DNA from: a virus
DNA: 64,000 nucleotides
Reading direction: 5' to 3' (one strand)
IMG/VR virus record: IMGVR_UViG_3300008117_003079
Coordinates: 1-64,000 of that record
Part shown: positions 1 to 64,000 of the stretch, piece by piece
Position numbering within the stretch: position 1 is the stretch's first letter
How the letters are laid out: every line of letters begins with the position of its first letter
Position numbers and translations under genes: made by a program
Notes under the pieces: model-generated
Database searches by the model: none
The model's input: the letters and a program-made list of their open reading frames with translations, nothing else
What the model was told of the DNA's origin: nothing

Positions 1-284
1 CCTCTTAAAATATCAATATTATTTCTAATATTAAATTGATTAATCTGTGCAGAATATTCTGAAACAGATTCTTCAAAACATGCCCAAATTTGTTGATTTT
101 CTAATTCAACATTTACAATAGGGTGTCCTAATCTTTTTGCTACCCAAACTGATGTTTTTGGTGCATCTTCTCTAAAATCAGTATCATTATCGTATATTCC
201 AAATGGAGTCGCTTCAGCTGATGCTGATGCTGATAAAAATGAAATTGGATAATTTGAACTTGACCAGTAAGTATTTATAGACAT
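1..284 (-). CDS. Conserved virion protein, possibly neck/adaptor (3' end outside window)
   Basis: The first 94 residues are visible, starting at ATG 284; the frame is still open at position 1, so the C-terminus lies outside the window. The segment VWVAKRLGHPIVNVEL followed by an ACFEESVSEYS-like helix resembles, from memory, a conserved structural protein of marine T4-like phages in which a helical domain precedes connector features. The call of neck or head-tail adaptor is an inference. It follows a TATATTTATA motif and is the last gene of the head/fibre series in the direction of transcription. Confidence 0.5.
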   Translation of the reverse strand, partial: MSINTYWSSSNYPISFLSASASAEATPFGIYDNDTDFREDAPKTSVWVAKRLGHPIVNVELENQQIWACFEESVSEYSAQINQFNIRNNIDILR

Positions 285-308
285 ATCTAAAATTTATAGT
301 TTTACTAC

Positions 309-318
309 TATAAATATA
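309..318 (-). promoter_or_regulatory. TATATTTATA motif, putative promoter
   Basis: On the minus strand this reads TATATTTATA, 24 bases upstream of the ATG at 284. It is one of fourteen copies in the window, all oriented towards the gene they precede. The TAnnTTT core resembles the Bacteroidota -7 element. Confidence 0.5.
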
Positions 319-336
319 GAAATAAAAAAAGATAAG

Positions 337-1020
337 TTATCCTATTTGAGTTAATGTTGCAATGACCGATGGTGTAGCTGGTATTTGTCCCGAACCAGCA
401 TCATAGTGTAATAATCCATCCGTACTATCACAAGACCATTTTATTTCCAGATAATCGTTTGCATTCATATGACATAAGAAATTCCAAGAAGCAGGTTGCT
501 TACCTAAATGTGCCGATTGTGCTCTTGCTACATCGACATGTGTATTTGTATTTGGAATAGAATTTCCGTTTTTTGCAAACCAAATATAAAATACAATATT
601 TGTATTTGCCGTATTTTCTAATTGTGCACTAAATTGTAAATTATAAACACCTGCATTTTCAACTTTGATTTGTGAACCACTTACAATTGAAACACCCTCA
701 CTTAAATCGGTTGTGTTTAATTTCATTGATTGAATTGAACCAGATGAACCACTTTGAGAAGTCATATCATAAAACTGACCATAGTTATATTGTTTGTGGC
801 CATTATAATATAATGAACCACTAATTTGTAAACTACCTGTAATTGTTTGTGTTCCTATTAAGTCATTGGAGCCAGTTGTTGCCAATTGTCCTGCGGAAAT
901 ATACCCCAAATATCCGTCTTCTTGCTTTACTACAAATTCATCGGATTGTTCTAATGTATATACTTTTGTATATTCTTTTGCGGTTTCTTGTCTATGATAT
1001 TGTTTTTCTGGATACCCCAT
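337..1020 (-). CDS. C1q/TNF-like jelly-roll virion protein
   Basis: 227 residues starting at MGYPEKQYHR; a 14-codon upstream extension to 1062 is translated promoter/leader sequence and is rejected. The N-terminal ~50 residues (YPE..Y, then DGYLGYISAGQLATT) match the start of the neighbouring gene at 1098-1442, so both share a docking module. The C-terminal ~130 residues (GVSIVSGSQIKVENAGVYNLQFSA region, then the PSVIATLTQIG end) look like a C1q/TNF-type beta jelly roll, often used for receptor binding or capsid decoration. Residues 55-75 (TGSNDLIGTQTITGSLQIS) resemble beta-helical fibre repeats. It is probably a head or tail fibre; its exact location on the virion is unknown. Confidence 0.6.
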   Translation of the reverse strand: MGYPEKQYHRQETAKEYTKVYTLEQSDEFVVKQEDGYLGYISAGQLATTGSNDLIGTQTITGSLQISGSLYYNGHKQYNYGQFYDMTSQSGSSGSIQSMKLNTTDLSEGVSIVSGSQIKVENAGVYNLQFSAQLENTANTNIVFYIWFAKNGNSIPNTNTHVDVARAQSAHLGKQPASWNFLCHMNANDYLEIKWSCDSTDGLLHYDAGSGQIPATPSVIATLTQIG

Positions 1021-1034
1021 TATATGATGTTTTA

Positions 1035-1044
1035 TATAAATATA
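1035..1044 (-). promoter_or_regulatory. TATATTTATA motif, putative promoter
   Basis: It reads TATATTTATA on the minus strand, lies directly after the T-tract of a terminator and 14 bases before the ATG at 1020. The terminator-then-motif order is what is expected for an independent transcription unit. Confidence 0.55.
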
Positions 1045-1076
1045 AAAAAAAAGAGATAACATTTCTATTATCTCTT
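1044..1076 (-). terminator. Rho-independent terminator after the 1098-1442 gene
   Basis: A 9-bp perfect stem (plus positions 1051-1059 pairing with 1068-1076) with an 8-base loop is followed on the minus strand by a run of nine T. It lies 22 bases past the stop of the upstream gene. Confidence 0.85.
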
Positions 1077-1097
1077 TTTAATAAATTTAATTATACT

Positions 1098-1442
1098 TTA
1101 TGATAATCTTACTTTAACCGCTCCTTGTGAGTGATACATTTGCCCAACCGCAACACCTGCCGCAGATGCCGATGCATCGTTCCAAGCCGCCGATGCTGAA
1201 CCTGTGATATATGCAAATGATGTGTTTGCCATTTTAGTTGCAACACTACCACTTAAATTAGTAATATCGGTATCAGTTGCTAAACCTGCACCATCTAATG
1301 TTGTTTGTAAGTTGGATGCAGAGATATATCCCCAATTACCATCTTGATTTTTTGCTAATAAAGTTGTTCCTGTTACACTTTGATATTCAGGAAAGTCCAT
1401 TGCTGCTCCAAATACGGAGTATTTTTGTTCGGGATATGCCAT
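1098..1442 (-). CDS. Small virion protein sharing an N-terminal module with the C1q-like protein
   Basis: 114 residues. The N-terminus MAYPEQKYSVFG ... LLAKNQDGNWGYISASNLQTT lines up with the start of the protein at 337-1020, suggesting a common virion-docking domain. The remainder is Ala/Ser-rich and low complexity (SGSASAAWNDASASAAGVAVG), followed by a short basic tail. It lies directly downstream of the capsid gene but is bracketed by its own terminator and promoter-like motif, so it is probably made as a separate unit. A minor fibre or decoration role is inferred from position and the shared module only. Confidence 0.5.
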   Translation of the reverse strand: MAYPEQKYSVFGAAMDFPEYQSVTGTTLLAKNQDGNWGYISASNLQTTLDGAGLATDTDITNLSGSVATKMANTSFAYITGSASAAWNDASASAAGVAVGQMYHSQGAVKVRLS

Positions 1443-1477
1443 TTTTAATTTGTTTTTAGTTATTGTTAAATTACTAA

Positions 1478-1487
1478 TATAAATATA
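1478..1487 (-). promoter_or_regulatory. TATATTTATA motif, putative promoter
   Basis: It reads TATATTTATA on the minus strand immediately after the T-tract of the gp23 terminator and 35 bases upstream of the ATG at 1442. Confidence 0.55.
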
Positions 1488-1516
1488 AAAAAAAGAGGGA
1501 ACATTACTGCTCCCTC
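1487..1516 (-). terminator. Rho-independent terminator after the major capsid gene
   Basis: On the minus strand GAGGGA, a 10-base loop and TCCCTC (plus 1511-1516 and 1495-1500) are followed by eight T. It lies 24 bases beyond the gp23 stop, as expected for a highly expressed capsid transcript. Confidence 0.85.
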
Positions 1517-1540
1517 AATTTTTATTTAAAACTCTAAATA

Positions 1541-3154
1541 TTAAAGAGTTTCTAAACCATCTACGAGAATCTTACCGTAGAATTCTGGTCTTACGATTTT
1601 CTTTGCGTAACGAGTCATAACACCTCTACGTGGAGTAAAGTTGGTTGGGTCGTACACTAAAGGAGTCATAATCAATGGTACATAAGGTGCGTAAACTGCT
1701 CCAGTCTCGAAGAAGTTAGAACCTTTGAAACCTAACAAGATTACGTTTTCAGTCATGTAAGGGTTTTTGTAAACATCGTATCTGTTAGAGATTGAACCGA
1801 TGTTAGTTACACCTGCTGCGAAAGTCAACGCATCTTTACCAGGGTTTGCAGAGAATCCGTTCATTGATTCCAAAATTGTAGCTACGTTTGGAGAAACAAC
1901 CAAGAAGTTTGCTCCACCACGCATAGTCAATTGGTGAATTTTGTTAGATACTTTCTGCAATTTGATACCCAAAGTTTGGAACCAAGTATTCTTTTGGTAA
2001 GCCGAAGCAGCTGCTGCGTTAGAATCAATAGCGAATCCAGCACCAGTCCACTCATATCCTACTTTAGATGACCAGTATTCAGTTGTGAATGCGTTCTGCT
2101 GCAACATCTCAAGGATTTCCAAATCAATCTCCAAAGAGATGTATTCAGATAACATTTGAGTCAATTCAGCTTCTGCATCTACAGAGTGATATGCGTTCAA
2201 ATCTTGCGCCAATTCAGGAGTCCAAATTGCCTTCAACTTACGTGTTTTAGCAACGATAGGCTCTGATTTCAATTCCAATTCAATTTCTGGAATTGCCAAA
2301 TCTGTTCCTCTATCTTCGAAATCACCACGAGAAATATCAGTAGGTTGTACGTGATATGCCAATGATACACCAACAGTTGTAAGGTTAGATAAACCAGTTA
2401 CAGATGCAACGAATTCAACATTTGAACCATTTTTAGTTGTGTATTGTGGATAGTATCCTGTTACAGAACCTGTTAATAAAGTTGGTTCGAAAGCTCTAAC
2501 ACCATTGAAATCAGCATCAGCTGGTAAAGCTACAACGATTTTCTTCAATGTGTTACCTGCGAATGATGCAGAAACTGAACCAGAAGATAAATCATAATCG
2601 ATATCAGCTAAAGATGCAGATGCAAAAGTAGCAGTGATAGCAGCAGTAGCGTTGTTGATTGTATAACCAAAACGTCCTGCACCATAAAGACCTCCTTCTG
2701 GAGATTGAGTTGAACCTAGTTTGTTACCAGCTGGAGATAAAGAATCTTTACCGAAAGTACCACTGTTACCAAACAAAGATGAACCTGTGAAATTTGGATT
2801 ACCCGCTGGGTTAGTACCATATTTGAAGTCCATGTAGAAAATAAGACCTGATGGTAAGTTCATTGGTTGAACTGAAACGAATTCTTTCGCTGCAATAGAA
2901 CCGAAGATACGTCTTACCAAAGGAAGAGCCACACCAGCCCACTCTTCAGAACCTGAAGAAGTACCAGTACGAGTTGCCTCATCCAATAATTGTTTAGCCT
3001 GGTTTTCTAACATTACTGCCATACCATGCTTTGTAGTTTCAGAACCTACTCCTTCAAGTAGACCTGTTCTTTCCCATTTGCCTTTCAAACCTCTGGTTTG
3101 CTCAAGCATCACGCTCTGTGGGTTCGCGCCGCTCATTAATTTTTTAATGTTCAT
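1541..3154 (-). CDS. gp23: Major capsid protein, T4 gp23-like
   Basis: 537 residues, close to T4 gp23 (521). Around residues 95-115 the string VQPMNLPSGLIFYMDFKYG matches the T4 landmark VQPMNSPTGQVF. The HK97-fold shell protein assembles the hexameric capsid lattice. T4 gp23 loses its N-terminal 65 residues through gp21 protease; here L57-D58-E59|A60 fits the L-x-E|A rule at the equivalent place, giving a mature shell protein of about 478 residues. It lies directly after the scaffold gene and is followed by a strong terminator. The start MNIKKLMSG has an A/T-rich leader without a Shine-Dalgarno sequence. Confidence 0.95.
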   Translation of the reverse strand: MNIKKLMSGANPQSVMLEQTRGLKGKWERTGLLEGVGSETTKHGMAVMLENQAKQLLDEATRTGTSSGSEEWAGVALPLVRRIFGSIAAKEFVSVQPMNLPSGLIFYMDFKYGTNPAGNPNFTGSSLFGNSGTFGKDSLSPAGNKLGSTQSPEGGLYGAGRFGYTINNATAAITATFASASLADIDYDLSSGSVSASFAGNTLKKIVVALPADADFNGVRAFEPTLLTGSVTGYYPQYTTKNGSNVEFVASVTGLSNLTTVGVSLAYHVQPTDISRGDFEDRGTDLAIPEIELELKSEPIVAKTRKLKAIWTPELAQDLNAYHSVDAEAELTQMLSEYISLEIDLEILEMLQQNAFTTEYWSSKVGYEWTGAGFAIDSNAAAASAYQKNTWFQTLGIKLQKVSNKIHQLTMRGGANFLVVSPNVATILESMNGFSANPGKDALTFAAGVTNIGSISNRYDVYKNPYMTENVILLGFKGSNFFETGAVYAPYVPLIMTPLVYDPTNFTPRRGVMTRYAKKIVRPEFYGKILVDGLETL

Positions 3155-3183
3155 TTTAAATGAATTTATTTGTTTTATTTAAA

Positions 3184-4437
3184 TTATTTAATAATACCTG
3201 CTAATTTCTTAAATCTGTTAGCAAAATTAGCTGATTCATTGATTACCGCTTTAGATTGAGCAGGTTTTGTAGATTTAACTGCTTTACTAGCGATACCTTC
3301 TGAAATAGCCTTTTTAGTTAATTTGTTAGAAGATGAAGTATATTTGAAATTCTCTGCTAATGTAGAGAACACTAATTTAACCTCTCTTACTGATTTTGTT
3401 CTATCCAAAGTTTCAATCACTTTCACTTTTTGTTCGTTAGTCATGTTATGAGCTCTGAATAATTTGTTTGCAAACAATAATTTGGCGTTCAATAAGTTCA
3501 CCTCATTAATAGTTTTTTGAAGAGTTCTGATAGTTCGGTACGCCTCATTCAAGTCTTTCTTTAGAGATTCTGCCTTTGGCTCTTCTTCACTTGAACCATA
3601 CTCATCTTCCATTTCTCTCAAGATTTCTGCTAAATCAACCGTATCTTCATCTTCTTCTTCACCTTCGTTAGTTACCACTACTTTAGGGTCTTCACCTTTA
3701 TCAGTACCTGCTTCTGAACCATCTGCTAAATTTTCGTTAGCTGGGAAAGGGTTTTCTTCGTATTCTTCTTCTTCACCTTCCATAGCTGGCTCTTCTTCAT
3801 CACCTAACTGTGCTTCTAATTCTCTGATGATAGCTTCCAATCCCATTTCGTCTTCTTCTTCACCCTCCATTGGGTCTTCTCCAAAAGAATCTTCTTCACC
3901 ACCAGCCATTGCCATTGGGTCTTCTTCTTCTGTTGCTGCGAAAGGGTCACCTTCTTCTTCACCACCGAATTCATCTGCACCACCAAATTCGTCTTCACCT
4001 TCTAATTCTGCTAATCTTGCTTTTAATTCAGCAATTTCTGCATCCTTATCAGATTCTTCTTCACCACCGAAGTCGAATTCATCTTCTTCGTTAATATCTG
4101 CTACTTTTTTGTAGTCAGTACCTGCTGCCTCTGGCTTACCACTATCTTTCTTTACACCTACTGATAAATCAGTAATTGCATCGTAAGATGGATTTGCTCC
4201 AGGGGTTTCAGGGTATCCAGCATCTGATTTAGACCCGATACCATCTGAACTTAATTCCTCGTCTACTTGTTCTGCATCATCTTCCATTTCTGCTTCTGCT
4301 CTCATCTTTTGAGATAAGATAGATTGAAGTCGTGGAGTAAATGCCTCTTCAAGCGCAAGTTTTGCGTTTGCTAAAGCGGTTTCTTTAACGGCTTTGGCAT
4401 CAGCGATTGCTTCTTTCAATAATTTTGAATTTGCCAT
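3184..4437 (-). CDS. gp22: Prohead core scaffold, T4 gp22-like
   Basis: 417 residues in three parts: a basic/helical N-terminus (ANSKLLKEAIADAKAVKE), an extremely acidic middle (about residues 50-300, long Glu/Asp runs), and a helical C-terminus (LNAKLLFANKLFRAHNM ... VREVKLVFSTL) typical of gp22 of marine T4-like phages. Scaffold proteins nucleate the prohead and are then degraded by the gp21 protease; many L/I-x-E sites are visible, for example L7-K8-E9|A10. It is encoded just before gp23, as in T4. The acidic repeats create long antisense ORFs that are not genes. Confidence 0.88.
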   Translation of the reverse strand: MANSKLLKEAIADAKAVKETALANAKLALEEAFTPRLQSILSQKMRAEAEMEDDAEQVDEELSSDGIGSKSDAGYPETPGANPSYDAITDLSVGVKKDSGKPEAAGTDYKKVADINEEDEFDFGGEEESDKDAEIAELKARLAELEGEDEFGGADEFGGEEEGDPFAATEEEDPMAMAGGEEDSFGEDPMEGEEEDEMGLEAIIRELEAQLGDEEEPAMEGEEEEYEENPFPANENLADGSEAGTDKGEDPKVVVTNEGEEEDEDTVDLAEILREMEDEYGSSEEEPKAESLKKDLNEAYRTIRTLQKTINEVNLLNAKLLFANKLFRAHNMTNEQKVKVIETLDRTKSVREVKLVFSTLAENFKYTSSSNKLTKKAISEGIASKAVKSTKPAQSKAVINESANFANRFKKLAGIIK

Positions 4438-4550
4438 TTTTGTTGTATGTTGATTGTGAAGTTATTTCTAAAAAACTCCAATAGGATTATGCTGATTGTT
4501 CGGTCACATCTTATATGAAAGAGTATTCGTTAATCAACTGTACTTTAATT

Positions 4551-4574
4551 AAAAAATCCTATATGAGATAGGAT
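4551..4574 (-). terminator. Hairpin with T-tract upstream of gp22
   Basis: ATCCTAT (plus 4556-4562) pairs with ATAGGAT (4568-4574) across a 5-base loop, followed by six T on the minus strand. It may terminate the operon ending with the bS21 gene or act as an attenuator in the 170-base leader of gp22. A variant of the A/T promoter-like motif lies just before it, near 4581-4600. I see no small gene in this leader. Confidence 0.65.
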
Positions 4575-4607
4575 ATTCGAAAATAAATATATAAATTTTT
4601 TAGAAAA

Positions 4608-4796
4608 CTAAAGAAAACCCAAATCTTTTTGATTCTTTCTTATAGCTTTTTCTTTTTCTAATCTATTTTTAACGGATGGTTTAACAAATGTCTGCCGTTC
4701 TCTTAACTGCTCTACTTGTTTAATGTTCTGAACTTTTCTCTTATATTGTTTCAGAGCTAGTTCTATATTACCGTTTTTAATATCAATTATAATCAT
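4608..4796 (-). CDS. rpsU: Ribosomal protein bS21, phage-encoded
   Basis: 62 residues, the normal bS21 length. ELALKQYKRK matches the family's N-terminal helix (ALxxYKRK), and LRERQTFVKPSV matches the second segment in the form typical of Bacteroidota (LRxRQxFxKPSV rather than the proteobacterial RRREFYEKP). bS21 binds the 30S platform near the 3' end of 16S rRNA and affects start-site selection. In flavobacterial ribosomes bS21 helps hide the anti-Shine-Dalgarno sequence, with a Tyr near position 54; the aligned phage residue is Arg53. The protein could replace host bS21 during infection. It lies in the head operon between the Dps-like gene and gp22. Confidence 0.85.
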   Translation of the reverse strand: MIIIDIKNGNIELALKQYKRKVQNIKQVEQLRERQTFVKPSVKNRLEKEKAIRKNQKDLGFL

Positions 4797-4801
4797 AATT
4801 A

Positions 4802-5173
4802 TTATTGATGATTTACTAATTTGTATTTTGTTCTATATAACAGAGATACAACCGTATCAATATCGTTTTGTAACCAACTATCTTTTAATTTAGGATTTTG
4901 TCTTAATCTAGCTACCATATTACATAAAGTATCAAAGTATTTAATGATATTTTTAATATCATTATTTTTATCCAATGTTCCAATGCCAGATAATTGAATT
5001 AATCCTTCTTTACCCTGATATGTTTCTACTAACCCATCAATCAATCCACCAATTGAATCATAGTAATCTCCCAATGCCAAATGAGCAGAATGAGAACCAA
5101 TTCCTTTAACTCCTAAATGAAATGAGTGAGCTTGGGTTCTACTTTGTAATAATAATGATGCTAATTCTTCCAT
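4802..5173 (-). CDS. Ferritin/Dps-like four-helix protein (DUF5856-like)
   Basis: 123 residues, predicted mostly helical. The pattern AHSFHLGVKGIGSHSAH ... YYDSIGGLIDGLVETYQG (about residues 14-57) resembles a phage family described as Dps/ferritin-like, with His and Asp/Glu residues placed as in a four-helix metal-binding bundle. The family name is from memory. No catalytic role can be proven; metal storage or DNA protection is possible, and its setting in the head operon would also suit a core protein. It lies 5 bases before the bS21 gene and is probably co-transcribed with it. Confidence 0.55.
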   Translation of the reverse strand: MEELASLLLQSRTQAHSFHLGVKGIGSHSAHLALGDYYDSIGGLIDGLVETYQGKEGLIQLSGIGTLDKNNDIKNIIKYFDTLCNMVARLRQNPKLKDSWLQNDIDTVVSLLYRTKYKLVNHQ

Positions 5174-5179
5174 TTATTT

Positions 5180-5617
5180 TTATGCTTTCCATTTCATTGC
5201 CTGCATTTTCTTACTCATGTCAGATGTTATTCCTCTTTCGGTAGCCTCATCATTCATTGCTTTGGTTGCAGTTCTTGTCAATTCCAATTCTAATTCTTGG
5301 TAATTAATATCTGGATCGTCTTTATATTGTTTTAATATCCGTTGTGTATATGAATCGTTAACAAATGCAGTTATCCAAGCTGGTCCAATTCCAGTAGTAG
5401 AAACAATATCATTCATTCTACTAATAAACCCTCTGTTACCATATAATTTTTTGTAAATATCTTTTAATGCTCTCTGTACTCCAACACTTCTACCATGATA
5501 ATATGCATCGACATTATCGGCTAATTTACTAAAGAACATAGTAATAAACCCAAAGAATGCAATAGTGCCAAGTATTGCCAATAATCCTAGTTCATTCAAA
5601 GGTTCTTTTTGTGACAT
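5180..5617 (-). CDS. Hypothetical protein with N-terminal membrane segment
   Basis: 145 residues. Residues 9-31 (ELGLLAILGTIAFFGFITMFF) form one hydrophobic helix. The remaining ~110 residues are helical, with a basic stretch at VQRALKDIYKKLYGN and a C-terminal coiled-coil-like segment. I do not recognise the family. It lies within the gp21-gp22 interval, where T4 has few genes, and shares a short-gap layout with its neighbours, so it is likely made late with head proteins. A membrane-associated prohead initiator or injected protein is possible but unproven. Confidence 0.5.
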   Translation of the reverse strand: MSQKEPLNELGLLAILGTIAFFGFITMFFSKLADNVDAYYHGRSVGVQRALKDIYKKLYGNRGFISRMNDIVSTTGIGPAWITAFVNDSYTQRILKQYKDDPDINYQELELELTRTATKAMNDEATERGITSDMSKKMQAMKWKA

Positions 5618-5629
5618 TATTTTTATATT

Positions 5630-6265
5630 TTAATATTTTGGACCCATATTACCTTTTGCCATAGAATCTGCCCAAATTTGGAACATCTTCTTTAAATCAG
5701 CAGGTAATTGTTTATCTCTAATGGATAGTTTTCCATCAGGTGAAATATGTGCGATTATTTTGTAATCACCATGTTGTTCTTCTGCTCTATTCCAAATAGT
5801 TAAACCATTTCCCATATAGCCAGAACCAATATCGTATTTTTTAGCTTCTTGAATTGAACTTCTACCCAATCGTTGCTTCATAACTTCTTCAGATACATCA
5901 GCAATTTCAAAGTATCTACCCAATACATGACCCATATCTTCGTACAATGCTTCTAATCTTTCTTCCTGTGCTTTTGCTTCAAGTGATTCTTTTTCGAATG
6001 CAGATTGTAATTTTTTCAATTCATTCATATTACGCTTAATTGTAACTCTATCGAACCAATCACCACCCTCTCTTAAAGTATATTCTTGTGCAGCATCTGC
6101 AATCCCACCTAAAGTTTCTGCAATAGTTCTGATGTCAGATTTTCTACGCATTCCCTCTCTATGCTGTCCATAGGTAGAAATAATTTCCAAAAAGTGTCTT
6201 TTCAACTCTGTTGGGAGTTGTTGAAGTTCTTCTGATTCTTTGAGTAAATTTTTTAAACGTATCAT
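5630..6265 (-). CDS. Putative prohead core protein with protease-like cleavage sites
   Basis: 211 residues. The first ~140 are charged and helical. After S-I138-Q-E140|A141 a compact C-terminal domain begins (KYDIGSGYMGNGLTIWNRAEE ... GKLSIRDKQLPADLKKMFQIW). The N-terminus MIRLKNLLKE|S also ends in L-x-E. These sites match the prohead protease rule, suggesting the small C-terminal domain is released during maturation. Its family is unknown to me. It is next to an 88-residue gene and gp21, in the position of T4 core genes. Confidence 0.5.
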   Translation of the reverse strand: MIRLKNLLKESEELQQLPTELKRHFLEIISTYGQHREGMRRKSDIRTIAETLGGIADAAQEYTLREGGDWFDRVTIKRNMNELKKLQSAFEKESLEAKAQEERLEALYEDMGHVLGRYFEIADVSEEVMKQRLGRSSIQEAKKYDIGSGYMGNGLTIWNRAEEQHGDYKIIAHISPDGKLSIRDKQLPADLKKMFQIWADSMAKGNMGPKY

Positions 6266-6266
6266 A

Positions 6267-6533
6267 TTATTTCTTTAATATATCGTTTTTCTTAATTTTT
6301 GAAACGTATCTCATCATTTCTTGCTTATCAATTCCCATAGCATCGATTACCTTTGCTAATACAAGAATTTCTTTTTTACGAGAAAGACTCATTCCTTTGA
6401 TTTGAGCTACCATTTTATCCAAATATCTTTCTATCGATACTGGTAAGTTAGTGTCCAAATCATCCAATGCTTCTTTGATTGTTGGTTTTGGAGCTGCGTT
6501 TCTGCCTGGTATAAAATTTACTAATTTTGCCAT
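6267..6533 (-). CDS. Small prohead-module protein
   Basis: 88 residues: a short basic N-terminus with FIPGRNAAPKPTIKEALDDL, then two predicted helices (SIERYLDKMVAQIKGMSLS and KKEILVLAKVIDAMGIDKQ) ending in a lysine-rich tail. In T4 the small core genes 67 and 68 lie between genes 20 and 21; this gene lies just downstream of gp21, so a core role is inferred from its neighbourhood only. It abuts the next gene with a single intervening base and is surely co-transcribed. Confidence 0.5.
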   Translation of the reverse strand: MAKLVNFIPGRNAAPKPTIKEALDDLDTNLPVSIERYLDKMVAQIKGMSLSRKKEILVLAKVIDAMGIDKQEMMRYVSKIKKNDILKK

Positions 6534-6540
6534 ATTTTTG

Positions 6541-7131
6541 TTAATTTAATTCTATTATAATTTCTCTCATTAAATCTTGTGATTTACACCACTTACCACA
6601 TTCTTCTGCCATTTTAGCCCACTGCTTTGATTCATTCATTGGTGCCATAAATGCTCCATGTGTGGATGGATTAGAAACGAAATCCCAACCAACCAATTCG
6701 AAATCTTCCTGAACCATTACGGTCCCATCTTTTAATTCCTTTACTGAACCTAATCCTCGTGATGAAATACCTAAACGGATATTATTTTTTAATAATTCTT
6801 TTAAGATATTACCAGATGGAGTTGAAAGAATTTCTACTACACCACATACATCATCACCTTCCCAATAAATTTCTCTAATGTTGTGGGATACATTTTTTAA
6901 GTTGATAACAGGAGAATCTGGATGGTCCAACTCACCTAGCGCTCTACGTTCTTTAATAAGTTGTTTGTATTTTGCACATTCTCTTTCTAAAATTTCTCTA
7001 GGATAGCGTCTACCATTTTGATTAGCAGCACCTGCTCTTTGTAAGATGCCCTTTACCAAATATGTTCCATTTTCTTCTTGTTGAAGTTTTGCTTCAAACA
7101 AATGGGTTTCTATCAATAATCCTTTATTCAT
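6541..7131 (-). CDS. gp21: Prohead maturation protease, T4 gp21-like
   Basis: 196 residues. Landmarks of the family are visible: NQNGRRYPREIL (about 38-48), GELDHPDSP with likely catalytic His70, GISSRGLGS with catalytic Ser123 or Ser124, and FELVGWDFVSNPS including Asp150. The serine protease sits inside the prohead, cleaves scaffold and shell precursors after L/I-x-E, then itself. An L11-F12-E13|A14 site near its own N-terminus fits self-processing. It starts two bases after the stop of the preceding gene. This protease is the probable processing enzyme for the large multidomain proteins of the region. Confidence 0.9.
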   Translation of the reverse strand: MNKGLLIETHLFEAKLQQEENGTYLVKGILQRAGAANQNGRRYPREILERECAKYKQLIKERRALGELDHPDSPVINLKNVSHNIREIYWEGDDVCGVVEILSTPSGNILKELLKNNIRLGISSRGLGSVKELKDGTVMVQEDFELVGWDFVSNPSTHGAFMAPMNESKQWAKMAEECGKWCKSQDLMREIIIELN

Positions 7132-7132
7132 C

Positions 7133-7468
7133 TTACTTTATATCGTTTTTAACCTTTTCAATTGCTTTCTTACTATCGTTAGACCAAGCTTTCAAAAATA
7201 TATTTTTTAAACCACTTTCAATATCTTCTTTATCAACATTATCGTTATTTACTTTTTTAATAAGAGATTGAATATAATCAGATTTAACCATTTTATCTGC
7301 AGCTGCAGCGTTTACTCCGTTATTCTTTTCAATATATTCAGTAACATCACTTATAAATTTTTTATTTGATTGTAATTCATCTAATATTCCTGATATTTCT
7401 TTTTCAGTTTCTTTAGAACCACTAAAGTATTTAATTCCTTTTTCTATTAAACCCCCTATGTAATACAT
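7133..7468 (-). CDS. Helical protein; likely also the C-terminal part of a -1 frameshift product
   Basis: From ATG 7468 this is 111 residues of mostly charged helices (KETEKEISGILDELQSNKKF, then SDYIQSLIKKVNND). The same frame is open upstream to 7532 without an ATG and encodes VNENIAIGILATLTG followed by IIIGKIA, giving a full membrane helix that an ATG 7468 start would cut. The frame is reached from the upstream gene by a -1 shift at an A-AAA-AAG site. The 362-residue fusion is therefore the more sensible product. The family is not recognised. Confidence 0.55.
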   Translation of the reverse strand: MYYIGGLIEKGIKYFSGSKETEKEISGILDELQSNKKFISDVTEYIEKNNGVNAAAADKMVKSDYIQSLIKKVNNDNVDKEDIESGLKNIFLKAWSNDSKKAIEKVKNDIK

Positions 7469-7530
7469 TGCAATTTTACCAATAATGATACCAGTTAGTG
7501 TTGCCAGTATTCCAATAGCTATATTTTCAT

Positions 7531-8220
7531 TTACTTTTTTTTTTTAACCCCCTCGTTTGTTGATTCAGTTGTTATCTTATTTTTTTTGAAATATGCAATT
7601 ACATCTTTACCAGTATCAAATGCTTTTTGACCTCCCCAAGAAGAATGATACATCCAATATGAATTGCTTCCATCTTCCCAATCAAAATCACCCGAAGATA
7701 TTTCTCTACCATCATAGGTTAAATACCCAACACCTTGTTTAGAATAAAAACGATATTTACCATCTCTAAAATTAACATCTTCGTTTACTTTTGATTCGCT
7801 TTTGTTTATTTCTTTACCAGCTTTTACCGCATCTTTATGTGCATCAGAATTACCATGTGCAGGTTCTTCTCCTCTGGCTTTTTTAGCTCTTATGTTAGCC
7901 CACAACCCTGGATTTTCTTCTTCTACTTTTTTACCAGCTCTTAATGCTGCTAAATCGGAACCTTCAATTTCACCATCACCATCGGTATCAATTTTCTTTT
8001 GACCCGCAGTTAATTCAGCTTCATTATATCCTCTTAATCTTCCTTCAGATTTCGCTTTGTAAGCGGTATCTACTGCATTAAAAAATTTCTTCTTTTGTTC
8101 ATCAGACATATCAGTAATTGATTTACCAACTTTATCCAACATATGTTTAAAAAGTTGTTGATAGTCTTGTTCCTCTCTAACAACATTTTTAATAAGTTCC
8201 AATAATTGTGATTTTTTCAT
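7531..8220 (-). CDS. EF-hand-containing prohead/core protein
   Basis: 229 residues. Residues 1-70 are helical. Residues 78-89 (DTDGDGEIEGSD) form a canonical 12-residue EF-hand/dockerin calcium loop with Asp at positions 1, 3, 5 and 12. NPGLWANIRAKKARGE (103-118) resembles a short motif in other phage proteins. After V145-N-E147|D148 a small beta domain follows (DGKYRFYSKQGVGYLTYDG), ending STNE|GVKKKK. The V/I/L-x-E sites are as in neighbouring precursors. The gene stops in an 11-A run and may continue by frameshifting into the next ORF. The product is probably a prohead core component; calcium binding is predicted from the loop alone. Confidence 0.6.
   Translation of the reverse strand: MKKSQLLELIKNVVREEQDYQQLFKHMLDKVGKSITDMSDEQKKKFFNAVDTAYKAKSEGRLRGYNEAELTAGQKKIDTDGDGEIEGSDLAALRAGKKVEEENPGLWANIRAKKARGEEPAHGNSDAHKDAVKAGKEINKSESKVNEDVNFRDGKYRFYSKQGVGYLTYDGREISSGDFDWEDGSNSYWMYHSSWGGQKAFDTGKDVIAYFKKNKITTESTNEGVKKKK
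7534..7545 (-). other. Slippery A11G run, probable -1 frameshift site
   Basis: On the minus strand the 0-frame reads GTT AAA AAA AAA AAG TAA. The last seven bases before the stop are A AAA AAG, the dnaX-type slippery heptamer. A -1 slip gives GTA AAT GAA, opening the frame that encodes a membrane helix and the 111-residue ORF. A single-base error or natural length variation in the 11-A tract would give the same picture. Confidence 0.5.
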
Positions 8221-8251
8221 TATTTGTACTTTTAGTATTACTTCTATAATG

Positions 8252-8261
8252 TATAAATATA
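8252..8261 (-). promoter_or_regulatory. TATATTTATA motif, putative promoter
   Basis: It reads TATATTTATA on the minus strand in a 47-base gap, 31 bases upstream of the ATG at 8220. Confidence 0.5.
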
Positions 8262-8267
8262 TGTATT

Positions 8268-9941
8268 TTATTTATCCGTAGTAGATTTACCAAAAACTCT
8301 TTGTATTTCCGGTCCTTTTGAAGAATCTACTTTTGATTTTATAATTTTAAGTGCATCTTTTTTTAATTCACTAGGATGAGAATTAAACCATTCTGAAATA
8401 TCTTCATTACTCTTTATTGCTCTTCTTCTTTGTCCACCATCATCGATATAATTTGTGTAAAAATCATACCATCTTAATACGGAATCCGCTAATTCTTTTC
8501 CAGTTTTGGCAGGTGTGTTTTGACTTGCTTCGTTTACTGATTCGTATTTAATCATATCTGGATTAAACTTTTCAAAATTCTTTCTTGCCCATTTTACGGC
8601 AGCTTCATAAGAATTGAATTTAATCCTATCCTGTTTGAACCCCTTTGCCTTATTTAAGAAATCAATATAAACTTTTTCTTCGTTTATAGATTCTTGAATT
8701 TTATTTCTTTTCATCCATTCTTCTAAATTACGAATTGCTGAATCAAATACTCTACTTCTATCATGGTCCATTCCAAAGTTTTTGAAGTATTCTTTCATCA
8801 TCTGATACGGTGAATCTAATTGCTCACCGTTTCTTTTCATATCTTTGATATTCATAGCAACTTGATAAGCTGCCATCTTACCACCAAAGAAAATAGCTTC
8901 GGATGTAATATCATTCCAAAATCTATCCACCAATGAAGATAATGGTTTTCCTTTTGAGCGATACCCAAATTTTTCGTTACCTAATGATTCTACAAAGTAA
9001 ATCAATCTTTCTGCGTTGGTTACTTTATCTAAAAACTTTTCCTTTACCATTCCTTGAAGAACTTTTTCACCCTGTGATGAAATTGGAATTTTGTTGATTC
9101 CTAATTCTTTCATTTTAGAATCAACATCACGAGGCATCATAAATTCGTTTATTGATTTACCTTCACTAATTACTTTATTACTTGGAAATGATACTGATGG
9201 TTGGTTTCCAAATGTTTTATCAACTTTAGCATTGATTCCAAATTGTGATTTTAACATTTTTACAACACCACTGCCAAACTTTATATCAGTAAGTTTAAGA
9301 TAAATGTAATTTCTATTAGGTGCATTCTTAATTTCACCACTTACAAACTTTGAACCTATTAATTTAATAATATCATCTACTACATCTGCTGCAAGGTATC
9401 CTTTAAGTTCGGATTCTTTTACTACGGAATATCCAGTTAAATCGGCTTGCCTCTTTCCCTTTTTCTCTTCACTATCTTTACCACTAAATGCGAATGGAGT
9501 ATTGTATCCTTCAACACCACCAGTAGTATTCATCTCATCTACTTTTAATTCGGCATCTTTGTACATATCACTAACTTTGTCATTCAATTCTGCTGCCAAT
9601 TTTTTCTTTTGTGCAGTTAGTGTTTTTAGTTGTTGTATGTGTTGTTTTTCGGCAGGAGTACCTTTGGATTTTTTATATGCTTCTAAACTCTTTTCCATAG
9701 AATCTAAAACTTTTGCATAATCCGTTTGAATGGCCTTAACAGAACGTAATTCAGCCAACACCATTTCTTTTATTTTATCAGGCAATCCTTTGTGAGATGT
9801 TGATGCAAAATCTTTAGCATCTTTATCACTCATTGAATCTGCTGCTTTTTCAACTTCTGGGGATGGGTTTTCCATATCGCCCTTTTGAGCGGCGTGTACC
9901 ATACCCATAAATTTTTGTTGTGCTTTAGATACTGCTGGCAT
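8268..9941 (-). CDS. Multidomain prohead protein with DUF3008-like N-terminus
   Basis: 557 residues. Residues 1-56 (MPAVSKAQQKFMGMV ... DFASTSHKGLPDK) fit DUF3008. A coiled-coil stretch (about 60-135) and GGVEGYNTPFAFSG (141-154) follow. Then come modules divided by L/I/V-x-E sites: I258-S-E260|G, I264-N-E266|F, I419-N-E421|E and V469-N-E471|A. These look like gp21 protease sites, so the protein may be a core polyprotein giving several small domains: about 170-258 alpha/beta, 267-420 helical, 423-470 small alpha/beta, and 472-557 helical. No catalytic motif was seen. It lies between gp20 and gp21, the core-gene position of T4. Confidence 0.55.
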   Translation of the reverse strand: MPAVSKAQQKFMGMVHAAQKGDMENPSPEVEKAADSMSDKDAKDFASTSHKGLPDKIKEMVLAELRSVKAIQTDYAKVLDSMEKSLEAYKKSKGTPAEKQHIQQLKTLTAQKKKLAAELNDKVSDMYKDAELKVDEMNTTGGVEGYNTPFAFSGKDSEEKKGKRQADLTGYSVVKESELKGYLAADVVDDIIKLIGSKFVSGEIKNAPNRNYIYLKLTDIKFGSGVVKMLKSQFGINAKVDKTFGNQPSVSFPSNKVISEGKSINEFMMPRDVDSKMKELGINKIPISSQGEKVLQGMVKEKFLDKVTNAERLIYFVESLGNEKFGYRSKGKPLSSLVDRFWNDITSEAIFFGGKMAAYQVAMNIKDMKRNGEQLDSPYQMMKEYFKNFGMDHDRSRVFDSAIRNLEEWMKRNKIQESINEEKVYIDFLNKAKGFKQDRIKFNSYEAAVKWARKNFEKFNPDMIKYESVNEASQNTPAKTGKELADSVLRWYDFYTNYIDDGGQRRRAIKSNEDISEWFNSHPSELKKDALKIIKSKVDSSKGPEIQRVFGKSTTDK

Positions 9942-9953
9942 TTTTAGTAAAGT

Positions 9954-10178
9954 TTAGGCTAATACATAAACAGAACCACCATTGGTTACTGTTACACTTT
10001 TAACATAGCAAGGGAATGGTTCTCCTGCGGTTAGATGTGCTAACGAAATAGTTGTTCCACCTTCCAATGTAATTGTACCAGTTACACCACTTACAGGCAA
10101 TACTCCCCAAACTCTATCTATTAATGAAGCAGAACCAGATGTTACTAATTTTGCGTCAAATGCTCTATAATTTACCAT
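9954..10178 (-). CDS. Small all-beta structural protein
   Basis: 74 residues, Gly/Thr/Val-rich and free of Cys. The pattern GVTGTITLEGGTTISLAHL ... YVKSVTVTNGGSVYVLA suggests a small beta sandwich like those of decoration or head-completion proteins of environmental phages. It starts MVNYRAFDAKLV and lies 2 bases before the stop side of its neighbour, in the capsid operon just after the portal-linked helical gene. A capsid decoration role is inferred; no named family was recognised. Confidence 0.5.
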   Translation of the reverse strand: MVNYRAFDAKLVTSGSASLIDRVWGVLPVSGVTGTITLEGGTTISLAHLTAGEPFPCYVKSVTVTNGGSVYVLA

Positions 10179-10180
10179 TT

Positions 10181-11053
10181 TTATTTATTTAAACTATTTT
10201 TTAATTCTTTTAACAACTCATAACTCATCATCATTGCCGATAAATGTTGTTCCTTAATTTTTTTAACTGATTTAATTTTTCTAATGTTAGATATAGTTTC
10301 AGCTAATTTAATTTTTGTTACCTTATCTGGTATTTTAGAACCAACTTCTTTCAACCCATTAATTAATTTAATAATTTCGGTTGAAATATATTCATTCAAT
10401 TTACCAGTATTATTAATGTTATTTATGTATTCTCTCAATAAAAGTTTTTGTTCTTCTGTAAGGTTTTTGTATTTGTTATTAAAAGATTCTACCAACATCT
10501 TATAAGAGATTGCTCTCAAATCTTCGTCCTGCTTTTTATATTCTTCCAAAACTGCATCTTTGATTCTAGCATCTTTATTTTGAATGGATGAATTGATTAT
10601 ACTTTCAGCAATAGTAAAACGAGAACTTACAATATCCGTTGGGTCATATTGTTGATTAGTTGATACTACTTCGAATATTTTATATATAGATGCTAATGTT
10701 TTATAATTAGAAATTGGAGATTTAATAAACTCATCTAAACCATAAGTTTCTTTAATTTGTTTAATTAAATTATACTTTTCTTTTATAAGCTTCTTTTCAT
10801 CCAATTGCTTTCGTGCTTCCAGAATTGTATCTATAAATTTTTCAGCTTTAACTTCTGAATTATATTTTTCATTTATCAAAAATTGATATAATTTTAATTC
10901 TTTGGATAATTCCTTTTTAGAATTAAAATGCTCTTTCAATATACTTTCTGCTACTGATTTATTTGCAGACATTATTTCTGATGTAATTTGTCTTACAAGC
11001 AATTCAAATATAAATCCAGTATTTTTAAACTTTGAATGTTTTATTTTTTTCAT
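10181..11053 (-). CDS. Portal-adjacent helical protein of T4-like phages
   Basis: 290 residues from ATG 11053 (a TTG one codon upstream is rejected as start). The N-terminus KHSKFKNTGFIFELLVRQITSEI is a strongly conserved pattern I associate with a helical protein encoded beside gp20 in marine T4-like phages. The rest is helical and Lys/Glu-rich with possible L/I-x-E sites (LTEE, KLNE, KLAE). It is likely a prohead core or assembly protein, made in the prohead and possibly processed by gp21. No enzymatic motif was seen. A TATATTTATA motif lies about 22 bases upstream. Confidence 0.6.
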   Translation of the reverse strand: MKKIKHSKFKNTGFIFELLVRQITSEIMSANKSVAESILKEHFNSKKELSKELKLYQFLINEKYNSEVKAEKFIDTILEARKQLDEKKLIKEKYNLIKQIKETYGLDEFIKSPISNYKTLASIYKIFEVVSTNQQYDPTDIVSSRFTIAESIINSSIQNKDARIKDAVLEEYKKQDEDLRAISYKMLVESFNNKYKNLTEEQKLLLREYINNINNTGKLNEYISTEIIKLINGLKEVGSKIPDKVTKIKLAETISNIRKIKSVKKIKEQHLSAMMMSYELLKELKNSLNK

Positions 11054-11074
11054 CAATTTTTATAATTTGTCAGA

Positions 11075-11084
11075 TATAAATATA
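11075..11084 (-). promoter_or_regulatory. TATATTTATA motif, putative promoter
   Basis: It reads TATATTTATA on the minus strand, 21 bases upstream of ATG 11053 in a 47-base gap after the portal gene. Confidence 0.5.
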
Positions 11085-11100
11085 TTTTTATATTTCTTTA

Positions 11101-12843
11101 TTACTTTTTGGTTAAATCTTCTGTCAAAATAGTTTTTTTATTACCATCCATATCCTTAAAAACTTCAAAATATGAACTCTTTCTCGGTTTGTATGGAACA
11201 GAACCTTCTTTTGCTTTAAGAGTTTTTATTCCTAATGGGTCTCTACCTTCAGGATGGTCATCATGCCCATATCTAACAGGGTCTTTTGGTCTACCAACCT
11301 GTCCATCTAATTCAAGTTTTAACTTATTCAACTCCTCTTCAACATTAGTTGGTCCACCTTCAGTTCCAGTTTCTTTTGCTGGGTCTACACCTTGTGTTTC
11401 AATTGAAGTTAAACGGAACATTTGTTTAGTATCATCTAATACCTGCAATGTTAATTCATCCTGCTCATCTTTTGCCATCTTCATTACGGATTCATACATC
11501 CATTCTTTGGAGAACATCTTTGTTTGTTGCATTTGTTGAATTAGGGCTACTTTTGAAGTGTATAGTTCAACCTGCTCCTGCTCATAAATTCTAGATGGAA
11601 CTGTTAATTCCAATGTAAAGTCTGTTAAACGGTCATCGTTAATACCTTGTGCGTATAAATGAACGATTGCAATTTTAGTTAATTCGGAAATCAATACTCT
11701 CTGAACTCTTTCAATTGTTTTGGCAAAACGAATATCCATTGATGCCAATGTTGCTTTACCATTAGTATCTTCCTCATAACCCAAATATGCTTTTGGAATT
11801 TTAAGTGCAGCCATCAACTTCCCTTTTAAGTAATTGATGTCATCAATCATATTGTACTCTAAACCTTTTAGGGTATCAATTGAAGTTCCATTATCACTAC
11901 CTCGAACTGGCATATAATAATCTTCAATAAGATTCATCATATTGTACTTTAAGTTGTACTCACCCGTTCTTTCATCAACAAATGGAACTTTCTTTGATGC
12001 GTTGATGATTTTTTGCATGTAGTTATCCACTTCGTTTGGTGGGATATTACCAACATCCACTTTAAAAATTCTCTTTTCAGGAGCTCTCATTACTCTGTGG
12101 ATTAACATTGCATCTTCCATCAACATTAATTGTTTCCAAACTCTTCTAGCTCCTTCAACCATAGATTTTCCATAAGGTAAGAAGTTTGAATCTGAATTTA
12201 AACGGAAGTGAGCAATCTCATAGTTTTCAAATTCCTTTTTAGTAGTTTGACCTACTGCCATATATGGGTTTTGATATGGGGCATATACGAATTTAACTCT
12301 TTGTGGATTTTCAGGATCAAATCCCTCTACTCTACTCATTTCGTATGATGATAATGGCATTACGTTTATAATTCCCAATTCATCTGCAATTTCTAATTCT
12401 AAAAAGAAATCACCATATTTTACCAAGTTTCGTGTCCAAGGCCATAAGTTGAACTCAATGTTAAGAATATCGTAAAATAAGTTTTCTAATATTTGTTTGA
12501 TGTTATCATCATCGTGATGAATTTTTAAAATACTACCATGTTCGTTTTTAGCGGTACATTCATCTGCATATACATCCAATGCGGATGATAAAATGGGGTC
12601 CATATCCATTGAATCGTAATCTCTAAACAAATCGATACGAACTTGTTGGTATGCCATTGCAGATTCCACCCCACCTACACCGTAGTTACTTACTTTGAGT
12701 TTCATATAACGGTCTACAAGGTTAGTTGTCATATTCTGATACTCATCAGTATCGACTATTTTAACTCCTTTTTCCGTTTTTCTTACTATGGTATTTGTTG
12801 AAAATAATTTCTGTAACCTACCGAATAATGTTTTATCTGCCAT
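11101..12843 (-). CDS. gp20: Portal vertex protein, T4 gp20-like
   Basis: 580 residues (T4 gp20 is 524). The first 120 residues carry the family pattern: a short basic start, MAYQQVRIDLFRDYDSMDMDPILSSALDVYADEC, then HDDDNIKQILENLFYDILNIEFNLWPW. Later landmarks include GKSMVEGARRVWKQLMLMEDAMLIHRVMRAPEKR and LKIPKAYLGYEEDTNGKATLASMD. Dodecameric portals form the DNA entry vertex and nucleate prohead assembly on the membrane. The C-terminal ~90 residues (TETGTEGGP onward) are Gly/Pro-rich and longer than in T4. It lies downstream of gp17, with one intervening gene; gp18 and gp19, which separate them in T4, are absent here. Confidence 0.92.
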   Translation of the reverse strand: MADKTLFGRLQKLFSTNTIVRKTEKGVKIVDTDEYQNMTTNLVDRYMKLKVSNYGVGGVESAMAYQQVRIDLFRDYDSMDMDPILSSALDVYADECTAKNEHGSILKIHHDDDNIKQILENLFYDILNIEFNLWPWTRNLVKYGDFFLELEIADELGIINVMPLSSYEMSRVEGFDPENPQRVKFVYAPYQNPYMAVGQTTKKEFENYEIAHFRLNSDSNFLPYGKSMVEGARRVWKQLMLMEDAMLIHRVMRAPEKRIFKVDVGNIPPNEVDNYMQKIINASKKVPFVDERTGEYNLKYNMMNLIEDYYMPVRGSDNGTSIDTLKGLEYNMIDDINYLKGKLMAALKIPKAYLGYEEDTNGKATLASMDIRFAKTIERVQRVLISELTKIAIVHLYAQGINDDRLTDFTLELTVPSRIYEQEQVELYTSKVALIQQMQQTKMFSKEWMYESVMKMAKDEQDELTLQVLDDTKQMFRLTSIETQGVDPAKETGTEGGPTNVEEELNKLKLELDGQVGRPKDPVRYGHDDHPEGRDPLGIKTLKAKEGSVPYKPRKSSYFEVFKDMDGNKKTILTEDLTKK

Positions 12844-12900
12844 TTTAATATTTTGTATCTAATTTATAAAGATAAGTAAATTTTTGGAAATTTCCAAGTT

Positions 12901-13404
12901 TTACCATTTTCTACAAGACCAATATCTAGCTTTATGTCTAGGTCCTGGTTGGTCACAATTATGTCTTGCTCTAAAACTTCTTCTTCTATCTGGATTGTTC
13001 TTTTTAATTTTTACACCCTTTTGTCCAAAGTTTACTTTAACAACATTACCTTGTGGATTTTTTACATATACTTTAAATTTCTTAACATCACCTGCCATTG
13101 GTTTTCCCAACTGCACTTCTCTACCCTGATATTCTGCTTCTCGTAAACATTGACAACCTTCATTTAATGTTTTATCGTACCCTCTCATAAAAGAAATAAA
13201 ATCTTCCATGTCCTCATCTTCTACATCGTATTCTTCTGGTTCAACATATCCATAATTTACATCATCATCACTATCTATATCTTCCGACATAGGTACACAA
13301 TTGGGAACTTCTCTACCATCTTTGGTTTTCATTCCAACTTGCTGATACCCTTTCCAACAAGGTCCTTGTTTTTCTTTTAAAGGAATTAAATTTATTAGTC
13401 TCAT
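12901..13404 (-). CDS. Cys-rich two-module phage protein (DUF5872-like C-terminus)
   Basis: 167 residues. Residues 13-38 (GPCWKGYQQVGMKTKDG, then VPNCVP) form one small Cys module. An acidic linker follows (41-70), with L80-N-E82|G83 as a protease-like site. From residue ~100 the C-terminal module reads KFKVYVKNPQGNVVKVNFG ... RRSFRARHNCD ... YWSCRKW, resembling DUF5872 of other phages, with Cys150 and Cys164 as likely metal or disulfide partners. Both modules occur inside larger prohead proteins of related phages, as far as I recall. Function unknown; position between gp17 and gp20 suggests a packaged core protein. Confidence 0.55.
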   Translation of the reverse strand: MRLINLIPLKEKQGPCWKGYQQVGMKTKDGREVPNCVPMSEDIDSDDDVNYGYVEPEEYDVEDEDMEDFISFMRGYDKTLNEGCQCLREAEYQGREVQLGKPMAGDVKKFKVYVKNPQGNVVKVNFGQKGVKIKKNNPDRRRSFRARHNCDQPGPRHKARYWSCRKW

Positions 13405-13422
13405 ATTATAATAGTTTCAACA

Positions 13423-13432
13423 TATAAATATA
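13423..13432 (-). promoter_or_regulatory. TATATTTATA motif, putative promoter
   Basis: It reads TATATTTATA on the minus strand in the 34-base gap after gp17, 18 bases upstream of ATG 13404. Confidence 0.5.
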
Positions 13433-13438
13433 TAAAAT

Positions 13439-15046
13439 TTAACGAAGTAACCAAGTTAGGTTTTCTACATCACCTTTACCTACTTCCATTTCGTATGGAT
13501 TCTTACCAGACCAACCAGTGGAGTACACACCACTAAACTGATTTATTTGAGTTGAGTTCAACATACTCTTTGTTAAATCAATACCTTCTTGTCTCAAACG
13601 AAGTGCAGTGTTACGAACCCACAACCCAATTGCCAATGCCATTACCAAGTCATCATTGTACCCCTTCATTGCTTCTGCTCTACCACCATGCCATATAAAG
13701 GTAAACATCTCATCTATTAAACGATTTGAACGTATTAGAATATCTTTATCACTCATATATGTATCCAATGCTGAAATGATAAGAGGACGAGTTTTAGATG
13801 TTGTGGAGAATCCGGCAACCATTTGTTTTTCATCTCTGTAAAACTTATTACTCATTTGTTTTTCAACATCAATATATTTCAAATCGTTACTCATATAAAA
13901 CAGATTTGGATACCCTCTATCTATGATTTGTTGAATACATGCCCAACCTACGTTTGAATTTTCTACAACTAATAAAGCGTTGTTATATTCAGTTGCTAAT
14001 GAAGTTAAAAAATTACCAAAATCTTTTGTTTCAATTTTACCTCTGTATTCTGCTACTTGACAACAATCTTCTATATCAATTACCTGTGCAGTAGAATAAT
14101 CGGCTCCATCTCCTCTCGCAACGTCAGCACATACCATGTACTGCTTGTTATAGTTTGGGTACTCCCATATCCATAAGTTATTATCAAACCCTCTCTTCTC
14201 AACTGGGTCCATCACATAGGTATCTTTGTACCAAGTTAATAATGCGGGGTCAATTACGGTATCACCTGAACCAATAAAGTCACAATCACATTCTTGTGCT
14301 GCACCTTTAACCCCCAAAATACGAGTCTGTTCATCTCTCCAAGCCTGGTTTCTTTCAGGGTGTACTGTCCAATGTAGGTTAATACAATTGAAACCATTTG
14401 CACCACTTTCACCTTCTACCCACATTTTATGGAACCAGTTACCAACACCGTTTGGTGTAGATAATACTATTGCGTTACCACCTGTTGATAGGGTTGATTG
14501 TGCCGATAACCAAATTTCATCGATATCTCTAATGAATGCCGCTTCATCCACTACTAAAAGTGATAGAGCTTCCGAACGACCTGCATCTGGTGAAGATGCA
14601 ATTGCCTTTACCTGTGAACCATTCTTTAATTTAAGTGATAGTTTGTTATCTTCAGCCGCTGCAGTTCCACCATCTCTCAACCATACTGGCAATAAATCGT
14701 GCATAACCCTAACCTTTTCTACAAGGTTTTTGGCTACCGTTACTTTTGTTGCAATAACCAATGCGTTAAAGTCCTGATTGAATATCATTTTCCAAAGAAT
14801 AAATCCCGCAGAAAGTGTTGATAAACCTAACTGACGAGATTTTAGAATGATATTAAAACGATGGTCTTTAAAATCAGTTAAACACTCCTCTTGAAAAGGA
14901 TAAAGGTGAAAGGGAATTTTCCCTCTCACCGGATGTTGAATAACACAATACTTCTTCATAAAGTAAATGGGGTCAGCCGCACATTTACGATATTCTTCAG
15001 AAATTATTTCTTTTAAAGTTTTTTTTGGTTGTCCTTGAACTCCCAT
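13439..15046 (-). CDS. gp17: Terminase large subunit, T4 gp17-like
   Basis: 535 residues. The ATPase half shows a Walker A-like SRQLGLST at 70-77, Walker B LLVVDEAAF at 163-171 with catalytic Glu168, and coupling motif STPNG at 196-200. The nuclease half begins near 305 with VCADVARGDGADYS (Asp308), then LLVVENSNVGW and, near the end, YNDDLVMALAIG, which supply the acidic metal ligands. It translocates DNA through the portal and cuts concatemers. It starts 2 bases after the stop of a membrane-protein gene. No gp16-type small terminase was identified, though the 222-residue Zn-ribbon-like protein upstream sits nearby. Confidence 0.95.
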   Translation of the reverse strand: MGVQGQPKKTLKEIISEEYRKCAADPIYFMKKYCVIQHPVRGKIPFHLYPFQEECLTDFKDHRFNIILKSRQLGLSTLSAGFILWKMIFNQDFNALVIATKVTVAKNLVEKVRVMHDLLPVWLRDGGTAAAEDNKLSLKLKNGSQVKAIASSPDAGRSEALSLLVVDEAAFIRDIDEIWLSAQSTLSTGGNAIVLSTPNGVGNWFHKMWVEGESGANGFNCINLHWTVHPERNQAWRDEQTRILGVKGAAQECDCDFIGSGDTVIDPALLTWYKDTYVMDPVEKRGFDNNLWIWEYPNYNKQYMVCADVARGDGADYSTAQVIDIEDCCQVAEYRGKIETKDFGNFLTSLATEYNNALLVVENSNVGWACIQQIIDRGYPNLFYMSNDLKYIDVEKQMSNKFYRDEKQMVAGFSTTSKTRPLIISALDTYMSDKDILIRSNRLIDEMFTFIWHGGRAEAMKGYNDDLVMALAIGLWVRNTALRLRQEGIDLTKSMLNSTQINQFSGVYSTGWSGKNPYEMEVGKGDVENLTWLLR

Positions 15047-15047
15047 A

Positions 15048-15698
15048 TTATTTTTTCAATTTAATCTTCCAATATGTTCCAAATCCAACATAAGGAGAGA
15101 ATGCGCCAGTTGTTCCATCAGTGGTTCTATTGTTAACACCAATGTTTAAGTTGTAAATTTTATCTTTTTTAGTTTTAAGAATTAAACCAGCTCCAACTGC
15201 TGATACATAATCTTCTTTATTAAATCCCCCATTCAAACCGAAATATACTTGATTTTTTGCGGGTTCTTTAACAATGAGTTCTTCTCTTATAGTTCTTTCT
15301 CTAACTTTAGCATCAAATGTTCTACCTAAAATTCTGTTTTGAGATATAGTATCAGTTACCGATACGGTTCCCAATGAATCAGGTAATACTAATACATCTT
15401 TGTATAAAACTTTAGAATAGTAATTTTTTAACAATGCTGCCGTATCTATTACCGCAGGAATTTTTACTTCTTTTTCAACAATTATTTCATGATAGATGTC
15501 ATCTCCTTTTTTGGTTACTACTTTGGTTTTGATTACATCAACGGTATCAATTGTATGTTTAATTACTTCGTATTTTTTACCGTCTATTTTAATAATCCTA
15601 CCACCTGGCATTACTCCACCTGGGTTAAACCATTGTAATAATACATAGATAATTAGTACTGCTATTGCAATGTTTTTAAATGTTACAAATTTTTTCAT
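15048..15698 (-). CDS. Membrane-anchored protein with outer beta domain
   Basis: 216 residues. Residues 8-24 (KNIAIAVLIIYVLLQWF) form an N-terminal signal anchor. A Lys/Val-rich region follows (about 40-110), then a C-terminal segment with alternating beta strands (YFGLNGGFNKEDYVSAVGAGLIL, SPYVGFGTYWKIKL) that resembles part of an outer-membrane barrel or a surface beta domain. Such an inner-membrane anchor with periplasmic tail would suit a spanin or host-envelope protein, but I do not recognise the family and no lysis gene is adjacent. Lacks Cys/lipobox. Confidence 0.5.
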   Translation of the reverse strand: MKKFVTFKNIAIAVLIIYVLLQWFNPGGVMPGGRIIKIDGKKYEVIKHTIDTVDVIKTKVVTKKGDDIYHEIIVEKEVKIPAVIDTAALLKNYYSKVLYKDVLVLPDSLGTVSVTDTISQNRILGRTFDAKVRERTIREELIVKEPAKNQVYFGLNGGFNKEDYVSAVGAGLILKTKKDKIYNLNIGVNNRTTDGTTGAFSPYVGFGTYWKIKLKK

Positions 15699-15701
15699 AA
15701 T

Positions 15702-16370
15702 TTAGTTTTTTATTAATTCTGAATGATTCAACTCTCGTAACTTATTTTCTAATGCCAATTTACGTTCTAACAATGCTTCAATTGCATCGTAAGCACCTTC
15801 AATATCAGTTTTTAAATCAGATTTTACTTTTTCAATGTCAATATCCCATTGCCATTTACTAAATGTACCATCTTCATTAACCATTTCAATTTGTTGCGTT
15901 ACACTATCCAACGCTTCTTCTAATTGTGATTTAGTATCTCTAACAAAATCCAATTTATTTAATGTTATTCTATAATCTTCATAAAAAGGCCAACTACCAT
16001 CTTCTCGTAATGATTGTTCTATTTTCCTCATACAAGTTACACAATACCCAGTTCTAACAATTAATTTTTTATCTGCACTACTGTATTGTATTGTTCCACA
16101 ATTTTCAGAAGAACAAGTTGTTATTTTTTTCAAATACTCTCTGGCATCATCTAATTTAGTGGCATTGATTTTGAAACCTTCTTTTTGTTCCCATTCGATA
16201 CCATTTTCATCTACCCAAATTTCGCCAACTTCTCGTTTTGTTTCATCTGCCTTTTCATAACCAAACACATTTTGATTATCATCAGTTCTACCAAAAACCG
16301 TATCAATAATTAATTGACGGGATTTGTGTATGTGTTTATTTTTTTCGTCAAAACTTTTTCTTTTTGCCAT
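15702..16370 (-). CDS. Zn-ribbon-like hypothetical protein upstream of terminase
   Basis: 222 residues. Cys residues at TTCSSENCGTIQ and GYCVTCMRKIE form two knuckles (CxxxxC and CxxC) suited to one structural zinc. The N-terminus is charged and helical; the C-terminus has a long helix (DAIEALLERKLALENKLRELNH). Its place two genes before gp17 is near that of T4 gp16, the small terminase, which has a central coiled coil, but no sequence match was seen and a zinc site is not typical of gp16. It could bind DNA; the function is unproven. Confidence 0.5.
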   Translation of the reverse strand: MAKRKSFDEKNKHIHKSRQLIIDTVFGRTDDNQNVFGYEKADETKREVGEIWVDENGIEWEQKEGFKINATKLDDAREYLKKITTCSSENCGTIQYSSADKKLIVRTGYCVTCMRKIEQSLREDGSWPFYEDYRITLNKLDFVRDTKSQLEEALDSVTQQIEMVNEDGTFSKWQWDIDIEKVKSDLKTDIEGAYDAIEALLERKLALENKLRELNHSELIKN

Positions 16371-16415
16371 TTTTCTATATTGTTATAACCTATTTATTAA
16401 TTATATATATTAAAA

Positions 16416-19400
16416 TTATTCGTAAAATATACCTAATATCTGATTTAGTGGTGCAAATGTGCCTGTAAGTTTGTATGTATTACCCTTATACACAAACACT
16501 ATACCTTCATTAGGAACTATCTTACCCTTACCACCAATACTAGCTAATCTACTTAATTCCATTTTTAATTTAGCTATTTTAGATACATCACCACTACCTC
16601 TTACTTTTTCCGCAGTAGATTCCAATCTGTTTTTCATATCGGCAACTGCTGCATTTGGATTTGCAGTTAAAACTGAACTCATAAACGAAAGAACATCGGC
16701 ACCAACTCCCAAAAATATCTCTTCAAATTGTCTAACATTTTCTTTTTGTTGCTTTACTACATTTACTTTATCATTATCCATTGCCCACTTTTGAGCTTCC
16801 TTATCTACAATTGCATTTAAACGGAATGATTTATCACCAAACGCCCATCTCTTTATTAATGCATCTCTTTCAAATTTCTCTAATTTAACTTTTGATTTAT
16901 CTATAAAATTAGACCACCATGCTTGATGATATTCGGAAACACCATCGTTGTTAGATAATTGAAATTCAGATTGTAATTTTTGTAATTTACTTAAATACTT
17001 ACCTTGCTTTGAACTCAAATTTTCATTTTTAGGAAGTTGTGTAACAGGAGGTCCTTGTATAGTATATTTAGATTGAACATCCGCATTCACTTGCTTAATC
17101 ATCCCTGCCAATTTAGTTGCTGCAGATTGGTCAGCAGAAACTGCTTTACCACTTTCATCATAACAAGTTGTGTTATGAAATACCAATAAAGCCTGTCCGT
17201 AAGGAATAACATTTACAGAAGTTGGCCATATTACTTCCAAATTCATAAAACAATGTCCTTCATTAAATATTTTCTTTCGTTGTGGTTCCGAAAGAGATTG
17301 GATTGCCGCTGATAAATCTTTCATTGCAAAATTATATGCATCGGTTAATCCACCTCTACCACTAAATTTAGATGCAACATCTTCAATTCCCATTGCGTTT
17401 GCTCCACCATTTGCCAAATGTCCTTTGTTTCTTGCTGCAATCAATCTACCATTCTTCCAGCTAATTGCTAATGCCTGTCCATCGGTTTTTTCTCTTGTCA
17501 ATTCTAACTCACCAGTCAATGCTCCTGTGATTATATTTTTTAAATCACCAAAAGTTAAATCCATATCATCAAATGGGTGAGACATGTGACCGTATGCACC
17601 ACCTTCAGTTAAAATCGTTTCATTTGTCTTTTTTTTTAAGTTTCTTTTTTGAAGAACTAATTTATTTAATTCTGAAAATAAATCAGCAATATCTTTATCC
17701 AATTTTTTTTCATCAGCTGACATTGGGGATTCAATATCTACATTGGAATAAAGTTTTTTCTTTTTAGCAATTAAAGCATCTACTTTTTTAAGTAAATCAT
17801 TCTTTGCCGTATCTAAATCTTTTATTATATCTTCCGTTGATGATTCGTTTAGCTTAACCCCCGCATAATCTAATCTATATTCATAATACGCCTTTTTAAT
17901 ATCAGCAGGAATCTTTGAATTTTTAGTGAATATTTGGTCTACCATCTTACGAGTATCATTTGATGATAGATTCCATTTTAACTTATTTTTATCTAATGTA
18001 AAGAAAGTATTTAAAGTAAAATCTATCTTACTCAACATTGGTTTCAAAATTTCATTTTCAAAAAATGAATCGTATTCCTTTCGCTGCTCTCTCTCTAAAT
18101 AATTAAGAGCGAAGTTCCCATCATACAAATACGCTTTTAATGCTTTTCCAACCATCACCAACACATACTTTTTATCGTTAGGACCTAAATACTTTTCATC
18201 GGAATTACCAATCACATATGTGTACTGATTACCTACCAAGTCCTTTAATTTTACTTCGTTTAATTTACCGGTATCCGTTTTAAAGAATGGACCTCTTCTT
18301 ACACTTCTAAAATCTAAACTCATTTCGTTTCCAAAAATCTCTTTCGGTGCAAGTACTTTTACTCTAATAGTTCCATTTTTGTTATCTACACCTATTGTTT
18401 CAAAATCAATTTCGGAGTATTTTTTACCTTTAAATCCTAAATTTTTACCAGTAATAAACTTATGAACTTTACCACTACTAACTGCCTGTGCTTCACTTAC
18501 AGGTTCATATCCATTATCTTCGGTATCTTTTATATTGGGTTGATGTCCTGGCTGTCTTTTTCTATTATCATCAAAATCTACAGTATCTAATTCAGCTGAT
18601 TGCCCAATATCGTTCTTGTGATTGTTTGTAAAATCTTTTACGGCTTGAGATATAGATTCACCACGTGGTATTCTAAATGTTGTTGCCTTCTTACCATTGA
18701 TTGTAGGCATTCCGTGGTCATCTTTACCAATATCTTTAACGGTAACTCTTTTATTTTTAAACTTACCCATTAAAACCTCATCACCCTTATCAACATCTAC
18801 ATTAATATCTTCTTTGACAAAATCAGTTTCAACATATTCTACACTTGGTAAGTTTTTTATAGTATATTTTATAGTTCTTTCTTCCGCATCATCATCACCA
18901 AATATAGCATCTGCTTTTGGAAAATCGGTTTGAGTGTATCCACCATTCGCATACCAGGATTCAGGTCTATCGGAATCTAATTTTCTTTTTTTACCTTTTT
19001 TAATAAATGAACCATCTGGAACATCTGCGGTATTTGCAGTTCCAACATTACTAACCTCTGTGTAAATTTGTTTGTTGATTCTACCATATTCTCTCATAAG
19101 AATACCTGCTACGGCATGTGCTTGGTTTTCAACTGGCGAACCATCTGCCCCATCTTTAACTTCGTTTCGTATAAACCCCAACTCATCTTGTTTTCTATGA
19201 ACCATTTCATGTGCAAGTGTTCTCAATATATCCGCAGTTAATCTACCTTCAGTTGCAACATATATTGATTTACTAATCGGGTCATATCCACCCAACGATG
19301 TTTTGGCTTCTGCAAATTTTCTACCACCAACTAAAGTTATTTTTGGAGTTTCTTTTAATTTTAATCGTTTAGTTGCAAACTCTACAAAATTTTGAATAGA

Positions 19401-21611
19401 TTGTTGTTTTGTTTCTGAAAGATTTTCTTTCATCAAATCCGAAGCATTAGCCATAGATTGATTTTTAGTTCCTTCTTTTTTATATCTAGCAATCGTTTGT
19501 ATTAATTGTTCATCGGATAGTTTATAGTTTTGCATTATTTCTAATGTTTTTTCTATAAAGTTTGGTACAAATTTTTTCGTATCAAATCCTTCTTCTCCCT
19601 TTTTATTTTCAAATATACCAGCTACTCCCAATGCAATACCACCTGCAGAAGCTTGTGCCGCATTAGCACCTAAAGCTTCAAACGCAGAGTGTTTTATTAT
19701 GTCTTTAACTATGTAAGACCCCAAATGACCTCCACCAAATTTAGCTGCTATTTTTGCTCCGGCTGCTTGTGCAATACCACTAGCACTAGCACCTTTTGAT
19801 GCTGCAGATATGCCACCCATTAAACCACCTGTCGTTGCAATTGAACCCATTATTATTGCGGAAGTTTTTACAAAATTTCCAAGACCCTTTTTTTGTTTTT
19901 GACTTTCATTCCAAGACTTTTCTGCTAATTCCCGTTGTTCTGGAGTTAAATCTTTTCTATATACAGGTTCTTTTTTTGTTTTTGGTTTTCCTAATATAGT
20001 TTTAGCCTGTATAGGATTACCATTTTCATCTTTAATCGGATGTCCATGCTTATCTTCTTTGTAAACAGGAACATCTTTCATTTTAGGTTTTACTTTTCCT
20101 TGAAAATCTAGTTTACGAGTTGTTGAATCTGGTTCTGTAAAATCATCCCAATGTTTAGTTTTACCTTCTGAATCTTTAACAGCCCCAAATCTTCCAGTAG
20201 TTGCCAATGATTTTATAGCACTAGCAGTTCCCACCAGCATTTCTTTGTTATGCTTGAATGTATGCATAATACCATGCCCTACATACGATGCTGCTTTTTT
20301 TAGTATATTCATAGCCCCTTTTCTTTCTTCAGATTGTGGGTTATTTGCTTTATCAATTGATTCGTTATCTCCTTTTGATAAACCTTTTCTGGCATCAGTT
20401 ACTTGTTGACTTGTTTCCGCATCTTTCTTTTCTTTATCAGATTTTTCAGCAGACGCTTTTAATTCAGAACCACTTAATTTTTGAGGTGATGTAGGCGGTG
20501 GCGGAGGTGGTGGTGGTGGCGGTTTTGGGACACCTTGTTTTTGTTTCGTTGCATCCACCTTACCTTGTGCAGTAGCTCCCTTATTTACAGGTTGTCCAGG
20601 TTGTGATGGTTTTGGTTGATTTGCAGGTGCATCCGATGGTCCCTGTGCCATTCCTTTTTTCTTAACTGCATCAGCTTCAGCAGGAGTTAGGGTTCTGATT
20701 TTACCATCTTCAGATTTATGACTCGCAGGTTGTCCTTCTTTACCATAGTATCCACCACCCAAATGTTTCAATCCCATTTTTTCGGCTTCGGATTCTTCTT
20801 TGAAATATGTTCTGGTAAATTCTTCGAACATTTCTTCCATTGCAACTCTACCAATTATTTCTGCAATTGGATTATATAATTCGTCCGTTGGATGTTCAAT
20901 TTGATGTCGAGTAGGATGTGGTTCGGGTCTCATTTCATACGATGGCTTCGTATTATTAGTCTCATCTACTGAACCCGTTGGTGCTCCATTAATATATCCT
21001 CCTGGAAGATTTAATCCAGTTCCTATACCGCCTGGAAACCCATTTTCATTTAATTTACCTGTTATCATACCGAATACCTCTTTATCAAATTTTGGATATG
21101 CTTTTAAAAATCCCTTTTTCTTTTCATCATCACTTCCCTTACCTAACCAATTACGAACATCTGTTCCACTAATTGGGTTTGGTTCGGCGGGAACGGCATA
21201 TACATATCCAATTTCATCGTATCCGTATCCAGCTTTTTCGTTATATGGTTTAAAGTATTTACCCGCTAATCTATCTGCATCCTTTTCTCCAACTGCTGCT
21301 ACATACGCAGTAGTTTTACCATCAAATTGAGATAATATTTCTTTTGGAGCATACGGATTACGAACTTGAACTATCTTATCTTCCGGTATTCCAAACATTG
21401 TAGTAATTATTTTCACCTTCTCATTAAAATTAAAAGGAGATTTAGGACCTGATGTATCATTGGATGTTCCAATATATACATTTGATTTTCCAAATTTTTG
21501 AGCAAGCTTTAAATAAGAAACATAATGTCCCTTATGGAATGGTTGAAAACGACCTGAATATACTACTATGGTCCTTTTTACTATCGGTTTATCTTTTTCG
21601 TTCAAATTCAT
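16416..21611 (-). CDS. Giant prohead polyprotein: nucleotidyltransferase, zincin and ligase-like domains
   Basis: 1731 residues. Residues ~11-180: HxGH nucleotidyltransferase of the NMNAT/PPAT type (GRFQPFHKGH at 20-29, ISGTDVR at 147-153). A disordered Pro/Gln-rich linker has ten Pro at 364-373. About 577-667 is Ala/Gly-rich and hydrophobic, possibly membrane-active. Around 742-850 lies a zincin with HEMVH (801-805). Residues ~1341-1731 show DNA/RNA-ligase superfamily motifs: K1375-T-D-G, LEVI with Glu1459, EGIVF at 1702-1706 and K1714. L-x-E sites fall at domain edges: E189|N, E733|T, E1256|S, E1336|G. It is likely processed by gp21 and possibly injected with the DNA. The start follows a TATATTTATA motif by 3 bases. 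Confidence 0.75.
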   Translation of the reverse strand: MNLNEKDKPIVKRTIVVYSGRFQPFHKGHYVSYLKLAQKFGKSNVYIGTSNDTSGPKSPFNFNEKVKIITTMFGIPEDKIVQVRNPYAPKEILSQFDGKTTAYVAAVGEKDADRLAGKYFKPYNEKAGYGYDEIGYVYAVPAEPNPISGTDVRNWLGKGSDDEKKKGFLKAYPKFDKEVFGMITGKLNENGFPGGIGTGLNLPGGYINGAPTGSVDETNNTKPSYEMRPEPHPTRHQIEHPTDELYNPIAEIIGRVAMEEMFEEFTRTYFKEESEAEKMGLKHLGGGYYGKEGQPASHKSEDGKIRTLTPAEADAVKKKGMAQGPSDAPANQPKPSQPGQPVNKGATAQGKVDATKQKQGVPKPPPPPPPPPPTSPQKLSGSELKASAEKSDKEKKDAETSQQVTDARKGLSKGDNESIDKANNPQSEERKGAMNILKKAASYVGHGIMHTFKHNKEMLVGTASAIKSLATTGRFGAVKDSEGKTKHWDDFTEPDSTTRKLDFQGKVKPKMKDVPVYKEDKHGHPIKDENGNPIQAKTILGKPKTKKEPVYRKDLTPEQRELAEKSWNESQKQKKGLGNFVKTSAIIMGSIATTGGLMGGISAASKGASASGIAQAAGAKIAAKFGGGHLGSYIVKDIIKHSAFEALGANAAQASAGGIALGVAGIFENKKGEEGFDTKKFVPNFIEKTLEIMQNYKLSDEQLIQTIARYKKEGTKNQSMANASDLMKENLSETKQQSIQNFVEFATKRLKLKETPKITLVGGRKFAEAKTSLGGYDPISKSIYVATEGRLTADILRTLAHEMVHRKQDELGFIRNEVKDGADGSPVENQAHAVAGILMREYGRINKQIYTEVSNVGTANTADVPDGSFIKKGKKRKLDSDRPESWYANGGYTQTDFPKADAIFGDDDAEERTIKYTIKNLPSVEYVETDFVKEDINVDVDKGDEVLMGKFKNKRVTVKDIGKDDHGMPTINGKKATTFRIPRGESISQAVKDFTNNHKNDIGQSAELDTVDFDDNRKRQPGHQPNIKDTEDNGYEPVSEAQAVSSGKVHKFITGKNLGFKGKKYSEIDFETIGVDNKNGTIRVKVLAPKEIFGNEMSLDFRSVRRGPFFKTDTGKLNEVKLKDLVGNQYTYVIGNSDEKYLGPNDKKYVLVMVGKALKAYLYDGNFALNYLEREQRKEYDSFFENEILKPMLSKIDFTLNTFFTLDKNKLKWNLSSNDTRKMVDQIFTKNSKIPADIKKAYYEYRLDYAGVKLNESSTEDIIKDLDTAKNDLLKKVDALIAKKKKLYSNVDIESPMSADEKKLDKDIADLFSELNKLVLQKRNLKKKTNETILTEGGAYGHMSHPFDDMDLTFGDLKNIITGALTGELELTREKTDGQALAISWKNGRLIAARNKGHLANGGANAMGIEDVASKFSGRGGLTDAYNFAMKDLSAAIQSLSEPQRKKIFNEGHCFMNLEVIWPTSVNVIPYGQALLVFHNTTCYDESGKAVSADQSAATKLAGMIKQVNADVQSKYTIQGPPVTQLPKNENLSSKQGKYLSKLQKLQSEFQLSNNDGVSEYHQAWWSNFIDKSKVKLEKFERDALIKRWAFGDKSFRLNAIVDKEAQKWAMDNDKVNVVKQQKENVRQFEEIFLGVGADVLSFMSSVLTANPNAAVADMKNRLESTAEKVRGSGDVSKIAKLKMELSRLASIGGKGKIVPNEGIVFVYKGNTYKLTGTFAPLNQILGIFYE

Positions 21612-21614
21612 ACA

Positions 21615-21624
21615 TATAAATATA
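21615..21624 (-). promoter_or_regulatory. TATATTTATA motif directly before a start codon
   Basis: It reads TATATTTATA on the minus strand and ends only 3 bases before ATG 21611. If it is a -10-like element, the giant-protein mRNA would be nearly leaderless. Confidence 0.45.
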
Positions 21625-21625
21625 A

Positions 21626-23068
21626 TTAAATGAGAGTCTTATTAAAAGATAGTAAAAATTTTAATACTAATTGCATTTCGGCATTGTTTTTTATATCTCC
21701 AAATGAAGCTTTACCATATTTTAAAAACAAACTTTGATTATAAATACATATTTCTTTTACATTGTTTAAAAACTCATCTTTTTCTTCTTTTGTTTTATTT
21801 GAAAATTTAGTAATTTCTTGCTGAATCAATCGTAGTCTAGAAAAATCATCACACTCCATATCATAACTCTCATCAATATAAGGATGAAATGTTTTAAATC
21901 CAAATCTATTTTGTAAGTATTCTAATGATTTTGCAGGTCCTGCTAATATAAATGGTTGACAATGCCCAATTGGTTTCCATATTTTTTCTGAAAGATATCC
22001 TGTTGGGAAATTTACAAATATATCATCAACTCCTTTTGATTGGAAAAATACCGATTCGGTTACAATGCTTACATACGAGTTTAGATAGATATTTTTATCT
22101 TCAAACCCAAACCCCGCTATTTTAGTTAAATCATTTATATCCAATACAGAAGATGTTTCTTCGATTAATTTACCAAATTCTTCATTTCTGTCATGCACAT
22201 ACATTTCTTCCACTGCATTTTTTGAATAAAATCTTTTATCCCAAGATACTAAACTTTTATCCAATCCTAATTTATGCAAATGACTCAATAATAATAATCT
22301 ATGTAATTTCCAATGTCTCGACAACAATAAAAAATCTTTTTTATCTTTTCCAATACTTTCTTCAAATTCTTCACAAGTTGCAACGGTAGATATGCCAGAT
22401 TTAATAGCTCCTACCTGTGGTTCGTTTGAGTTCTCACCCCAATAACGAAAATCTGGATTATTTATTATATTATTAAATTCTTGAGATTTGGCAACCATAT
22501 TTAATGCATAATCGGCTACATTGTATTTCAATCCTAGCTTTTTAAGATTATTTTTTAATTTAAAATCTGCAAATAAAAAATAAACTTTTTCTTCAGGTAT
22601 TTCTTTATCACGAATATTTTTAATTAATCTTTCAAAGTTTTCTATTGTAACACCTTCACCACCATCTATTGTATAATGAAAAAATAATTTACCATTACCA
22701 TTTTTTATTTCATCAATTGCTACTTTTGACATGAAATTTAGGGCAAATTCATGTATTGGGTGATTTCCAAAAAATTGATTTAAATTGCCAAATGGCTCTA
22801 CAATGTAAAACCAATCATAATTAATACCGTTTCTTCTATCTTCTTTTATTTGATAAATTGATTTTTTTTCAACACATCTTTCAAAATAATTACTATTGTA
22901 TACTGCCCAATCACAATTCCATCTTTTAGAAAAAAAGGCACCTGAATTTGAAAAGTCAAAATCAGATGCGTTATGTATTGTATTTATATATTTTGGATTC
23001 ATACAATTAGGCAATTCACCATTGTATGTTATTATATCATACCCAAATATTAATTTTTTATCGCTCAT
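21626..23068 (-). CDS. Putative glycosyltransferase (paralogue group A)
   Basis: 480 residues. The C-terminal third contains VTESVFFQSKG ... LSEKIWKPIGHCQPFILAGP ... LGFKTFHPYIDESYD, an arrangement like the donor-binding half of GT10/GT-B glycosyltransferases, where a TEK-type loop contacts the nucleotide sugar. The same block recurs in the proteins at 28710, 44291 (weaker) and 46830, defining a local paralogue family. The N-terminal region (IKNGNGKLFFHYTIDGGEG) is diverged. It is last in the glycan island and ends 14 bases before the giant-protein start. Substrate unknown. Confidence 0.6.
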   Translation of the reverse strand: MSDKKLIFGYDIITYNGELPNCMNPKYINTIHNASDFDFSNSGAFFSKRWNCDWAVYNSNYFERCVEKKSIYQIKEDRRNGINYDWFYIVEPFGNLNQFFGNHPIHEFALNFMSKVAIDEIKNGNGKLFFHYTIDGGEGVTIENFERLIKNIRDKEIPEEKVYFLFADFKLKNNLKKLGLKYNVADYALNMVAKSQEFNNIINNPDFRYWGENSNEPQVGAIKSGISTVATCEEFEESIGKDKKDFLLLSRHWKLHRLLLLSHLHKLGLDKSLVSWDKRFYSKNAVEEMYVHDRNEEFGKLIEETSSVLDINDLTKIAGFGFEDKNIYLNSYVSIVTESVFFQSKGVDDIFVNFPTGYLSEKIWKPIGHCQPFILAGPAKSLEYLQNRFGFKTFHPYIDESYDMECDDFSRLRLIQQEITKFSNKTKEEKDEFLNNVKEICIYNQSLFLKYGKASFGDIKNNAEMQLVLKFLLSFNKTLI

Positions 23069-23144
23069 TGATTTACATATAAATTATAACTATATTATGA
23101 TTTTATATCACTTTTCTAAATATGGTGCATATAATTCCCATATC

Positions 23145-23270
23145 TTAAAATGATTTGTAAACAAATGGGTCTCTTTTTTTAAGTTCTTCTAATTTTTTCT
23201 TAATTTTTTTCTTTGTTTGGTATGCCTGATACCATTTTACAAAGAATGAAATGATAGGTAAATTTTTCAT
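23145..23270 (-). CDS. Small basic protein, 41 residues
   Basis: 41 residues from ATG 23270: a hydrophobic/aromatic start (MKNLPIISFFVKWYQAY) then a lysine-rich helix (TKKKIKKKLEELKKRDPF). It starts 5 bases after the stop of the E1-beta-like gene and fills most of the 207-base gap to the next gene. A weak promoter-like variant lies after it, near 23083. No family recognised; the amphipathic basic helix could be a membrane-binding peptide. The coding call rests on the tight spacing and lysine/hydrophobic composition. Confidence 0.45.
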   Translation of the reverse strand: MKNLPIISFFVKWYQAYQTKKKIKKKLEELKKRDPFVYKSF

Positions 23271-23275
23271 ATTAG

Positions 23276-23818
23276 TTAGTTTTCGTAGTATAATGCAGGC
23301 CATTCAACAATAATATGAACCCCTCCTTCATTATACGCATTTGTGTATATCTTATAAATATCGTTTGGATTTTTTAATTCCCAAATTTTTGTAAATTGTA
23401 ATATAGATTTGAATTCTTGTGTATAATCGTTTCTATGTTGAATGCCTGGGTCTAATGGATTGGTGCTTCCTACACCTACTCTAATTATAATATTTGCATT
23501 TTTACCAGTCATGTTTTCAAACTTATCAGCATGATTTATTAACTGATTTGCCGCAGATACTAAAAAATCCCATCGTGGATAGAATGATATAACGGTTTTT
23601 CCTGTAATTGCCAATCCTAAACTGATTCCCATTTGAGTTTCTTCCATAACAGGTAGCTCAATCATTTTTTCTTTTGGTACTTCCGTTAAGGTTGTACTCA
23701 TTGGATTTCCAGCATAAACTATTTGTTGTCCAATGAAGATTGTATCTTCTTTTTGGGCAAGAAATGTCATTGCTTTGGATAATTCATCTTTATACGGAGA
23801 TGTTTGTGGAGTACTCAT
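23276..23818 (-). CDS. Truncated E1-beta-like thiamine diphosphate enzyme subunit
   Basis: 180 residues, about half of a 2-oxoacid dehydrogenase E1 beta subunit (325). It keeps the pyrimidine-binding domain: IELPVMEETQMGISLGLA (54-70) holds the Glu that activates the thiamine ring, followed by VISFYPRWDFLVSAANQLINHADKF and the region NIIIRVGVGSTNPLDPGIQH. The C-terminal transketolase domain is absent. Its partner is probably the E1-alpha-like protein at 32705-33334. Together they could decarboxylate a 2-oxoacid and transfer the C2 unit to a sugar. It starts 2 bases before the next gene, within the glycan island. Confidence 0.72.
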   Translation of the reverse strand: MSTPQTSPYKDELSKAMTFLAQKEDTIFIGQQIVYAGNPMSTTLTEVPKEKMIELPVMEETQMGISLGLAITGKTVISFYPRWDFLVSAANQLINHADKFENMTGKNANIIIRVGVGSTNPLDPGIQHRNDYTQEFKSILQFTKIWELKNPNDIYKIYTNAYNEGGVHIIVEWPALYYEN

Positions 23819-23819
23819 A

Positions 23820-24947
23820 TTATTTGTTTAAATGATTAAAATTATGACCTATGCAAATCTTATCGTTTACAAGGGTATGATTATTTATTTTATTTAGTTC
23901 TTCTAAAAATTCAGGAAACAATTCATGCTCTTCATTAAATACCTGTAATTCTTTTAATGTATCCGAATCATAGGTTCCCCAATCTACTAATTGTCTATAA
24001 TTTATGTCCAAATGAAATGTTGAATCTTTAAATATATTGGTTACTAATTCATAAAACGCAAACATTTCTTTGTAATTGTGTTTACTCACAACCATAGAAA
24101 CAATAAACCATCCTATTGTATCAACAGTTGATAAAAACTTTAGATTTTTAATTAACCTATCCCAATTACCATTTAATCTCGTTTTATTTTCATAGGTATC
24201 TTTTGTAGCAGCATCTATACTAACTTCAATTGTTTTGATGTAAGGACTTGCTTTCATTTGATTCCACAATTTTTCATCTAATAAATTACCATTTGTAATT
24301 ATTTGCAATTGTTCTAAATTAGGATATTTAGATATGTCAAAATTTATTAAATAATCTCTATAAATTTTTGAATAAAATGGGTCTCCACTACCTGTTATCA
24401 TAATTCTTTTTAGATTACTCGCAAAGTTATCTTCTATAGATTTTAGTAAATGTAGTTTTGCGTTATGTTGTGGTGATTCTAAATTATCATTTGGAATTAG
24501 AGATATTCTACAAGATGGGCATTTTAAATTGCAACTTCTATCAAACCCAAATAAAATTTCTTCTGGTGAAGTTTTAAAATTTACAATATCTTCTTCTGTG
24601 TGGATATTGTATACTTCTCTAAATTCTTCAATTTTCCTAAAAAAATATGGGGTTCTATCAGTATTTATTAGTTCATTTAATCTTGGACATATCGTATGGT
24701 CGCAATATTTATAGCTACCGTCTAAAACGGATTTACGAATATTTTGTGCCCGTACTGATGTCCAATTTCTCATTACATCATCGGTTTCATCTACTGGAAA
24801 CCAATTTTCATTTCCATTAGAATCTACTCTGATATTGTGTGGTGCCCAAGATGGGCAACACACAAATTGAGATACAGTTTGTACATCGGAATACATAAAT
24901 GGCATTTCACAAACGTATTTTTTAAGTATCTCTTTTTTATCATTCAT
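23820..24947 (-). CDS. Radical SAM protein with flanking Cys clusters
   Basis: 375 residues. FGFDRSCNLKCPSCRISL (about 132-150) gives the CxxxCxxC ligand set for the [4Fe-4S] cluster that reduces S-adenosylmethionine. MITGSGDPFYSK follows as the GGEP-like SAM contact, then LEQLQIITNGNLL and VSIDAATKDTYE, typical of the barrel. Extra Cys occur N-terminally (VCCPSW, YCDHTICP) and could bind a second cluster. It overlaps the epimerase gene by one base. Chemistry unknown; sugar epimerisation or methylthiolation are possible. Confidence 0.78.
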   Translation of the reverse strand: MNDKKEILKKYVCEMPFMYSDVQTVSQFVCCPSWAPHNIRVDSNGNENWFPVDETDDVMRNWTSVRAQNIRKSVLDGSYKYCDHTICPRLNELINTDRTPYFFRKIEEFREVYNIHTEEDIVNFKTSPEEILFGFDRSCNLKCPSCRISLIPNDNLESPQHNAKLHLLKSIEDNFASNLKRIMITGSGDPFYSKIYRDYLINFDISKYPNLEQLQIITNGNLLDEKLWNQMKASPYIKTIEVSIDAATKDTYENKTRLNGNWDRLIKNLKFLSTVDTIGWFIVSMVVSKHNYKEMFAFYELVTNIFKDSTFHLDINYRQLVDWGTYDSDTLKELQVFNEEHELFPEFLEELNKINNHTLVNDKICIGHNFNHLNK

Positions 24948-25939
24948 TATGGTTTCGAATTTGGATTGTATTGATGTTTGTTTGTTTTATACCACTCAAT
25001 GGTTTCTTTTAGAGCTTGTTTTAAATCTCTTTTTGGTTTCCAACCCAAATCATTAATCTTTTTAGAAGATAATAATCGAATCGGAATCATTGGTGCTTTA
25101 TTATTTACATACTCAATAGGATTAGTGTTTCCATCTAATTCTTTAATTGTGGCAAGTGTTTCGTTTACTGTAAATCCTTCACCATAACATACATTGAAAA
25201 TATCATATGTATCATTGTTCTCTGCAACAAAGATAAAACCATCTGCCATATCTTCAACGTGCAACAAATCTCTCACTTCTGTTCCATCCCCCCAAACAGG
25301 AATAGGATTCAATCCATCTGCTACTTTACGGATGTTAGCAGGAGTAACGTGACACTTTTCGTAATCAAATTTATCATTTGGTCCGAATGCATTAGATGGT
25401 CTAACAATCAAACATTGCATTGGTTCGTGAATCTGATTAGAAAAGAAATCACATAACATCTCACCATACCGTTTCATACCACCAACTGCTTTGTAAACTG
25501 GTAACATTGGAGTTGCGTGTACATTTATATCTTCAGTACAAAATTCAGTACCCATATCTGGATATGTTGTATTTGATGAAATAAATAAGAATTTACGAAC
25601 TTTATTTTTCCAACTTTGTTCCATTAAATTCGTATTCATCTCCACATTTGGAGTGACGTGAAGTAATGGATTGAATTTGGTATCCAACGCGTTTGATGTA
25701 TTTGCTGCACAATGGAATACTACATCTACATCTTTACTAACCAACTCACAAAACTCTGCAGTTTGTAAATCTCCTTTAATGTGTTCTACATTTTCAGTAC
25801 CTTCGAAATCGTTTCTTAAATCTCTACTAAATGAGGTTGAGCGTAGGTTTTTGTACCCCTTTTCCCAAAGTAATCTTAATAAATGTGAACCAATAAATCC
25901 ACTTGCACCTGTAACTAAAATCTTGTCTGTTTTTTTCAT
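24947..25939 (-). CDS. NAD-dependent sugar epimerase/dehydratase
   Basis: 330 residues. TGASGFIGSHLLRLL (about 10-24) is the Rossmann GxxGxxG nucleotide site; DVVFHCAANTSN and LIVRPSNAFGPNDKF follow the extended-SDR pattern. It probably interconverts nucleotide sugars. The usual YxxxK is not clean: the Lys in GGMKRYGE is preceded by Val at the Tyr position, while a Tyr lies three residues earlier, so the catalytic base is uncertain. It overlaps its neighbours and belongs to the island operon. Confidence 0.82.
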   Translation of the reverse strand: MKKTDKILVTGASGFIGSHLLRLLWEKGYKNLRSTSFSRDLRNDFEGTENVEHIKGDLQTAEFCELVSKDVDVVFHCAANTSNALDTKFNPLLHVTPNVEMNTNLMEQSWKNKVRKFLFISSNTTYPDMGTEFCTEDINVHATPMLPVYKAVGGMKRYGEMLCDFFSNQIHEPMQCLIVRPSNAFGPNDKFDYEKCHVTPANIRKVADGLNPIPVWGDGTEVRDLLHVEDMADGFIFVAENNDTYDIFNVCYGEGFTVNETLATIKELDGNTNPIEYVNNKAPMIPIRLLSSKKINDLGWKPKRDLKQALKETIEWYKTNKHQYNPNSKP

Positions 25940-25947
25940 AACTTTTT

Positions 25948-26991
25948 TTATTTAAATATATCCCATTTTAAAACTACATCATTTACAAATTTATGAGTTA
26001 ATATGGATGATGTGTGTCCATACCAACTTCTTTCTAAATACTTTTTTTGTTCCTCAATACTCATACCGTTCATCTCTCTCCATAAAACTTTTGGCAGATT
26101 ATCTTTCTCCAATTCGAAATTAAAATTTCTTATACTCCATTCTATTATTCCTCCGTATAAAGATACTAAATTTTCTTCAAAAAACCAAAAATATCTACTA
26201 AAATCTATCTTATCTGCATAAGTTTTTACATACGCATTATCAAATTCTAATTGTTTTTGTTCCCAAGTATTACAAATATCTTTATTTTCAATTATACACT
26301 CATAAACTGATTTATTGGTTGGTGTATGATAATATGGTGGGGTTCTACCTTCTCTTAAATAATTTTTAGAAAAGTTATTACTCATATTAAAAAACTTTAT
26401 TTTTGTAATTCCATTTATTTCTAAAAAGTTGAGCAATAATAAAATATATTCGAACCATTCAAAATATCTTTCATTATAAGTCATAACTTTATCCAACCAT
26501 TCAAATGTAACTGGGTCTATATTAATAGGATTTTTGGTTGGATTGAAACCACCAGTTAAATGAAAATAACCATGTTCGTATTCTGTTGTTTTATCTTTAC
26601 CACCTATTAAGTAATCACTGGTATGTACCCAGCTATCATTTTGTTTAATATAACTGATTGCAGGGTTTTTGTTAGATTCATATTTTTCAGGTGAAATAAA
26701 AAATGAATTTCGTGTCAGAGTTGTCCATTGAGCAACTACCGATATATCATTTGGGTTTACACCTTGCTTTAATAAATCAGAAACTTTGTAAATAATAGAA
26801 CGAGCAATTGTTTTATTATCATGTGTAATAGTTCCATAATTATGTAATGTGTGTGTATCTTTTAATTTTTCTTGCAACCAATTGGCCCAAGTCCAATTTT
26901 CTATCGGGTCTCGTTCCCATCTTCTTTCATCACCAATATTAATTCTAAAATTGTTAGTAAATGAACAACCTGATACTACTATATGTTTCAT
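25948..26991 (-). CDS. SGNH/GDSL-like protein 1
   Basis: 347 residues. VVSGCSFTNNFRI at the N-terminus is the Ser-containing block I of SGNH/GDSL hydrolases in the GCSFT form common in phage and glycan clusters. SVVAQWTTLTRNSF resembles a later strand. A clear DxxH/HPN block was not found, so activity is uncertain; an acyl-transfer or deacetylation role on a polysaccharide is the family precedent. It overlaps the second SGNH gene by 4 bases, and the two are likely co-translated. It is one of three such genes in the island. Confidence 0.62.
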   Translation of the reverse strand: MKHIVVSGCSFTNNFRINIGDERRWERDPIENWTWANWLQEKLKDTHTLHNYGTITHDNKTIARSIIYKVSDLLKQGVNPNDISVVAQWTTLTRNSFFISPEKYESNKNPAISYIKQNDSWVHTSDYLIGGKDKTTEYEHGYFHLTGGFNPTKNPINIDPVTFEWLDKVMTYNERYFEWFEYILLLLNFLEINGITKIKFFNMSNNFSKNYLREGRTPPYYHTPTNKSVYECIIENKDICNTWEQKQLEFDNAYVKTYADKIDFSRYFWFFEENLVSLYGGIIEWSIRNFNFELEKDNLPKVLWREMNGMSIEEQKKYLERSWYGHTSSILTHKFVNDVVLKWDIFK

Positions 26992-27704
26992 ATATAATTT
27001 AATGTTTGTAATTTATTTGATAGAAAATTTGCCCACATTTCATGTCCTTCTTTATTAGGATGTTCATTTTCAGTTGTTTTAGTGTATCCACCAAATGTTT
27101 CTTTTAAAAAATTTGGATAATTTGATATTTCATTATCTGAAATCATGCAGTTATCCCATCCAAAAAAGTGCAAATGTTTATAACCATTTAATTCCAAATA
27201 TGCATATAGTGATTTTATATAATTTTTTGTTTTATTTATTTGATATTCTGTATCTAAAAAATATCTTATAAATCTTTGAAAATCATTATCATATAATTCT
27301 ATTAATTTTTTTCTGTCTTCATCCGTTCTATTATAATCTATATTTTCATTCATTACAAATTTAGTAAAATTCCCATAAAAATTTACATCTTTTAGTATTT
27401 TATCTGCCGATGCGTGTAATGCGTTTGGTATTGTAAAATACCAGTTCTTATTATTGTGTGTTGTAATAAGTTCTGTACGAATATAATTCGTCCATTGAAT
27501 TATTAATACATCTTCTTTTTTAAATTCTTCATTTAAAATATAAAATACTTTTCTAAAAACATAATCGTTGGATGCTCCACAATTTCCAAAGTTATAACAA
27601 TCTACTTTATGTTTTTCAGAAAGTAATTTTGTATAATTTTCTATTTCACAATTTTCTAACCCCTGACCTTCTGTAAACGAGCATCCAACGGAATATAATT
27701 TCAT
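26988..27704 (-). CDS. SGNH/GDSL-like protein 2
   Basis: 238 residues, nearer the canonical family length. Block I is GCSFTEGQGL (8-17); FGNCGASNDYVFRKVFYIL fits block II/III with Gly and Asn; and near the C-terminus NEHPNKEGHEMWANFL fits block V with catalytic His. The catalytic triad therefore looks complete, unlike its neighbour. Probable esterase or acyltransferase acting on a glycan. It starts at the stop of the upstream SDR gene and overlaps the downstream SGNH gene. Confidence 0.7.
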   Translation of the reverse strand: MKLYSVGCSFTEGQGLENCEIENYTKLLSEKHKVDCYNFGNCGASNDYVFRKVFYILNEEFKKEDVLIIQWTNYIRTELITTHNNKNWYFTIPNALHASADKILKDVNFYGNFTKFVMNENIDYNRTDEDRKKLIELYDNDFQRFIRYFLDTEYQINKTKNYIKSLYAYLELNGYKHLHFFGWDNCMISDNEISNYPNFLKETFGGYTKTTENEHPNKEGHEMWANFLSNKLQTLNYI

Positions 27705-28702
27705 TACAATCTACTTTTGTATTCTAAAATTGATTTTGTTAAACCTTCTTTCAAAGATGTTTGTGGTAAAATTCCATATTTTTTTTGCTTATCAGCTCCT
27801 AAACATCTAATTGGGTCACCATTTGTTTTGGTTTCATCCCATACTATGTTTTTAGTTTTGCCTGTAATTTCGGTATAACACTCGACAATGGTTTCAATTG
27901 TATCTTTGATACTTACTGCTTCTGCACATCCAAAGTTGATAATATCCCTAACTTCTTTTTTAACAACATCAATCGATGCCTGTGCAACATCATCTCCAAA
28001 TACAAAATCCCTTTTAGATGAACCATTACCCCAACAAACCATATCATCACCTTCTACATTGAATAGTTTCCAAATGTTAGATGATATTACAGTTGCATCT
28101 TGTGCAAAGTTATCGTTTGTTCCGTAGATATTTGAAGGTCTGATTACAGTCCAATTATCCCAACCATACTGAACTCTCAATGAATCCAAAGTAAGTTCTC
28201 CCATTCTTTTTGTCCAACCTGGATGCCAATCTAAACGAGATGGAGTTGATGCCCAAGTTTCTTCCTGATTCCATGTATCTTCTTCGTTCATTATATCTGC
28301 TGGTCTATAAACCCCAACCGATGAAAGATACACAAACCAATCAACTTTGGCATCAAACGATGCTTTAATCATATTGGTGTTAAACATCAACATTGGGAAT
28401 AGATAATCAGCAGGACAAGTTGATGACCTTGCTGGTGAACCTTTTACTCCTGCGATATGTAATACAATATTAATATCATCTAACTTAAATAAATTCTCAC
28501 AATGTGAAAGATATGTTAAATCGGTTTTAACCAATTCCAATCTATCTGTGTATTGTGCTTTTAAGAAGTTTAAATTTTCACTAAATTTAAGGTCTACTGC
28601 ATATACTTTATCAGCTCCTTCTTCTAAACATTTTCTAACGGTTGGTAATCCTACCAACCCATTTGCTCCTGTAACCAGAACGGTTTTTCCTTTTAATTCC
28701 AT
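27704..28702 (-). CDS. NAD-dependent sugar epimerase/dehydratase
   Basis: 332 residues. TGANGLVGLPTVRKC (10-25) is the GxxGxxG site; IVLHIAGVKGSPARSS and VIRPSNIYGTNDNF match extended SDRs such as UDP-glucose 4-epimerases and GDP-fucose synthases. The active-site block reads HPGWTKRMGE, where Pro holds the place usually taken by the catalytic Tyr (YGWSKRxGE in many relatives). This matches the irregular motif of the 24947 gene. It is probably in the nucleotide-sugar branch of the island. Confidence 0.8.
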   Translation of the reverse strand: MELKGKTVLVTGANGLVGLPTVRKCLEEGADKVYAVDLKFSENLNFLKAQYTDRLELVKTDLTYLSHCENLFKLDDINIVLHIAGVKGSPARSSTCPADYLFPMLMFNTNMIKASFDAKVDWFVYLSSVGVYRPADIMNEEDTWNQEETWASTPSRLDWHPGWTKRMGELTLDSLRVQYGWDNWTVIRPSNIYGTNDNFAQDATVISSNIWKLFNVEGDDMVCWGNGSSKRDFVFGDDVAQASIDVVKKEVRDIINFGCAEAVSIKDTIETIVECYTEITGKTKNIVWDETKTNGDPIRCLGADKQKKYGILPQTSLKEGLTKSILEYKSRL

Positions 28703-28709
28703 TTTATTT

Positions 28710-30113
28710 TTATTTTGTTGTGTAATCTATTTTTATTTTTTCAAATATTTCATCAAAACACTCATAGTTTTCAAATGAGTATATATGCTTTTGGTTATAT
28801 AATAATATATCAATTATTGAATAATACCAATTATGTAATTCCTCAATTGGCATGTTTTTTAGTTTAATTAATTCTTTTTCTAAAAGTAACATTCGCTTTT
28901 TAGGGTCTTTTTCTAAATCATAACTTTCATCTATAAATGGTTCAAAGGTTTTAAACCCTAATCTCCGTAATTCTGCTAATGTTAAATAATCCCCAAATAC
29001 TAAAAATGGTTGTAAATTTGATATTGGTTTAAATATTTTTTCTGAAAGGAATACGTTTGGTCCAAAGAATGTTTCGGTTACTAAATGAAAATATGAATTT
29101 GCGTACCATTCTTTTTTATTATTTCTAACTCCAAATGCTCTTTTTTTATCAGATGGCAATTCCTTTGTATCATCTTCATAAGGTAATAATTTCTCTAATT
29201 CAGATGTATATTTTTCAACATTTTCCTCCGTATCCTCATATACTTTATTTACAATATTTTTTAATATATTTTTTTCTAATTTTTCAATAAATGTAAATAA
29301 TCCATCTTTTAATAAATCGTATTTTAGTGCAAAATATCCCAACATAGTTCTTTGTGGTTTATTCATTGTTCTATTTGGGGATAAAAATTTATGTTTTCTA
29401 ATTTTAGTGGAATCTAAATCTTTTTCTTCAAGTAACTCACACAAATATCCCAAATTACCAATCATTGGAAATGAATTTATTTCATCGGCATATCCTCTTA
29501 TAAATAAATGCCCATTATATATTTTTATTTTACTATCAGGATATATTTCATAGTATTCCGAAAATTTACTTCCTCCTAAAATTATGATATTAGAAGCATC
29601 TACTCCTAATTCATTTAATTGGATTTCAAATTGTTGTATATTGTGTGAATCATATAAAGGGTCATGTATCATATTTACTAATATTTTTACTTTGCCCGAT
29701 TTAATTAAATCAAATAATTCAGGTTCTATAATGTCTTTTAAAAACCAAGTATATTCTGTATCATTTAACAAAAAACTGTTTTTATTATGTAGTGCAGAAA
29801 GTGTATCTTTTATTTCTAATGGATATACATAAATGAAATCATCATCTTTAATTTGATTAAATGATATTATATTTTTAGGAAAATTTCTAGAAAAATAATT
29901 AAACAATTCCGAATGGTCGAATTTTATACCCTTTTGTTCTGATTTATATTGTAGTATTTCATACCAATCTATTTTTAAATTGTTTTTTAAAACATATTGA
30001 ATAAATTTAGTAATAACAGGATGCATTCCATTACCAAATGGCTTGAGTTGACCGTGGTCAATATACCAATCGGTATATATCATTTTAAAATTTGAACCAT
30101 GTATTGCATTCAT
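28710..30113 (-). CDS. Putative glycosyltransferase (paralogue group A)
   Basis: 467 residues from ATG 30113 (MNAIHGSNFKMIYTDW). An upstream ATG at 30140 would overlap the preceding gene by 26 bases, so the internal start is preferred. The C-terminal third has ETFFGPNVFLSEKIFKPISN ... PFLVFGDYLTLAELRRLGF ... FEPFIDESYDL, matching the 21626 protein almost residue for residue. The upstream half (VNMIHDPLYDSHNIQQFE; NIIILGGSKFSEYYEI) suggests the acceptor-side Rossmann domain of a GT-B enzyme. The substrate is unknown. Confidence 0.6.
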   Translation of the reverse strand: MNAIHGSNFKMIYTDWYIDHGQLKPFGNGMHPVITKFIQYVLKNNLKIDWYEILQYKSEQKGIKFDHSELFNYFSRNFPKNIISFNQIKDDDFIYVYPLEIKDTLSALHNKNSFLLNDTEYTWFLKDIIEPELFDLIKSGKVKILVNMIHDPLYDSHNIQQFEIQLNELGVDASNIIILGGSKFSEYYEIYPDSKIKIYNGHLFIRGYADEINSFPMIGNLGYLCELLEEKDLDSTKIRKHKFLSPNRTMNKPQRTMLGYFALKYDLLKDGLFTFIEKLEKNILKNIVNKVYEDTEENVEKYTSELEKLLPYEDDTKELPSDKKRAFGVRNNKKEWYANSYFHLVTETFFGPNVFLSEKIFKPISNLQPFLVFGDYLTLAELRRLGFKTFEPFIDESYDLEKDPKKRMLLLEKELIKLKNMPIEELHNWYYSIIDILLYNQKHIYSFENYECFDEIFEKIKIDYTTK

Positions 30114-30114
30114 A

Positions 30115-31074
30115 TTAATATCTGTATATTTTTTTAACATTATTTCCTACATAATTGTTATCGTGAAAGAAACTTTCAAATAACAATTCATTTTTTATAT
30201 AATCTTTAGTACACATTAAATTAAAAATATTATCTGAAATTTCTGGTGATAGATTATAATTTATATTAGCATTCAGCATATCATTTACGAAATTTTTAAT
30301 TCCATCTACTATTTTTATTTTATCACTAAAGTATTTTTGATTTTCTGTATCGTTTTCGTTTATAAACTCACCATTAACAATATCGATATATGTTCCAACT
30401 TTATCGGTAAATACTGATTCAAAGAATATGATATTGTTTTTAAAATTACATTTTTCAAAATCATAAAAACCTTTTGTATTTTTCAAATCTATATTTCCTT
30501 TATAGGTCATATACCTGCCTTTCAAATCCAAATCAAATGTTTTTTGTAAATAATATTGAGTAGTACCTTGATAACCACTATCTACCATATATACATTTTT
30601 ACATTCTCCAATCGTATTATTAATATATTTTCTATACGAATCTCTTAATACCTTTGATTTACCCAATATATCTGGAGCACATAAATTTAAATTTGGTAAT
30701 CTATTTGAAGTATCAATTTGAATATCATTTTCAATAATGTAATTTATTTGAAATCTATCTTTAAGTAATTCGGATAAATTACCTTGGTATCTATGTAAAT
30801 TAAATGATTCATAAACATCATATTCAGATACAAACGAAGATAGTGATGCCAATTTTCTTGATGTTTTAAAATAAACTGAATTTGGTAAATTATATTTTAT
30901 TTTAAAATCTTGATATAATTGATTAAGAAAATATCCTTCTCGTGAGTTAAATAAAATCAAATCACCGTCTTTTACTTCATCTTTTAACCAATTAAAATAA
31001 TTAAATACTAATGGTCCAAAAAAGATATAACCAAGTTCTTCCAATGATTCTGGATTTTTAACAATGTGGTCCAT
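30115..31074 (-). CDS. COG5610-like glycan-cluster protein
   Basis: 319 residues. LGYIFFGPLVFNYFNWLKDEV ... LILFNSREGYFLNQLY ... KTSRKLASLSSFV (about 13-90) fits the region of COG5610-type proteins of polysaccharide clusters (consensus from memory: YGPLLxxFxxWL, FLARDGYLL, YVSRRA), where it follows a HAD-like part that is absent here. The Asp of FLARDGYL is Glu here (SREGYF). Function in the family is unclear, probably sugar modification or transfer. It shares a boundary base with the HAD gene, so the two may act as split parts of one larger protein. Confidence 0.6.
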   Translation of the reverse strand: MDHIVKNPESLEELGYIFFGPLVFNYFNWLKDEVKDGDLILFNSREGYFLNQLYQDFKIKYNLPNSVYFKTSRKLASLSSFVSEYDVYESFNLHRYQGNLSELLKDRFQINYIIENDIQIDTSNRLPNLNLCAPDILGKSKVLRDSYRKYINNTIGECKNVYMVDSGYQGTTQYYLQKTFDLDLKGRYMTYKGNIDLKNTKGFYDFEKCNFKNNIIFFESVFTDKVGTYIDIVNGEFINENDTENQKYFSDKIKIVDGIKNFVNDMLNANINYNLSPEISDNIFNLMCTKDYIKNELLFESFFHDNNYVGNNVKKIYRY

Positions 31075-31505
31075 TATAAATAAACTTTAAATGAAGGTAT
31101 ACCAAGTGAATTCCACAAATCAATTATTTCTTGTTTATCATCAAATGCACAAAACACATCATCTTTGATAAAATCATTGTACATTTTTCGTTTTAATTCT
31201 ACATCTTTAATATAATGATTTTCTTCACCTCTCATAAACAATCCATCATATTTAATCCCATATATTTCTAACCAATCCTGTGTAGAATTAAGTATCATTC
31301 GTGGTCTACTAGTTAGTATATAAATCCCATAATCATTATATAGGTGATTTATAATATCAATCATAGGTGCGTTTGGTTTATCTGATATTACATTTTTATA
31401 ATCATATAAAACATCCCAATCGATACTACCATCAGATTTAGTTGCAAGTGCATACCTCTTTTTATTTATTGAAAGAGTATTATCTATATCTACTATAACA
31501 ATCAT
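31074..31505 (-). CDS. HAD-family phosphatase (T4 Pnkp-phosphatase-like)
   Basis: 143 residues. VDIDNTLSI holds the DxDxT nucleophile block (Asp6, Asp8), YILTSRPR holds the second Ser/Thr block, and FDDKQEIIDLW near the end supplies the acidic metal site. The spacing resembles the small phosphatase domain of T4 polynucleotide kinase. In this setting it could dephosphorylate a sugar phosphate or act on nucleic-acid ends; sugar use is favoured by the neighbours. It overlaps the radical SAM gene by 4 bases. Confidence 0.75.
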   Translation of the reverse strand: MIVIVDIDNTLSINKKRYALATKSDGSIDWDVLYDYKNVISDKPNAPMIDIINHLYNDYGIYILTSRPRMILNSTQDWLEIYGIKYDGLFMRGEENHYIKDVELKRKMYNDFIKDDVFCAFDDKQEIIDLWNSLGIPSFKVYL

Positions 31506-32701
31506 TTTCGTAAACCTTGTTCTTTATAAGTTACTGGTATTTTAATACCAGTATTACACCCATTACAATTATCACAAAATGTGATGTATCCAAGTTCGGT
31601 AAATCCCAAATCAAACTTAATTAAATCTTTGGGGTATACTTCTGATAAATTTACATAATCATTTTCGTTTGGTGAAAACAATTTAGTTAGAACTGCGCTT
31701 GTATTAAGGTGACAATAATAAAACTTGCCATCATTCAATCCTCTAAATGGAGCAGTGCAACTATCAAAGTGATTTATGAGTTCTTCTTCACTCATATTAT
31801 TTTTAATTCTCAAATCACCAAAATCATACCACTCGATATTATTCCTTACATAGTGATTGATATTTTTCTCTTGGTAAGTTCCTAAAACTCTATCAACTTT
31901 ACTTTTTAATTTTTCTAATTTATTAGAGTAATTACTTACACTTAAAATAACATTATTATTTTTTAACACTTCTAGTATTTCTTCTTTTGGGAGGACTGTA
32001 CCATTAGTGGTTATTATAAACTTATCAATCTTATCTGAATACTTTTCTAAAATGTATTCGATTACATCTTTGATATTTGGGTGTAAAAACGGCTCTCCAC
32101 CAACTAAATGGAAAATACTTACATAATCAACAAGATTAAAATATAAGTCAATATCATTTAAGATAGTTTGAGTATCTCTGTGTTTTGGTAGTTCGTAATG
32201 TGGTATAAACATATTACAAAACGAACACGCCAAATTACATTTTTCAGTCACCAATACATCTGTTTGAAATATGTGAACCTTTTGTTTGTGTATAAATGGC
32301 CAAATAGATGCAATGTTTTTATACCAAGTATATTTTACATTTAGTTTATCTAAATATTCTTTATAGTATTGTCTATACTCATCTGATGTGATAATTACAT
32401 TTTCACCAGTTGGTTCAAAGTTATCTATATGAACTAATTTTAAATTCTCACGAGTGTTGACGAGGTTTTTTGATTGATGATAAAATGAACTAATTTCGTT
32501 TACATTCAATATAGTTGATTCATCTTTAACATCGTGGTCAACTATGTATTTTATTTTTAAAACATTATTACCCAACAAATAATCTACACTTCTAATAAAT
32601 TGGACACACTCTTTACTTGCACCGAATAGAACATATTCGGTTTCAGTATCCCATTCTTGGATAAATTTCTCAAAATTATGTAGATTAGGATTATATTTCA
32701 T
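31502..32701 (-). CDS. Radical SAM protein with N-terminal Rossmann-like domain
   Basis: 399 residues. Residues ~15-120 (VLFGASKECVQFIRSVDYLL ... YIVDHDV ... NVIITSDEYRQY) look like the sugar-linked Rossmann domain of polysaccharide-cluster proteins. From ~145 VTEKCNLACSFCNMFIPHY carries the CxxxCxxC cluster, followed by HLVGGEPFLHPN (GGEP SAM site) and FIITTNGTVLP. Near the C-terminus TFCDNCNGCNTG gives CxxCxxC, a likely auxiliary cluster (SPASM-like). It probably carries out radical chemistry on a nucleotide-linked or glycan sugar. Confidence 0.75.
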   Translation of the reverse strand: MKYNPNLHNFEKFIQEWDTETEYVLFGASKECVQFIRSVDYLLGNNVLKIKYIVDHDVKDESTILNVNEISSFYHQSKNLVNTRENLKLVHIDNFEPTGENVIITSDEYRQYYKEYLDKLNVKYTWYKNIASIWPFIHKQKVHIFQTDVLVTEKCNLACSFCNMFIPHYELPKHRDTQTILNDIDLYFNLVDYVSIFHLVGGEPFLHPNIKDVIEYILEKYSDKIDKFIITTNGTVLPKEEILEVLKNNNVILSVSNYSNKLEKLKSKVDRVLGTYQEKNINHYVRNNIEWYDFGDLRIKNNMSEEELINHFDSCTAPFRGLNDGKFYYCHLNTSAVLTKLFSPNENDYVNLSEVYPKDLIKFDLGFTELGYITFCDNCNGCNTGIKIPVTYKEQGLRK

Positions 32702-32704
32702 ATA

Positions 32705-33334
32705 TTAAAATACTACCCATTTACCACTTCCGTAGTGCGGATACTTTGATTTATATTTGTAGTGAATTACATCGGATGGAATATCTTTCTTTTTATTCCA
32801 AGTTGCTTCCGTTGGTGTGTAAGTTGAAACATCATTATCTTCAACTATAAAATGTAAAGGTAAATCAAAATTTCTAGCGTATTTATGAACTTCATAGAAT
32901 ATACCACTCTCAAAACTCATATCTCCTATAAATACCCAAACCTTTTCATCACTACCTTTGGCCTTAATTCCCATTGCTACACCCAATGCAATAGAAAGAG
33001 TTCCACCTACAATTGCGGATGAATAAAACTTCTCATCTATCTTACAAAGAGTTATAGATTTACCATCAAGTATTTCATCGGTAATCCATTGTGGAGATAT
33101 TCCTTTTAATAAAGCATGGTAGTGAGACCTCCAAGTTGAAAACACCCAATCGTTTTTAGATATTCTTTTGAATACCTCTATTAGTTGTTCTTCATTTCCG
33201 TTTGATAAGTGAATTGGTCCTCTGATTTTACCATCTTCCCAGTTTTGAACTATATCATTCTCAAACTGAATGAGTTCTTCTGCATTCCAATTATGTTCTC
33301 TAACTATTGGATATTGTTCTAAATTTTGTATCAT
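32705..33334 (-). CDS. Truncated E1-alpha-like thiamine diphosphate enzyme subunit
   Basis: 209 residues (ordinary E1 alpha ~370). GGTLSIALGVAMGIKAKG precedes the thiamine-diphosphate fingerprint: G137-D138-M ... N167, a 31-residue GD-to-N span typical of the pyrophosphate-binding site. The region HYHALLKGISP aligns with the HxHxL area of E1 alpha. The C-terminus is short. It likely pairs with the E1-beta-like protein at 23276-23818 to form the whole active site across a subunit interface. It is followed by the epimerase and RmlC-like genes, and overlaps the RmlC-like gene by 4 bases. Confidence 0.75.
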   Translation of the reverse strand: MIQNLEQYPIVREHNWNAEELIQFENDIVQNWEDGKIRGPIHLSNGNEEQLIEVFKRISKNDWVFSTWRSHYHALLKGISPQWITDEILDGKSITLCKIDEKFYSSAIVGGTLSIALGVAMGIKAKGSDEKVWVFIGDMSFESGIFYEVHKYARNFDLPLHFIVEDNDVSTYTPTEATWNKKKDIPSDVIHYKYKSKYPHYGSGKWVVF

Positions 33335-33867
33335 CTATCTCTTTTTTGTAGTATTGGATTGTTTGTTGGCCATTCCATTTGATATTCAGGGTCATTCCAC
33401 TTTACCACACCTTGTTCATTTGCATCCACATAACCGTCTTTGTAAAATAAGTTATAGTGAAACATACAATCAGTTAATGCATAGTGTCCGTTTGCAAATC
33501 CTGGTGGAACTAATACCTGATTTCTTAATCTTTCCGTTATAATAAAACTTTCCCACTCCCCAAAGGTAGGACTATTTTCTCTCATATCCAAAACAACTAA
33601 ATAGATATCACCTACTGCTGCTTGTACCAATTTCCAAGTCTTTTTATCCCAGTGTAATCCTCTCAATACACCTTTATAAGAACGAGAGAATCTACCATGT
33701 ACTTCACATTTGCCATCGATATAATCAACTATTGGGTGCTCAATTGAATGAAATGTTGTCCATATTTCACCTCTGTATTCTCTAAATACGGATGGTTGAA
33801 ATACTGGAACCTCATGTCCAAATTTTTTTGATGGAGTAATTTGAAACTCATCCCATTTACTACTCAT
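33331..33867 (-). CDS. RmlC-like dTDP-sugar 3,5-epimerase or isomerase
   Basis: 178 residues, the RmlC size. GVLRGLHWDKKTWKLVQAA (about 66-84) is the conserved cupin segment in which His of GLHW acts as base; GDIYLVVLDMRENSPTFGEW and PPGFANGHYAL complete the family signature. It likely epimerises C3/C5 of a 4-keto nucleotide sugar. The start is ATG 33867 with a 4-base overlap to the E1-alpha gene; next to it lies an epimerase gene, so they plausibly act in the same pathway. Confidence 0.82.
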   Translation of the reverse strand: MSSKWDEFQITPSKKFGHEVPVFQPSVFREYRGEIWTTFHSIEHPIVDYIDGKCEVHGRFSRSYKGVLRGLHWDKKTWKLVQAAVGDIYLVVLDMRENSPTFGEWESFIITERLRNQVLVPPGFANGHYALTDCMFHYNLFYKDGYVDANEQGVVKWNDPEYQMEWPTNNPILQKRDR

Positions 33868-33868
33868 A

Positions 33869-34834
33869 TTATGTATTATTTGCGTATCCTAAAGGAAATC
33901 CATTTCTAAATTCTGCTCCCATTTTTGGAACAATCATTTGGTATGCGTGAATTAATTCTTCGATACCTCTATCTAACCCCCACTCTGGTACCCATCCAGT
34001 TTCCTCTAGCTTTGCGTTAGAAACTATGTAATCCCTCTTATCGGGGTCTTCGTAATAATCGTTGTATGATACGGCAAAATCCTTTACCTGGGATTGAATC
34101 TTTTCTAATAATTCTTGCTTTGAAAGATTGGCATTACTCAACCCTACATTAAATACTTGTCCTTTATATTTTTCGTAATTTATAATCATAAATAAAAATG
34201 TAAATGCTACATCTTGAATATGAATAAAATTTCTCTTAAAGTTTTTCTCAAATACTACAATGTATTTATCAGTAATTGCTTTATAAACAAAATCGTTTAC
34301 CAATAAATCGGTTCTCATACGAGGTGATACACCAAATACAGTTGCCAATCTAAATGTAATTGCCGATGTGGTTGCTCTTAAAAAAGTTTCAGCATCACAC
34401 TTTGTTTGTCCATACACTGATATAGGTGTTAAAGGTGAATCTTCGGTGCATTCAGTTTGTCCAACTCCAATACCATAACCACTATTTGTATTTGGATATA
34501 AAATTTTTTTATCCTTTGCAAATTTTACTATGTTACATATTTGGTCAAAATTGATTTCCCTTGCCAGCTTTGGGTCTGCTGCGCAAGCTGGGAACCCAAC
34601 AATTGCAGCTAATGGAATTATTACATCAGCTTCATTACACAACTTTTCTAAAAGAGATTCATTACGAACATCTCCATATATGAATTTGAATTTAGGATTT
34701 GAAGTATATTGTAATAATGAGGTTTGATTAAATAATAGTTTATCCAATACTACTACCTTATAGTTTTGTTCCAATAACATACCAACTAATACAGAACCCA
34801 AATAACCTGCACCACCTGTAATTAATACTTTCAT
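33869..34834 (-). CDS. NAD-dependent epimerase/dehydratase with intact YxxxK
   Basis: 321 residues. ITGGAGYLGSVLVGML is the nucleotide site; ADVIIPLAAIVGFPAC follows the extended-SDR pattern; and SVYGQTKCDAETFL keeps the catalytic Tyr and Lys. FRLATVFGVSPRMRTDL and NFIHIQDVAFTFLF match sugar-epimerase strands. This is the only one of the three island SDRs whose YxxxK motif looks canonical. It probably makes the 4-keto sugar used by the RmlC-like protein encoded downstream. Confidence 0.85.
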   Translation of the reverse strand: MKVLITGGAGYLGSVLVGMLLEQNYKVVVLDKLLFNQTSLLQYTSNPKFKFIYGDVRNESLLEKLCNEADVIIPLAAIVGFPACAADPKLAREINFDQICNIVKFAKDKKILYPNTNSGYGIGVGQTECTEDSPLTPISVYGQTKCDAETFLRATTSAITFRLATVFGVSPRMRTDLLVNDFVYKAITDKYIVVFEKNFKRNFIHIQDVAFTFLFMIINYEKYKGQVFNVGLSNANLSKQELLEKIQSQVKDFAVSYNDYYEDPDKRDYIVSNAKLEETGWVPEWGLDRGIEELIHAYQMIVPKMGAEFRNGFPLGYANNT

Positions 34835-34838
34835 AATT

Positions 34839-35600
34839 TTAAAAATAAATGTTCTTTTCTATGTAAAATTGTGGATAGTTTCCACTAAAACTAACATCCC
34901 ATACTTTATATCTATTGTAATGGTTAAAATCACATAAAAATGCAAAATTATTTCTATATGGATAATCGTAATTTAATTTTCGTAAATCATTAAAAACTAT
35001 ATGTGAATACTGTTTTTCATAATTATCAATAAAATCTTGAATTTCTTCAATTTTTAATTTTTTGTTTAATACAAACGCCATTTCAAATTCAAAATCTCCA
35101 ATATGTTGATGTTCCTCTGGTCCAATCATACTACCACATCCGAACCAATAGAAAGAATTTTCGTATTTCACTTTTTCACCATCTTCAAATTCAATAATTC
35201 CTACCAACTTTCCATTTTTATAGCATTTAATATTTCTTTCCAAAAAATGGTCACAAATCATAGCGTACTCATTGAATTCATTAGTTTCTTCTGGTAATAA
35301 TCCGGTAAAAATTTGTTTTGAATACATTTCTGTTTTACCATCTATTTCTTTTGAAAACCAATATGTAAATGCAATTGAAACAATTCCCAAATTATCTTTA
35401 TAAGCAGAAATACCAGAATGCATTCCATTTCTGGCAATAGCAAATGATTCTTTATTTTGAGCTACAGTATCAGGAAATATTTTAAACTTTAAGAATAAAG
35501 AAAAATCTTCATCCATATGTTTATCAATTCTAGATGATACGGAGTATCTACTTTCCGGCAAAACGAAAAATATATTATCTTTGTTTACTCTTAAACTCAT
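34839..35600 (-). CDS. Stand-alone LamG/concanavalin-A-like domain protein
   Basis: 253 residues from ATG 35600 (MSLRVNKDN), whose ATGA overlaps the upstream stop; a start six codons earlier would give a 22-base overlap. The body has LamG-type features: DFSLFLKFKIFPD, SKQIFTGLLP, NIKCYKNGKLVGIIEFEDG, and a GDFEFEMAFVLNKKLKIEEIQ closing segment. This fold binds carbohydrates. It resembles the inserted domains of the three GT7-like proteins encoded just upstream (37017-41726) and could be their free lectin relative. Confidence 0.6.
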   Translation of the reverse strand: MSLRVNKDNIFFVLPESRYSVSSRIDKHMDEDFSLFLKFKIFPDTVAQNKESFAIARNGMHSGISAYKDNLGIVSIAFTYWFSKEIDGKTEMYSKQIFTGLLPEETNEFNEYAMICDHFLERNIKCYKNGKLVGIIEFEDGEKVKYENSFYWFGCGSMIGPEEHQHIGDFEFEMAFVLNKKLKIEEIQDFIDNYEKQYSHIVFNDLRKLNYDYPYRNNFAFLCDFNHYNRYKVWDVSFSGNYPQFYIEKNIYF

Positions 35601-37012
35601 ATTTTTATTGTTGAACAAAAGTTATAAAATTCTTCTAATTCAGGAAATGTTTTACAAAAATCAGTTCCTCTACGTTTATCGTGGTTTGAAAAATATTGAT
35701 AAAAACTATATCTATTTTTCATTTGTTGAGTCGCATCCTGTGGAGAAATCATCCAATCATAAATTCTTTTTACTTTTTGAACCTCAACATCGGAGTAACC
35801 AATGTGTTTTGGGTCAAATGATGGAGCTGCGTAGTAAGTGATTAATTTAGCCTGGTCAGTTATATATTTAGCATAATCAAATGGAAGTACTTGGACAGTT
35901 TGATGTAAAGGGTATCGTAGATATGATGAATCTAAAAACACTGCAGAATTCCAATATCTATCAGTGGATGCGTATACATCTTTTAATGTGTAAATATTAT
36001 GAATTAATTGTTCATAATTAAAAACACTTAACGCATTATATGTCGACATGAATGTTATAATAGTTCTTGGGCATTTTGTAAGAATTTTATTTACATTATC
36101 CCAAAATTTATTAAATTCTAATCCAGTACGAATGTATTCTGCTTGCTCTCCCCATGTATCAACCGATGTAAATATGACAATTTCTTTTGCTCTACCTTCA
36201 TCTTCTATTTTTTGTATCTTTTCGATTAATTTATCTATCAACTTATCTGGAACTCCCAAATTAGAATTAATAGCCAGTTTCAATTCAGTATTTGGATTTG
36301 GATGTTCTATGATATAATCAAGTACTCCCCAAGTATCTTTACTCATAAGAGGTTCTCCGCCTGTGATTCTAAATGTATGAAGGTCTCTATACAAATCAGG
36401 CCACCATTTCCAAAATGCTTCTACATATGGATTATGTTCTTTATTTGGAATTGGTAATTTATCTTCGTTTTTCATCCAATCAACGGAATTAAAATTATCC
36501 AAAGTTGGGTATGCACCATGCTTTTCAATTTCTTCCATCCACGCCGAACTATACGCAGGACCACAATATGAACATTTGAAATTACACGCATTACTAAATG
36601 CAACTTCTACATATTTTGGATTAAAATCATCTCTCCAATCAGATTGAATAATGTCATTGATAAATGGATAAGACCAACTTTCACCAGATTTAAATATTCT
36701 ATCCGAAAATCTATCCGAATTATCTTCTACATTCCAACAATAATCACATTCAGAAGGTCTTGCTCCCTGTAACATTTCCTTTCTACGAAGTTTCTTATAT
36801 CTCGTATTATGAAGTGCTGATGGGTTTCTAGCAATTTCAGTTTCTGAAATTTTATGTGTTTTGGGGTGGTGACATGAATGATTATGTCCACTTTGTAATT
36901 GTAGTGTAACTTGCGTCCATTTGGCAGCACACATACCAGGACCAACCACATTTAACTCGTCTTTAACGCGTAAATAAATTGGATTTTCACTATAAGTTTT
37001 ATCTTCTGCCAT
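35597..37012 (-). CDS. Twitch-domain radical SAM protein
   Basis: 471 residues. YVEVAFSNACNFKCSYCGPAY holds the CxxxCxxC cluster site; RITGGEPLMSKDTWG is the GGEP SAM motif; AINSNLGVPDKLI and IFTSVDTWGEQAEYIRTG follow the barrel. N-terminal Cys/His (SGHNHSCHHP, SECDYCWNVED) fit the Cys arrangement of twitch radical SAM proteins of phages and glycan clusters. Its exact target is unknown; modification of a sugar or of a small peptide/protein are options. It lies between the LamG gene and the GT7-LamG genes. Confidence 0.78.
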   Translation of the reverse strand: MAEDKTYSENPIYLRVKDELNVVGPGMCAAKWTQVTLQLQSGHNHSCHHPKTHKISETEIARNPSALHNTRYKKLRRKEMLQGARPSECDYCWNVEDNSDRFSDRIFKSGESWSYPFINDIIQSDWRDDFNPKYVEVAFSNACNFKCSYCGPAYSSAWMEEIEKHGAYPTLDNFNSVDWMKNEDKLPIPNKEHNPYVEAFWKWWPDLYRDLHTFRITGGEPLMSKDTWGVLDYIIEHPNPNTELKLAINSNLGVPDKLIDKLIEKIQKIEDEGRAKEIVIFTSVDTWGEQAEYIRTGLEFNKFWDNVNKILTKCPRTIITFMSTYNALSVFNYEQLIHNIYTLKDVYASTDRYWNSAVFLDSSYLRYPLHQTVQVLPFDYAKYITDQAKLITYYAAPSFDPKHIGYSDVEVQKVKRIYDWMISPQDATQQMKNRYSFYQYFSNHDKRRGTDFCKTFPELEEFYNFCSTIKI

Positions 37013-37016
37013 ATTT

Positions 37017-38483
37017 TTATTTTAAACAATGAACATTTATTAATTTGTGTTTATCAAAAATGATTTTAGTACTGATATGTTTATACTTCATATTATTTAT
37101 ACCATCTTTTTTATAATCAATTTTACCTTGCTGCATTTCTAATACATATCTTCTTTCGTTTCTTGCAGTGGTTTCACCTTTAGCCCATTTTTCAATACCA
37201 CCTTCTTTAATTAAACCTTCAGTTTCATGTGGTAAACAGAAAAATTTACCATCTCTTCTATGTGGTAGTATTACATGGGGTATTTGTATTTCTCTTTCTT
37301 CAATACCAACATTATACAATACACCATCGTTTAATTCGGCCTGGTCTATTACAAATTTATCATCAACTATTTCATCAAAGTTATAGTGTAATACCAAACT
37401 ATCGGTTGAATACTGCTTATGTAATAAATTAACTTCTTCACCAGTTAACGCTCTATCCCACATTTTAATATCAGCTATTTCACCTTTAAAAAATGCGTTT
37501 GGTTCAAATGGTTCAACCGTTGTCGTATGCCCTACATAAAATGGTTCATTTCCATATCGTTTTAAGTTATACTGATATTCAAACGGTGATTGCGTACCCG
37601 TTCCATTTCTAGCATCACTTTCATTTCCATTTAGATAAAAATGCATTTTCTTTTCCAAATCATCAATTACCATCGTAACCCACGTCCATTCTCCCTCATA
37701 CCTTTTAAACCATTGGTAGATATGTTCTCTATGAGCATTCCATAACATACCAGTATATGCCCTACTATTGTTAAATGATAATCCCCAATCATAACCTGGT
37801 TTTCTGAATATAGGATATTCTACGAATTTTCTGTTTGAATCACCAATTAACCAAATAGGGACTTTTTCTATTTGTTGGTCTGCCTTTACTAATACAGAAA
37901 TTGTATGTGAATTGGATATTGCTATTCTATTTTTTTCAGAAGATGGTATTTTGATGTATGAACTTTTACCATCAAATACTGCTACATTTTTTACTTTAGC
38001 GAAATCAATAGTTTGTTTATTAACATATCCTTCCATCACACATCTCCAAAACAAATCATCATCTTCCATGCCCCAATCCCAATAATCATTTGAATAACCA
38101 TTGGTTGCTAAAACTTGCTCTTTTGTAAAAACAACCGCACCACCAAAGTATTCCTGATATTTTAATTGGTAATCCGATTGTGAGATACGAACTGCAATGT
38201 GTTGTGGATTTTCCATAGGATATGAATAATCACAACTATCATCTTCGGGTACCATATCAATATCATGCCAAACTATGTAATCACATCCATCATCAATTGC
38301 ATGTTTTGCAGCAATGTTTTTCATCAATCCTCTATTGAATAGATATTCATCACACTGATGTGCAATATAAATGGTGTGGTCAATTCCTTTCTTTGTTAAG
38401 AAATTAGTAACCCAAGGAACAAATTGATTCATATGTTCCTCTCTGTTTCTATATGGTACGCAGACCCCTAACTTATGCCCCAT
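37017..38483 (-). CDS. GT7-like galactosyltransferase interrupted by a LamG domain (copy 1)
   Basis: 488 residues. VCVPYRNREEH (7-17), FNRGLMKNIAAKHA (49-62), WHDIDMVP with Asp74-x-Asp76 (metal/UDP site), EYFGGAVVFT and W-G-M-E140-D-D-D143 match beta-1,4-galactosyltransferase (GT7). About residues 165-395 form a LamG/ConA-like domain (VAVFDGKSSYIKIP ... MHFYLNGNE ... IADIKMWDRAL). The GT7 tail then resumes: FFCLPHETEG, TARNERRYVLE and KDGINNMKYKHIS, equivalent to DGLNSLxYxV. The lectin domain therefore splits the transferase. It probably transfers a hexose to a glycan bound by the lectin part. Confidence 0.72.
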   Translation of the reverse strand: MGHKLGVCVPYRNREEHMNQFVPWVTNFLTKKGIDHTIYIAHQCDEYLFNRGLMKNIAAKHAIDDGCDYIVWHDIDMVPEDDSCDYSYPMENPQHIAVRISQSDYQLKYQEYFGGAVVFTKEQVLATNGYSNDYWDWGMEDDDLFWRCVMEGYVNKQTIDFAKVKNVAVFDGKSSYIKIPSSEKNRIAISNSHTISVLVKADQQIEKVPIWLIGDSNRKFVEYPIFRKPGYDWGLSFNNSRAYTGMLWNAHREHIYQWFKRYEGEWTWVTMVIDDLEKKMHFYLNGNESDARNGTGTQSPFEYQYNLKRYGNEPFYVGHTTTVEPFEPNAFFKGEIADIKMWDRALTGEEVNLLHKQYSTDSLVLHYNFDEIVDDKFVIDQAELNDGVLYNVGIEEREIQIPHVILPHRRDGKFFCLPHETEGLIKEGGIEKWAKGETTARNERRYVLEMQQGKIDYKKDGINNMKYKHISTKIIFDKHKLINVHCLK

Positions 38484-38484
38484 T

Positions 38485-39915
38485 TTACAATAATACTGAT
38501 AGATGATGATAGTTATTCATTGATACATCATTTAATACCTGATATAAACAATTGTTTAAACCATCCTTATCTGTGTTATATAATTTAGTTTTAATTTGAT
38601 TTAAAAATCTTAATTGGTTTATACGAGTTTCTCTATGAACCCAGTTTTTCTCATTCCAACTATTTGTTTTATGAGATAATAATTTAAATAAAGATTTTCT
38701 TCTATACGGAACCGTCATTTCTCTACCTAATGATTCATGTGATTTTATGAAATGGCAATTATTAATTTCACCATTATTACCGTTAAAAGATAAATCTAAT
38801 AGAGTATTTTCTTTGTAGAATTTAAAATCATAATATAATTTTAAATGTTCCGCCGATTTATACGCTCTAAAATTTTCTAATAAAGAATTTTCCAAAACAT
38901 TATCTGCTAATATAGAAATTTCTTTATCTTTCAATTTACAATCGTATATTGCAAATTCAGAAATCATTCCATAAAAAAAGTTTGGGTTAGAATCCCTTTC
39001 AGGTGAACCAACGCCTAAATAAAAGTATTCTTCATCTGAATAATCCTTTGGAGCATTCTTTAGTTTTTCTGTACCTACTAATTCACCATCTTTATAAAAA
39101 GAAATTTCATTTTTTTTATAATCAAAAGTTAAACAAATTTGAGTAAAATGATTAGTTAGTATTTCTGAATTAATAGAAGTGCAATCATCGGTATCATCCC
39201 AAAAATCTACTTTATATCTTCTAAAAGAATTATAACTTATATTCGTATCGTATCCAGGTATTGAAAATACAGTATATTCATCATAATCATTATTTGGATT
39301 TGATATTATTTCATCAGGTTTAAATGTAATTATTATTGATGTATCTTTTTCAAAATCTAATAAGTCTTTCTTTAGTATCCTGATGTAAGAATCATTTCCA
39401 CTAAAAGATAACCCATATAATTTTTTGGTTTCATTTTTACCAATAATTTTTGAATCCAATGGAATGCTCTTTTGATTAACCCTAAATAAAAGGTCATCAT
39501 CTTCAAACCCCCATCCCCAATATAAATTAGAATATCCATTTACTCTTTCAAATGTATCAGAACTAAACATAGTTACACCTCCAAAATAATCATCAAATGA
39601 TAAGTTTTTGGATTTATCATATTCTAATTCAAAATTGGTTGCAAGGTGCATGGGTAATTCAGAATAAGAATAATCAACCTCAATTGGTAGCATATCCACA
39701 TCGTGAAATACAATATATCCACATCCTAATTCTTTTGCTTTGATATACCCAATATTTAATAACTTCCCTCTATTAAACGGTTTATCATCGGTCTGTTCAA
39801 CTACGATAATCTCGTGTTTAATTTTTTTGGATTTTAAATATGAAGACATAGTTTCACCGAATCGTGCTAAATGCGATTCTCTATCTCTGTATGGTACAAT
39901 TATTCCTAACTTCAT
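38485..39915 (-). CDS. GT7-like galactosyltransferase interrupted by a LamG domain (copy 2)
   Basis: 476 residues, with the same architecture as copy 1 but diverged. IIVPYRDRESH, FNRGKLLNIGYIK, FHDVDMLP (Asp72, Asp74), DYFGGVTMFS and WGWGFEDDDLLFR (133-145, close to the WGWGGEDDD of animal enzymes) build the GT7 core. A LamG-like block (about 155-365; IIITFKPDEI, ISFYKDGELVG, FYGMISEFAIYDCKL) follows, then LSHKTNSWNEKNW and KDGLNNCLYQVLND return to the GT7 C-terminus. All motifs needed for catalysis are retained. It abuts copy 1 (one base apart). Confidence 0.72.
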   Translation of the reverse strand: MKLGIIVPYRDRESHLARFGETMSSYLKSKKIKHEIIVVEQTDDKPFNRGKLLNIGYIKAKELGCGYIVFHDVDMLPIEVDYSYSELPMHLATNFELEYDKSKNLSFDDYFGGVTMFSSDTFERVNGYSNLYWGWGFEDDDLLFRVNQKSIPLDSKIIGKNETKKLYGLSFSGNDSYIRILKKDLLDFEKDTSIIITFKPDEIISNPNNDYDEYTVFSIPGYDTNISYNSFRRYKVDFWDDTDDCTSINSEILTNHFTQICLTFDYKKNEISFYKDGELVGTEKLKNAPKDYSDEEYFYLGVGSPERDSNPNFFYGMISEFAIYDCKLKDKEISILADNVLENSLLENFRAYKSAEHLKLYYDFKFYKENTLLDLSFNGNNGEINNCHFIKSHESLGREMTVPYRRKSLFKLLSHKTNSWNEKNWVHRETRINQLRFLNQIKTKLYNTDKDGLNNCLYQVLNDVSMNNYHHLSVLL

Positions 39916-39920
39916 TTAGA

Positions 39921-40262
39921 TTATACTTTTTCTATATCTTTTTTAGGTCTTGCTCTACGAGGTGGCGGTAATTCTGCATCATTTTCAATTTGAGCAGGTT
40001 CGGTGGGAATACTTCCTTTAAAAGATGTTTCTGAACTAGATGATGACCCATTTTCTTTTGCAATGTTGTAGAATTCATAAAGATAATACGCAACTCTATC
40101 ACTCCATTCTGATTTGTTAATTTCTTCAAACCAAATAGTAAGTGCATCTAAAGAATTGGCAATTTTTTCCAATGCTTTAACTTTTCTAGTTTCCAATACT
40201 ACCGATTCCAAATTTTGTTCAGGTGTAGTTGTTGTGTCAGATTGTAACTTAACTTTCGCCAT
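39921..40262 (-). CDS. Small helical protein between GT7-LamG genes
   Basis: 113 residues. A central helix (ETRKVKALEKIANSLDALTIWFEEINKSEW) is followed by a Ser/Pro/Arg-rich disordered tail (SSSSSETSFKG ... PPPRRARPKKDIEKV). No known family or catalytic motif was recognised. It sits between copies 2 and 3 of the GT7-LamG genes with 5- and 6-base gaps, so it is almost certainly co-expressed with them. It could be a small scaffold or partner for the transferases. Confidence 0.5.
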   Translation of the reverse strand: MAKVKLQSDTTTTPEQNLESVVLETRKVKALEKIANSLDALTIWFEEINKSEWSDRVAYYLYEFYNIAKENGSSSSSETSFKGSIPTEPAQIENDAELPPPRRARPKKDIEKV

Positions 40263-40268
40263 TTATTT

Positions 40269-41726
40269 TTATATTTTAATTTGATGCTTATAAACTCCTG
40301 TTTTAATTTCTTCTGTTGATACTAAATCATATGATAATGTATTTAATCCAAATTTATCAGTATCTAATATATCAGTTGCAATTTCATAAAAGAAAATACC
40401 TTCATTTTCTTCAAAAATATCATCTTTTACTTTCCAACTATAATTTTGTAATTTAGTGAATTTTTTTGAATTTTCCAAGATTTGAAACCGTCCATTTGAT
40501 TGTTCTGGCATATCAAATTCATAAGACAGGTTTAATTGTTCAGAATACAATTCCTGATGTAACCCAGTTGATACTATTCTTGGATTTGAAAATGTTTTAG
40601 AATCATCTACATAAAAATCTCCAAACTTTTTATCAAATGGTACATTTATAACTGCTTCAAAATTTGTAGTTATTGTATCATTTATTGTTTTATACCCATC
40701 GGTGTATAGTTTTAATATTTCGGATTCTGCCAATGGGTAATCGAATAATAATAGGTTAGATATTTTGCCATTAAATGAATTTTTAAATGCCAAACTACCA
40801 ATCCACAAATCTTTTCCTTTAAAGTCCATTAAATAATTTGGTAATCCATCCAGTGCTTGTACAAGTTTGCCATCAATGTATAGACCGGCTTTTTTCTTAT
40901 CCATATCAACCTTTAATGACAGGTTTATCCATTGATTGACATGTGCTTTGTGTGAATACCACATTTGATGTAAACTCTTATTATCATCCCACAATTGAAC
41001 TACAATTGCATCGTTTTTCATAATAAAAATTCCCATATCATAACCTTGTTTCCCAATAATACACGCATCGTTTGATTGATTATCGTTAATGAAAACATTC
41101 ATTGATATTGTAAATGAATCTTCAAAAATATAATCGGTTGTTTTGCTTGCTCTTATAAACACACAATTATTTTCATTTGAATCAAAAGGATATATTGTTT
41201 TTTTAATATATTTATTTACCTCTTTTACATCTGTTAAAACATGCGGTTTATATATATTTTTAGTAAAAAATCTCTTTGCAGATAATAATTTGTGTTTTTT
41301 TAATCTATATAAGAAATCTATCCAATGAAAAGAACCTCCCCAATAATCGTTACTGAACCCGTTTGCTTCGAAGAAATTTTCTTTTGTAATTTTAAAAGCT
41401 CCGCCTATCCAATGAGGATACGGTTTTAAATTTGCGGCTAAATGTGTTGGGTAGTATTCAAAATCATAATTACACGATTCTTGTCTTGGTAGAATATCAA
41501 TATCGTGGAATATATAATAATCGGAACGATTTTGTGTTATATCCGCACCAATATTACACAGTTTTCCATAATTAAAATAAACATCCGCATCTATTTGTTC
41601 GATGAAATGTATTTCGTAATCTATTTTATCTTTTAAAAAGTATTCCATGTGACCCACAAAGGTATACAGGTCTTGTAAACGATTGGAGTACGGTACTATA
41701 ATTGATAACTTTTTACTATTCGCCAT
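40269..41726 (-). CDS. GT7-LamG protein (copy 3), EDDD motif lost
   Basis: 485 residues. IIVPYSNRLQDL, FNYGKLCNIGADI, FHDIDILP (73-80) and NGFSNDYWGG keep the GT7 N-terminal half, but the acidic EDDD of copies 1-2 is replaced by SFHWID (132-137). A LamG-like segment (about 190-365) holds FTISMNVFINDN, GLYIDGKLVQAL and FNGKISNLLLFDYPL. The C-terminus NGRFQILENSKKF ... DKFGLNTLSYDLVST returns to the GT7 pattern. The altered motif suggests changed donor/acceptor use or a binding-only role. It starts the local cluster of three. Confidence 0.68.
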   Translation of the reverse strand: MANSKKLSIIVPYSNRLQDLYTFVGHMEYFLKDKIDYEIHFIEQIDADVYFNYGKLCNIGADITQNRSDYYIFHDIDILPRQESCNYDFEYYPTHLAANLKPYPHWIGGAFKITKENFFEANGFSNDYWGGSFHWIDFLYRLKKHKLLSAKRFFTKNIYKPHVLTDVKEVNKYIKKTIYPFDSNENNCVFIRASKTTDYIFEDSFTISMNVFINDNQSNDACIIGKQGYDMGIFIMKNDAIVVQLWDDNKSLHQMWYSHKAHVNQWINLSLKVDMDKKKAGLYIDGKLVQALDGLPNYLMDFKGKDLWIGSLAFKNSFNGKISNLLLFDYPLAESEILKLYTDGYKTINDTITTNFEAVINVPFDKKFGDFYVDDSKTFSNPRIVSTGLHQELYSEQLNLSYEFDMPEQSNGRFQILENSKKFTKLQNYSWKVKDDIFEENEGIFFYEIATDILDTDKFGLNTLSYDLVSTEEIKTGVYKHQIKI

Positions 41727-41740
41727 CTTAATAACCTATT

Positions 41741-42589
41741 TTATATAGATATAATTTTTTTAAATAATTGTTTCCATTTTGAGTATCCTGAATAATGATA
41801 AGTTGGTGATAATTCGAATCCAAATCTCACATCATCCAATGGTAATTTAAATCTAAATTTTGCCAATTCTCTATACATTTTTCGATATTCTTCTGAATAT
41901 GAGTAATCTTTATTTATGTTTGCAACTGCTCTAATTCTTTCTCCACAAGTACTATCCCATTTAAAATGATGTACTTGCACACTGCATTTGTTAATTGGTG
42001 CAATCAGTGGATGATTCCAACCTTGCCATTTCCAAGTAGTATGTCCGTCTATTTTTGCATAATGCTGTCCGTTTGTAATTTCAACATACCCCTTTGCTAT
42101 ACAAATTTTATTAGGATTAGCACCACTTAACGGAAATCTAAAAAATCCTGCGTATGGAAACTTTTCAAATATGTCATCCGTATCTAATAATTCAACAAAT
42201 TCACCATCCTCTCCAATTCTATCTATAAATCCACCTCTTACCATTTCCCATCCATTTACATCACAATTTGATGTGATACTTCGTAATGAATCCGAATAGA
42301 CATGGAACTCATCATCATCGGATATTACCCACCAATCGTTTGGATGAGTTGATTTTACTTCATTGTAAAGTCTTGTTACCTTTTCCCAATTATACTTCTC
42401 TTCAATTACCGTTTTTACAATTTTAGCATTTGGAAATTGAGATACTATGGTTTTAACTTCTGATAAATTAGATTGCTCTTCCCAATCATATACAACAATA
42501 TACATTTCATCCACTTTATCTTTGTAGTGGTTTAACATATGTTTTAATGTTGTTGTTCTAGAACCTGTTACCGTAACTAATCTAATCAT
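41741..42589 (-). CDS. GT2-like glycosyltransferase
   Basis: 282 residues. The N-terminus MIRLVTVTGSRTTTLKHML, then DEMYIVVYDWEEQ, fits the nucleotide-sugar side of a GT-A fold; NDWWVISDDDEFHVY supplies the DxD-like metal site, and GQHYAKIDGHTTWKWQGW lies near the acceptor site. The closest broad description is a GT2/GT92-type transferase. It overlaps the methyltransferase gene by 4 bases. Sugar and acceptor unknown. Confidence 0.65.
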   Translation of the reverse strand: MIRLVTVTGSRTTTLKHMLNHYKDKVDEMYIVVYDWEEQSNLSEVKTIVSQFPNAKIVKTVIEEKYNWEKVTRLYNEVKSTHPNDWWVISDDDEFHVYSDSLRSITSNCDVNGWEMVRGGFIDRIGEDGEFVELLDTDDIFEKFPYAGFFRFPLSGANPNKICIAKGYVEITNGQHYAKIDGHTTWKWQGWNHPLIAPINKCSVQVHHFKWDSTCGERIRAVANINKDYSYSEEYRKMYRELAKFRFKLPLDDVRFGFELSPTYHYSGYSKWKQLFKKIISI

Positions 42590-43344
42590 TTTCTTTTAAC
42601 TAATGTTAATCCAGTTGATGATGGTTTATTTTTTACTATTCCAAAATTGAATAAATCAAATGTTTCCCACTTTGGATTATCTTTAAGTTCTTTAGCAAAT
42701 GTAATTGGTCCATGCCAATCATCAAAATCACCTCTATCTTTTACTTCGTTTGTAACAATGTAACTATCTGCATAATTAGGGTCCGTATCGTGGATAGAAA
42801 TGATACCATTTGGAGAAAGTAACTGCGAATATAGTTCAAAATCCTCTTTTACATTCTCATAACTATGACCAGCATCTATATGTAAATAATCTATCTGAAT
42901 ATCATTAAGAATAAAGTAATTATGAAAAGCGTCTTCTGTTGTTTTATTAATAATTCGTGGATGAAATGTTCTTCTGAAAAATGATTCTTCTCTAAACCAA
43001 TTTACATGTCCACCAATACCGTTCATAGCATCAACAACATAAGTAACACCAATATCTCCCCAATTTAAATCAGAATTTCCTTCAAAAATGCCTTGTTTAT
43101 GTAAATCGTAACGAGCCTGTGTCATTAATCTAGGTACAAATCCTCCACCTGAACCTAAACATACACAAGTTTTTGCTCTCATATACTGAATAAGAGAATA
43201 GATTATTAAACCATCTCCTAAATGATTATCAGTTGCTCCATGTGACCATCTATACGGAACTGGAACTTCTTCTTGCTCCTGATATTCGTTATATTCTAAA
43301 TTGTTTGTTAGATAATTCTTTAAGTATTGTAAATCTTGTAGCAT
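42586..43344 (-). CDS. Class I SAM methyltransferase (Methyltransf_24-like)
   Basis: 252 residues. KTCVCLGSGGGFVPRL is the glycine-rich SAM motif I; DYLHIDAGHSYENVKEDFELY followed by LSPNGIISIHDTDP matches the Methyltransf_24 signature (IDGxHxYexv, PGGxixxHD). It probably methylates a sugar of the island product. The N-terminal 55 residues (YQEQEEVPVPYRWSHGATDNH) are specific. A 62-base A/T-rich gap separates its start from the preceding gene, and I found no clear promoter there. Confidence 0.78.
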   Translation of the reverse strand: MLQDLQYLKNYLTNNLEYNEYQEQEEVPVPYRWSHGATDNHLGDGLIIYSLIQYMRAKTCVCLGSGGGFVPRLMTQARYDLHKQGIFEGNSDLNWGDIGVTYVVDAMNGIGGHVNWFREESFFRRTFHPRIINKTTEDAFHNYFILNDIQIDYLHIDAGHSYENVKEDFELYSQLLSPNGIISIHDTDPNYADSYIVTNEVKDRGDFDDWHGPITFAKELKDNPKWETFDLFNFGIVKNKPSSTGLTLVKRK

Positions 43345-43406
43345 TAGATTAGTTGATAAAGTAAAGTGAATACAATATACTAAAAAAAATCTAAATTTAC
43401 AACACT

Positions 43407-44294
43407 TTATTCATTTATTTTAGTATGATATTTTTCTACATCATCTTTAATTTTTGGCCATAGGAAATTTGTAAAGAAATCAATTGATTGTTCTTTTGAT
43501 GGATGAAACCAACCACCCAACATTGTTTGATTTTTGTTGGCAAAGTATTCCAATATACCACCTCCAAATCCTTTTATCCTAACATCATCGGTAAATATAA
43601 ATTTATCAAAATCAATTTTTTCTAATAGTTCTGGTATTATATCTGCTTCAAACCAAGAATTTTCAAATGGTTCTAATTTATCAAATAAACTTTCTGTTTT
43701 TAATGTAGCGTAATTTCCTGTATCCACATCAGCTCTTTTTTGAAGATTATATAATTTGTCTACCGCAACATCCATTTGAAACAAATTACCAATTGTAATC
43801 ATTTTATATGGTATATTTTTTTCTTTAAAATACTGTTGAGTGTGATATATACTTTCTAATGTTTGTAATATAGCACCATATATTGAATAATAATTTTCAA
43901 AAAATTCTTTCCCATACCCAAATATATCAGTTCCATTTAACATATAGTTTATTTTACCAATTCTTTCAGGATGCATACTCATTCTTGGAAAATTTTTTGC
44001 TCTATCTTCGTTTACAAATACAGGATAATCCCATCTATCGATTGTAGACCATTGAACTATTGCATAATCTACATTCGAGTGTGGTTTAGTTGGATTTTTG
44101 TAATGTGGTGAATTTAAAAATCTGAATACCTTTCTTCGCATTATATCATTTCCAGAACCACCACATGCTGCATTATACACATCAAACGGGTCTGATGTTT
44201 TTTTTGGATTAAATAAGGAATATCCTTCCATTTCAAACCCAATAGGCCAGTTTTCATCTCCTGCAGTAAAAGAGCATCCGTTTATTAATATCAT
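43407..44294 (-). CDS. SGNH/GDSL-like protein 3
   Basis: 295 residues. MILINGCSFTAGDENW is the GCSFT block with nucleophile Ser; AACGGSGNDIMRRKVFRFL fits the Gly/Asn blocks; VDYAIVQWSTIDRW a later strand; and GGWFHPSKEQSIDFF may include the catalytic His. Like its two paralogues at 25948 and 26988, it probably acts on acyl esters of a glycan, either removing or transferring them. It overlaps the neighbouring 440-residue gene by 4 bases. Confidence 0.65.
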   Translation of the reverse strand: MILINGCSFTAGDENWPIGFEMEGYSLFNPKKTSDPFDVYNAACGGSGNDIMRRKVFRFLNSPHYKNPTKPHSNVDYAIVQWSTIDRWDYPVFVNEDRAKNFPRMSMHPERIGKINYMLNGTDIFGYGKEFFENYYSIYGAILQTLESIYHTQQYFKEKNIPYKMITIGNLFQMDVAVDKLYNLQKRADVDTGNYATLKTESLFDKLEPFENSWFEADIIPELLEKIDFDKFIFTDDVRIKGFGGGILEYFANKNQTMLGGWFHPSKEQSIDFFTNFLWPKIKDDVEKYHTKINE

Positions 44295-45613
44295 AGCAAT
44301 TTATTTATATTATTCATTATATTACAATAATGTGTTATTAATTTTTGTTTGTTTTCTCGTAATATTACTGTATTTTTTATAAAAACATTTTTAATGTTAT
44401 CTACATTTTTATCTTTTAAAAAATTCACTATCATATCGATTTGTTCTAATTCATTTTTATTTTCAATTCCATTTAATCCAAAATCTTCTAAAAATAAATT
44501 TATACCTATTCTATTATATTCTTCATATACTTTATTTGAACCAAATATTAATGCAAACTTTTCAGATAATACTGGTTTTATTGATTTTTCTGTAAAGAAT
44601 CCATATTTTAAATTAAAAATACAATGAGTTTCTCCAACCACTTCAAAATATGATAAATCGTATTCTTTTTCTCTAAAATAATAAAGTAAATGGTCAAATT
44701 CAAATGGAGCATTTAATGGTGTAACATTTATTTCATTTCGTAAAGATTTGAGTTTATCAAAATTTTTAGTTGTAAAGTATTTTATATGATTATCGGTATG
44801 TGTTTTAGTATGGTCTGTGTATATATGCCCTTCACTAACCATTTGTGAGTATTCTAATAAAAATTTTTCATTTATACAATTCAAACCTGTTTTTAATATA
44901 TCAAATTCTTTTGCTTTTAACAAAAATTGAACTCTGTGAAATCTCGGTTTCAATGCCTGACTAGAATATACATATGGTTTTTCAGCATTATGTGTTATAT
45001 TGAGATTTTTAAACACATCAGAAAAATTGTTATTATACGGTAATTTACCATTAGTATGATGTGGAAATAAAAAATGTGTAAATTGTCCCTCCGCCATTAA
45101 ATGAAACATACAATAGAATGAATCATAGTGAAAGTTTTTACCTTCATTAAATAATTCATAGTCTGTTATTTTAATATAATTAAATTTAAAATCATATCTA
45201 AAATATTTTTCATCTATTTCATATTCGTTTGCTTCTAAAAATGCAAAATTGAATAAAACTTTTGTGTTTCTTTCAACATATAATTTTTCCAATTTATCAA
45301 ATTCAATTGGATTTTTTTTCATCAATGGTAAATAGAATTCACTCCATATTTTTCTATCAACCACAATTATTAAATTATCAATTGGGTTTGAATACAATAA
45401 ATCAAAAGTAGTTATACCATCAAATGATTTTAAATGATTTAATATATTATATGGGTTTTGTATATAATGATGTATTTCAATTTCTTCACCACCATTATTT
45501 ATAACAATTTTATGATGCTTTTCTATTTCTATTACATTTACAGAAATTAAATTTGCTTCTGGAAACAAATTTTGTAACTCATTATATGTTGCTAATATAT
45601 TTAGTGACCTCAT
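44291..45613 (-). CDS. Hypothetical protein, weakly glycosyltransferase-like
   Basis: 440 residues. A C-terminal region, CIFNLKYGFFTEKSIKPVLSEK ... ALIFGSNKVYEEYNRIGINLF, weakly echoes the SEKI/FKP block of the group A putative transferases. The N-terminal ~200 residues (IKITDYELFNEGKNFHYDS; HLMAEGQFTHFLF) are unfamiliar. Start ATG 45613 overlaps the upstream GT gene by 32 bases; no later in-frame ATG near the start gives a better fit. It may be a diverged transferase of the same paralogue family. Confidence 0.45.
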   Translation of the reverse strand: MRSLNILATYNELQNLFPEANLISVNVIEIEKHHKIVINNGGEEIEIHHYIQNPYNILNHLKSFDGITTFDLLYSNPIDNLIIVVDRKIWSEFYLPLMKKNPIEFDKLEKLYVERNTKVLFNFAFLEANEYEIDEKYFRYDFKFNYIKITDYELFNEGKNFHYDSFYCMFHLMAEGQFTHFLFPHHTNGKLPYNNNFSDVFKNLNITHNAEKPYVYSSQALKPRFHRVQFLLKAKEFDILKTGLNCINEKFLLEYSQMVSEGHIYTDHTKTHTDNHIKYFTTKNFDKLKSLRNEINVTPLNAPFEFDHLLYYFREKEYDLSYFEVVGETHCIFNLKYGFFTEKSIKPVLSEKFALIFGSNKVYEEYNRIGINLFLEDFGLNGIENKNELEQIDMIVNFLKDKNVDNIKNVFIKNTVILRENKQKLITHYCNIMNNINKLL

Positions 45614-46565
45614 TTATCCAATTTTGTTTGTTTGTATAAAAATATAATCTTGTTGATAGTTTATGAAATTCAGAACTAACTATATCCATATCATCTTCTA
45701 AAATTTGTAAATACATTTGATGAAATTCTCCTTTACTATTTGCCCTATATTTGTAATCGATGTGTGGCATCCAATCGGTATGTATAATTGGAATTTTACC
45801 ATTATCAACTGCGTCAAAAATTGCATATCCAAATGGTTCTTTTGTATAACATCCGTGAAATATTTGAAAATTACTTTCAAAAAACTTTTGATGGAATCGA
45901 TAATCGAATTCTATAAACCTATGGTAATCTGAATTGATTTTAGAACCTTCTAACATTCGTTTGTAATCATATTTGTTTGAAAATATAATTGATGGAATGT
46001 AATCTAAATAATGTGCGTTTTTTCTGGTTTCACATCTAGCAGCATATCCAATTTTGTTAGATATAACGCCTGTAAATGGTTTTTTATTTTTCCATTCGTA
46101 ATAATTTGTGATTGTAATGGTATTTGGATACATTTTATGCATAGTATCGTTTTCATATCCAATCCAAACTATATTATCGGAATTATCTAGTATTTCTTTT
46201 TGCCATTTCCAATCCACTTTAGTCATTAGATTTTCATACTCATCGTTCAATCCTAACATATCAGGAATAAAAGCATGCACAAAAGTAGTATGAATTTTGT
46301 GTAAATAATCTTTCAGTAAATCGTATGGTTTGTAGGGGTGATGTAAGATTACAATTTTATCACATTGTTGAAAAATTTTACGAACTTCATTATCGTTTTC
46401 GTAAGTATAAACCGCACCTTCTTCTCTAATCAAAGGTCTGCCAACTACAACTATTTTGTAATCTTCTTTTACTAATGGCAATATATTTTCTACAAAGTTA
46501 TTGCACCAAATATCTGAACCACCAATAATGTTTTTACCATAACCTGTTGTGATAAATACTATCAT
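45582..46565 (-). CDS. GT4-like glycosyltransferase
   Basis: 327 residues. The start MIVFITTGYGKNIIGGSDIWCNNF is the G-rich N-terminal domain of GT-B enzymes; KIVILHHPYKPYDLL and VIGY-like strands follow; IGYAARCETRKNAHYLDYI fits the inter-domain region, and FHGCYTKEPFGYAIFDAVDNGKIPII is the E-x7-E-type donor block of GT4. Its likely job is transfer from a nucleotide sugar. It has a 35-base gap to the upstream small gene, with no promoter-like motif within that gap. Confidence 0.75.
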   Translation of the reverse strand: MIVFITTGYGKNIIGGSDIWCNNFVENILPLVKEDYKIVVVGRPLIREEGAVYTYENDNEVRKIFQQCDKIVILHHPYKPYDLLKDYLHKIHTTFVHAFIPDMLGLNDEYENLMTKVDWKWQKEILDNSDNIVWIGYENDTMHKMYPNTITITNYYEWKNKKPFTGVISNKIGYAARCETRKNAHYLDYIPSIIFSNKYDYKRMLEGSKINSDYHRFIEFDYRFHQKFFESNFQIFHGCYTKEPFGYAIFDAVDNGKIPIIHTDWMPHIDYKYRANSKGEFHQMYLQILEDDMDIVSSEFHKLSTRLYFYTNKQNWINEVTKYISNI

Positions 46566-46600
46566 ATATAACCACTAATCAATAACTTTTTAATTTCAGA

Positions 46601-46777
46601 TTATTCTGCAGATTCTACGGGAATTAAAATGTATTTGTGAGTATCACCACATTCGTTTGGTTCATCAAAAATTTCTTGATGTTCGGCAATCCATTCCATT
46701 GCTTGCTCATTAGTTAATGATTCACAACCTTCAATGGGTGTATCTGTTCCTGATAATACTATTTTCCAAAGTTCCAT
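46601..46777 (-). CDS. Small acidic protein, 58 residues
   Basis: 58 residues from ATG 46777. The sequence MELWKIVLSGTDTPIEGCES ... AMEWIAEHQEIFDEPNECG ... YILIPVESAE forms a compact alpha/beta-like pattern with two Cys. It has a TATATTTATA motif 19 bases upstream, and is the first gene after a gap, so it may head the transcript of the glycan island. It resembles small phage proteins of unknown function. Codon use and motif placement support coding. Confidence 0.6.
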   Translation of the reverse strand: MELWKIVLSGTDTPIEGCESLTNEQAMEWIAEHQEIFDEPNECGDTHKYILIPVESAE

Positions 46778-46796
46778 AATTGTTAGTTTTATTTAG

Positions 46797-46806
46797 TATA
46801 AATATA
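46797..46806 (-). promoter_or_regulatory. TATATTTATA motif heading the glycan island
   Basis: It reads TATATTTATA on the minus strand, 19 bases upstream of ATG 46777. It is the last exact copy before a stretch of about 25 kb with none, so it could drive a very long operon covering most of the island. Confidence 0.5.
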
Positions 46807-46829
46807 ATATTTTTTTGATAAAAGTGATA

Positions 46830-47930
46830 TTAGTTCAACAGTTTCTTAAAAGTGGTTTCCATTTCCGAATAATCATTTAGGTATTCTATCAACTTATATC
46901 TATTTTCTATAGATTTTTCTAAAGAATGATTATATCTTTCTTCTATTTCATCATCTGATGTATTATATAACCATTCTGAAAACAGATTTATACTTCTTTC
47001 CACATCTTGGGCATTTGTTATATTTTGTACAAAATCAAAATTTAATAAATAAAATCCCATATTTTTAAGTTCATTTAATGTTTCACTACATGCTACTAAA
47101 ATTATCGGTTTTCCAAAAAATAAACCCTTATATATTTTTTCTGTAATAAATCTTTCTGGATTATTTCTATAATCCAATGTCTCAAATATTAAATTATAAT
47201 TACAATATACATAATCATTTATTGCTTCGAAATGTTTGTACTTTGGATATAACAAATCATACGCATCGTTTGCAGAATCTTTTGGATTTAACATTTTTTC
47301 AATTAAAGGATTATTATTAAGAATATCCATTCTCCAGCTACCAGTACGATGTGCTCTTATATATGAAAATAACTTTGATTTAGATTTATCATATTTAGGT
47401 AATGATATATTATTTACCAATTCTTCTAAATAATAATATCCAATATAGTATCTGAAATATCTAAATGGAAATAACAAATCAAAATAAAAATTAGATTCCG
47501 TTTCCAGTATTGGTCTTTTTGACCCCGAAAGGATTAAATCATAATTAATTTCCTGTACTCTTTTTACAAATGCAATATCAAATACTTCACCATAATGCCA
47601 TATAAATACTTTTTTTATGTTTATATGATTGGTGTTTAACTCAAATAGTTTATCCTCTAATAATTTATTTTCTAATTCTCCTGCAAATACTATACATCTA
47701 TTAAATTTTTTAAAAAATTCAATTGGTTCTTTTATAAAATTACTTAAATTGTTGTAAAAATATATTTTACTGTTTAGTTCTTTATGATAGTATATTTGCT
47801 TTTCAGAATTATCAAATTTTGTTGCATCAAATTCAGATAAATAATCTACATTTTCTTTACCGAACATACCAAGCATTATTGGTAATTGGTTTGAATAAGT
47901 TATAAAAACCATTAGATTTTCCTCTATCAT
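46830..47930 (-). CDS. GT10/GT-B-like glycosyltransferase (group A relative)
   Basis: 366 residues. The region FSYIRAHRTGSWRMDIL resembles the N-side of the fucosyltransferase donor motif (SxxRxxRxxxLxxL-like); NLIFETLDYRNNPERFITEKIYKGLFFGKPIILVAC matches the block FxxEN...ITEKxxxAL...P of GT10 and related enzymes. Thus an alpha-1,3-fucosyltransferase-like enzyme is the nearest description. It overlaps the adhesin-like gene upstream by 4 bases and ends the tail-fibre/glycan boundary. Confidence 0.65.
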   Translation of the reverse strand: MIEENLMVFITYSNQLPIMLGMFGKENVDYLSEFDATKFDNSEKQIYYHKELNSKIYFYNNLSNFIKEPIEFFKKFNRCIVFAGELENKLLEDKLFELNTNHINIKKVFIWHYGEVFDIAFVKRVQEINYDLILSGSKRPILETESNFYFDLLFPFRYFRYYIGYYYLEELVNNISLPKYDKSKSKLFSYIRAHRTGSWRMDILNNNPLIEKMLNPKDSANDAYDLLYPKYKHFEAINDYVYCNYNLIFETLDYRNNPERFITEKIYKGLFFGKPIILVACSETLNELKNMGFYLLNFDFVQNITNAQDVERSINLFSEWLYNTSDDEIEERYNHSLEKSIENRYKLIEYLNDYSEMETTFKKLLN

Positions 47931-48655
47931 ATTCCTCCTCCTCCTGAATCTGCTTCAATAAAATGGACAAATATTGCTTGTACATTATTAATATCGTTCC
48001 AAGGTATAGTTATTGTCAAATCGGAAACAGTTCCACCATCAGAAAAATAAGTATTAAAACTATTAACTGGAGTCCCATCTGGTCCGTTTCCATTGATACT
48101 ACAATTTTCTATTGTTGGAGATACACCACATTGGTCGGATATTCCTCTATATCTTCCACTCGATTTACTATTAACTACAATTTCAAAACCACTTGAATAA
48201 TTATTTGAGTAATCCCAATAGATATCAAATCTACCACACCCACCCAAGCTATTATCATTACCAAGAACTCCTGCCAACGAACGAGGATTAAATGAACCAC
48301 AATTGGAAACATAAATTGATGTGTAATTGTTATGAATTTTACTTCTTGGGATTTTTATTTCACCATAAGTATAGGCAAGACTATCTACCATAAAAGCTTG
48401 AATTCCACCTGCTAATCCAATGTTGGTTTCAAAATCAAAAAATAAAGAATTACCAAATCCACTTACATCTTGTGTTTGGTCATTAGCAGAAAATTGTGTC
48501 AAATCAGGAATATATTGATTTTCTGCTATATTAGGCCAACGAATTTCAATTGGAAAAAATGCGTACGGAGTTGATGAGGTAGGTAAAACAGCACCTTGTC
48601 CTGATAAGTGATGTTTTAATTGTATTCTCGATGTTGGTATTGTTATAGCTGACAT
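47927..48655 (-). CDS. Tail-fibre companion / adhesin-like protein
   Basis: 242 residues, directly downstream of the tail fibre gene (1-base gap), as adhesin genes are in many T-even relatives. It is Ser/Gly/Asn-rich with many aromatic beta-like strands (GIQAFMVDSLAYTYGEIKIP; GGCGRFDIYWDYSNNYSSGFE) and ends in a glycine-rich DSGGGGI tail. Three or four Cys are present, unusual for this phage. A receptor-binding or fibre-tip role is inferred from position; it also could be a substrate for the adjacent glycan enzymes. No named family was recognised. Confidence 0.5.
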   Translation of the reverse strand: MSAITIPTSRIQLKHHLSGQGAVLPTSSTPYAFFPIEIRWPNIAENQYIPDLTQFSANDQTQDVSGFGNSLFFDFETNIGLAGGIQAFMVDSLAYTYGEIKIPRSKIHNNYTSIYVSNCGSFNPRSLAGVLGNDNSLGGCGRFDIYWDYSNNYSSGFEIVVNSKSSGRYRGISDQCGVSPTIENCSINGNGPDGTPVNSFNTYFSDGGTVSDLTITIPWNDINNVQAIFVHFIEADSGGGGI

Positions 48656-48656
48656 A

Positions 48657-51600
48657 TTACCTATTTAATAACTTTTTAATTGATATTATTTCATTTTTTA
48701 ATTCAACAATTTCACTATTTTGTTCTTTTATTCCCTCAATCAATAAAGCAATTATCTTTTCATAATCAACTCCTAAATACCCATCTCCTTTTTCTCTTAC
48801 AACTTCTGGTAAAACTTCTTGAATTTCTTGTGCTAAAACCCCAACCTCTTGAATATTTTTTGGTTTGTTAGAAATACCGTTCCAATTAAAAGTATATCCT
48901 CCAATTTTTTTAATCTTATCCATTGGGTTTGAAATGGGAATAATATTTTCTTTTAATCTTTTATCAGAACTAGATAGTGCGTACATATCACCAGTTGCTC
49001 TAATATCACCATTAATAGTTAATACCCCACTTGATATTGAGATTTCACCAACTGATAAATTTGTTATTGCACCATTTGTTGCACTTAATGTTGAGAATGT
49101 ACTCAAACCTGTAAAGTTTGATGACCCTTTTACTGTCAGAAAATTGGTAGAAGATAAACTGGTATCAACTTTGAATTGGTTTGACCCATACAAAGATTGT
49201 AAACCTGCTTGGCAAATTTCAACACTTCTTGGAGCACTACCTACCACTGCGTTAACACCACTAAAGTTTGGTGTTTTTAATGTTATACTTTCACCACTAA
49301 CTAAATAATTTACACCAATTTGATGTTTTATTCTAACATCATATGTTCCGCCTGAAGGGATTATTATGGATGCTCCACCAGTAGAAGTTATACTTCTTTC
49401 ATAATTTGGATTATTATAAAAAACATATCCAGATGCAATTAACGCTTCCCCTACACCTACAACTTCCAAACTTATCCAATGATAGGTCTGAACGTAAGTA
49501 GCAGTAGATATTTGCATTAAGTACGAAGTACCAAGAGAGTTTGAAATCATTGCCGATATTTCCGCATCTGTCATAGAAACCTCTGTTCCAGCTGCAACAA
49601 CACCCGTTGATACGGTATTTGAATTAAAAGTAGTACTCGCTTCAGCTTGTAAGTTTTGTCCAAATACAGGACCGTTTCTTGTTGTTGAACTTGTGCCACT
49701 AAAATCGGATAAAGCGGATGTAGAACTTGCTATTCTAAATGAAGTATCATCCGTCATAATTACTGCGTTTCTAGACCCATCTTTTATGAAGAATCCTAAA
49801 TCGGATGAATTTATTTCAATTGTACCAGTACTAGTTTTACTTATCTTATCATTAGAAATTGACCAACCTCCAATTGTAGCACCTAATGCGGATAATTCAC
49901 TTACTGTTATTTTATTAGCGGTTACCGCGCCAGCTGCTATTGTGGTTGCGGTTACTGCGTCAGCTGCAATTTTACCTGCAATAATTGCACCAGCTGCTAT
50001 TGTGGTTGCAGTTACTGCGTCAGCTGCAATTTTACCTGCAACTATTGCATTTGCAACTATTTTACCAGAAGTAACTGCATCTGCTGCTATTTTACCTTCC
50101 GTTACTGCATTAGCCGCTAATTCTGCATTTGTTACGGTACTTAAAGTTGCCAATCCACCTAATCCAGTAACTTGTCCAGTTGATACGGTGTTTTGAGTTG
50201 CTAATGTTCCAAGACCAGTAACTTGACCAGTTGTAACACTATTTGCAGTTGCTAATGTTCCCAATCCAGTTACTACAGTATTTGGAACTGTACTACCAAC
50301 ACTTAAATTACCAACTATGTTTAGATTTGTTCCATCCCAAGTTAAAGAATTTGTTGCAGATTTTAAAGAAAGTTTGGAAACTCCACTATCTTGACCTAAA
50401 AATATACCAGTATTATTAAACCCTTGAGAGGATTGTCCAATCGAAATATAAGGATTTGTAGAACCACCCGCTATAGTTATATTTGCCGAACTTAATGTGG
50501 TTGAAGTCGTACCAATGTTTATTGTATTTTGAACAAATGAATCTTCAAATATACCTATTTTAGCTGCAACAAAGAAATCTTGTGCACCCAATGATATCCA
50601 ACCCGTTTGTGATGATTGATGTGGTGCACCATCCGCGACGTTTCCTGTAGCTGAAAGATGTTGTCTAGTGGTTGCGTAGTAAGTATTATACGGTGGTGAG
50701 CCAGTTGAACTCCATAGAACAGTATCTCTTCTACCTGTCCCAGTTGTTAACCCATCTGAAAATTGGTATGTTCTACCACTTGTCCAAACTCCAGTATGAA
50801 CTACACCAGGTCCAGTTTGGCCATTGGCACCATTTGCACCATTTGCTCCCGTTGCTCCCGTTGCTCCCGTTGCTCCGGTATTACCGATTCCACTTACTCC
50901 AACTTCAAAATCAATAGTTCTGCCAGTAAATGCAGTACCTTCAGAGTTTCTGTAAGAAATAGTTATTACACCACTTGTACCACTAATACTAGTTGGAGTG
51001 TTTGGGGTGATTGTACCATTGCCATTATTTGTAGCGTTTGTGACACCAGTTATATTAAAAGTATTTGCTCCACTTGTATTGTATGTATAATTTGACCCAC
51101 CTTCGTTTACTACAACGGTTACATTACTAGGTGTCCCTATACCAACTAACGAACCACTAACTACGGTTTGTGATTGTGGATTTGCAGAAATGTTTACAAC
51201 GGGTGCAGAACTTCTTACTCTAGAAATCGTAGCAGTTACATTCTTTGTACCTGAAACACCTTCACTATCGGTGAAATTGACAGGAATTGTTACTGTTCCA
51301 CTATCGGATGTCATCGAAGATGCATTACTTGAAAACACTATTGTATTAGAAGAAACACTACCCGCTAATCCATTTGTATAAGTAGGTGTTCCTAATGATG
51401 TAAATCTACTTATACCACCTTCTAATGCAGTTACAGTTAGGGTTTGTGGTGTAGCTGAACCACTACCACGAGAATTTGATTGGATTGATTGTGCAGTTGG
51501 TGAAACTGAAACTTCCACATTTGGTACTCCTCTCTTACTTTTTGAATAGGTTACCACCTTTGTTACATCAGTTGTATCTCCTGCTCCATCTTTATATCTT

Positions 51601-53897
51601 ACTAATAACGTTAAAGAACCACTATCGGCAGTTAAAGTAGTAATACCATAAGTTGCATCATCAGGTGTTGAATCGTTTGCAATACAATTCACAGCAGTTG
51701 CAGAAATTACATCAAATCTATTATTTGTTGATAATCCTTCCTCTCTTGTAATATCTTCTCCACCAACTTTAACACTTACCGAACCACTTGTTGCTGCAAA
51801 TGAAGCACTTGCTACAAATCCAGTTGATAATGCTGGTAATGTTGCGTTCTCATTTGTAAGATTTACCGATAATCCATCTAATATTTTTACAGGAGTTACT
51901 TTTATAGCATCTGAAAATTGATTACCAAATTGGTCTGAACCCGAAATGAAGTATGTAGTTTCGCCTGTTAAAAATGGATAAGATGCACCCGATAATGTGT
52001 AGGTATCTACTCCGTTTGTCGCATTTGTATCTACAAATGTTAACGGTGGTTTACCACTACCCGAATTTACGGTCAATGGAGTTGTTGCCGATGCTAAATT
52101 CTTACGTTTAGCTTCGATTGTTATTATTTGACCTACTGGGTTTAAAGATAAATCAGTTGCTTTATAAATGAATTGGTTTGTATTAGATGTTACAAATAAT
52201 CCAGGTGCATTTTCACCATCTTCAAATCTGTATACAGTTTCAAATTGTTCCAATCCCTCACAAGATGCAGTATATACAATTGAACCAACTAATACTGATG
52301 ATATACTACCACTAAAATTTGCAATAGTTAGTGTTGCACCCGCATCACTTACATTTGTTAATGTTCCAGGATAAGTTCCTCCGTATGATGATGGGTCTAT
52401 GTAATTTCCTAAAGTGTCAAACGCAGACCTACCGTATGTAACAGAACCTGTTAAATTTGATTTTGAAACCTTAAATCCCAATTGTTGAAAAGCAGGATTA
52501 CCAAATGAACCACTAGAAAATCTAAATGCAGTTCTATCCGAATCAAATGTTAATAATTTAGTGGTTATTCCTGCAGTTCCACCTGTAAAATTTGCACTTT
52601 GTGTTACCGATACTGGAACAAAATTATTGTTCACATCGTAAAATTCAAATTTAAAATTATATGTTTCATTACCAATAACTGTAGGCATTGTTGTAATAAA
52701 CGAAATCTCATCTGGTGAAAATGCGGTATCTTCGGAAAGTCTTAAACTTATATTTCCAACATGCCATTCTCCTTGTGATTGAGAAAAATATAAAGAACCA
52801 CTTTCAAAATCAGAATCTACTTTAAAAGGAACTACTGTATCTAATAAATTTTTTGTAGGAGTTATTCCATTTAATGTAGTAATTAAAACATCACCCCCAT
52901 CGGACCCACTTATGTATATTCCTAAATTACTTGCAGTAGATGATGAATAGAACGCATCCAAATTTAACTCGTAAGTATTTGATGCTTTTATATTCAATGA
53001 TTGTGAATAAGTTAATAATCCACTTCCATTCAATTTCAATCCACCCTCAACTCTACTAGATGTTAATTCAGTGGTTAATGAACCAGTGTTCCAAAATAAA
53101 GGCAATACTTCGGATGTAAATGTACCAGTGTTACCTATAACACTTCCACTTAATTGTGTAGTTGTTAATAATTCTTTTGATTCTACTAATATATCTTGTA
53201 TTAAATTAAAATCAGAAATATCTCCTTCAGAAGTTCTAAATACTTTTACTCTTTTTACATCACCCGCGAATGTTTCTAAATTTGAAAGTTTTATATCAGC
53301 AAATGATTGATTTACTCCAGAATCAACTTTTGAACCACTTTCTATTCTGTATATTGGGGATAGTATTTCGTTAATAGTGGCAGTTGGTCTTTTATAAAAA
53401 CGAATTTTGGTAGTATTTGCTAATGTAGGATTAACATTAACAGTTCTTTGCCACTTTACATTGTAAGTACCCTGCCAATCAATTGGTATAGGTGTTAATA
53501 ACCCGTTGCCATCATAGTATGAACTTAATTCACCTAGTATTGTAATTGTACATGGACCATACGCGGTTGTATCTGGATAAACATATACTGCTACAACTTT
53601 TGATACTCCTTCGTAGTATTCTGTAACAAATGTTTCACCATCTATGGAAGAGGATACTATACCTTCTCCAGGTTCGTGATATATAGTATTTCCCGCAGCA
53701 TCTTTAATTTCAATTTTAACTAAAGTATCGGCTACCAATTCTTTTGAACCTGCTATTAAAAATGCGTTTTTACCACCAGTAAATGCATCAGGTATTTCTG
53801 TTACATTGAAGTAAGTACTGTTTGGAGCACTATCTACTACGAATGTATTATACTTGTCTAAATTTTCAGCAAAAAGCGTTTTCTTTATTACGGCCAT
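48657..53897 (-). CDS. Long tail fibre with Ig-like and collagen-like repeats and S74 chaperone
   Basis: 1746 residues. The N-terminal ~1000 residues are Ser/Thr/Gly-rich beta repeats, probably bacterial-Ig-like. About 1005-1028 is collagen-like (GATGATGAT..GANGANGANGQTG). About 1259-1329 has repeats such as KIAADAVTATTIAAGA, a beta-helical fibre shaft. Residues ~1636-1746 form a peptidase S74-type intramolecular chaperone (SSDKRLKENIIPI ... GVLAQEIQEVLPEVV ... GVDYEKIIALLI), which trimerises the fibre and then cleaves itself. It is the probable host-recognition fibre. The start has a TATATTTATA-like motif upstream. Confidence 0.9.
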   Translation of the reverse strand: MAVIKKTLFAENLDKYNTFVVDSAPNSTYFNVTEIPDAFTGGKNAFLIAGSKELVADTLVKIEIKDAAGNTIYHEPGEGIVSSSIDGETFVTEYYEGVSKVVAVYVYPDTTAYGPCTITILGELSSYYDGNGLLTPIPIDWQGTYNVKWQRTVNVNPTLANTTKIRFYKRPTATINEILSPIYRIESGSKVDSGVNQSFADIKLSNLETFAGDVKRVKVFRTSEGDISDFNLIQDILVESKELLTTTQLSGSVIGNTGTFTSEVLPLFWNTGSLTTELTSSRVEGGLKLNGSGLLTYSQSLNIKASNTYELNLDAFYSSSTASNLGIYISGSDGGDVLITTLNGITPTKNLLDTVVPFKVDSDFESGSLYFSQSQGEWHVGNISLRLSEDTAFSPDEISFITTMPTVIGNETYNFKFEFYDVNNNFVPVSVTQSANFTGGTAGITTKLLTFDSDRTAFRFSSGSFGNPAFQQLGFKVSKSNLTGSVTYGRSAFDTLGNYIDPSSYGGTYPGTLTNVSDAGATLTIANFSGSISSVLVGSIVYTASCEGLEQFETVYRFEDGENAPGLFVTSNTNQFIYKATDLSLNPVGQIITIEAKRKNLASATTPLTVNSGSGKPPLTFVDTNATNGVDTYTLSGASYPFLTGETTYFISGSDQFGNQFSDAIKVTPVKILDGLSVNLTNENATLPALSTGFVASASFAATSGSVSVKVGGEDITREEGLSTNNRFDVISATAVNCIANDSTPDDATYGITTLTADSGSLTLLVRYKDGAGDTTDVTKVVTYSKSKRGVPNVEVSVSPTAQSIQSNSRGSGSATPQTLTVTALEGGISRFTSLGTPTYTNGLAGSVSSNTIVFSSNASSMTSDSGTVTIPVNFTDSEGVSGTKNVTATISRVRSSAPVVNISANPQSQTVVSGSLVGIGTPSNVTVVVNEGGSNYTYNTSGANTFNITGVTNATNNGNGTITPNTPTSISGTSGVITISYRNSEGTAFTGRTIDFEVGVSGIGNTGATGATGATGANGANGANGQTGPGVVHTGVWTSGRTYQFSDGLTTGTGRRDTVLWSSTGSPPYNTYYATTRQHLSATGNVADGAPHQSSQTGWISLGAQDFFVAAKIGIFEDSFVQNTINIGTTSTTLSSANITIAGGSTNPYISIGQSSQGFNNTGIFLGQDSGVSKLSLKSATNSLTWDGTNLNIVGNLSVGSTVPNTVVTGLGTLATANSVTTGQVTGLGTLATQNTVSTGQVTGLGGLATLSTVTNAELAANAVTEGKIAADAVTSGKIVANAIVAGKIAADAVTATTIAAGAIIAGKIAADAVTATTIAAGAVTANKITVSELSALGATIGGWSISNDKISKTSTGTIEINSSDLGFFIKDGSRNAVIMTDDTSFRIASSTSALSDFSGTSSTTRNGPVFGQNLQAEASTTFNSNTVSTGVVAAGTEVSMTDAEISAMISNSLGTSYLMQISTATYVQTYHWISLEVVGVGEALIASGYVFYNNPNYERSITSTGGASIIIPSGGTYDVRIKHQIGVNYLVSGESITLKTPNFSGVNAVVGSAPRSVEICQAGLQSLYGSNQFKVDTSLSSTNFLTVKGSSNFTGLSTFSTLSATNGAITNLSVGEISISSGVLTINGDIRATGDMYALSSSDKRLKENIIPISNPMDKIKKIGGYTFNWNGISNKPKNIQEVGVLAQEIQEVLPEVVREKGDGYLGVDYEKIIALLIEGIKEQNSEIVELKNEIISIKKLLNR
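49921..50100. repeat. 60-base tandem repeat in the fibre gene
   Basis: The 50 bases at 49931-49980 recur at 49991-50040 with a single mismatch and a 60-base period; a third, degraded unit continues to about 50100. The repeat encodes KIAADAVTATTIAAGA-type units of the fibre shaft, so it is likely maintained by duplication and recombination. Confidence 0.9.
50840..50880. repeat. 9-base repeats encoding collagen-like triplets
   Basis: GTTGCTCCC-type 9-base units occur about four times in tandem, encoding Gly-Ala-Thr collagen-like triplets in the fibre protein. Confidence 0.85.
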
Positions 53898-53913
53898 TAT
53901 ATAATATCTTTAC

Positions 53914-53922
53914 TATAAATAT
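53914..53922 (-). promoter_or_regulatory. ATATTTATA motif before the tail fibre gene
   Basis: The minus strand reads ATATTTATA, 16 bases upstream of ATG 53897 (9 of the 10 motif bases). Confidence 0.5.
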
Positions 53923-53942
53923 CCTTAAAAAATAAATCTAAC

Positions 53943-53951
53943 ATATTTATA
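53943..53951 (+). promoter_or_regulatory. Plus-oriented ATATTTATA motif
   Basis: The only copy that reads ATATTTATA on the plus strand. It lies 49 bases upstream of the only plus-strand gene (54001), back-to-back with the fibre motif. Its reversed orientation supports directionality of the motif. Confidence 0.5.
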
Positions 53952-54000
53952 TAAAGAAAACTAATAAATACTTTAATAAACTAAAGATAACTAAAGAGTT

Positions 54001-54174
54001 ATGAAATACGCAATGTTACAAATCAAAAAAGAAACCCACGAACTTCTCAAAAATTATTGTGAAGAACATGGATTTAAAATGGGAAGTTTAGTTGAAAACT
54101 TAATTAAGAAACATGTTGGTGTTCCTAAAATTCAAAACGGTGTGTTAAAAGCAGATAAAATTAAATCTTTTTAA
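54001..54174 (+). CDS. Ribbon-helix-helix DNA-binding protein
   Basis: 57 residues on the plus strand, starting at the ATG at 54001. KYAMLQIKKETHELLKNYC ... GFKMGSLVENLIKKHV fits the ribbon-helix-helix fold: strand (AMLQIKKE), helix A (ETHELLKNYCEEHG), and helix B (MGSLVENLIKKHVG). Such dimers bind operator DNA by the strand. The stop TAA (54172-54174) overlaps the stop of the convergent 2OG gene. As the only plus-strand gene it may be an early regulator of the surrounding late genes. Its promoter-like motif is back-to-back with that of the fibre gene. Confidence 0.75.
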   Translation: MKYAMLQIKKETHELLKNYCEEHGFKMGSLVENLIKKHVGVPKIQNGVLKADKIKSF

Positions 54175-54884
54175 TCCTCGTGTGAGTAGAATGATACTAT
54201 ATTATATTTAATATCATTCTTTACTTTTTCAACTTCATGGAATAAATTTTTATCAGAATCTAATACTACAAAATTAGGAAAAATTGGATTTACTTTAATA
54301 TCATTTCCATTTAAATCATGTAATATCAAATGCCCACCGTTTGATTCACCCCATTCATTATTTAAAAAATACAAAAATACACATATTCTGTTGTTAGGTT
54401 GTCCATCATCGTGTAATTTTATTTCGCAACCTTCATTGTAAAATTGCAGTTTTGTATTTTCAGTAAATCTACCAAACGATTTTTCAGGATAGTATTTTTT
54501 TACAAAGTTTTTTTGAAAATTTCTTAATACTTCATTGTTTATTTTTCCATTTATTTCTGAATTCATAGAGGTACCAAATACCCAAGTTGGATAAAATCCA
54601 CATTCTTCAATTTTTTTCAATTGATATTGATGTGCTTTATTATAAACATAATCGGCAGTATTTAAATCTTTATCATTTTTTAAATACCCATCATACACCA
54701 ATTCTTCCATATATGATTGGTCGTTGTATTTAAACCAATAATCATATCTAGAATGTCTTACAAAATTTGTATTATCTATATAATCTTTTATTTGTTTAAA
54801 CCCATCTAAATCGATTAGTTCGGAATAATCTTCCAACTTACCGTAAATGTATCCACTATTTCTGTAATTTTCTATACTTTCCAT
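54171..54884 (-). CDS. 2-oxoglutarate/Fe(II) oxygenase, prolyl hydroxylase-like
   Basis: 237 residues. The iron ligands are H158-D-D160 (HxD) and distal H216 (LFHEVEK), with KYNIVSFY (226-233) supplying the 2-oxoglutarate-side basic residue. YFLNNEWGESNGGHLILHD is the strand pattern of 2OG-FeII_Oxy_3 enzymes. Such genes are common in T4-like phages and may hydroxylate protein or nucleobases. It shares its start with the stop of the SbcDC fusion gene (one-base TAATG overlap), and its stop with the convergent RHH gene. Confidence 0.82.
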   Translation of the reverse strand: MESIENYRNSGYIYGKLEDYSELIDLDGFKQIKDYIDNTNFVRHSRYDYWFKYNDQSYMEELVYDGYLKNDKDLNTADYVYNKAHQYQLKKIEECGFYPTWVFGTSMNSEINGKINNEVLRNFQKNFVKKYYPEKSFGRFTENTKLQFYNEGCEIKLHDDGQPNNRICVFLYFLNNEWGESNGGHLILHDLNGNDIKVNPIFPNFVVLDSDKNLFHEVEKVKNDIKYNIVSFYSHED

Positions 54885-57800
54885 TAGAAATTAATTTTAC
54901 TATATCCATTTTCTTTTTTAATTTCAATCAATCCATCTACTATATCTCTCATTTGTTCTAAATGGGAAATTATCCATATAAAATCAAATTGAGTTTTAAG
55001 ATATTGCATCATCATAAATAGTGATGATAAATTATCTGAATCCAATGTGCCAAATCCTTCATCGATTACCAAAAAATTTGGACGAGGTAAGTTACACACA
55101 TTGATAAGAGCAACTCTAATTGCCAATCCACTAACAAATTTTTCCATACCACTACACATCTCCAATGGCCATTCTTGGTCATCATAAACAATTTTGGCAT
55201 TGATTGATTTTCCATCCATCTCCATCGTAACTCCAAAATCAACTACTTGTGCCAAAATATTATTTACCTCATTCTCAATTACAGGTAATGCTTTTGAAAT
55301 TAACTCATATGGGATTCCATCTCTCTTTACTGAATCCAAATAATAGGTATACAGGCGGTTCTTTTCTTCCAATGCCTTAACATCATTCATCTTCTGTTTT
55401 ATGTCCTCTATAAACGAAGATATGGATGTAATAGAACCATTTAAATTTGTTATATCTTTATTTAATTTACTAATATCATTTGCAATAGTATTTTTTGCTT
55501 TATTTAATTCAGAAATTTCACTTTCTATTTCTTTATTTCTAGAAATAGTATCTTCATTTTCATAATACTTATCTATATTTTCATCAATTGTATCTAATTG
55601 ATTTTGTAATAATTGTTCTTTAGTTTTTAAAGCACTTAATTCTATTTGTGTTTTTTCTAAAATAATTTTACTTCTAGAGTATTTGTTTTTTAGTTCATTC
55701 CACTCATTATATTGCTCTTCAACTCCATTTAAGGAATCTAAAACACAATTGATTGCAGCAACTTCATTAAAAGTATGCTCTACTGATATTTGCAATCCTT
55801 CTAAATCTGATTTTGCTTTTACTGCATCTTTCACAAATTCATTATCACAACAGAATTTACAATTAGGGTCATATTGGTGATTATTTAAATGTCCAATCTT
55901 TTCTTCAGCTACTTCTAATTGTTGTTTTGCTTTTTGGTATACTTTTTCTGCTTCAACTAAATCTTTGGATTGTTTTACAAAATCGTTATGAGCAATTTCT
56001 ATATCAACTTCATTGTCATCTATTGTGAATTTACATTTTTCAAATAGGGATTGTGAAACTTCGGTAAGTAAAATTTTATGTTGTTCAATTTTACTTTCTT
56101 TTAATTCATAATCAGTTTCTGCATCTTCAATCTGTTTCGATATAGAGTTTCTTTTTGATTCTAATAAAGATAAATCAAGATTAGAATCAATTGGAGTTAA
56201 TTCTCTACTTAAATTTACAATTTTATCATTTAATTCACTTACTTCCGTATTTTTATCACTTAATAATACTTCTAATCCCTTTAATTGTGATTTTTTTTCC
56301 AATAATTCCTTACCCTTTTCGGCAAGTTCTGTTGTAAAATCTGTTTTCTTAAAGTTTTTAATCAATACGGAAACTTCTCTAATATCTTCAGTTGCAGTAT
56401 CATATAGTTTATCAAAAATAGTTAAACCCATAAATTGTGCAAGAAGGTCTTTCCTTTCTGATTGTGATTTATCAATAAAAAGGGCATTATTACCTTGCAG
56501 TGATAGTGCAGTTAGTACAAAATCTTCATATTTTCCAACATATTGTTCAATAATTTGGTTTGTATCTCTTCTTTCGGTTCCATTTAGTGATGTTTTAGTA
56601 TCACCATCTTGTCTCCAAAATTGAACATCTACTTTTACATTTTTTCCTTTGTTAATCGTTTTAGCAGTTCTCTGAATACCATATTCTACCCCATCTATTT
56701 GAAAATATAGTGTACAATCAAAATCCGTTTTACGATTATTTAAGATATTAGATGCTTTATATGCTCTACTACTCTTATCATATAAACAAAACGATACTGC
56801 ATCAAATAAAGAAGATTTGCCCGCTGCATTTGGGGCAAATAATCCAACTAATCCGTTTAATTTTGTAAAATCAATTTTGTTACTTTCTCCATAACTAAAC
56901 ATATTTGAAAACTCAAAACGAATTGGTTTCCATTGAATGTTGCGTTGGATGTCATCTTGAACGATTCTACTATTTATATCTCTGTTAATCAATTCTAGCC
57001 CTTTTAAATCTTCAGGAACTACAAAAGGCATCATTCTCTCAATATACTCATTTATAAGTGAGTTTTGATAATTGATGTCTGAAATATCTTCAAAGTCTAA
57101 TTTGTTTAATCTATCACCTGTTTTAGATTTAGAAAGGGAATCGGTTCTAATAATTGTAAAATCCTCAACACCATATCTCATTTTAATTTCAGCCATTACT
57201 CTTTTAGTATCAGCGGAATCGGTATTAGATAAACGAACTCTCAAACGAGGTTTCTTTGGCATATCGGATACGATAGGAACTTTCCCATTATCAATATCCA
57301 TAGTATAATACCCATAATCGTTTTGGATATCAACTGCTTCGTAAGTAAAAGTATCCAAATCCCAAACGAGGAACCCATGTTTATCTAGGGTTTCACCAAA
57401 GTTTTGTTGAATAAGAGAACCAGCATAGACAACCTTACAACCTTTTGGAGAAATCATCTCTTGTCGTTTGTGAATATCACCTAATAAGGCTAAATCGTAT
57501 CCATCAAACATATCAGTTGTAAAATGACGAGATGAAACGGTGTATCCAATATCTGTTTGAGAATTATCAACTGGCCCGTGAAATAAAGCAATCTTTTTGT
57601 TTCCAAATATAGTATTTGCTTTTGGCCAATTTGCTTTATTATCAAAGATACTGAATACCGCAAAATCTATTCCACCAATACCATACACTTGAGTATCTTT
57701 GAGATATGTAAAGTTTGGTAAGTTTAAAGCATCTACAATTGGAGTAAGAACATCCAATCTATCAGAGTTATTCATATTACAATCGTGATTACCTGTAATA

Positions 57801-58042
57801 AGGATTGTTTCACAATGTTTAGAACACTCCGTAAATAACCAACTAATCTCCCTAACTAATTCAGGAGATAATTCTAATTTAGCATGAGCAATATCACCTG
57901 CTAAATAAATGATTGAATCATCCGTACCTCTTTTACGAATCTCCTCAAACATCTTTTCAAAAACCTGTCTGTACTCATTGTGTCTTTTCACATTACGGAT
58001 GTGTATATCTGCAATATGATAAATCTTTTTCAATCTACTCAT
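54884..58042 (-). CDS. gp47-gp46: Fused Mre11-Rad50 nuclease/ATPase (gp47-gp46, SbcD-SbcC)
   Basis: 1052 residues in a single frame. Residues 1-340: Mre11/SbcD phosphoesterase with DIH (12-14), GD (49-50), GNHD (84-87), His155 and GDIHKR (188-193). From ~370: Rad50/SbcC ATPase with Walker A ...APNAAGKS (403-410), long coiled coils, zinc hook C728-K-F-C731, signature SGMEK (964-968), Walker B LVIDEGFG (991-998), D-loop and H-loop His1027. T4 keeps these as separate genes 47 and 46; here they are one chain. It resects DNA ends for recombination-dependent replication. It overlaps the primase gene by 4 bases. Confidence 0.95.
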   Translation of the reverse strand: MSRLKKIYHIADIHIRNVKRHNEYRQVFEKMFEEIRKRGTDDSIIYLAGDIAHAKLELSPELVREISWLFTECSKHCETILITGNHDCNMNNSDRLDVLTPIVDALNLPNFTYLKDTQVYGIGGIDFAVFSIFDNKANWPKANTIFGNKKIALFHGPVDNSQTDIGYTVSSRHFTTDMFDGYDLALLGDIHKRQEMISPKGCKVVYAGSLIQQNFGETLDKHGFLVWDLDTFTYEAVDIQNDYGYYTMDIDNGKVPIVSDMPKKPRLRVRLSNTDSADTKRVMAEIKMRYGVEDFTIIRTDSLSKSKTGDRLNKLDFEDISDINYQNSLINEYIERMMPFVVPEDLKGLELINRDINSRIVQDDIQRNIQWKPIRFEFSNMFSYGESNKIDFTKLNGLVGLFAPNAAGKSSLFDAVSFCLYDKSSRAYKASNILNNRKTDFDCTLYFQIDGVEYGIQRTAKTINKGKNVKVDVQFWRQDGDTKTSLNGTERRDTNQIIEQYVGKYEDFVLTALSLQGNNALFIDKSQSERKDLLAQFMGLTIFDKLYDTATEDIREVSVLIKNFKKTDFTTELAEKGKELLEKKSQLKGLEVLLSDKNTEVSELNDKIVNLSRELTPIDSNLDLSLLESKRNSISKQIEDAETDYELKESKIEQHKILLTEVSQSLFEKCKFTIDDNEVDIEIAHNDFVKQSKDLVEAEKVYQKAKQQLEVAEEKIGHLNNHQYDPNCKFCCDNEFVKDAVKAKSDLEGLQISVEHTFNEVAAINCVLDSLNGVEEQYNEWNELKNKYSRSKIILEKTQIELSALKTKEQLLQNQLDTIDENIDKYYENEDTISRNKEIESEISELNKAKNTIANDISKLNKDITNLNGSITSISSFIEDIKQKMNDVKALEEKNRLYTYYLDSVKRDGIPYELISKALPVIENEVNNILAQVVDFGVTMEMDGKSINAKIVYDDQEWPLEMCSGMEKFVSGLAIRVALINVCNLPRPNFLVIDEGFGTLDSDNLSSLFMMMQYLKTQFDFIWIISHLEQMRDIVDGLIEIKKENGYSKINF

Positions 58043-58980
58043 AAACTATTTATTTTATTTAATAGTAATTCTTCCGAAGTAAACTCTTTAGTTTTATTTA
58101 GTTCTTCGTAGAATTTTTCATACCCCATATCAGCGGCATCTTTATCTTTCAAATACATCATCTTAACTTGAATTCCATTCTTTCTAAAGTATTCCGCAGC
58201 TTTTAATGCTTCATTCATCGCATCGTTATCTAATGAAATTACAATATCACTAACTCCACTCATAAAGATTTTCTCAACCAATTGTTTGGATGGAAACTTA
58301 CCTAAAAGTGGAATTGCATTTCTTTTGATTGTGATTGCATCAAATACACCCTCACATAGTATAATTGGTTCATTCCAATTAACCTGTGATTCTAAACAAA
58401 TTATATTTTTACTGATTGGAGGGTTTTTGTATTTCATCTTCTCATCTGGATAATAAGAACGAGAAACAAAATAGTTTAGTAAACCATCCGAACTGTACGA
58501 TGGTATAATTATTCTCCTACTATACAACCCATCTTTGCAATAACCAATGTTATATTTAACAATTTCCTTTATACCAATTCCTCTTTGAGAAAGATAGAAC
58601 ATAGCATGTTTATATTCTGGATTGAATCCAGTTGGTTCATCTGCTAATGAAATAAATTCCTTTGGGAGTTGTATAAATACTCTAGTTTCAGCATCTTCTT
58701 GTTGAGGTGTCCAATTACTATCTCCGTAGATTTGTCTAATTATGGATATAGTTTGTCTATCCACATCCAACTTACGAAGTAGAGATGTAAGTTTTTTACC
58801 ACCACTATTACAATTCCAACAATGCCATTTCTGACTTTCTGTATTTACTTGCAATTTAGGTTTGTGGTGGTTACAGAAAGGGCAATAAAAGGCCAATTCA
58901 TTACCTTTTAAATAATTGTATGTACCCAACACATTTGATAGTGTGGATGTAACGAGATTTTTATCAGTTTGATTCAACAC
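58039..58980 (-). CDS. gp61: DNA primase, T4 gp61/DnaG-like
   Basis: 313 residues if the GTG at 58980 is the start (VLNQTDKN); an ATATTTATA motif lies 13 bases upstream. The zinc-binding motif has C33-P-F-C36 and C54-W-N-C57, like the CHC2 domain. About 200-260 holds a TOPRIM fold: IILCEGVFDAITIKR (Glu) and DIVISLDNDAMN (Asp pair). It makes primers on single-stranded DNA at the fork, working with a helicase not in the window. It is followed by the SbcDC fusion with a 4-base overlap. Confidence 0.88.
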   Translation of the reverse strand: MLNQTDKNLVTSTLSNVLGTYNYLKGNELAFYCPFCNHHKPKLQVNTESQKWHCWNCNSGGKKLTSLLRKLDVDRQTISIIRQIYGDSNWTPQQEDAETRVFIQLPKEFISLADEPTGFNPEYKHAMFYLSQRGIGIKEIVKYNIGYCKDGLYSRRIIIPSYSSDGLLNYFVSRSYYPDEKMKYKNPPISKNIICLESQVNWNEPIILCEGVFDAITIKRNAIPLLGKFPSKQLVEKIFMSGVSDIVISLDNDAMNEALKAAEYFRKNGIQVKMMYLKDKDAADMGYEKFYEELNKTKEFTSEELLLNKINSL

Positions 58981-58993
58981 AAATCAAAGATAG

Positions 58994-59002
58994 TATAAAT
59001 AT
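58994..59002 (-). promoter_or_regulatory. ATATTTATA motif before the primase gene
   Basis: The minus strand reads ATATTTATA, 13 bases upstream of the GTG start at 58980, in a 40-base gap. Confidence 0.5.
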
Positions 59003-59020
59003 TTTAGATTTACAAGTCTT

Positions 59021-59425
59021 TTAAAACCAATCCTCTGGAATAATCTTATCAGAGTATTTGAATCCGTTTTTATCACACCAATCTCCATACGAAGTTTTAG
59101 AGCTTTTTGTGATTTTGTTTTTTGAATTAGAAAATACGAATCTTATATCCAGTTCTGGATTTTGAGATTTAACTAACAGATGCTTTTTCCTATCAGCTGC
59201 AACAAATCTACCTTTAGTTTCTACAAAAATACCATTAGGTAATTTGAAATCAGGATTATAAGTGTGGTTCGAAGCGGGTATGATGTAAGGAATCTTTTCA
59301 GATTCATATTTAACATCAATACCCCTCTCTTTGATTTGGCTTGAAATAGTTTCTTCAAGACCAGATTTGAATCCGTGTTTTCTAGCAACCCAACTTTTAG
59401 ACTTCTTTGTAACTTTTTTAGCCAT
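59021..59425 (-). CDS. Endonuclease I, T7 gp3-like Holliday junction resolvase
   Basis: 134 residues, the size of T7 endonuclease I. VPxVIPASNHTYTPDF-type sequence is present as PYIIPASNHTYNPDFKLPNG; the catalytic set maps to E24, E41, D59, E69 and K71 (T7 E20, E35, D55, E65, K67). RKKHLLVKSQNPELDIRFVFS also matches T7. The enzyme cuts four-way junctions and debranches DNA before packaging. T4 uses a different enzyme for this (endonuclease VII, gp49). It lies beside the primase and recombination genes, so it is likely to serve the same replication intermediates. Confidence 0.93.
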   Translation of the reverse strand: MAKKVTKKSKSWVARKHGFKSGLEETISSQIKERGIDVKYESEKIPYIIPASNHTYNPDFKLPNGIFVETKGRFVAADRKKHLLVKSQNPELDIRFVFSNSKNKITKSSKTSYGDWCDKNGFKYSDKIIPEDWF

Positions 59426-59431
59426 TAAAAA

Positions 59432-59641
59432 TTATCGTTTTACTGATTCCGAATACTTTGCAAAGTTCTTTTCACCACCTCTACCTGTTTTGAATTTTGT
59501 AGCAGTTAAAACTTGCTCATCTGCTTTTTTCAAATCATTTGTAGAATATGGAGTGTTTGCAGCTTTTCCAGCTTCGAATGAAATCTTATCAACACCTAGT
59601 GATGTTTGTTGTGCTTTGTATAATTCTTCTAATGTTGCCAT
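59432..59641 (-). CDS. Small hypothetical protein before endonuclease I
   Basis: 69 residues: MATLEELYKAQQTSLGVDKI ... FEAGKAANTPYSTNDLKKAD, ending with a GRGGEKNFAKYSESVKR tail. It looks largely helical and charged. Six bases separate it from the endonuclease gene and a TATATTTATA motif precedes it, so the two are probably co-transcribed. It could be a small virion or DNA-binding protein; the family is not recognised. Confidence 0.55.
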   Translation of the reverse strand: MATLEELYKAQQTSLGVDKISFEAGKAANTPYSTNDLKKADEQVLTATKFKTGRGGEKNFAKYSESVKR

Positions 59642-59658
59642 TTGTTTTGTAGTTTAAG

Positions 59659-59668
59659 TATAAATATA
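59659..59668 (-). promoter_or_regulatory. TATATTTATA motif, putative promoter
   Basis: It reads TATATTTATA on the minus strand, 17 bases upstream of ATG 59641, in the gap after the structural gene. Confidence 0.5.
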
Positions 59669-59671
59669 AGA

Positions 59672-60844
59672 TTATGTGTCAAATCGTATAATAAAGTTAA
59701 CCGGAATATCTCTTTCTGATTTAATTGGTTGAGGAAGTTTAGCTACTGCAACTAAATCACAATTATCATCATATAAACCAATTGTTGTAATGAATGGTGT
59801 TAAGAAAGAACCAGTTGAATCAATAGAACTACTTAAATCGTAATGTTCAAATCCTGCAAAGTGAGTTGAAGAACTTACGGATGATGTATAACGATAATCC
59901 AAAGTATTTCCATTTTCTAATACAGATTTTTTACGAATATATTTAACAGGTTGTTTAGAGTATACTCTATGTGTGTTTCCAGAAGAGTCAACAAATGATT
60001 CGTATTCACCACCTTCCGTTACAACTGCGGATGGGTTTTGTGAAACATTGAATTCATCTTCATTAACAATTAGCAGATATTCATGCTCATAAATTGTTTT
60101 TGTAGATTTGAATGATACCTCCCAATTAGATATTAATACATCATTAAGTGCACGAGTGATTACAATCAAACCTTGAGTATAAAATATATTACCAATTGAA
60201 TTTGTTCCTGCTGCGCCTGATAAGAATGGTATATTATCTACTACCATTACACCACTTTCAATGTTAAAACTAACAATGTTCATATCATAATTCACACCAT
60301 TATAAACTAAATTGAATGTTTCTGATTGAATATCAAAATCACCAACTGCAGTTTGGAAAGAAGCAGTATATGGAGAAGAAGCCAAGTCTGTAAATATGAT
60401 TTCATTATCTTGAATATCTACAGATACTATAGTAATAGTATCACCTGCCGAATCTATTAAATTTCCAAAGGTATCATCTATATATGTTTTACCATTATCC
60501 AATAAACTGATTGAACCTTTTTTGATTCCCTCACCAACATATATCTGTGGAATAGAAATTACTTTTGCAGACCCACTTAAAAATCTATCTCTACCTGAAT
60601 CAGAGGTTTCGTATGTATTATTTTTGGAACCAAATCTCAAAAATGGATTATCTTCTAAACCATTATAAAATTGCGCTCTTAATTGTCCGTATATAGAGTT
60701 TTTAGGATACCCGTTTGATAATTCAGATGATGATATATTGGCTTCTAAAAAAGTAATTTGATTGGAACCACTGGAAAAGTTCCATTCTTTGTAGGCTTTG
60801 AAAGGCCTAATACTAATATCCGATTTTGGTATTCGTTTTAACAT
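59672..60844 (-). CDS. Virion structural protein (paralogue of the 60944 product)
   Basis: 390 residues, Ser/Thr/Ile-rich and beta-like. The C-terminal pattern EHEYLLIVNEDEFNVSQNPSA ... FITTIGLYDDNCDLVAVAKLPQPI matches the protein at 60944 (EFNFSNNPTF; YITTVGLYNDANELLAVAKTSKPI). I recall the motif in virion proteins of environmental T4-like phages. Assembly role is uncertain: tail or baseplate is plausible. It is preceded by a strong terminator and a TATATTTATA motif, so it is a separate unit. Confidence 0.6.
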   Translation of the reverse strand: MLKRIPKSDISIRPFKAYKEWNFSSGSNQITFLEANISSSELSNGYPKNSIYGQLRAQFYNGLEDNPFLRFGSKNNTYETSDSGRDRFLSGSAKVISIPQIYVGEGIKKGSISLLDNGKTYIDDTFGNLIDSAGDTITIVSVDIQDNEIIFTDLASSPYTASFQTAVGDFDIQSETFNLVYNGVNYDMNIVSFNIESGVMVVDNIPFLSGAAGTNSIGNIFYTQGLIVITRALNDVLISNWEVSFKSTKTIYEHEYLLIVNEDEFNVSQNPSAVVTEGGEYESFVDSSGNTHRVYSKQPVKYIRKKSVLENGNTLDYRYTSSVSSSTHFAGFEHYDLSSSIDSTGSFLTPFITTIGLYDDNCDLVAVAKLPQPIKSERDIPVNFIIRFDT

Positions 60845-60850
60845 ATCACA

Positions 60851-60860
60851 TATAAATATA
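60851..60860 (-). promoter_or_regulatory. TATATTTATA motif, putative promoter
   Basis: It reads TATATTTATA on the minus strand between a terminator T-tract and ATG 60844 (6 bases away). Confidence 0.55.
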
Positions 60861-60867
60861 AAGAAAT

Positions 60868-60893
60868 AAAAAACCCCATATTACTATGGGGTT
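60868..60893 (-). terminator. Rho-independent terminator after the 60944-62179 gene
   Basis: AACCCCATA pairs with TATGGGGTT (9 bp, 4-base loop; 60872-60880 with 60885-60893) and is followed on the minus strand by a T-rich tract. It is the strongest terminator in the window. Confidence 0.9.
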
Positions 60894-60896
60894 GAA

Positions 60897-60934
60897 ACTC
60901 CAACGAGTCGGTCCTACGAGTCTATCATAGGAGT
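60897..60934 (-). other. Structured 3' segment with alternative helices
   Basis: ACTCC (60897-60901) can pair with GGAGT (60930-60934), and TCCTA (60912 onward) with TAGGA near 60928; the two helices compete. ACGAGTC occurs twice, at 60903-60909 and 60916-60922. It lies between the stop of the 60944 gene and the terminator. A regulatory or RNA-stability role is speculative. Confidence 0.3.
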
Positions 60935-60943
60935 GGTAATTTA

Positions 60944-62179
60944 TTAGAAATCTAATTTTACTTTTATAGCTACCTCTTTATCAAATGATTTAGCAATTGG
61001 TTTAGAAGTTTTTGCTACTGCTAATAATTCGTTTGCGTCATTATACAAACCAACGGTTGTAATATATACATGCGGGTCTCTCTCAAACAAAGGTTGTACA
61101 AATGCACCTACTGAACCAGTTACGAATGTAGGATTGTTAGAGAAGTTAAATTCTCTATTGTTTGCTCTTACAAAGTAATGAGATGTAGAAACATTTTCAG
61201 TTCTACGAGCTTGGAAATCAGCTCCTTTCTTCAATGCATCATATAATTTCAATGAACCAGATACTGAACCTGATTGATGATATAATGCGGTTGTTGAACC
61301 CGCTGCTGCTGATAATTCACCACCAACCGATGCAGAAAGTGCAGTTGGGTTTAATAAGATGATACCCATATCAGGATAGAATAAACCGTATCCTTGTTGT
61401 GTATATGTATCGGAATACTGTGCAATTGAAGCAGTTAAAGATGTTCCAATGTTTAATGCACCACTAACCATATTATAAACTCTACCCGCAGTTGTTACAT
61501 TTTCACCAGTTCCACCTGAATCATCAATTAAGGTGATATATCCAGCTGAACCTGATAGTGCAATTTGTATATTTCCTGGGTCTAATTTTTCTTTATATCT
61601 AGCTCTATTAATGTTAAGTACATAGAATGATGATAAATCATGTCCTCCTGCAGTTGAACCAGTATAAACACTAAAATATGCATCAGCTGCATCTAACAAT
61701 ACATTCTTAAATTGGTTATAAACCGCAGTTGTTTGTAAATTTGAATCATCATTTTGAGATAATGTAGGTGTTCCTTTTCCATCTACATCACCATACGCAA
61801 TTGAGAATTGAACCTCTGCGGAAGTGGATGATGTTGCAAGATTGTATACATCCAAATAGTATTTACCACTTACAGAGTTCAACTGTGTCGATGATGTGAA
61901 AAAATTAGTTAATGAACCCTCATCACCACTCCATATTCCAGAAGTTACAATTTCTGTTCTGTTGGTTACCTTATCAATTGCTCCAAATTTCTTATATATA
62001 CCATTTGTAATGGTGGTTATATCCGAACTAATCTGTTCACCCTGACCTAAAAATTGGTTTACAATGCTAACTAATTCATTTGTATCGATAGGAGTACCTG
62101 CTACATTTGACTGTCCTGCCAAGTATTGAGCTATATTACTTGCTAAAAGGGCTCCTCTATTGTCTCTAATTAATGCCAT
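60944..62179 (-). CDS. Virion structural protein
   Basis: 411 residues. MALIRDNRGALLASNIAQYL starts a helical N-terminus; the middle is Ser/Thr/Gly-rich with repeated beta-like segments (TFVTGSVGAFVQP; ...SAGYITLIDDSGG). The C-terminus EFNFSNNPTF ... YITTVGLYNDANELLAVAKTSKPI ... VAIKVKLDF is shared with the 59672 protein, indicating duplication of a structural gene. It is likely an abundant virion protein, given the strong terminator directly after it. Possible tail or capsid-fibre location. Confidence 0.6.
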   Translation of the reverse strand: MALIRDNRGALLASNIAQYLAGQSNVAGTPIDTNELVSIVNQFLGQGEQISSDITTITNGIYKKFGAIDKVTNRTEIVTSGIWSGDEGSLTNFFTSSTQLNSVSGKYYLDVYNLATSSTSAEVQFSIAYGDVDGKGTPTLSQNDDSNLQTTAVYNQFKNVLLDAADAYFSVYTGSTAGGHDLSSFYVLNINRARYKEKLDPGNIQIALSGSAGYITLIDDSGGTGENVTTAGRVYNMVSGALNIGTSLTASIAQYSDTYTQQGYGLFYPDMGIILLNPTALSASVGGELSAAAGSTTALYHQSGSVSGSLKLYDALKKGADFQARRTENVSTSHYFVRANNREFNFSNNPTFVTGSVGAFVQPLFERDPHVYITTVGLYNDANELLAVAKTSKPIAKSFDKEVAIKVKLDF

Positions 62180-62187
62180 AGTTTATT

Positions 62188-62811
62188 TTATTGAACGTAA
62201 GTTATCGTTACTGGTATTGTTTGTGAACCACCAGTTTCGTTACCATAAACTGTAATTGTAGTTTTGATAGTCGAAGTTAATGATGGGTTTGGAATAAATT
62301 TAAATGTCAATCCTTTTGCAATTGCCGCAGTTGCAGATACATCATCACCAATAAATACTGGTACTGAACCTACATCGGAAGTCACACCTTCACCTACAAT
62401 ATCACCTGCGTTTTTGTTAGAAAGAACAATAGTATATCCTAAACTTCTATTTCCAGCTGGGGATGTAGTTGGAGATAATGATACCTCACCACTTCTTTGA
62501 TTAACCGAAATAGTTGGTATACCGAACTCTACAACAGGAATACGAGTTGTGTTTTTAGGTAATGTTACTAATTTGTATTTCATTACTTGAGTTTCATCAG
62601 GATTAGCTTCCAATACTGGCATACCCTTAATAGCTGCATCATAATATGCAGAACCAAGTGGGTGTGCTGGTTCGTATAAAGTGTAATCAATCTCATCATC
62701 TGCTAACGCAAATTGAGTGATGTTTAATCCTTGACCTGATGCTAATTTTTCTCTACCCTTTTTAGTAAGAATTGCATCGACAGTTAATTCGCTATTACTT
62801 AAATATCCCAT
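62188..62811 (-). CDS. Virion protein with LTKKGREKLA N-terminal module
   Basis: 207 residues. The N-terminal SELTVDAILTKKGREKLASGQ, then ITQFALADDEIDYTLYEPAHP, is a module I recall from other environmental tailed-phage virion proteins. Its C-terminal ~100 residues form an Ig-like beta domain (GLTFKFIPNPSLTSTIKTT; GSQTIPVTITYVQ). It is encoded just before the 411-residue structural gene and after the partial gene, so tail/baseplate placement is likely but unproven. A TATATTTATA motif lies 22 bases upstream. Confidence 0.6.
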   Translation of the reverse strand: MGYLSNSELTVDAILTKKGREKLASGQGLNITQFALADDEIDYTLYEPAHPLGSAYYDAAIKGMPVLEANPDETQVMKYKLVTLPKNTTRIPVVEFGIPTISVNQRSGEVSLSPTTSPAGNRSLGYTIVLSNKNAGDIVGEGVTSDVGSVPVFIGDDVSATAAIAKGLTFKFIPNPSLTSTIKTTITVYGNETGGSQTIPVTITYVQ

Positions 62812-62833
62812 AATATTTTATTATTCTTTTGTT

Positions 62834-62843
62834 TATAAATATA
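62834..62843 (-). promoter_or_regulatory. TATATTTATA motif, putative promoter
   Basis: It reads TATATTTATA on the minus strand, 22 bases upstream of ATG 62811, in a 49-base gap. Confidence 0.5.
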
Positions 62844-62860
62844 ATAATTTTTAAATTTCG

Positions 62861-64000
62861 TTATTCTACTTCCAAAATAGGTTCGGAAGAATCTCTACCA
62901 GTCTTATTTACTCTTAATGTATTTGGATTAGATGTAAATGTTTCAATAGGTGAACTTCCATCCAATGTAGTTGCCGAAGTATTTTTAGAACCTCTAAAGA
63001 AACTATTTTGCAATCCTCTTGTTAAATCGGATGTAAATTTATTATGTGTTGGTAAATAACCATCTACATTTTTTACTTCTATTATATTACCTTTAACAGT
63101 GGGTACGGTAGAACCACTAAATGGTTGTATATTTAATTTTGTTTCAGTATATGTTTCAATATCCGAAACATAACCACCACGAGGGTCACCCAATCCGTTA
63201 GCCGAAGCAGTTATTGCAAATTTCTGTATAATTCTTTCTTTTTCTTCCGTAACCAATTGTACTCTAACTCTTTCTTTTACTACTCTGTTATCCTTATTAA
63301 AATATGTTCTAATTGCGGAGCCACTCTGTGCATAAATACCAAACCCAATTGTTTCAAATTCAGTTTGTCCTATAATTTGATTTGAATTTGAACTAACAAT
63401 TTCACTTACAATTGTAGGGTCTCCCAATTCTGCATCTATAGTAATTTCTTTTTGGTAATAATCCGAATTAAAAACAAAATTAGAATTCATATCAATAGTA
63501 GAATCCTGTTGATAGTTTTCGGCCAATAAATTATTTACCGATGCAGTTGAAATTAATGCTTCATACTGATTATTTTCTGCCGTTAAATTTTGTGATATAT
63601 TGGCATCTATTAATGTTTCTTTTTGAATATCTTCAAATGAAATAACACTAGTATCAGATAATTTTATTTCAGTTTCTTTCTGATAATCATCTGCAGTAGG
63701 TTTTTTGTGAACAACTTTACTTCTTTCTAAAAAGTGTGGTTCTATTAATAGACCAGTGGTTGCTTTAACCCTTGCAGGTAACATTTTCTTTAAATCTTCA
63801 AACATAGATTTCTCATATAGTTTGATTAGATTTATATAAGAATAAATATCTCTATTATCAAATCTTTGGAAATAATAATTTCTTAAATTATCCAATGATT
63901 TGTAATTTGGTTTATAATCATCTGATGGGTCCCCAATATAATTATCGATATTCAATCCACCAAAAGTTTTGGCAATATCCATATTCAACTCTTTTGTAGG
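62861..64000 (-). CDS. Virion structural protein, 5' end outside window
   Basis: About 380 residues are visible. The frame stays open to position 64000 (PTKELNMDIAKTFGG), so the apparent TTG start at 63988 is not convincing and the true N-terminus lies outside. The middle has a run of degenerate ~25-residue repeats (YQKETEIKLSDTSVIS; YQQDSTIDMNSNFVF; YQKEITIDAELGD). The C-terminus is RVRVQLVTEEKERIIQKFAI ... GYVSDIETYTETKLN. Repeats and composition suit a virion structural protein; no named family was recognised. Confidence 0.6.
   Translation of the reverse strand, partial: PTKELNMDIAKTFGGLNIDNYIGDPSDDYKPNYKSLDNLRNYYFQRFDNRDIYSYINLIKLYEKSMFEDLKKMLPARVKATTGLLIEPHFLERSKVVHKKPTADDYQKETEIKLSDTSVISFEDIQKETLIDANISQNLTAENNQYEALISTASVNNLLAENYQQDSTIDMNSNFVFNSDYYQKEITIDAELGDPTIVSEIVSSNSNQIIGQTEFETIGFGIYAQSGSAIRTYFNKDNRVVKERVRVQLVTEEKERIIQKFAITASANGLGDPRGGYVSDIETYTETKLNIQPFSGSTVPTVKGNIIEVKNVDGYLPTHNKFTSDLTRGLQNSFFRGSKNTSATTLDGSSPIETFTSNPNTLRVNKTGRDSSEPILEVE

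Follow-up and report, generated by a model that had tools for sequence, protein, structure and literature searches.

The 1731-residue protein encoded at positions 16,416 to 21,611 of a DNA stretch of 64,000 nucleotides from an uncultured T4-like phage (IMG/VR record IMGVR_UViG_3300008117_003079, positions 1 to 64,000; hereafter, the window) is probably a head-targeted polyprotein, which a T4-type prohead protease would cut into several packaged enzymes. Comparison of the protein with its relatives points to this reading through the conservation of hydrophobic-x-Glu sites at the borders of its domains, whichever cassette stands upstream, and through the presence of a gp21-like protease gene in the same head cluster.

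The polyprotein gene and its genomic neighbourhood

The 1731-residue reading frame described in an earlier note on this DNA was borne out, and it lies on the minus strand. Two full-length copies found elsewhere, L002 (on a contig of 201,940 bases) and L003, share 99.9-100% identity with the window protein, so the assembly can be considered reliable. A first scan of IMG/VR recovered full or partial copies at 31 loci. Two later scans, each of which confirmed more than 580 relatives, brought the contigs with relatives into the hundreds; the relatives used here are the 31 of the first scan and 80 kept of the >580 confirmed in each of the later ones. The protein had been placed next to the terminase, and both do belong to the same head cluster, with two small ORFs in between rather than in direct adjacency. 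This cluster is of the T4 type, and its terminase, portal, prohead protease, probable scaffold and capsid protein are all on the strand of the polyprotein (a slash marks a predicted cut):

16416..21611, minus strand: whole polyprotein gene, 1731 aa
13439..15046, minus strand: terminase large subunit
11101..12843, minus strand: gp20-like portal protein
8268..9941, minus strand: second cassette-type head-region protein, with DUF3008 and ESVNE-spaced segments
6541..7131, minus strand: T4 gp21-like prohead protease (phrog_207, E 1.3e-53)
3184-4437, minus strand: probable scaffold, judged from its position and acidic composition
1541..3154, minus strand: gp23-like major capsid protein, predicted maturation site LLDE/A at residue 59

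The LLDE/A of the capsid protein sits directly before the conserved region, and can be compared with VSE/A in phage immuto and LTE/A in T4. Among cultured phages, the closest terminases belong to Flavobacterium phage immuto (54%) and Microcystis phage Mel-JY01 (52%), the latter being a phage for which a literature search found no paper. Elsewhere in the window, positions 54884-58042 encode a 1052-aa protein with SbcD-like (residues 5-337) and SbcC-like (324-1051) family matches, that is, a fused nuclease of the T4 gp47/gp46 type, and positions 23276-47930 hold an extended array of sugar and radical-SAM genes, among them a transketolase-like gene, several of the radical SAM type and one for a nucleotide-sugar epimerase, which may serve to modify the surface or the DNA.

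Cassettes and candidate cleavage sites of the window protein

The motifs quoted in the earlier note are all found at the residues given there (GRFQPFHKGH at 20, ISGTDVR at 147, ten prolines at 364-373, HEMVH at 801, KTDG at 1375, E1459, EGIVF at 1702 and K1714). Its four L-x-E sites, after residues 189, 733, 1256 and 1336, are correctly positioned and all supported as border sites. Similar sites after residues 5, 729, 852 (YTE), 934, 1040 and 1119 had been overlooked, and those after 5, 852, 934, 1040 and 1119 should be added to the four. The resulting segments, all on the minus strand, are as follows:

21597..21611, minus strand: residues 1-5, very short candidate N-terminal propeptide MNLNE/, ending in LxE
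21045..21596, minus strand: residues 6-189, HxGH nucleotidyltransferase (CTP_transf_like, NadM-like), ending in KLNE/
19413..21044, minus strand: residues 190-733, low-complexity linker and Ala/Gly-rich hydrophobic segment (577-667), ending in LMKE/NLSE/
19056..19412, minus strand: residues 734-852, zincin cassette (HEMVH 801-805, ENQAHA 828-833), ending in IYTE/
18810..19055, minus strand: residues 853-934, small 'WYANGGYTQ' cassette, ending in FVKE/
18492..18809, minus strand: residues 935-1040, small beta-rich 'GKFKNK' cassette and linker, ending in VSE/
18255..18491, minus strand: residues 1041-1119, 'KVHKFITGKNL' cassette, ending in KLNE/
17844..18254, minus strand: residues 1120-1256, further cassette, ending in KLNE/
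17604..17843, minus strand: residues 1257-1336, probable coiled-coil cassette, ending in ILTE/
16419..17603, minus strand: residues 1337-1731, RNA-ligase-like nucleotidyltransferase, interrupted by a long helical insertion

Conservation of the border sites

In phage T4, gp21 cuts after L/I-x-E, and the role of the capsid-targeting sequence (CTS) has also been described (PMC9026906). A hydrophobic-x-Glu site precedes the Gly-Gly of the ligase-like domain in 83 of 83 relatives of the first set, and in 25 of 25 unrelated upstream contexts it reads [LI]xE/GG, with L or I at -3, Glu at -1 and a variable -2 residue. An extra site is often present five residues further upstream, as in [IL]NE/SLLLE/GG. 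The same double-site layout is found in the jumbo phage LR756500, where a standalone ligase begins with MKFLKSYEEFLNE/NLILE/GG, an N-terminus that resembles a capsid-targeting sequence. Over all sets, the border site before the ligase occurs in 40 of 48 cases, and those of other cassettes in unrelated contexts follow the same trend (internal nucleotidyltransferase 14/15, HKFI 7/8, kinase 4/4, coil 5/5, SH3-like 12/15), whilst the C-terminal end of the zincin is [YF]xE/ in 25 of 25 variants. For the WYA cassette, no site was found within the range first tested. Residues other than Glu are mostly far rarer at the borders, with Lys also common in some wider search ranges.

A similar picture emerges from the points at which architectures diverge. 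Of the architecture breakpoints, 43% have an [LI]xE motif no more than 10 aa away, as against 16% of random positions, compared with 8% and 13%, respectively, for the control [LI]xD, bearing in mind that the homologs behind both comparisons are not independent; the enrichment is strongest with Glu. Within the head-gene cluster, [LIV]NE occurs 17 times as against 5.6 in shuffles, a value matched in 0 of 500, whereas outside the cluster in the same window it shows no enrichment (15 versus 15.7). Hydrophobic-x-Glu is also found inside folded domains of the window protein (residues 64, 77, 1442, 1451 and 1560), and therefore the motif by itself does not define a site. In any case, the comparison across related phages that the earlier note had called for shows that the sites are kept at borders whichever cassette lies upstream.

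Putative N-terminal propeptides and a predicted internal start in a marine clade

The relatives begin with MNLINE/, MNLIKE/, the longer MKGLAKFLVETILGE/A, MNKLTRWLVETILTE/A or MSLKKLVEEITKPILQE/G, which resemble the capsid-targeting propeptides of T4, such as MELITELFDE/ of Alt. A propeptide ending in L/I-x-E is clear in many relatives, whereas the candidate in the window protein has only the five residues MNLNE/ and is too short to be judged alone. Together with the persistence of the sites and the presence of a gp21 homolog, these N-termini lend strong comparative support to the earlier proposal of a precursor with L-x-E sites for a gp21-like protease; the cutting itself stays a prediction.

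At 21 distinct marine loci (including L118, L120, L122, L127, L141 and L184), Met replaces Glu before the Gly-Gly of the ligase, and therefore the protease site is not universal. The DNA of this clade reads AAAGGAGTTATTATTAATG or close to it, with a Shine-Dalgarno sequence (AAGGAG) nine bases 5' of the in-frame ATG, which is retained in L127 despite a change of the encoded residues from KE to RS. A Shine-Dalgarno-like core is present in 8 of 9 distinct 18-mers, compared with 8.8% of the other in-frame ATGs of the same ORFs. Methionine aminopeptidase removes Met before Gly, and an internal start followed by this removal would yield a Gly-Gly N-terminus identical to the one expected from cleavage after Glu. 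The existence of two routes to one N-terminus suggests that the free ligase is the functional product.

Predicted enzyme domains

The assignment of the N-terminal domain as a nucleotidyltransferase is solid, since it combines Pfam, phrog and PDB family matches with motifs: the domain matches CTP_transf_like PF01467 (24.3 bits for a cut-off of 21), phrog_395 and NadM-type structures in the PDB, and both the HxGH and ISxTxxR motifs are present, as HKGH and ISGTDVR. In some relatives (L133, L177, L033), GPHH or GIHH replaces HxGH, which suggests an altered or lost activity in these enzymes, and the GPHH variants imply that the substrate of the nucleotidyltransferase may differ.

For the C-terminal domain, the ligase-superfamily motifs pointed out in the earlier note hold, and the fold matches are weak to moderate. 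Its invariant residues follow the order of ligases (EKTDG, AARNK, the Glu of NLEVI, EGIVF and YKLTG), so that motif I KxDG, the motif III Glu and motif IV EGxV are all present, with K40, D42, G43, E124, E367 and G368 invariant (A1/A2 numbering). The K-x-K of motif V is not matched, YKLTG having a single lysine, and for this reason the domain is named RNA-ligase-like. A Pfam scan of all 14 ligase members gave no ligase family match, the contig of the phage itself gave no match to PF09414 (RNA_ligase), a scan of genome contigs with the ligase domain gave no relatives, and searching PDB sequences with the ligase profile (hmmsearch) returned chance matches only. Alignment by hhalign to T4 RNA ligase 2 (Rnl2) sets EKTDG on EKIHG and the next RNKG on RTGP (P 0.037). 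In Foldseek searches of the PDB, archaeal and T4 RNA ligases are at or nearly at the top for both models (E 0.007-0.2, with low TM-scores), and among viral models the family itself comes first and phage RNA ligases next, the latter with E-values short of significance.

A different line of evidence comes from a split intein, found in three contigs (L025:8956-15455, L022:3117-9646 and L023:2-3996) exactly between the K and T of KTDG, with a free-standing endonuclease-like ORF of 249 aa between its halves. The N-half runs CIAGDTII...VTPNHRMYV and the C-half ends in YANDILVHN/T. An intron in L022 and L025 was considered and rejected in favour of the split intein, as the flanks read CIAGDTII... and ...VHN/T. 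Inteins usually settle in active sites, and their insertion at KTDG therefore supports a catalytic role for its lysine.

The zincin fares much like the ligase, with the motifs upheld and a weak-to-moderate fold match. The HExxH helix and the downstream Glu ligand are kept in relatives as HEMVH or HEMAH and ENxA, and the model of the relative L072 has IrrE/PprI-type structures among its matches (Foldseek probability 0.90-0.99, E of at least 0.02). The same model also matched GNAT-like structures, perhaps because of an extra L072 cassette in a region modelled with low confidence. A standalone zincin relative of 124 aa occurs in Synechococcus phages (L034:11992-12366; S-SRM01), and in B23 it has a tail-fibre gene and tRNA genes nearby. 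The signature domains of polyvalent proteins (ArdC-N, DdrB-ParB, MuF and others) gave no Pfam match in the window protein and 16 relatives, a search that distant versions could escape. To our knowledge, not all polyvalent proteins have a signature domain.

Shuffled cassettes around a constant enzyme pair

The nucleotidyltransferase lies N-terminal to the ligase in 74 of the 77 ORFs with a visible start (first and two later scans), and two of the three exceptions have it in an adjacent ORF. The gap between both enzymes ranges from 23 to 1345 residues and is filled by shuffled cassettes, in about 40 arrangements, a few of them shortened by contig ends. Some cassettes are also present in other head-region proteins, among them the coiled-coil type of residues 1257-1336, which recurs in those of relatives. 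Some marine members carry a P-loop kinase cassette of the zeta-toxin/AAA_33 type (L133:2313-6230, L184:2430-6245 and L177:642-5183), flanked by hydrophobic-x-Glu sites. A phmmer search of this cassette against the PDB gave no match, so a polynucleotide kinase and a zeta-like kinase are indistinguishable here.

Proposed processing and alternative explanations

The most likely pathway would start with a short N-terminal capsid-targeting propeptide, which would carry the chain into the prohead core. During prohead maturation, the gp21-like protease would cleave after hydrophobic-x-Glu at every cassette border, producing the nucleotidyltransferase, the zincin, several small cassettes and the RNA-ligase-like enzyme. 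The released enzymes would stay in the head and most likely reach the host together with the DNA. The sites also lie at the joints of cassette exchange between related phages, which would make the cargo swappable without loss of processing. The nucleotidyltransferase and the ligase, nearly always paired, probably serve a single pathway, and this pairing, as well as the kinase cassette of some relatives, fits the repair of RNA ends or of NAD. Repair of nucleic acids or NAD at an early stage of infection, as suggested in the earlier note, is a guess and a doubtful one, even if it is the most plausible option.

The sites could also be unrelated to cleavage, if the chain were packaged whole like P1 DarB, as a giant internal or polyvalent protein that stays uncut, with its Glu-ended linkers serving as recombination joints or flexible spacers. 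Head packaging of a very large protein is known from the 250 kDa DarB of P1 (PMC9024508), and cassette shuffling by itself requires no cleavage. However, such linkers would not have to keep Leu or Ile at -3 and Glu at -1 around a free -2 residue in 25 unrelated contexts, and an internal start at the identical residue indicates the release of a free ligase, all of which makes whole packaging very unlikely. Cleavage might be due instead to the zincin of the chain itself, an extremely improbable explanation: no HExxH zincin was found in the polyproteins of the marine relatives, which keep the same border sites, and the site pattern is of the gp21 type, with a gp21 homolog in the same cluster. Nevertheless, a zincin is present in the window protein, and auto-processing by zincins has been put forward in the literature on polyvalent proteins, P1 DdrB among them (PMC5512222).

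Cleavage by the prohead protease would likewise be expected of a prohead core or scaffold protein, whose middle cassettes would be fillers, degraded and lost like the fragments of T4 gp22 and gp67, with the end enzymes alone, or none, remaining. The free variation of the middle cassettes agrees with this alternative, as does the fate of the T4 core proteins, which are cleaved at a number of L/I-x-E sites and for the most part lost from the head (PMC9026906). On the other hand, the active-site residues of the zincin are conserved across relatives, and the P-loop kinase and nucleotidyltransferase cassettes look enzymatic, which renders a core or scaffold role unlikely.

Comparison with known systems

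Some of these features are found in each of three known groups, namely the internal proteins of T4, the head proteins of SPN3US and the polyvalent proteins. As with T4 Alt and IPI-III, which depend on a CTS and gp21 processing, there is a head-cluster location, a gp21-like protease, hydrophobic-x-Glu sites and, in the relatives, a short N-terminal propeptide; however, T4 internal proteins have one cargo per gene and terminal propeptides, whereas here many cassettes share an ORF and the sites are internal. Like polyvalent proteins (Iyer et al. 2017, PMC5512222), the family joins several unrelated catalytic domains in one ORF (nucleotidyltransferase, zincin and ligase-like), in varied architectures and with a proposed delivery along with the DNA, but here the borders carry sites of the prohead-protease type, and a constant nucleotidyltransferase-ligase pair is not described in the sections available of that article. 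In SPN3US and phiKZ, whose protease is related to gp21, several internal proteins are cut after a short Glu-ended motif and many are presumed to be ejected; by contrast, 13 of the 14 sites mapped in SPN3US by mass spectrometry remove N-terminal propeptides, and no multi-enzyme chain is described in the sections available of these reports (PMC10052503, PMC7411985).

The closest parallels in a cultured T4-like phage are found in immuto (MW353177), where gp182 is a nucleotidyltransferase and HExxH protein with LAE/A, VKE/G and MAE/G between segments, and gp191 is an ESVNE-spaced protein near the terminase. Both lack a ligase cassette and the nucleotidyltransferase arrangement is another one; gp182 is regarded here as an analogous protein. 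The immuto gp182 (L199:4088-6811) is annotated as NadR, its N-terminus is Pol-beta-like, and it has two HExxH motifs. A search of the open-access literature found no report of a multi-enzyme chain released at internal prohead-protease sites.

Beyond the window protein, marine and freshwater T4-like phages might combine packaged enzymes through prohead-protease sites that act as standard joints, the constant pair, sometimes with a kinase, being an injected repair kit, and one clade having swapped the ligase site for an internal start that gives the same N-terminus. This extension is put forward tentatively. The ligase-like domain itself represents a family with no Pfam match, widespread in uncultured aquatic phages and nearly always paired with a nucleotidyltransferase. 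The polyprotein reading predicts exact neo-N-termini and, if true, a T4-type prohead protease would liberate several enzymes from one chain, going beyond the trimming of propeptides in a manner like the polyprotein processing of animal viruses.

Follow-up and report, generated by a model that had tools for sequence, protein, structure and literature searches.

A predicted minimal two-chain E1-type thiamine diphosphate enzyme in a phage glycan island and its possible role in branching a GDP-heptose

In thiamine diphosphate (ThDP) enzymes, the PYR domain carries a catalytic glutamate and the PP domain carries the canonical motif GDX25-30N (PMC2831816). That E1-type pairs could act on sugars without E2 and E3 came from AviB1/AviB2 of avilamycin and Pau11/Pau12 of paulomycin, which are proposed to install a pyruvate-derived C2 unit on a keto sugar at its C4 position (PMC4425429, PMC4753412). 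YerE, the yersiniose A synthase, carries out ThDP-dependent C2 branching of a nucleotide-activated 4-keto sugar (PMC4753412), and the E1 component of E. coli pyruvate dehydrogenase (PDH) is by itself able to join C2 units from pyruvate to aldehydes in vitro (PMC7696235).

Here, we have analysed a window of 64 kb, the first part of a 94,186-bp virus record, which encodes a short E1-alpha-like and a short E1-beta-like chain (alpha and beta). Like AviB1/AviB2, with which the likeness is drawn by description, and like Pau11/Pau12, the two chains are an E1-alpha/beta-type pair in a sugar pathway. Pau11/Pau12 have 325 and 345 residues compared with 209 and 180 in the window. The actinobacterial genes are adjacent and their acceptor is a hexose, whereas the genes in the window lie apart and their acceptor would be a heptose. 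YerE is a single-chain flavoprotein with another ThDP fold, in contrast to the E1-type pair of the window.

The same minimal PP and PYR domains are found in phrog_34187, where alpha matches positions 2-197 (1.4e-53) and beta matches positions 235-401 (5.9e-24) of 405. This fusion, known from cyanophages S-SM2 and P-TIM68, is annotated as 'transketolase central region-containing protein', its PHROG function is given as unknown, and it also lies in an LPS/heptose gene island. It differs from the pair in the window in being one chain rather than two genes, and in standing beside a Zn-alcohol dehydrogenase and a sugar kinase, with no Cj1427 or RmlC recognised. Neighbours of the window pair are closely related to the C4-dehydrogenase and the C3/C5-epimerases of the C. 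jejuni GDP-heptose pathway (Cj1427, DdahB/MlghB, DdahC/MlghC) as excerpts of its published accounts describe it, and no ThDP enzyme is met in those excerpts (PMC10680097, PMC7949155).

The phage island

The source DNA is that of a phage. Genes for the large terminase, capsid, portal and tail, named by eye from their translations, are present in the window, and comparison of 20-kb stretches showed 100% identity between the window and a second record of the same virus (201,940 bp). Neither the phage identity nor the conserved family and its fused forms, described below, figured in the preliminary description of this DNA. The pair shares an island with sugar-nucleotide, glycosyltransferase and radical SAM genes; the features of the island are as follows (fractions are full-flank phage loci):

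23276..23818, minus strand: beta, E1-beta-like minimal PYR-domain subunit, 180 aa, with E59, R82/D84 and Q127-H128 and no TKC domain
23820..24947, minus strand: accessory radical SAM protein immediately upstream of beta (11/51)
24947..25939, minus strand: SDR, GDP-fucose-synthase/C4-reductase-like, with the conserved Lys of YxxxK but without its Tyr (48/51)
27704..28702, minus strand: SDR, GDP-fucose-synthase-like, YxxxK Tyr also absent (DWxPGWTKRMGE) (48/51)
28710..30140, minus strand: probable glycosyltransferase family, no Pfam match (48/51)
31074..31505, minus strand: HAD phosphatase (PNKP-type)
31502..32701, minus strand: accessory radical SAM protein immediately downstream of alpha (17/51)
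32705..33334, minus strand: alpha, E1-alpha-like minimal PP-domain subunit, 209 aa, with H42, R69, H71, GD137-138...N167 and a tail with H200
33331..33867, minus strand: RmlC-type cupin, closest to C. jejuni GDP-4-keto-heptose C3(/C5)-epimerases
33869..34834, minus strand: SDR, homologue of the Cj1427-type GDP-heptose C4-dehydrogenase, matching PDB 6VO6/6VO8 (49/51)

Both reading frames are complete at their ends, with the 180 and 209 residues originally given for them, and the separation of about 9 kb within one island is a gap of 8,886 bp. The cupin gene and the start of alpha share 4 bp. In three other loci (L041, L043 and L051), a domain related to the glycosyltransferase at 28710..30140 is fused to beta.

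Fold and cofactor residues of the two chains

Alpha matches Pfam E1_dh at 1e-14 and NCBIfam PDH_E1_alph_y at 1e-24, and a profile built from 48 of its relatives matches human PDH E1-alpha in the PDB at 7.5e-15. The AlphaFold model of alpha (pLDDT 87.5, with low confidence in the last eight residues) superimposes on human PDH E1-alpha with a Z of 16.5 over 192 residues; DXS scores lower, at 12.4. Similarly, beta matches NCBIfam PDH E1-beta at 1.5e-8 and Pfam Transket_pyr at 2.4e-5 (24.5 bits, just below the Pfam cut-off of 27), and a profile from 51 of its relatives matches human PDH E1-beta in the PDB at 9.5e-7. Its model (pLDDT 92.4) ranks E1-beta (Z of about 23) above DXS (19) and transketolase (17). 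For both chains, E1 outranks DXS and transketolase by sequence and by fold.

The residues expected to hold the cofactor are conserved. The preliminary description had placed the pyrimidine-side glutamate of beta at E59/E60 and named its absence from an alignment as grounds for refutation. All 56 non-redundant relatives have E59, which is aligned with the catalytic glutamate of E1-beta, and all likewise have R82 and H128; E60 is not aligned with the catalytic residue. The pyrophosphate site described as GD(x)29N is present in alpha, with a spacing of x28 that is within the canonical GDX25-30N. It is nearly invariant among 51 non-redundant relatives, where G137 and D138 are found in all, together with H42 and R69, and N167 in 50. 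The pair therefore has both marks of the superfamily, a PYR domain with a catalytic glutamate and a PP domain with the GDX25-30N motif.

Human and bacterial PDH and BCKDH E1 alpha/beta have their fold and ThDP residues in common with the phage pair, but in phage alpha the stretch from the GD...N core to the His loop is shorter by about 50 residues and the C-terminus of E1-alpha is missing after that loop, and phage beta is without the TKC domain. That the usual extra domains are absent, as first claimed, is thus right for beta, whereas alpha is also without part of the PP domain itself. Sequences from bacteria, archaea and huge phages also show a recognisable form of the alpha tail (YxYxxxxPHxGxGKWxxF), with its histidine, H200, kept in all the minimal alpha sequences listed. 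As the tail with this histidine is retained, alpha is not simply cut off. The alignment ends place residues 198, 205 and 206 of the alpha model on human 261, 268 and 269. Since the offset is constant across these ends, H200 would fall on human position 263, which we take to be the active-site loop histidine. The equivalence of H200 and PDH His263 is a good inference from the model rather than a measurement, because local model confidence is low there.

Among seven viral records of 94-245 kb, in which positive controls worked, neither the TKC domain (PF02780) nor the E2 catalytic domain (PF00198) was found, in agreement with the original statement that no E2 gene is present; a host E2 is possible. 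Judged as an E1, the pair thus has the alpha/beta homology and a probable His263 equivalent, and is without TKC and a phage-encoded E2. We also considered an ordinary E1 with a missed extension, which is out, as the two reading frames touch or overlap their neighbours and relatives share the same terminal tail.

Conservation of the pair and its neighbours

Alpha is encoded in at least 144 viral contigs and beta in at least 117. Unfused chains have stable lengths (alpha 208-231 aa, beta 171-203 aa), with dN/dS of 0.13 for alpha and 0.08 for beta. To call the chains truncated, as was done at first, is misleading, because both are conserved short forms whose lengths are stable in dozens of phages. 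A remnant of a broken single gene is out as well, since starts, lengths and selection are maintained in relatives.

Beta lies on the same strand within 10 kb of alpha in 72 of 80 alpha loci. Since the spacing varies from 6 bp to 9.3 kb across loci, the 9-kb separation in the window reflects the genes lying between. Single-chain alpha-beta fusions are found in S-SM2 (SSM2_198) and P-TIM68 (gp190), with 402 aa, and in an archaeal genome (L189), with 395 aa; the two genes are adjacent in cellular MAG loci (e.g. L168, L169, L170, L171 and L173). These fusions and the cellular adjacency make it very likely that alpha and beta are one enzyme, of which the heteromer itself is predicted. The minimal thiamine enzyme proposed in the preliminary description is supported by fold, cofactor residues, natural fusions, co-occurrence and purifying selection. 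We conclude that a minimal two-chain thiamine enzyme without E2/E3, of which the E2 domain was the one searched for, is well supported by computation.

Against the alpha profile, the full-length E1-alphas of the phylum of L173 score 66-86 bits and the minimal forms 168-411, and in a tree the two are separate clades with support of 100/100. The minimal form is rare in the sampled phyla (1/286, 1/297 and 1/288 genomes, and 6/279 in an archaeal phylum, counts that include the genome by which each phylum was chosen). One archaeal contig carries two different minimal pairs.

The neighbourhood is also conserved. In 51 full-flank phage loci, the Cj1427-like gene is present in 49, RmlC in 48, each of the two SDRs in 48, the glycosyltransferase in 48 and beta in 47. 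These counts assign genes by best match, and the lowest epi321 match is 23% identical, so that a few of the Cj1427-like counts may be other SDRs. A database search for the minimal pair near RmlC-like genes was suggested at the outset; RmlC accompanies alpha in 48 of these 51 loci, and in 50 of 80 loci an RmlC-type gene begins no more than 300 bp upstream of alpha. Radical SAM proteins, considered as core partners, are at the flanking positions in only 11/51 and 17/51 phage loci, yet they also flank the pair in several archaeal loci, so that they may still belong to the core.

The SDR at 33869..34834 matches PDB 6VO6/6VO8, which we take to be Cj1427, GDP-heptose C4-dehydrogenase, with 355 bits, 2.7e-105 and about 53% identity (by eye from the alignment). 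The cupin scores 135 bits against C. jejuni GDP-4-keto-heptose C3/C5-epimerases (7AN4 and kin) and 86 against classical dTDP RmlC. Of 6 large phage records, 3 have an HddA-type heptose kinase, among them that of the window virus with 201,940 bp; the 94,186-bp record to which the window belongs has a GmhA-like SIS gene. In a Parcubacteria locus (L173), the pair is accompanied by GMD, GDP-fucose-synthase-like, RmlC, Cj1427-like, HddA-like and HddC-like genes, and a separate split transketolase (253 + 301 aa) lies in the same cluster beside HddC. The setting is that of a C2-branching pair, namely an E1-type pair inside a nucleotide-sugar cluster predicted to make a 4-keto sugar. Since the neighbours are of the GDP-heptose type, GDP-4-keto-heptose would be the likeliest acceptor at hand. 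As the pair in cyanophages and several archaeal loci is without a recognisable Cj1427/RmlC set and has other heptose or radical SAM genes instead, the acceptor may differ between members.

Predicted reaction and its alternatives

We argue that alpha (PP) and beta (PYR) could be the subunits of one ThDP enzyme that has little beyond the two cofactor-binding domains and acts without E2/E3. ThDP would sit at the alpha/beta interface, where beta Glu59 would activate the aminopyrimidine ring and the GD...N motif of alpha would hold the Mg-diphosphate. The neighbouring Cj1427-type dehydrogenase, whose Campylobacter namesake is given as a GDP-heptose C4-dehydrogenase in an excerpt of its account (PMC10680097), would make a GDP-activated 4-keto-heptose, and the RmlC-type epimerase would adjust it. 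A 2-oxoacid, most likely pyruvate, would then yield an acyl carbanion to be transferred to the C4 ketone of the heptose, giving a nonose-type sugar branched at C4, from which the two SDRs and glycosyltransferases may go on to build a surface or virion glycan encoded by the phage. The preliminary interpretation is partly supported as a whole, and its branched-chain sugar is made more specific by this context, the GDP-4-keto-heptose pathway: since the pair lies beside genes for an activated 4-keto-heptose, it probably gives this sugar a branch of two carbons. Decarboxylative C2 transfer to the GDP-heptose C4 ketone, modelled on AviB1/AviB2 and YerE, is the reading with most support. For the full model, in which a minimal E1-type enzyme attaches a pyruvate-derived C2 unit to GDP-4-keto-heptose at its C4 ketone, we put the chances at about even.

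It is conceivable, though unlikely, that the pair is a 2-oxoacid decarboxylase or carboligase with an acceptor other than a sugar nucleotide, for example one making an aldehyde, acyloin or acyl donor for another enzyme to attach to the glycan. The chemistry of the E1 family fits this, and minimal two-chain ThDP decarboxylases exist: sulfopyruvate decarboxylase (SPDC) ComDE and AzcB/AzcC also have two short chains with PYR and PP only, the latter (9u8q) being among the matches listed for beta. SPDC is, however, listed apart from E1 as a ThDP family (PMC2831816), and AzcB/AzcC stand far below E1-beta in the ranking of the matches listed. Against this alternative are the near-constant linkage with a 4-keto-sugar pathway and the lack of an E2-like protein in the viral records, E2 being the domain searched for.

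A dedicated minimal transketolase, moving a ketol (glycolaldehyde) between sugar phosphates to give sedoheptulose-7-phosphate (S7P) or a higher ketose for GDP-heptose, is in our view quite improbable. Supply of S7P by a phage or CPR would make sense with the GmhA-like SIS, HddA-like kinase and HddC-like heptose genes that accompany the pair, and DXS and transketolase are its structural relatives. A general transketolase is nevertheless less likely, as both chains are nearer to E1 in sequence and fold; moreover, the L173 cluster already holds a genuine split transketolase, and the two different minimal pairs on one archaeal contig fit specific sugars better than a general reaction. That the pair is a non-catalytic remnant or stuffer DNA, the latter suggested as a possibility for cyanophage LPS clusters (PMC3037559), would fit chains that are short relative to known E1, but is very improbable given catalytic residues that are near-invariant across phages, bacteria and archaea, dN/dS of about 0.1 and the co-retention of both halves.

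Returning to C2 transfer onto a GDP-4-keto-heptose, the pair may represent a clade, so far undescribed, of minimal E1-type ThDP synthases that total about 390 residues in two genes or one. Phages, candidate-phylum bacteria and archaea would share this clade, and its members would use GDP-4-keto-heptoses to build C4-branched nonoses. We advance this broader proposal tentatively, with the odds somewhat against it. Neither this sugar class and pathway nor, in text searches, a phage E1 or transketolase of this kind was found in the literature searched.

Our results propose an assayable function for phrog_34187, a family listed as 'unknown function', and for a phage glycan module of many uncultured viruses, which may serve virion decoration, host-surface change or as stuffer. 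If the proposal is true, few E1-type thiamine enzymes would be smaller than this pair, and heptose chemistry would be joined to C-C branching in a way that could be useful for the enzymatic synthesis of rare sugars.

Neighbourhoods of the minimal thiamine pairs

Minimal thiamine pairs, consisting of short E1-type alpha and beta subunits, are flanked by radical SAM genes at several loci in archaea and also in one phage of 735 kb (L186, L187, L188, L189, L190 and L003). One archaeal contig (L171, L190) carries two different minimal alpha/beta pairs in a single glycan cluster, with ∼10 kb between them. At the loci L041, L043 and L051, beta is fused to a ∼400-aa domain that is similar to the probable glycosyltransferases of the island. 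The same phage-type island is also found on contigs assigned to Pelagibacterales and Flavobacteriales MAGs (L165, L167), which are probably phage contigs that were binned together with the bacteria.

Other genes of the window and of large phage contigs

Three further genes were noted, the last two identified by eye:

16416-21611 (-), window: 1731-aa protein with a nucleotidyltransferase-like start (GRFQPFHKGH); a domain of this type is not usually so long
L196:4495-6114 (-), larger record of the window's virus: GroEL-like chaperonin
L199:8286-11558 (+), large phage contig: 1090-aa product resembling a Bacteroidota TonB-dependent receptor, located between genes for an HddA-like kinase and GroEL

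Two SDRs lacking the tyrosine

Both GDP-fucose-synthase-like SDRs near the pair keep the catalytic lysine region and have no tyrosine four residues ahead of the lysine:

24947-25939 (-), SDR, lysine region MKRYGE
27704-28702 (-), SDR, lysine region TKRMGE

Alignments of 72 and 47 sequences, respectively, showed that this state is maintained among their relatives. It is possible that the two enzymes perform altered or non-redox chemistry.

Follow-up and report, generated by a model that had tools for sequence, protein, structure and literature searches.

Mimivirus R555 was described in 2011 by Yoshida, Claverie and Ogata as a fusion of Mre11 and Rad50 (PMC3175470). In that paper, 12 more fusions were listed from bacteria, plasmids, eukaryotes and one phage, and the domain order together with a 9-12 residue linker fits the T. 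maritima complex (PMC3175470). The same paper reports two replacements in R555: the third Asp of the motif is changed to His, and the position of His206 is occupied by Asp. Furthermore, abundant R555-like sequences of aquatic metagenomes were argued there to be viral, some of them likely from phages, and R555-like scaffolds were described that also carry primases as well as endonucleases of the T7 gp3-like type (gp3 of Yepe2 and others) (PMC3175470). This fusion work is cited in the reference list of a 2013 paper (PMC3655615).

In this study, we analyzed a stretch of 64,000 nucleotides (positions 1 to 64,000 of the IMG/VR record IMGVR_UViG_3300008117_003079; hereafter, the window), which is part of a 94,186-base virus record. 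One gene in the window, which comes from a freshwater-type phage, very probably encodes a phage Mre11-Rad50 (SbcCD, gp46/gp47) complex as one polypeptide, a fusion of the kind typified by R555, which would work as a homodimer to resect DNA ends and support recombination-dependent replication. The first-pass annotation of the window had described this gene as a natural single-chain fusion of nuclease and ATPase with a short join and as a compact form of a normally two-protein complex. The single-chain fusion and its short join hold. However, the suggestion of a new arrangement is not supported, because the 2011 paper already describes such fusions (PMC3175470). The gene is a long-contig example of the R555-like aquatic phage genes for which that paper argued.

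Results

The gene is encoded on the minus strand. The frame starts with ATG at 58042, ends with a stop codon at 54884-54886 and encodes 1052 amino acid residues with no internal stop. The opposite (plus-strand) translation of 54884-58042 is rich in stops. The features of the gene and its upstream neighbors are as follows.

54884..58042, minus strand: whole gene, Mre11-Rad50 (SbcD-SbcC, gp47-gp46) fusion, 1052 aa; single open frame, Pfam and PHROG matches for both halves
57323..58042, minus strand: Mre11-type nuclease domain, residues 1-240, with D12, H14, D50, H53, N85, H86, H155, D189 and H191; Metallophos, 1ii7 alignment, Mre11/SbcD structure match (Z 22-25)
57089..57322, minus strand: capping domain, residues 241-318, of which 301-315 are poorly predicted; secondary structure and pLDDT of the model, residues 5-300 matching SbcD 7dog (nuclease and capping)
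56969..57088, minus strand: helix pair, residues 319-358, interpreted as the C-terminal helix-loop-helix by which Mre11 binds Rad50; helices 323-337 and 343-358, pLDDT ~87-90, conserved in relatives
56936..56968, minus strand: 11-residue linker, residues 359-369; model, pN/pS 0.30 at 361-374
56423..56935, minus strand: Rad50 N-terminal ATPase lobe, residues 370-540, with Walker A and Q-loop; AAA_23, model, K409 invariant in 113/113
55883..56422, minus strand: first coiled-coil arm, residues 541-720; long helices in the model
55850..55861, minus strand: zinc-hook motif CKFC, residues 728-731; sequence, aligned cysteines in 113/113 and 112/113
55328..55840, minus strand: second coiled-coil arm, residues 735-905; model
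54887..55327, minus strand: Rad50 C-terminal ATPase lobe, residues 906-1052, with signature, Walker B and D-loop; SMC_N, SbcC 6s6v alignment, pN/pS 0.09 at 895-1050
58039..58980, minus strand: primase gene, directly upstream of the fusion with a 4-base overlap; phrog_47 DNA primase, E 2.9e-51
59021..59425, minus strand: T7 gp3-like endonuclease I gene, upstream of the primase; Phage_endo_I, E 7.5e-58

Both halves of the protein were recognized by profile searches. Pfam placed Metallophos at residues 6-192 (E 1.6e-9) and the Rad50-type AAA_23 at residues 379-599 (E 8.8e-16), and SMC_N extended over 377-1047 with a score slightly below its curated cut-off. Among the PHROGs, SbcD-like phrog_100 matched the first half (residues 5-337, E 3.8e-35) and SbcC-like phrog_77 the second (residues 324-1051, E 5e-57). 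When the halves were compared with PDB sequences, the first matched Pyrococcus and Thermotoga Mre11 (P. furiosus Mre11 is 1ii7) and the second matched Rad50/SbcC proteins, including SbcC 6s6v. The Rad50 half contains Walker A (approximately N405-S410), the signature S964-G965-M966-E967, Walker B (D994-E995), the H-loop and the CxxC hook (C728 and C731). Thus, all elements that had been claimed, namely an uninterrupted 1052-residue frame with both halves, Walker A, zinc hook, signature and Walker B, are present, and the strand is minus.

An AlphaFold model of the monomer was built with 42 sequences (that of the window and 41 relatives). The mean pLDDT was 81.4 and the pTM was 0.45; therefore, the relative placement of the domains in this model is unreliable. 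Along the chain, the nuclease and capping domain are followed by a weak stretch (301-315), the helix pair, the 11-residue linker and then the Rad50 heads with the coiled coil. In structure searches, residues 5-300 matched SbcD/Mre11 chains and residues 370-1040 matched SbcC/Rad50 chains (Z 22-26). The helix pair was assigned as the Rad50-binding helix-loop-helix from the model and its conservation, without a separate structure match. The join had been placed at about residues 340-375, and this estimate is close to the model, which has residue 358 at the end of the last helix on the nuclease side and residue 370 at the start of the first strand of Rad50.

Conserved residues were counted in 113 aligned sequences, corresponding to 97 different proteins, out of the window and 115 loci (L002-L116), and the joint was compared in the same set. 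Three loci were left out: L003 and L106 because of an interruption in their nuclease part, and L057, which missed a motif pattern but has a whole frame. D12, D50, H86, H155, D189, H191, K409 and D994-E995 are invariant (113/113), and H14 and N85 are each kept in 112/113. H53 aligns with the final His of GDLFH, a motif of P. furiosus Mre11 in which this His is catalytic. In motif V, all 113 sequences have Asp (D189) at the position of P. furiosus Mre11 His206; therefore, the nuclease chemistry may differ. This Asp is not found in T4, Syn1, P-SSM2, Moorella, OPT-SC01, Hallingskeid or E. coli. We considered it as a marker of the fusion but dropped this idea, because two T5-like phages with separate genes, Vibrio D239 and Providencia PSTCR5, also possess it (2/9 separate-gene sequences).

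We then compared the window protein with named systems. Like Mimivirus R555, it joins an Mre11-type N-terminus and a Rad50-type C-terminus in one chain, keeps the capping and helix-loop-helix region and has a short linker. H53 (at the third Asp of GDxxD) and D189 (P. furiosus His206) are the replacements reported for R555, which was compared by its published description (PMC3175470). The same description gives the 9-12 residue estimate from the T. maritima complex, within which the 11-residue linker falls, and the R555-related scaffolds whose primase and T7 gp3-like endonuclease genes the window locus matches (PMC3175470). In contrast to R555, the gene belongs to a phage and not to a giant virus, and the protein is shorter (1052 aa versus 1351 aa). 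By its domain order, capping/helix-loop-helix region and linker the protein is an R555-type fusion, and its nuclease, ATPase and hook motifs are those of Mre11-Rad50/SbcCD. The T4-type arrangement with two genes for gp46/gp47 is absent from the window, where there is a single frame.

Other systems share fewer of these features. The protein WWT39521.1 of the isolate Microcystis phage Mel-JY01 is 41.6% identical over its full length and is encoded in a single frame, annotated as one gene, with a primase just upstream. Unlike the window gene, it comes from an isolate with a cyanobacterial host, and it is labeled 'AAA domain containing protein' without the fusion being named. Endonuclease I had no match within the stretch of Mel-JY01 examined. 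T4 gp47/gp46 belong to the same two protein families and are transcribed in the same order. However, their genes are separate, two small genes lie between them, and motif V is GHxH instead of the GDxH of the window protein. E. coli SbcCD shares the fold and the ATPase motifs of the window protein (matched structures 7yzp, 7yzo and 6s6v, Z ~25-26) but consists of two proteins (400 and 1048 aa) and has a longer coiled coil. The earlier statement that the genes are separate in T4 and in bacteria is true for T4 and E. coli K-12. The metallo-phosphoesterase of Tenacibaculum phage PTm1 (phrog_35725) is also a single-chain fusion and falls in the same supported clade; however, it has 1318 aa, is very divergent (long branch) and has other neighbors.

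A search of viral contigs gave 431 confirmed relatives, and the best 80, with 70-100% identity, were fetched. The frame is open through the joint in all of these 80 best of 431, although in 7 of them the contig stops short of the 3' end of the gene, beyond the joint. More distant loci (26-48% identity to the Mel-JY01 protein) are also joined (20/20); in one of them, L106, the frame is broken within the nuclease domain and the joint is intact. The still more distant relatives of a huge phage are joined as well (10/10). Both the length and the sequence of the joint are conserved across relatives. The first-pass annotation had asked whether related phages carry the same fusion, and the 80/80 nearest loci (best 80 of 431) together with Mel-JY01 show that it is clade-wide; the 80 nearest loci were examined for a relative in which a stop at the joint divides two genes, and none was found. 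Measured on 600 pairs drawn out of the 80 sequences, pN/pS is 0.24 for the helix pair, 0.30 for the linker (361-374) and 0.59 for the coiled coil, and is lowest (0.09) at 895-1050. Purifying selection acts on the helix pair and linker. Thus, the fusion is real, intact, clade-wide and common to many aquatic phages.

We also looked for further Rad50-type ATPases. Ten long relatives, from records not classed as at least 90% complete, each have one AAA_23 match, located in the fusion, and no second Rad50-type ATPase was matched by AAA_23 in these 10/10 relatives. In the window's own record, too, AAA_23 matched once, within the fusion. Extra small phosphoesterases (~220-260 aa) were observed in 3 of the 10 long relatives.

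The primase is present upstream of the fusion in 79/79 close loci with room for it, and endonuclease I in 74/74 (both from the best 80 of 431). In Mel-like loci the primase is found in 19/19 and the endonuclease in 14/18. In the loci of the huge-phage relatives, the corresponding counts are 0/10 and 0/9. A 2-oxoglutarate oxygenase gene downstream of the fusion is not conserved (16/61).

Trees were constructed from 18 fused sequences, selected for spread, and 9 separate-gene pairs. Under a mixture model, 17/18 fused sequences form one clade with support of 100/100, which comprises the window group, the Mel-JY01 group, L104, the relatives of huge phage LR756501 and Tenacibaculum phage PTm1. Under a simpler model, support for the fused clade was 90 with Mre11 alone, 99 with Rad50 alone and 99 with both. 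Several branches in the tree are long, and these values should be read with caution. Rhizobium phage RHph_TM30 also has a fused gene but could not be placed firmly in the tree; therefore, one or two origins of the fusion are both compatible with the result. Scans for further relatives of RHph_TM30 and PTm1 gave one locus each, and the one obtained for PTm1 is either PTm1 or a sequence identical to it. When bacterial and archaeal genomes were scanned once, 4 loci were obtained, each of them in a metagenome-assembled genome, and a phage-type primase lies next to 2 of the 4. We considered cellular carriers but read these loci as phage contigs in bins and not as cellular genes. Among plasmids, 7 records matched, none of which covers 80% of the query at any place.

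In a structure library of viral proteins (BFVD), the top full-length matches were mostly giant-virus proteins. Ranks 1-5 were Tupanvirus (26% identity), Harvfovirus, Yasminevirus, Terrestrivirus and Catovirus, all giant viruses of eukaryotes; the matched proteins of Tupanvirus, Harvfovirus, Yasminevirus and Catovirus carry the name DNA repair protein. The TM-scores of these five are modest (0.28-0.57), probably because of the flexible coiled coils. The giant-virus proteins at the head of these matches are only suggestive of kinship to R555. It is possible, though rather doubtful, that a single ancient fusion gave rise to one viral single-chain Mre11-Rad50 lineage that spread in aquatic and huge phages, in Tenacibaculum phages and in the giant viruses of eukaryotes, so that R555 and the phage gene would share one fusion event, exchanged between phage and giant virus.

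Discussion

The single frame could in principle be produced by a sequencing or assembly error, in which a lost stop or a frameshift merges two true genes. The record of Listeria phage LMTA-57 may be such a case: one 1009-aa frame is annotated there, while LP-064, which is ~98% identical to it, and BSP36 have two genes, and the stretches of LMTA-57 and LP-064 differ by single-base gaps. The single frame of LMTA-57 is likely an artefact, of the kind that the first-pass annotation had named as a refutation. For the window gene, however, this explanation is extremely improbable. No stop interrupts the frame at the joint in the 80/80 nearest contigs (best 80 of 431) or in the Mel-JY01 isolate, purifying selection acts across the helix pair and linker, and the joint is conserved in length and sequence. 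An artefact at the joint was therefore rejected. It is also very unlikely that the fusion is accompanied by a free Rad50 half, produced from an internal start or by a protease cut, which would make the complex not purely single-chain. Close relatives do have two adjacent in-frame ATGs just before the joint, and the ATG at column 337 is present in 80/80 sequences counted. However, this pair is not retained in the Mel-JY01 group, and none of the region's starts has a Shine-Dalgarno match of at least 4 bases in at least 5 of the 80 sequences; this test is weak because 23/26 gene starts checked in the window are without even a 3-base match.

In our preferred reading, a single-chain complex, the functional complex most likely consists of two identical fused chains, in which the nuclease domains would pair. 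Upon ATP binding, the Rad50 heads would engage each other, and the coiled coils would meet at the zinc hook. The helix pair would dock on the root of the coiled coil. The ATP-driven opening and closing of the heads may gate the access of DNA to the nuclease, as in SbcCD. Dimerization, docking in cis and not in trans, gating by ATP and the biological role are all inferred from the family; the 11-residue linker is consistent with a nuclease tethered to the ATPase within the same chain. Together with the adjoining primase and endonuclease I, the complex would convert DNA ends to 3' single strands for recombination-dependent replication.

Judged from T4 and the neighboring genes, this replication role is most likely. 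The main role may instead be degradation of host DNA or action against host defence; according to their annotation, T4 gp46/gp47 are needed both to degrade host DNA and for recombination. However, the adjoining primase (79/79) and the nearby T7 gp3-type endonuclease (74/74; loci from the best 80 of 431) point to replication and recombination, and we consider it unlikely that host-DNA breakdown or anti-defence is the main role. Breakdown of host DNA and replication are not mutually exclusive.

The window gene leaves the range of known kinds of Mre11-Rad50 system unchanged. This analysis adds that the fused state is clade-wide, that fused viral sequences form a large clade in the tree, and that a Listeria phage record contains, by contrast, a likely artefact. 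The long contigs back the 2011 argument that the abundant aquatic R555-like sequences are from phages (PMC3175470). Full-length members and the isolate Mel-JY01 are now to hand for study. As a natural single-chain form with a fixed 1:1 stoichiometry and a coiled coil shorter than that of SbcC, the fusion offers a convenient model for experiments on Mre11-Rad50.

Interruptions within the nuclease part of the fused gene

In one viral relative, a 484-kb phage (LR756508.1, locus L003), the fused gene is split directly past nuclease motif V by another gene, which carries a TnsA-like endonuclease domain.
L003 3674-4588, inserted gene of 305 aa

The inserted gene looks like a homing-type insertion. 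When the insertion site was searched for RNA families, none reached its own threshold. The nuclease part is also broken at a more distant locus, L106, where it lies in two overlapping frames.
L106 2983-3654 and 3644-6223, two overlapping frames of the broken nuclease part

This break falls past the GDIHK motif and ahead of the GS(L/T)xQQ motif, approximately where the L003 gene was inserted, and a few dozen additional codons are present there. Insertions may recur at this site, making it a hotspot, or the break may be what remains of an old one. In the hook regions of L106 and of another relative's locus, L104, a C-x6-C spacing, wider than the CxxC that it replaces, appears to be present.

Gene arrangement in comparison phages

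In cyanophages Syn1 (L118) and P-SSM2 (L128), gp47 and gp46 flank a conserved small gene, T4-GC 142, which occupies the position where the fusion carries the helix pair.
L118 3726-3998 and L128 2285-2563, conserved gene of about 90 aa between gp47 and gp46

This gene could carry a putative Rad50-binding part. A fused gene is annotated in Listeria phage LMTA-57.
L133 2238-5267, annotated fused gene of 1009 aa

In contrast, its close relative LP-064 (about 98% identical) possesses two genes. Single-base gaps distinguish the LMTA-57 stretch from that of LP-064, which makes a sequencing error in the LMTA-57 record possible.

Gene starts and the host

At 23 of the 26 gene starts checked in the window, a Shine-Dalgarno match of even 3 bases was missing. 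This scarcity suggests that the host, perhaps a member of the Bacteroidota, may not rely on Shine-Dalgarno sequences.
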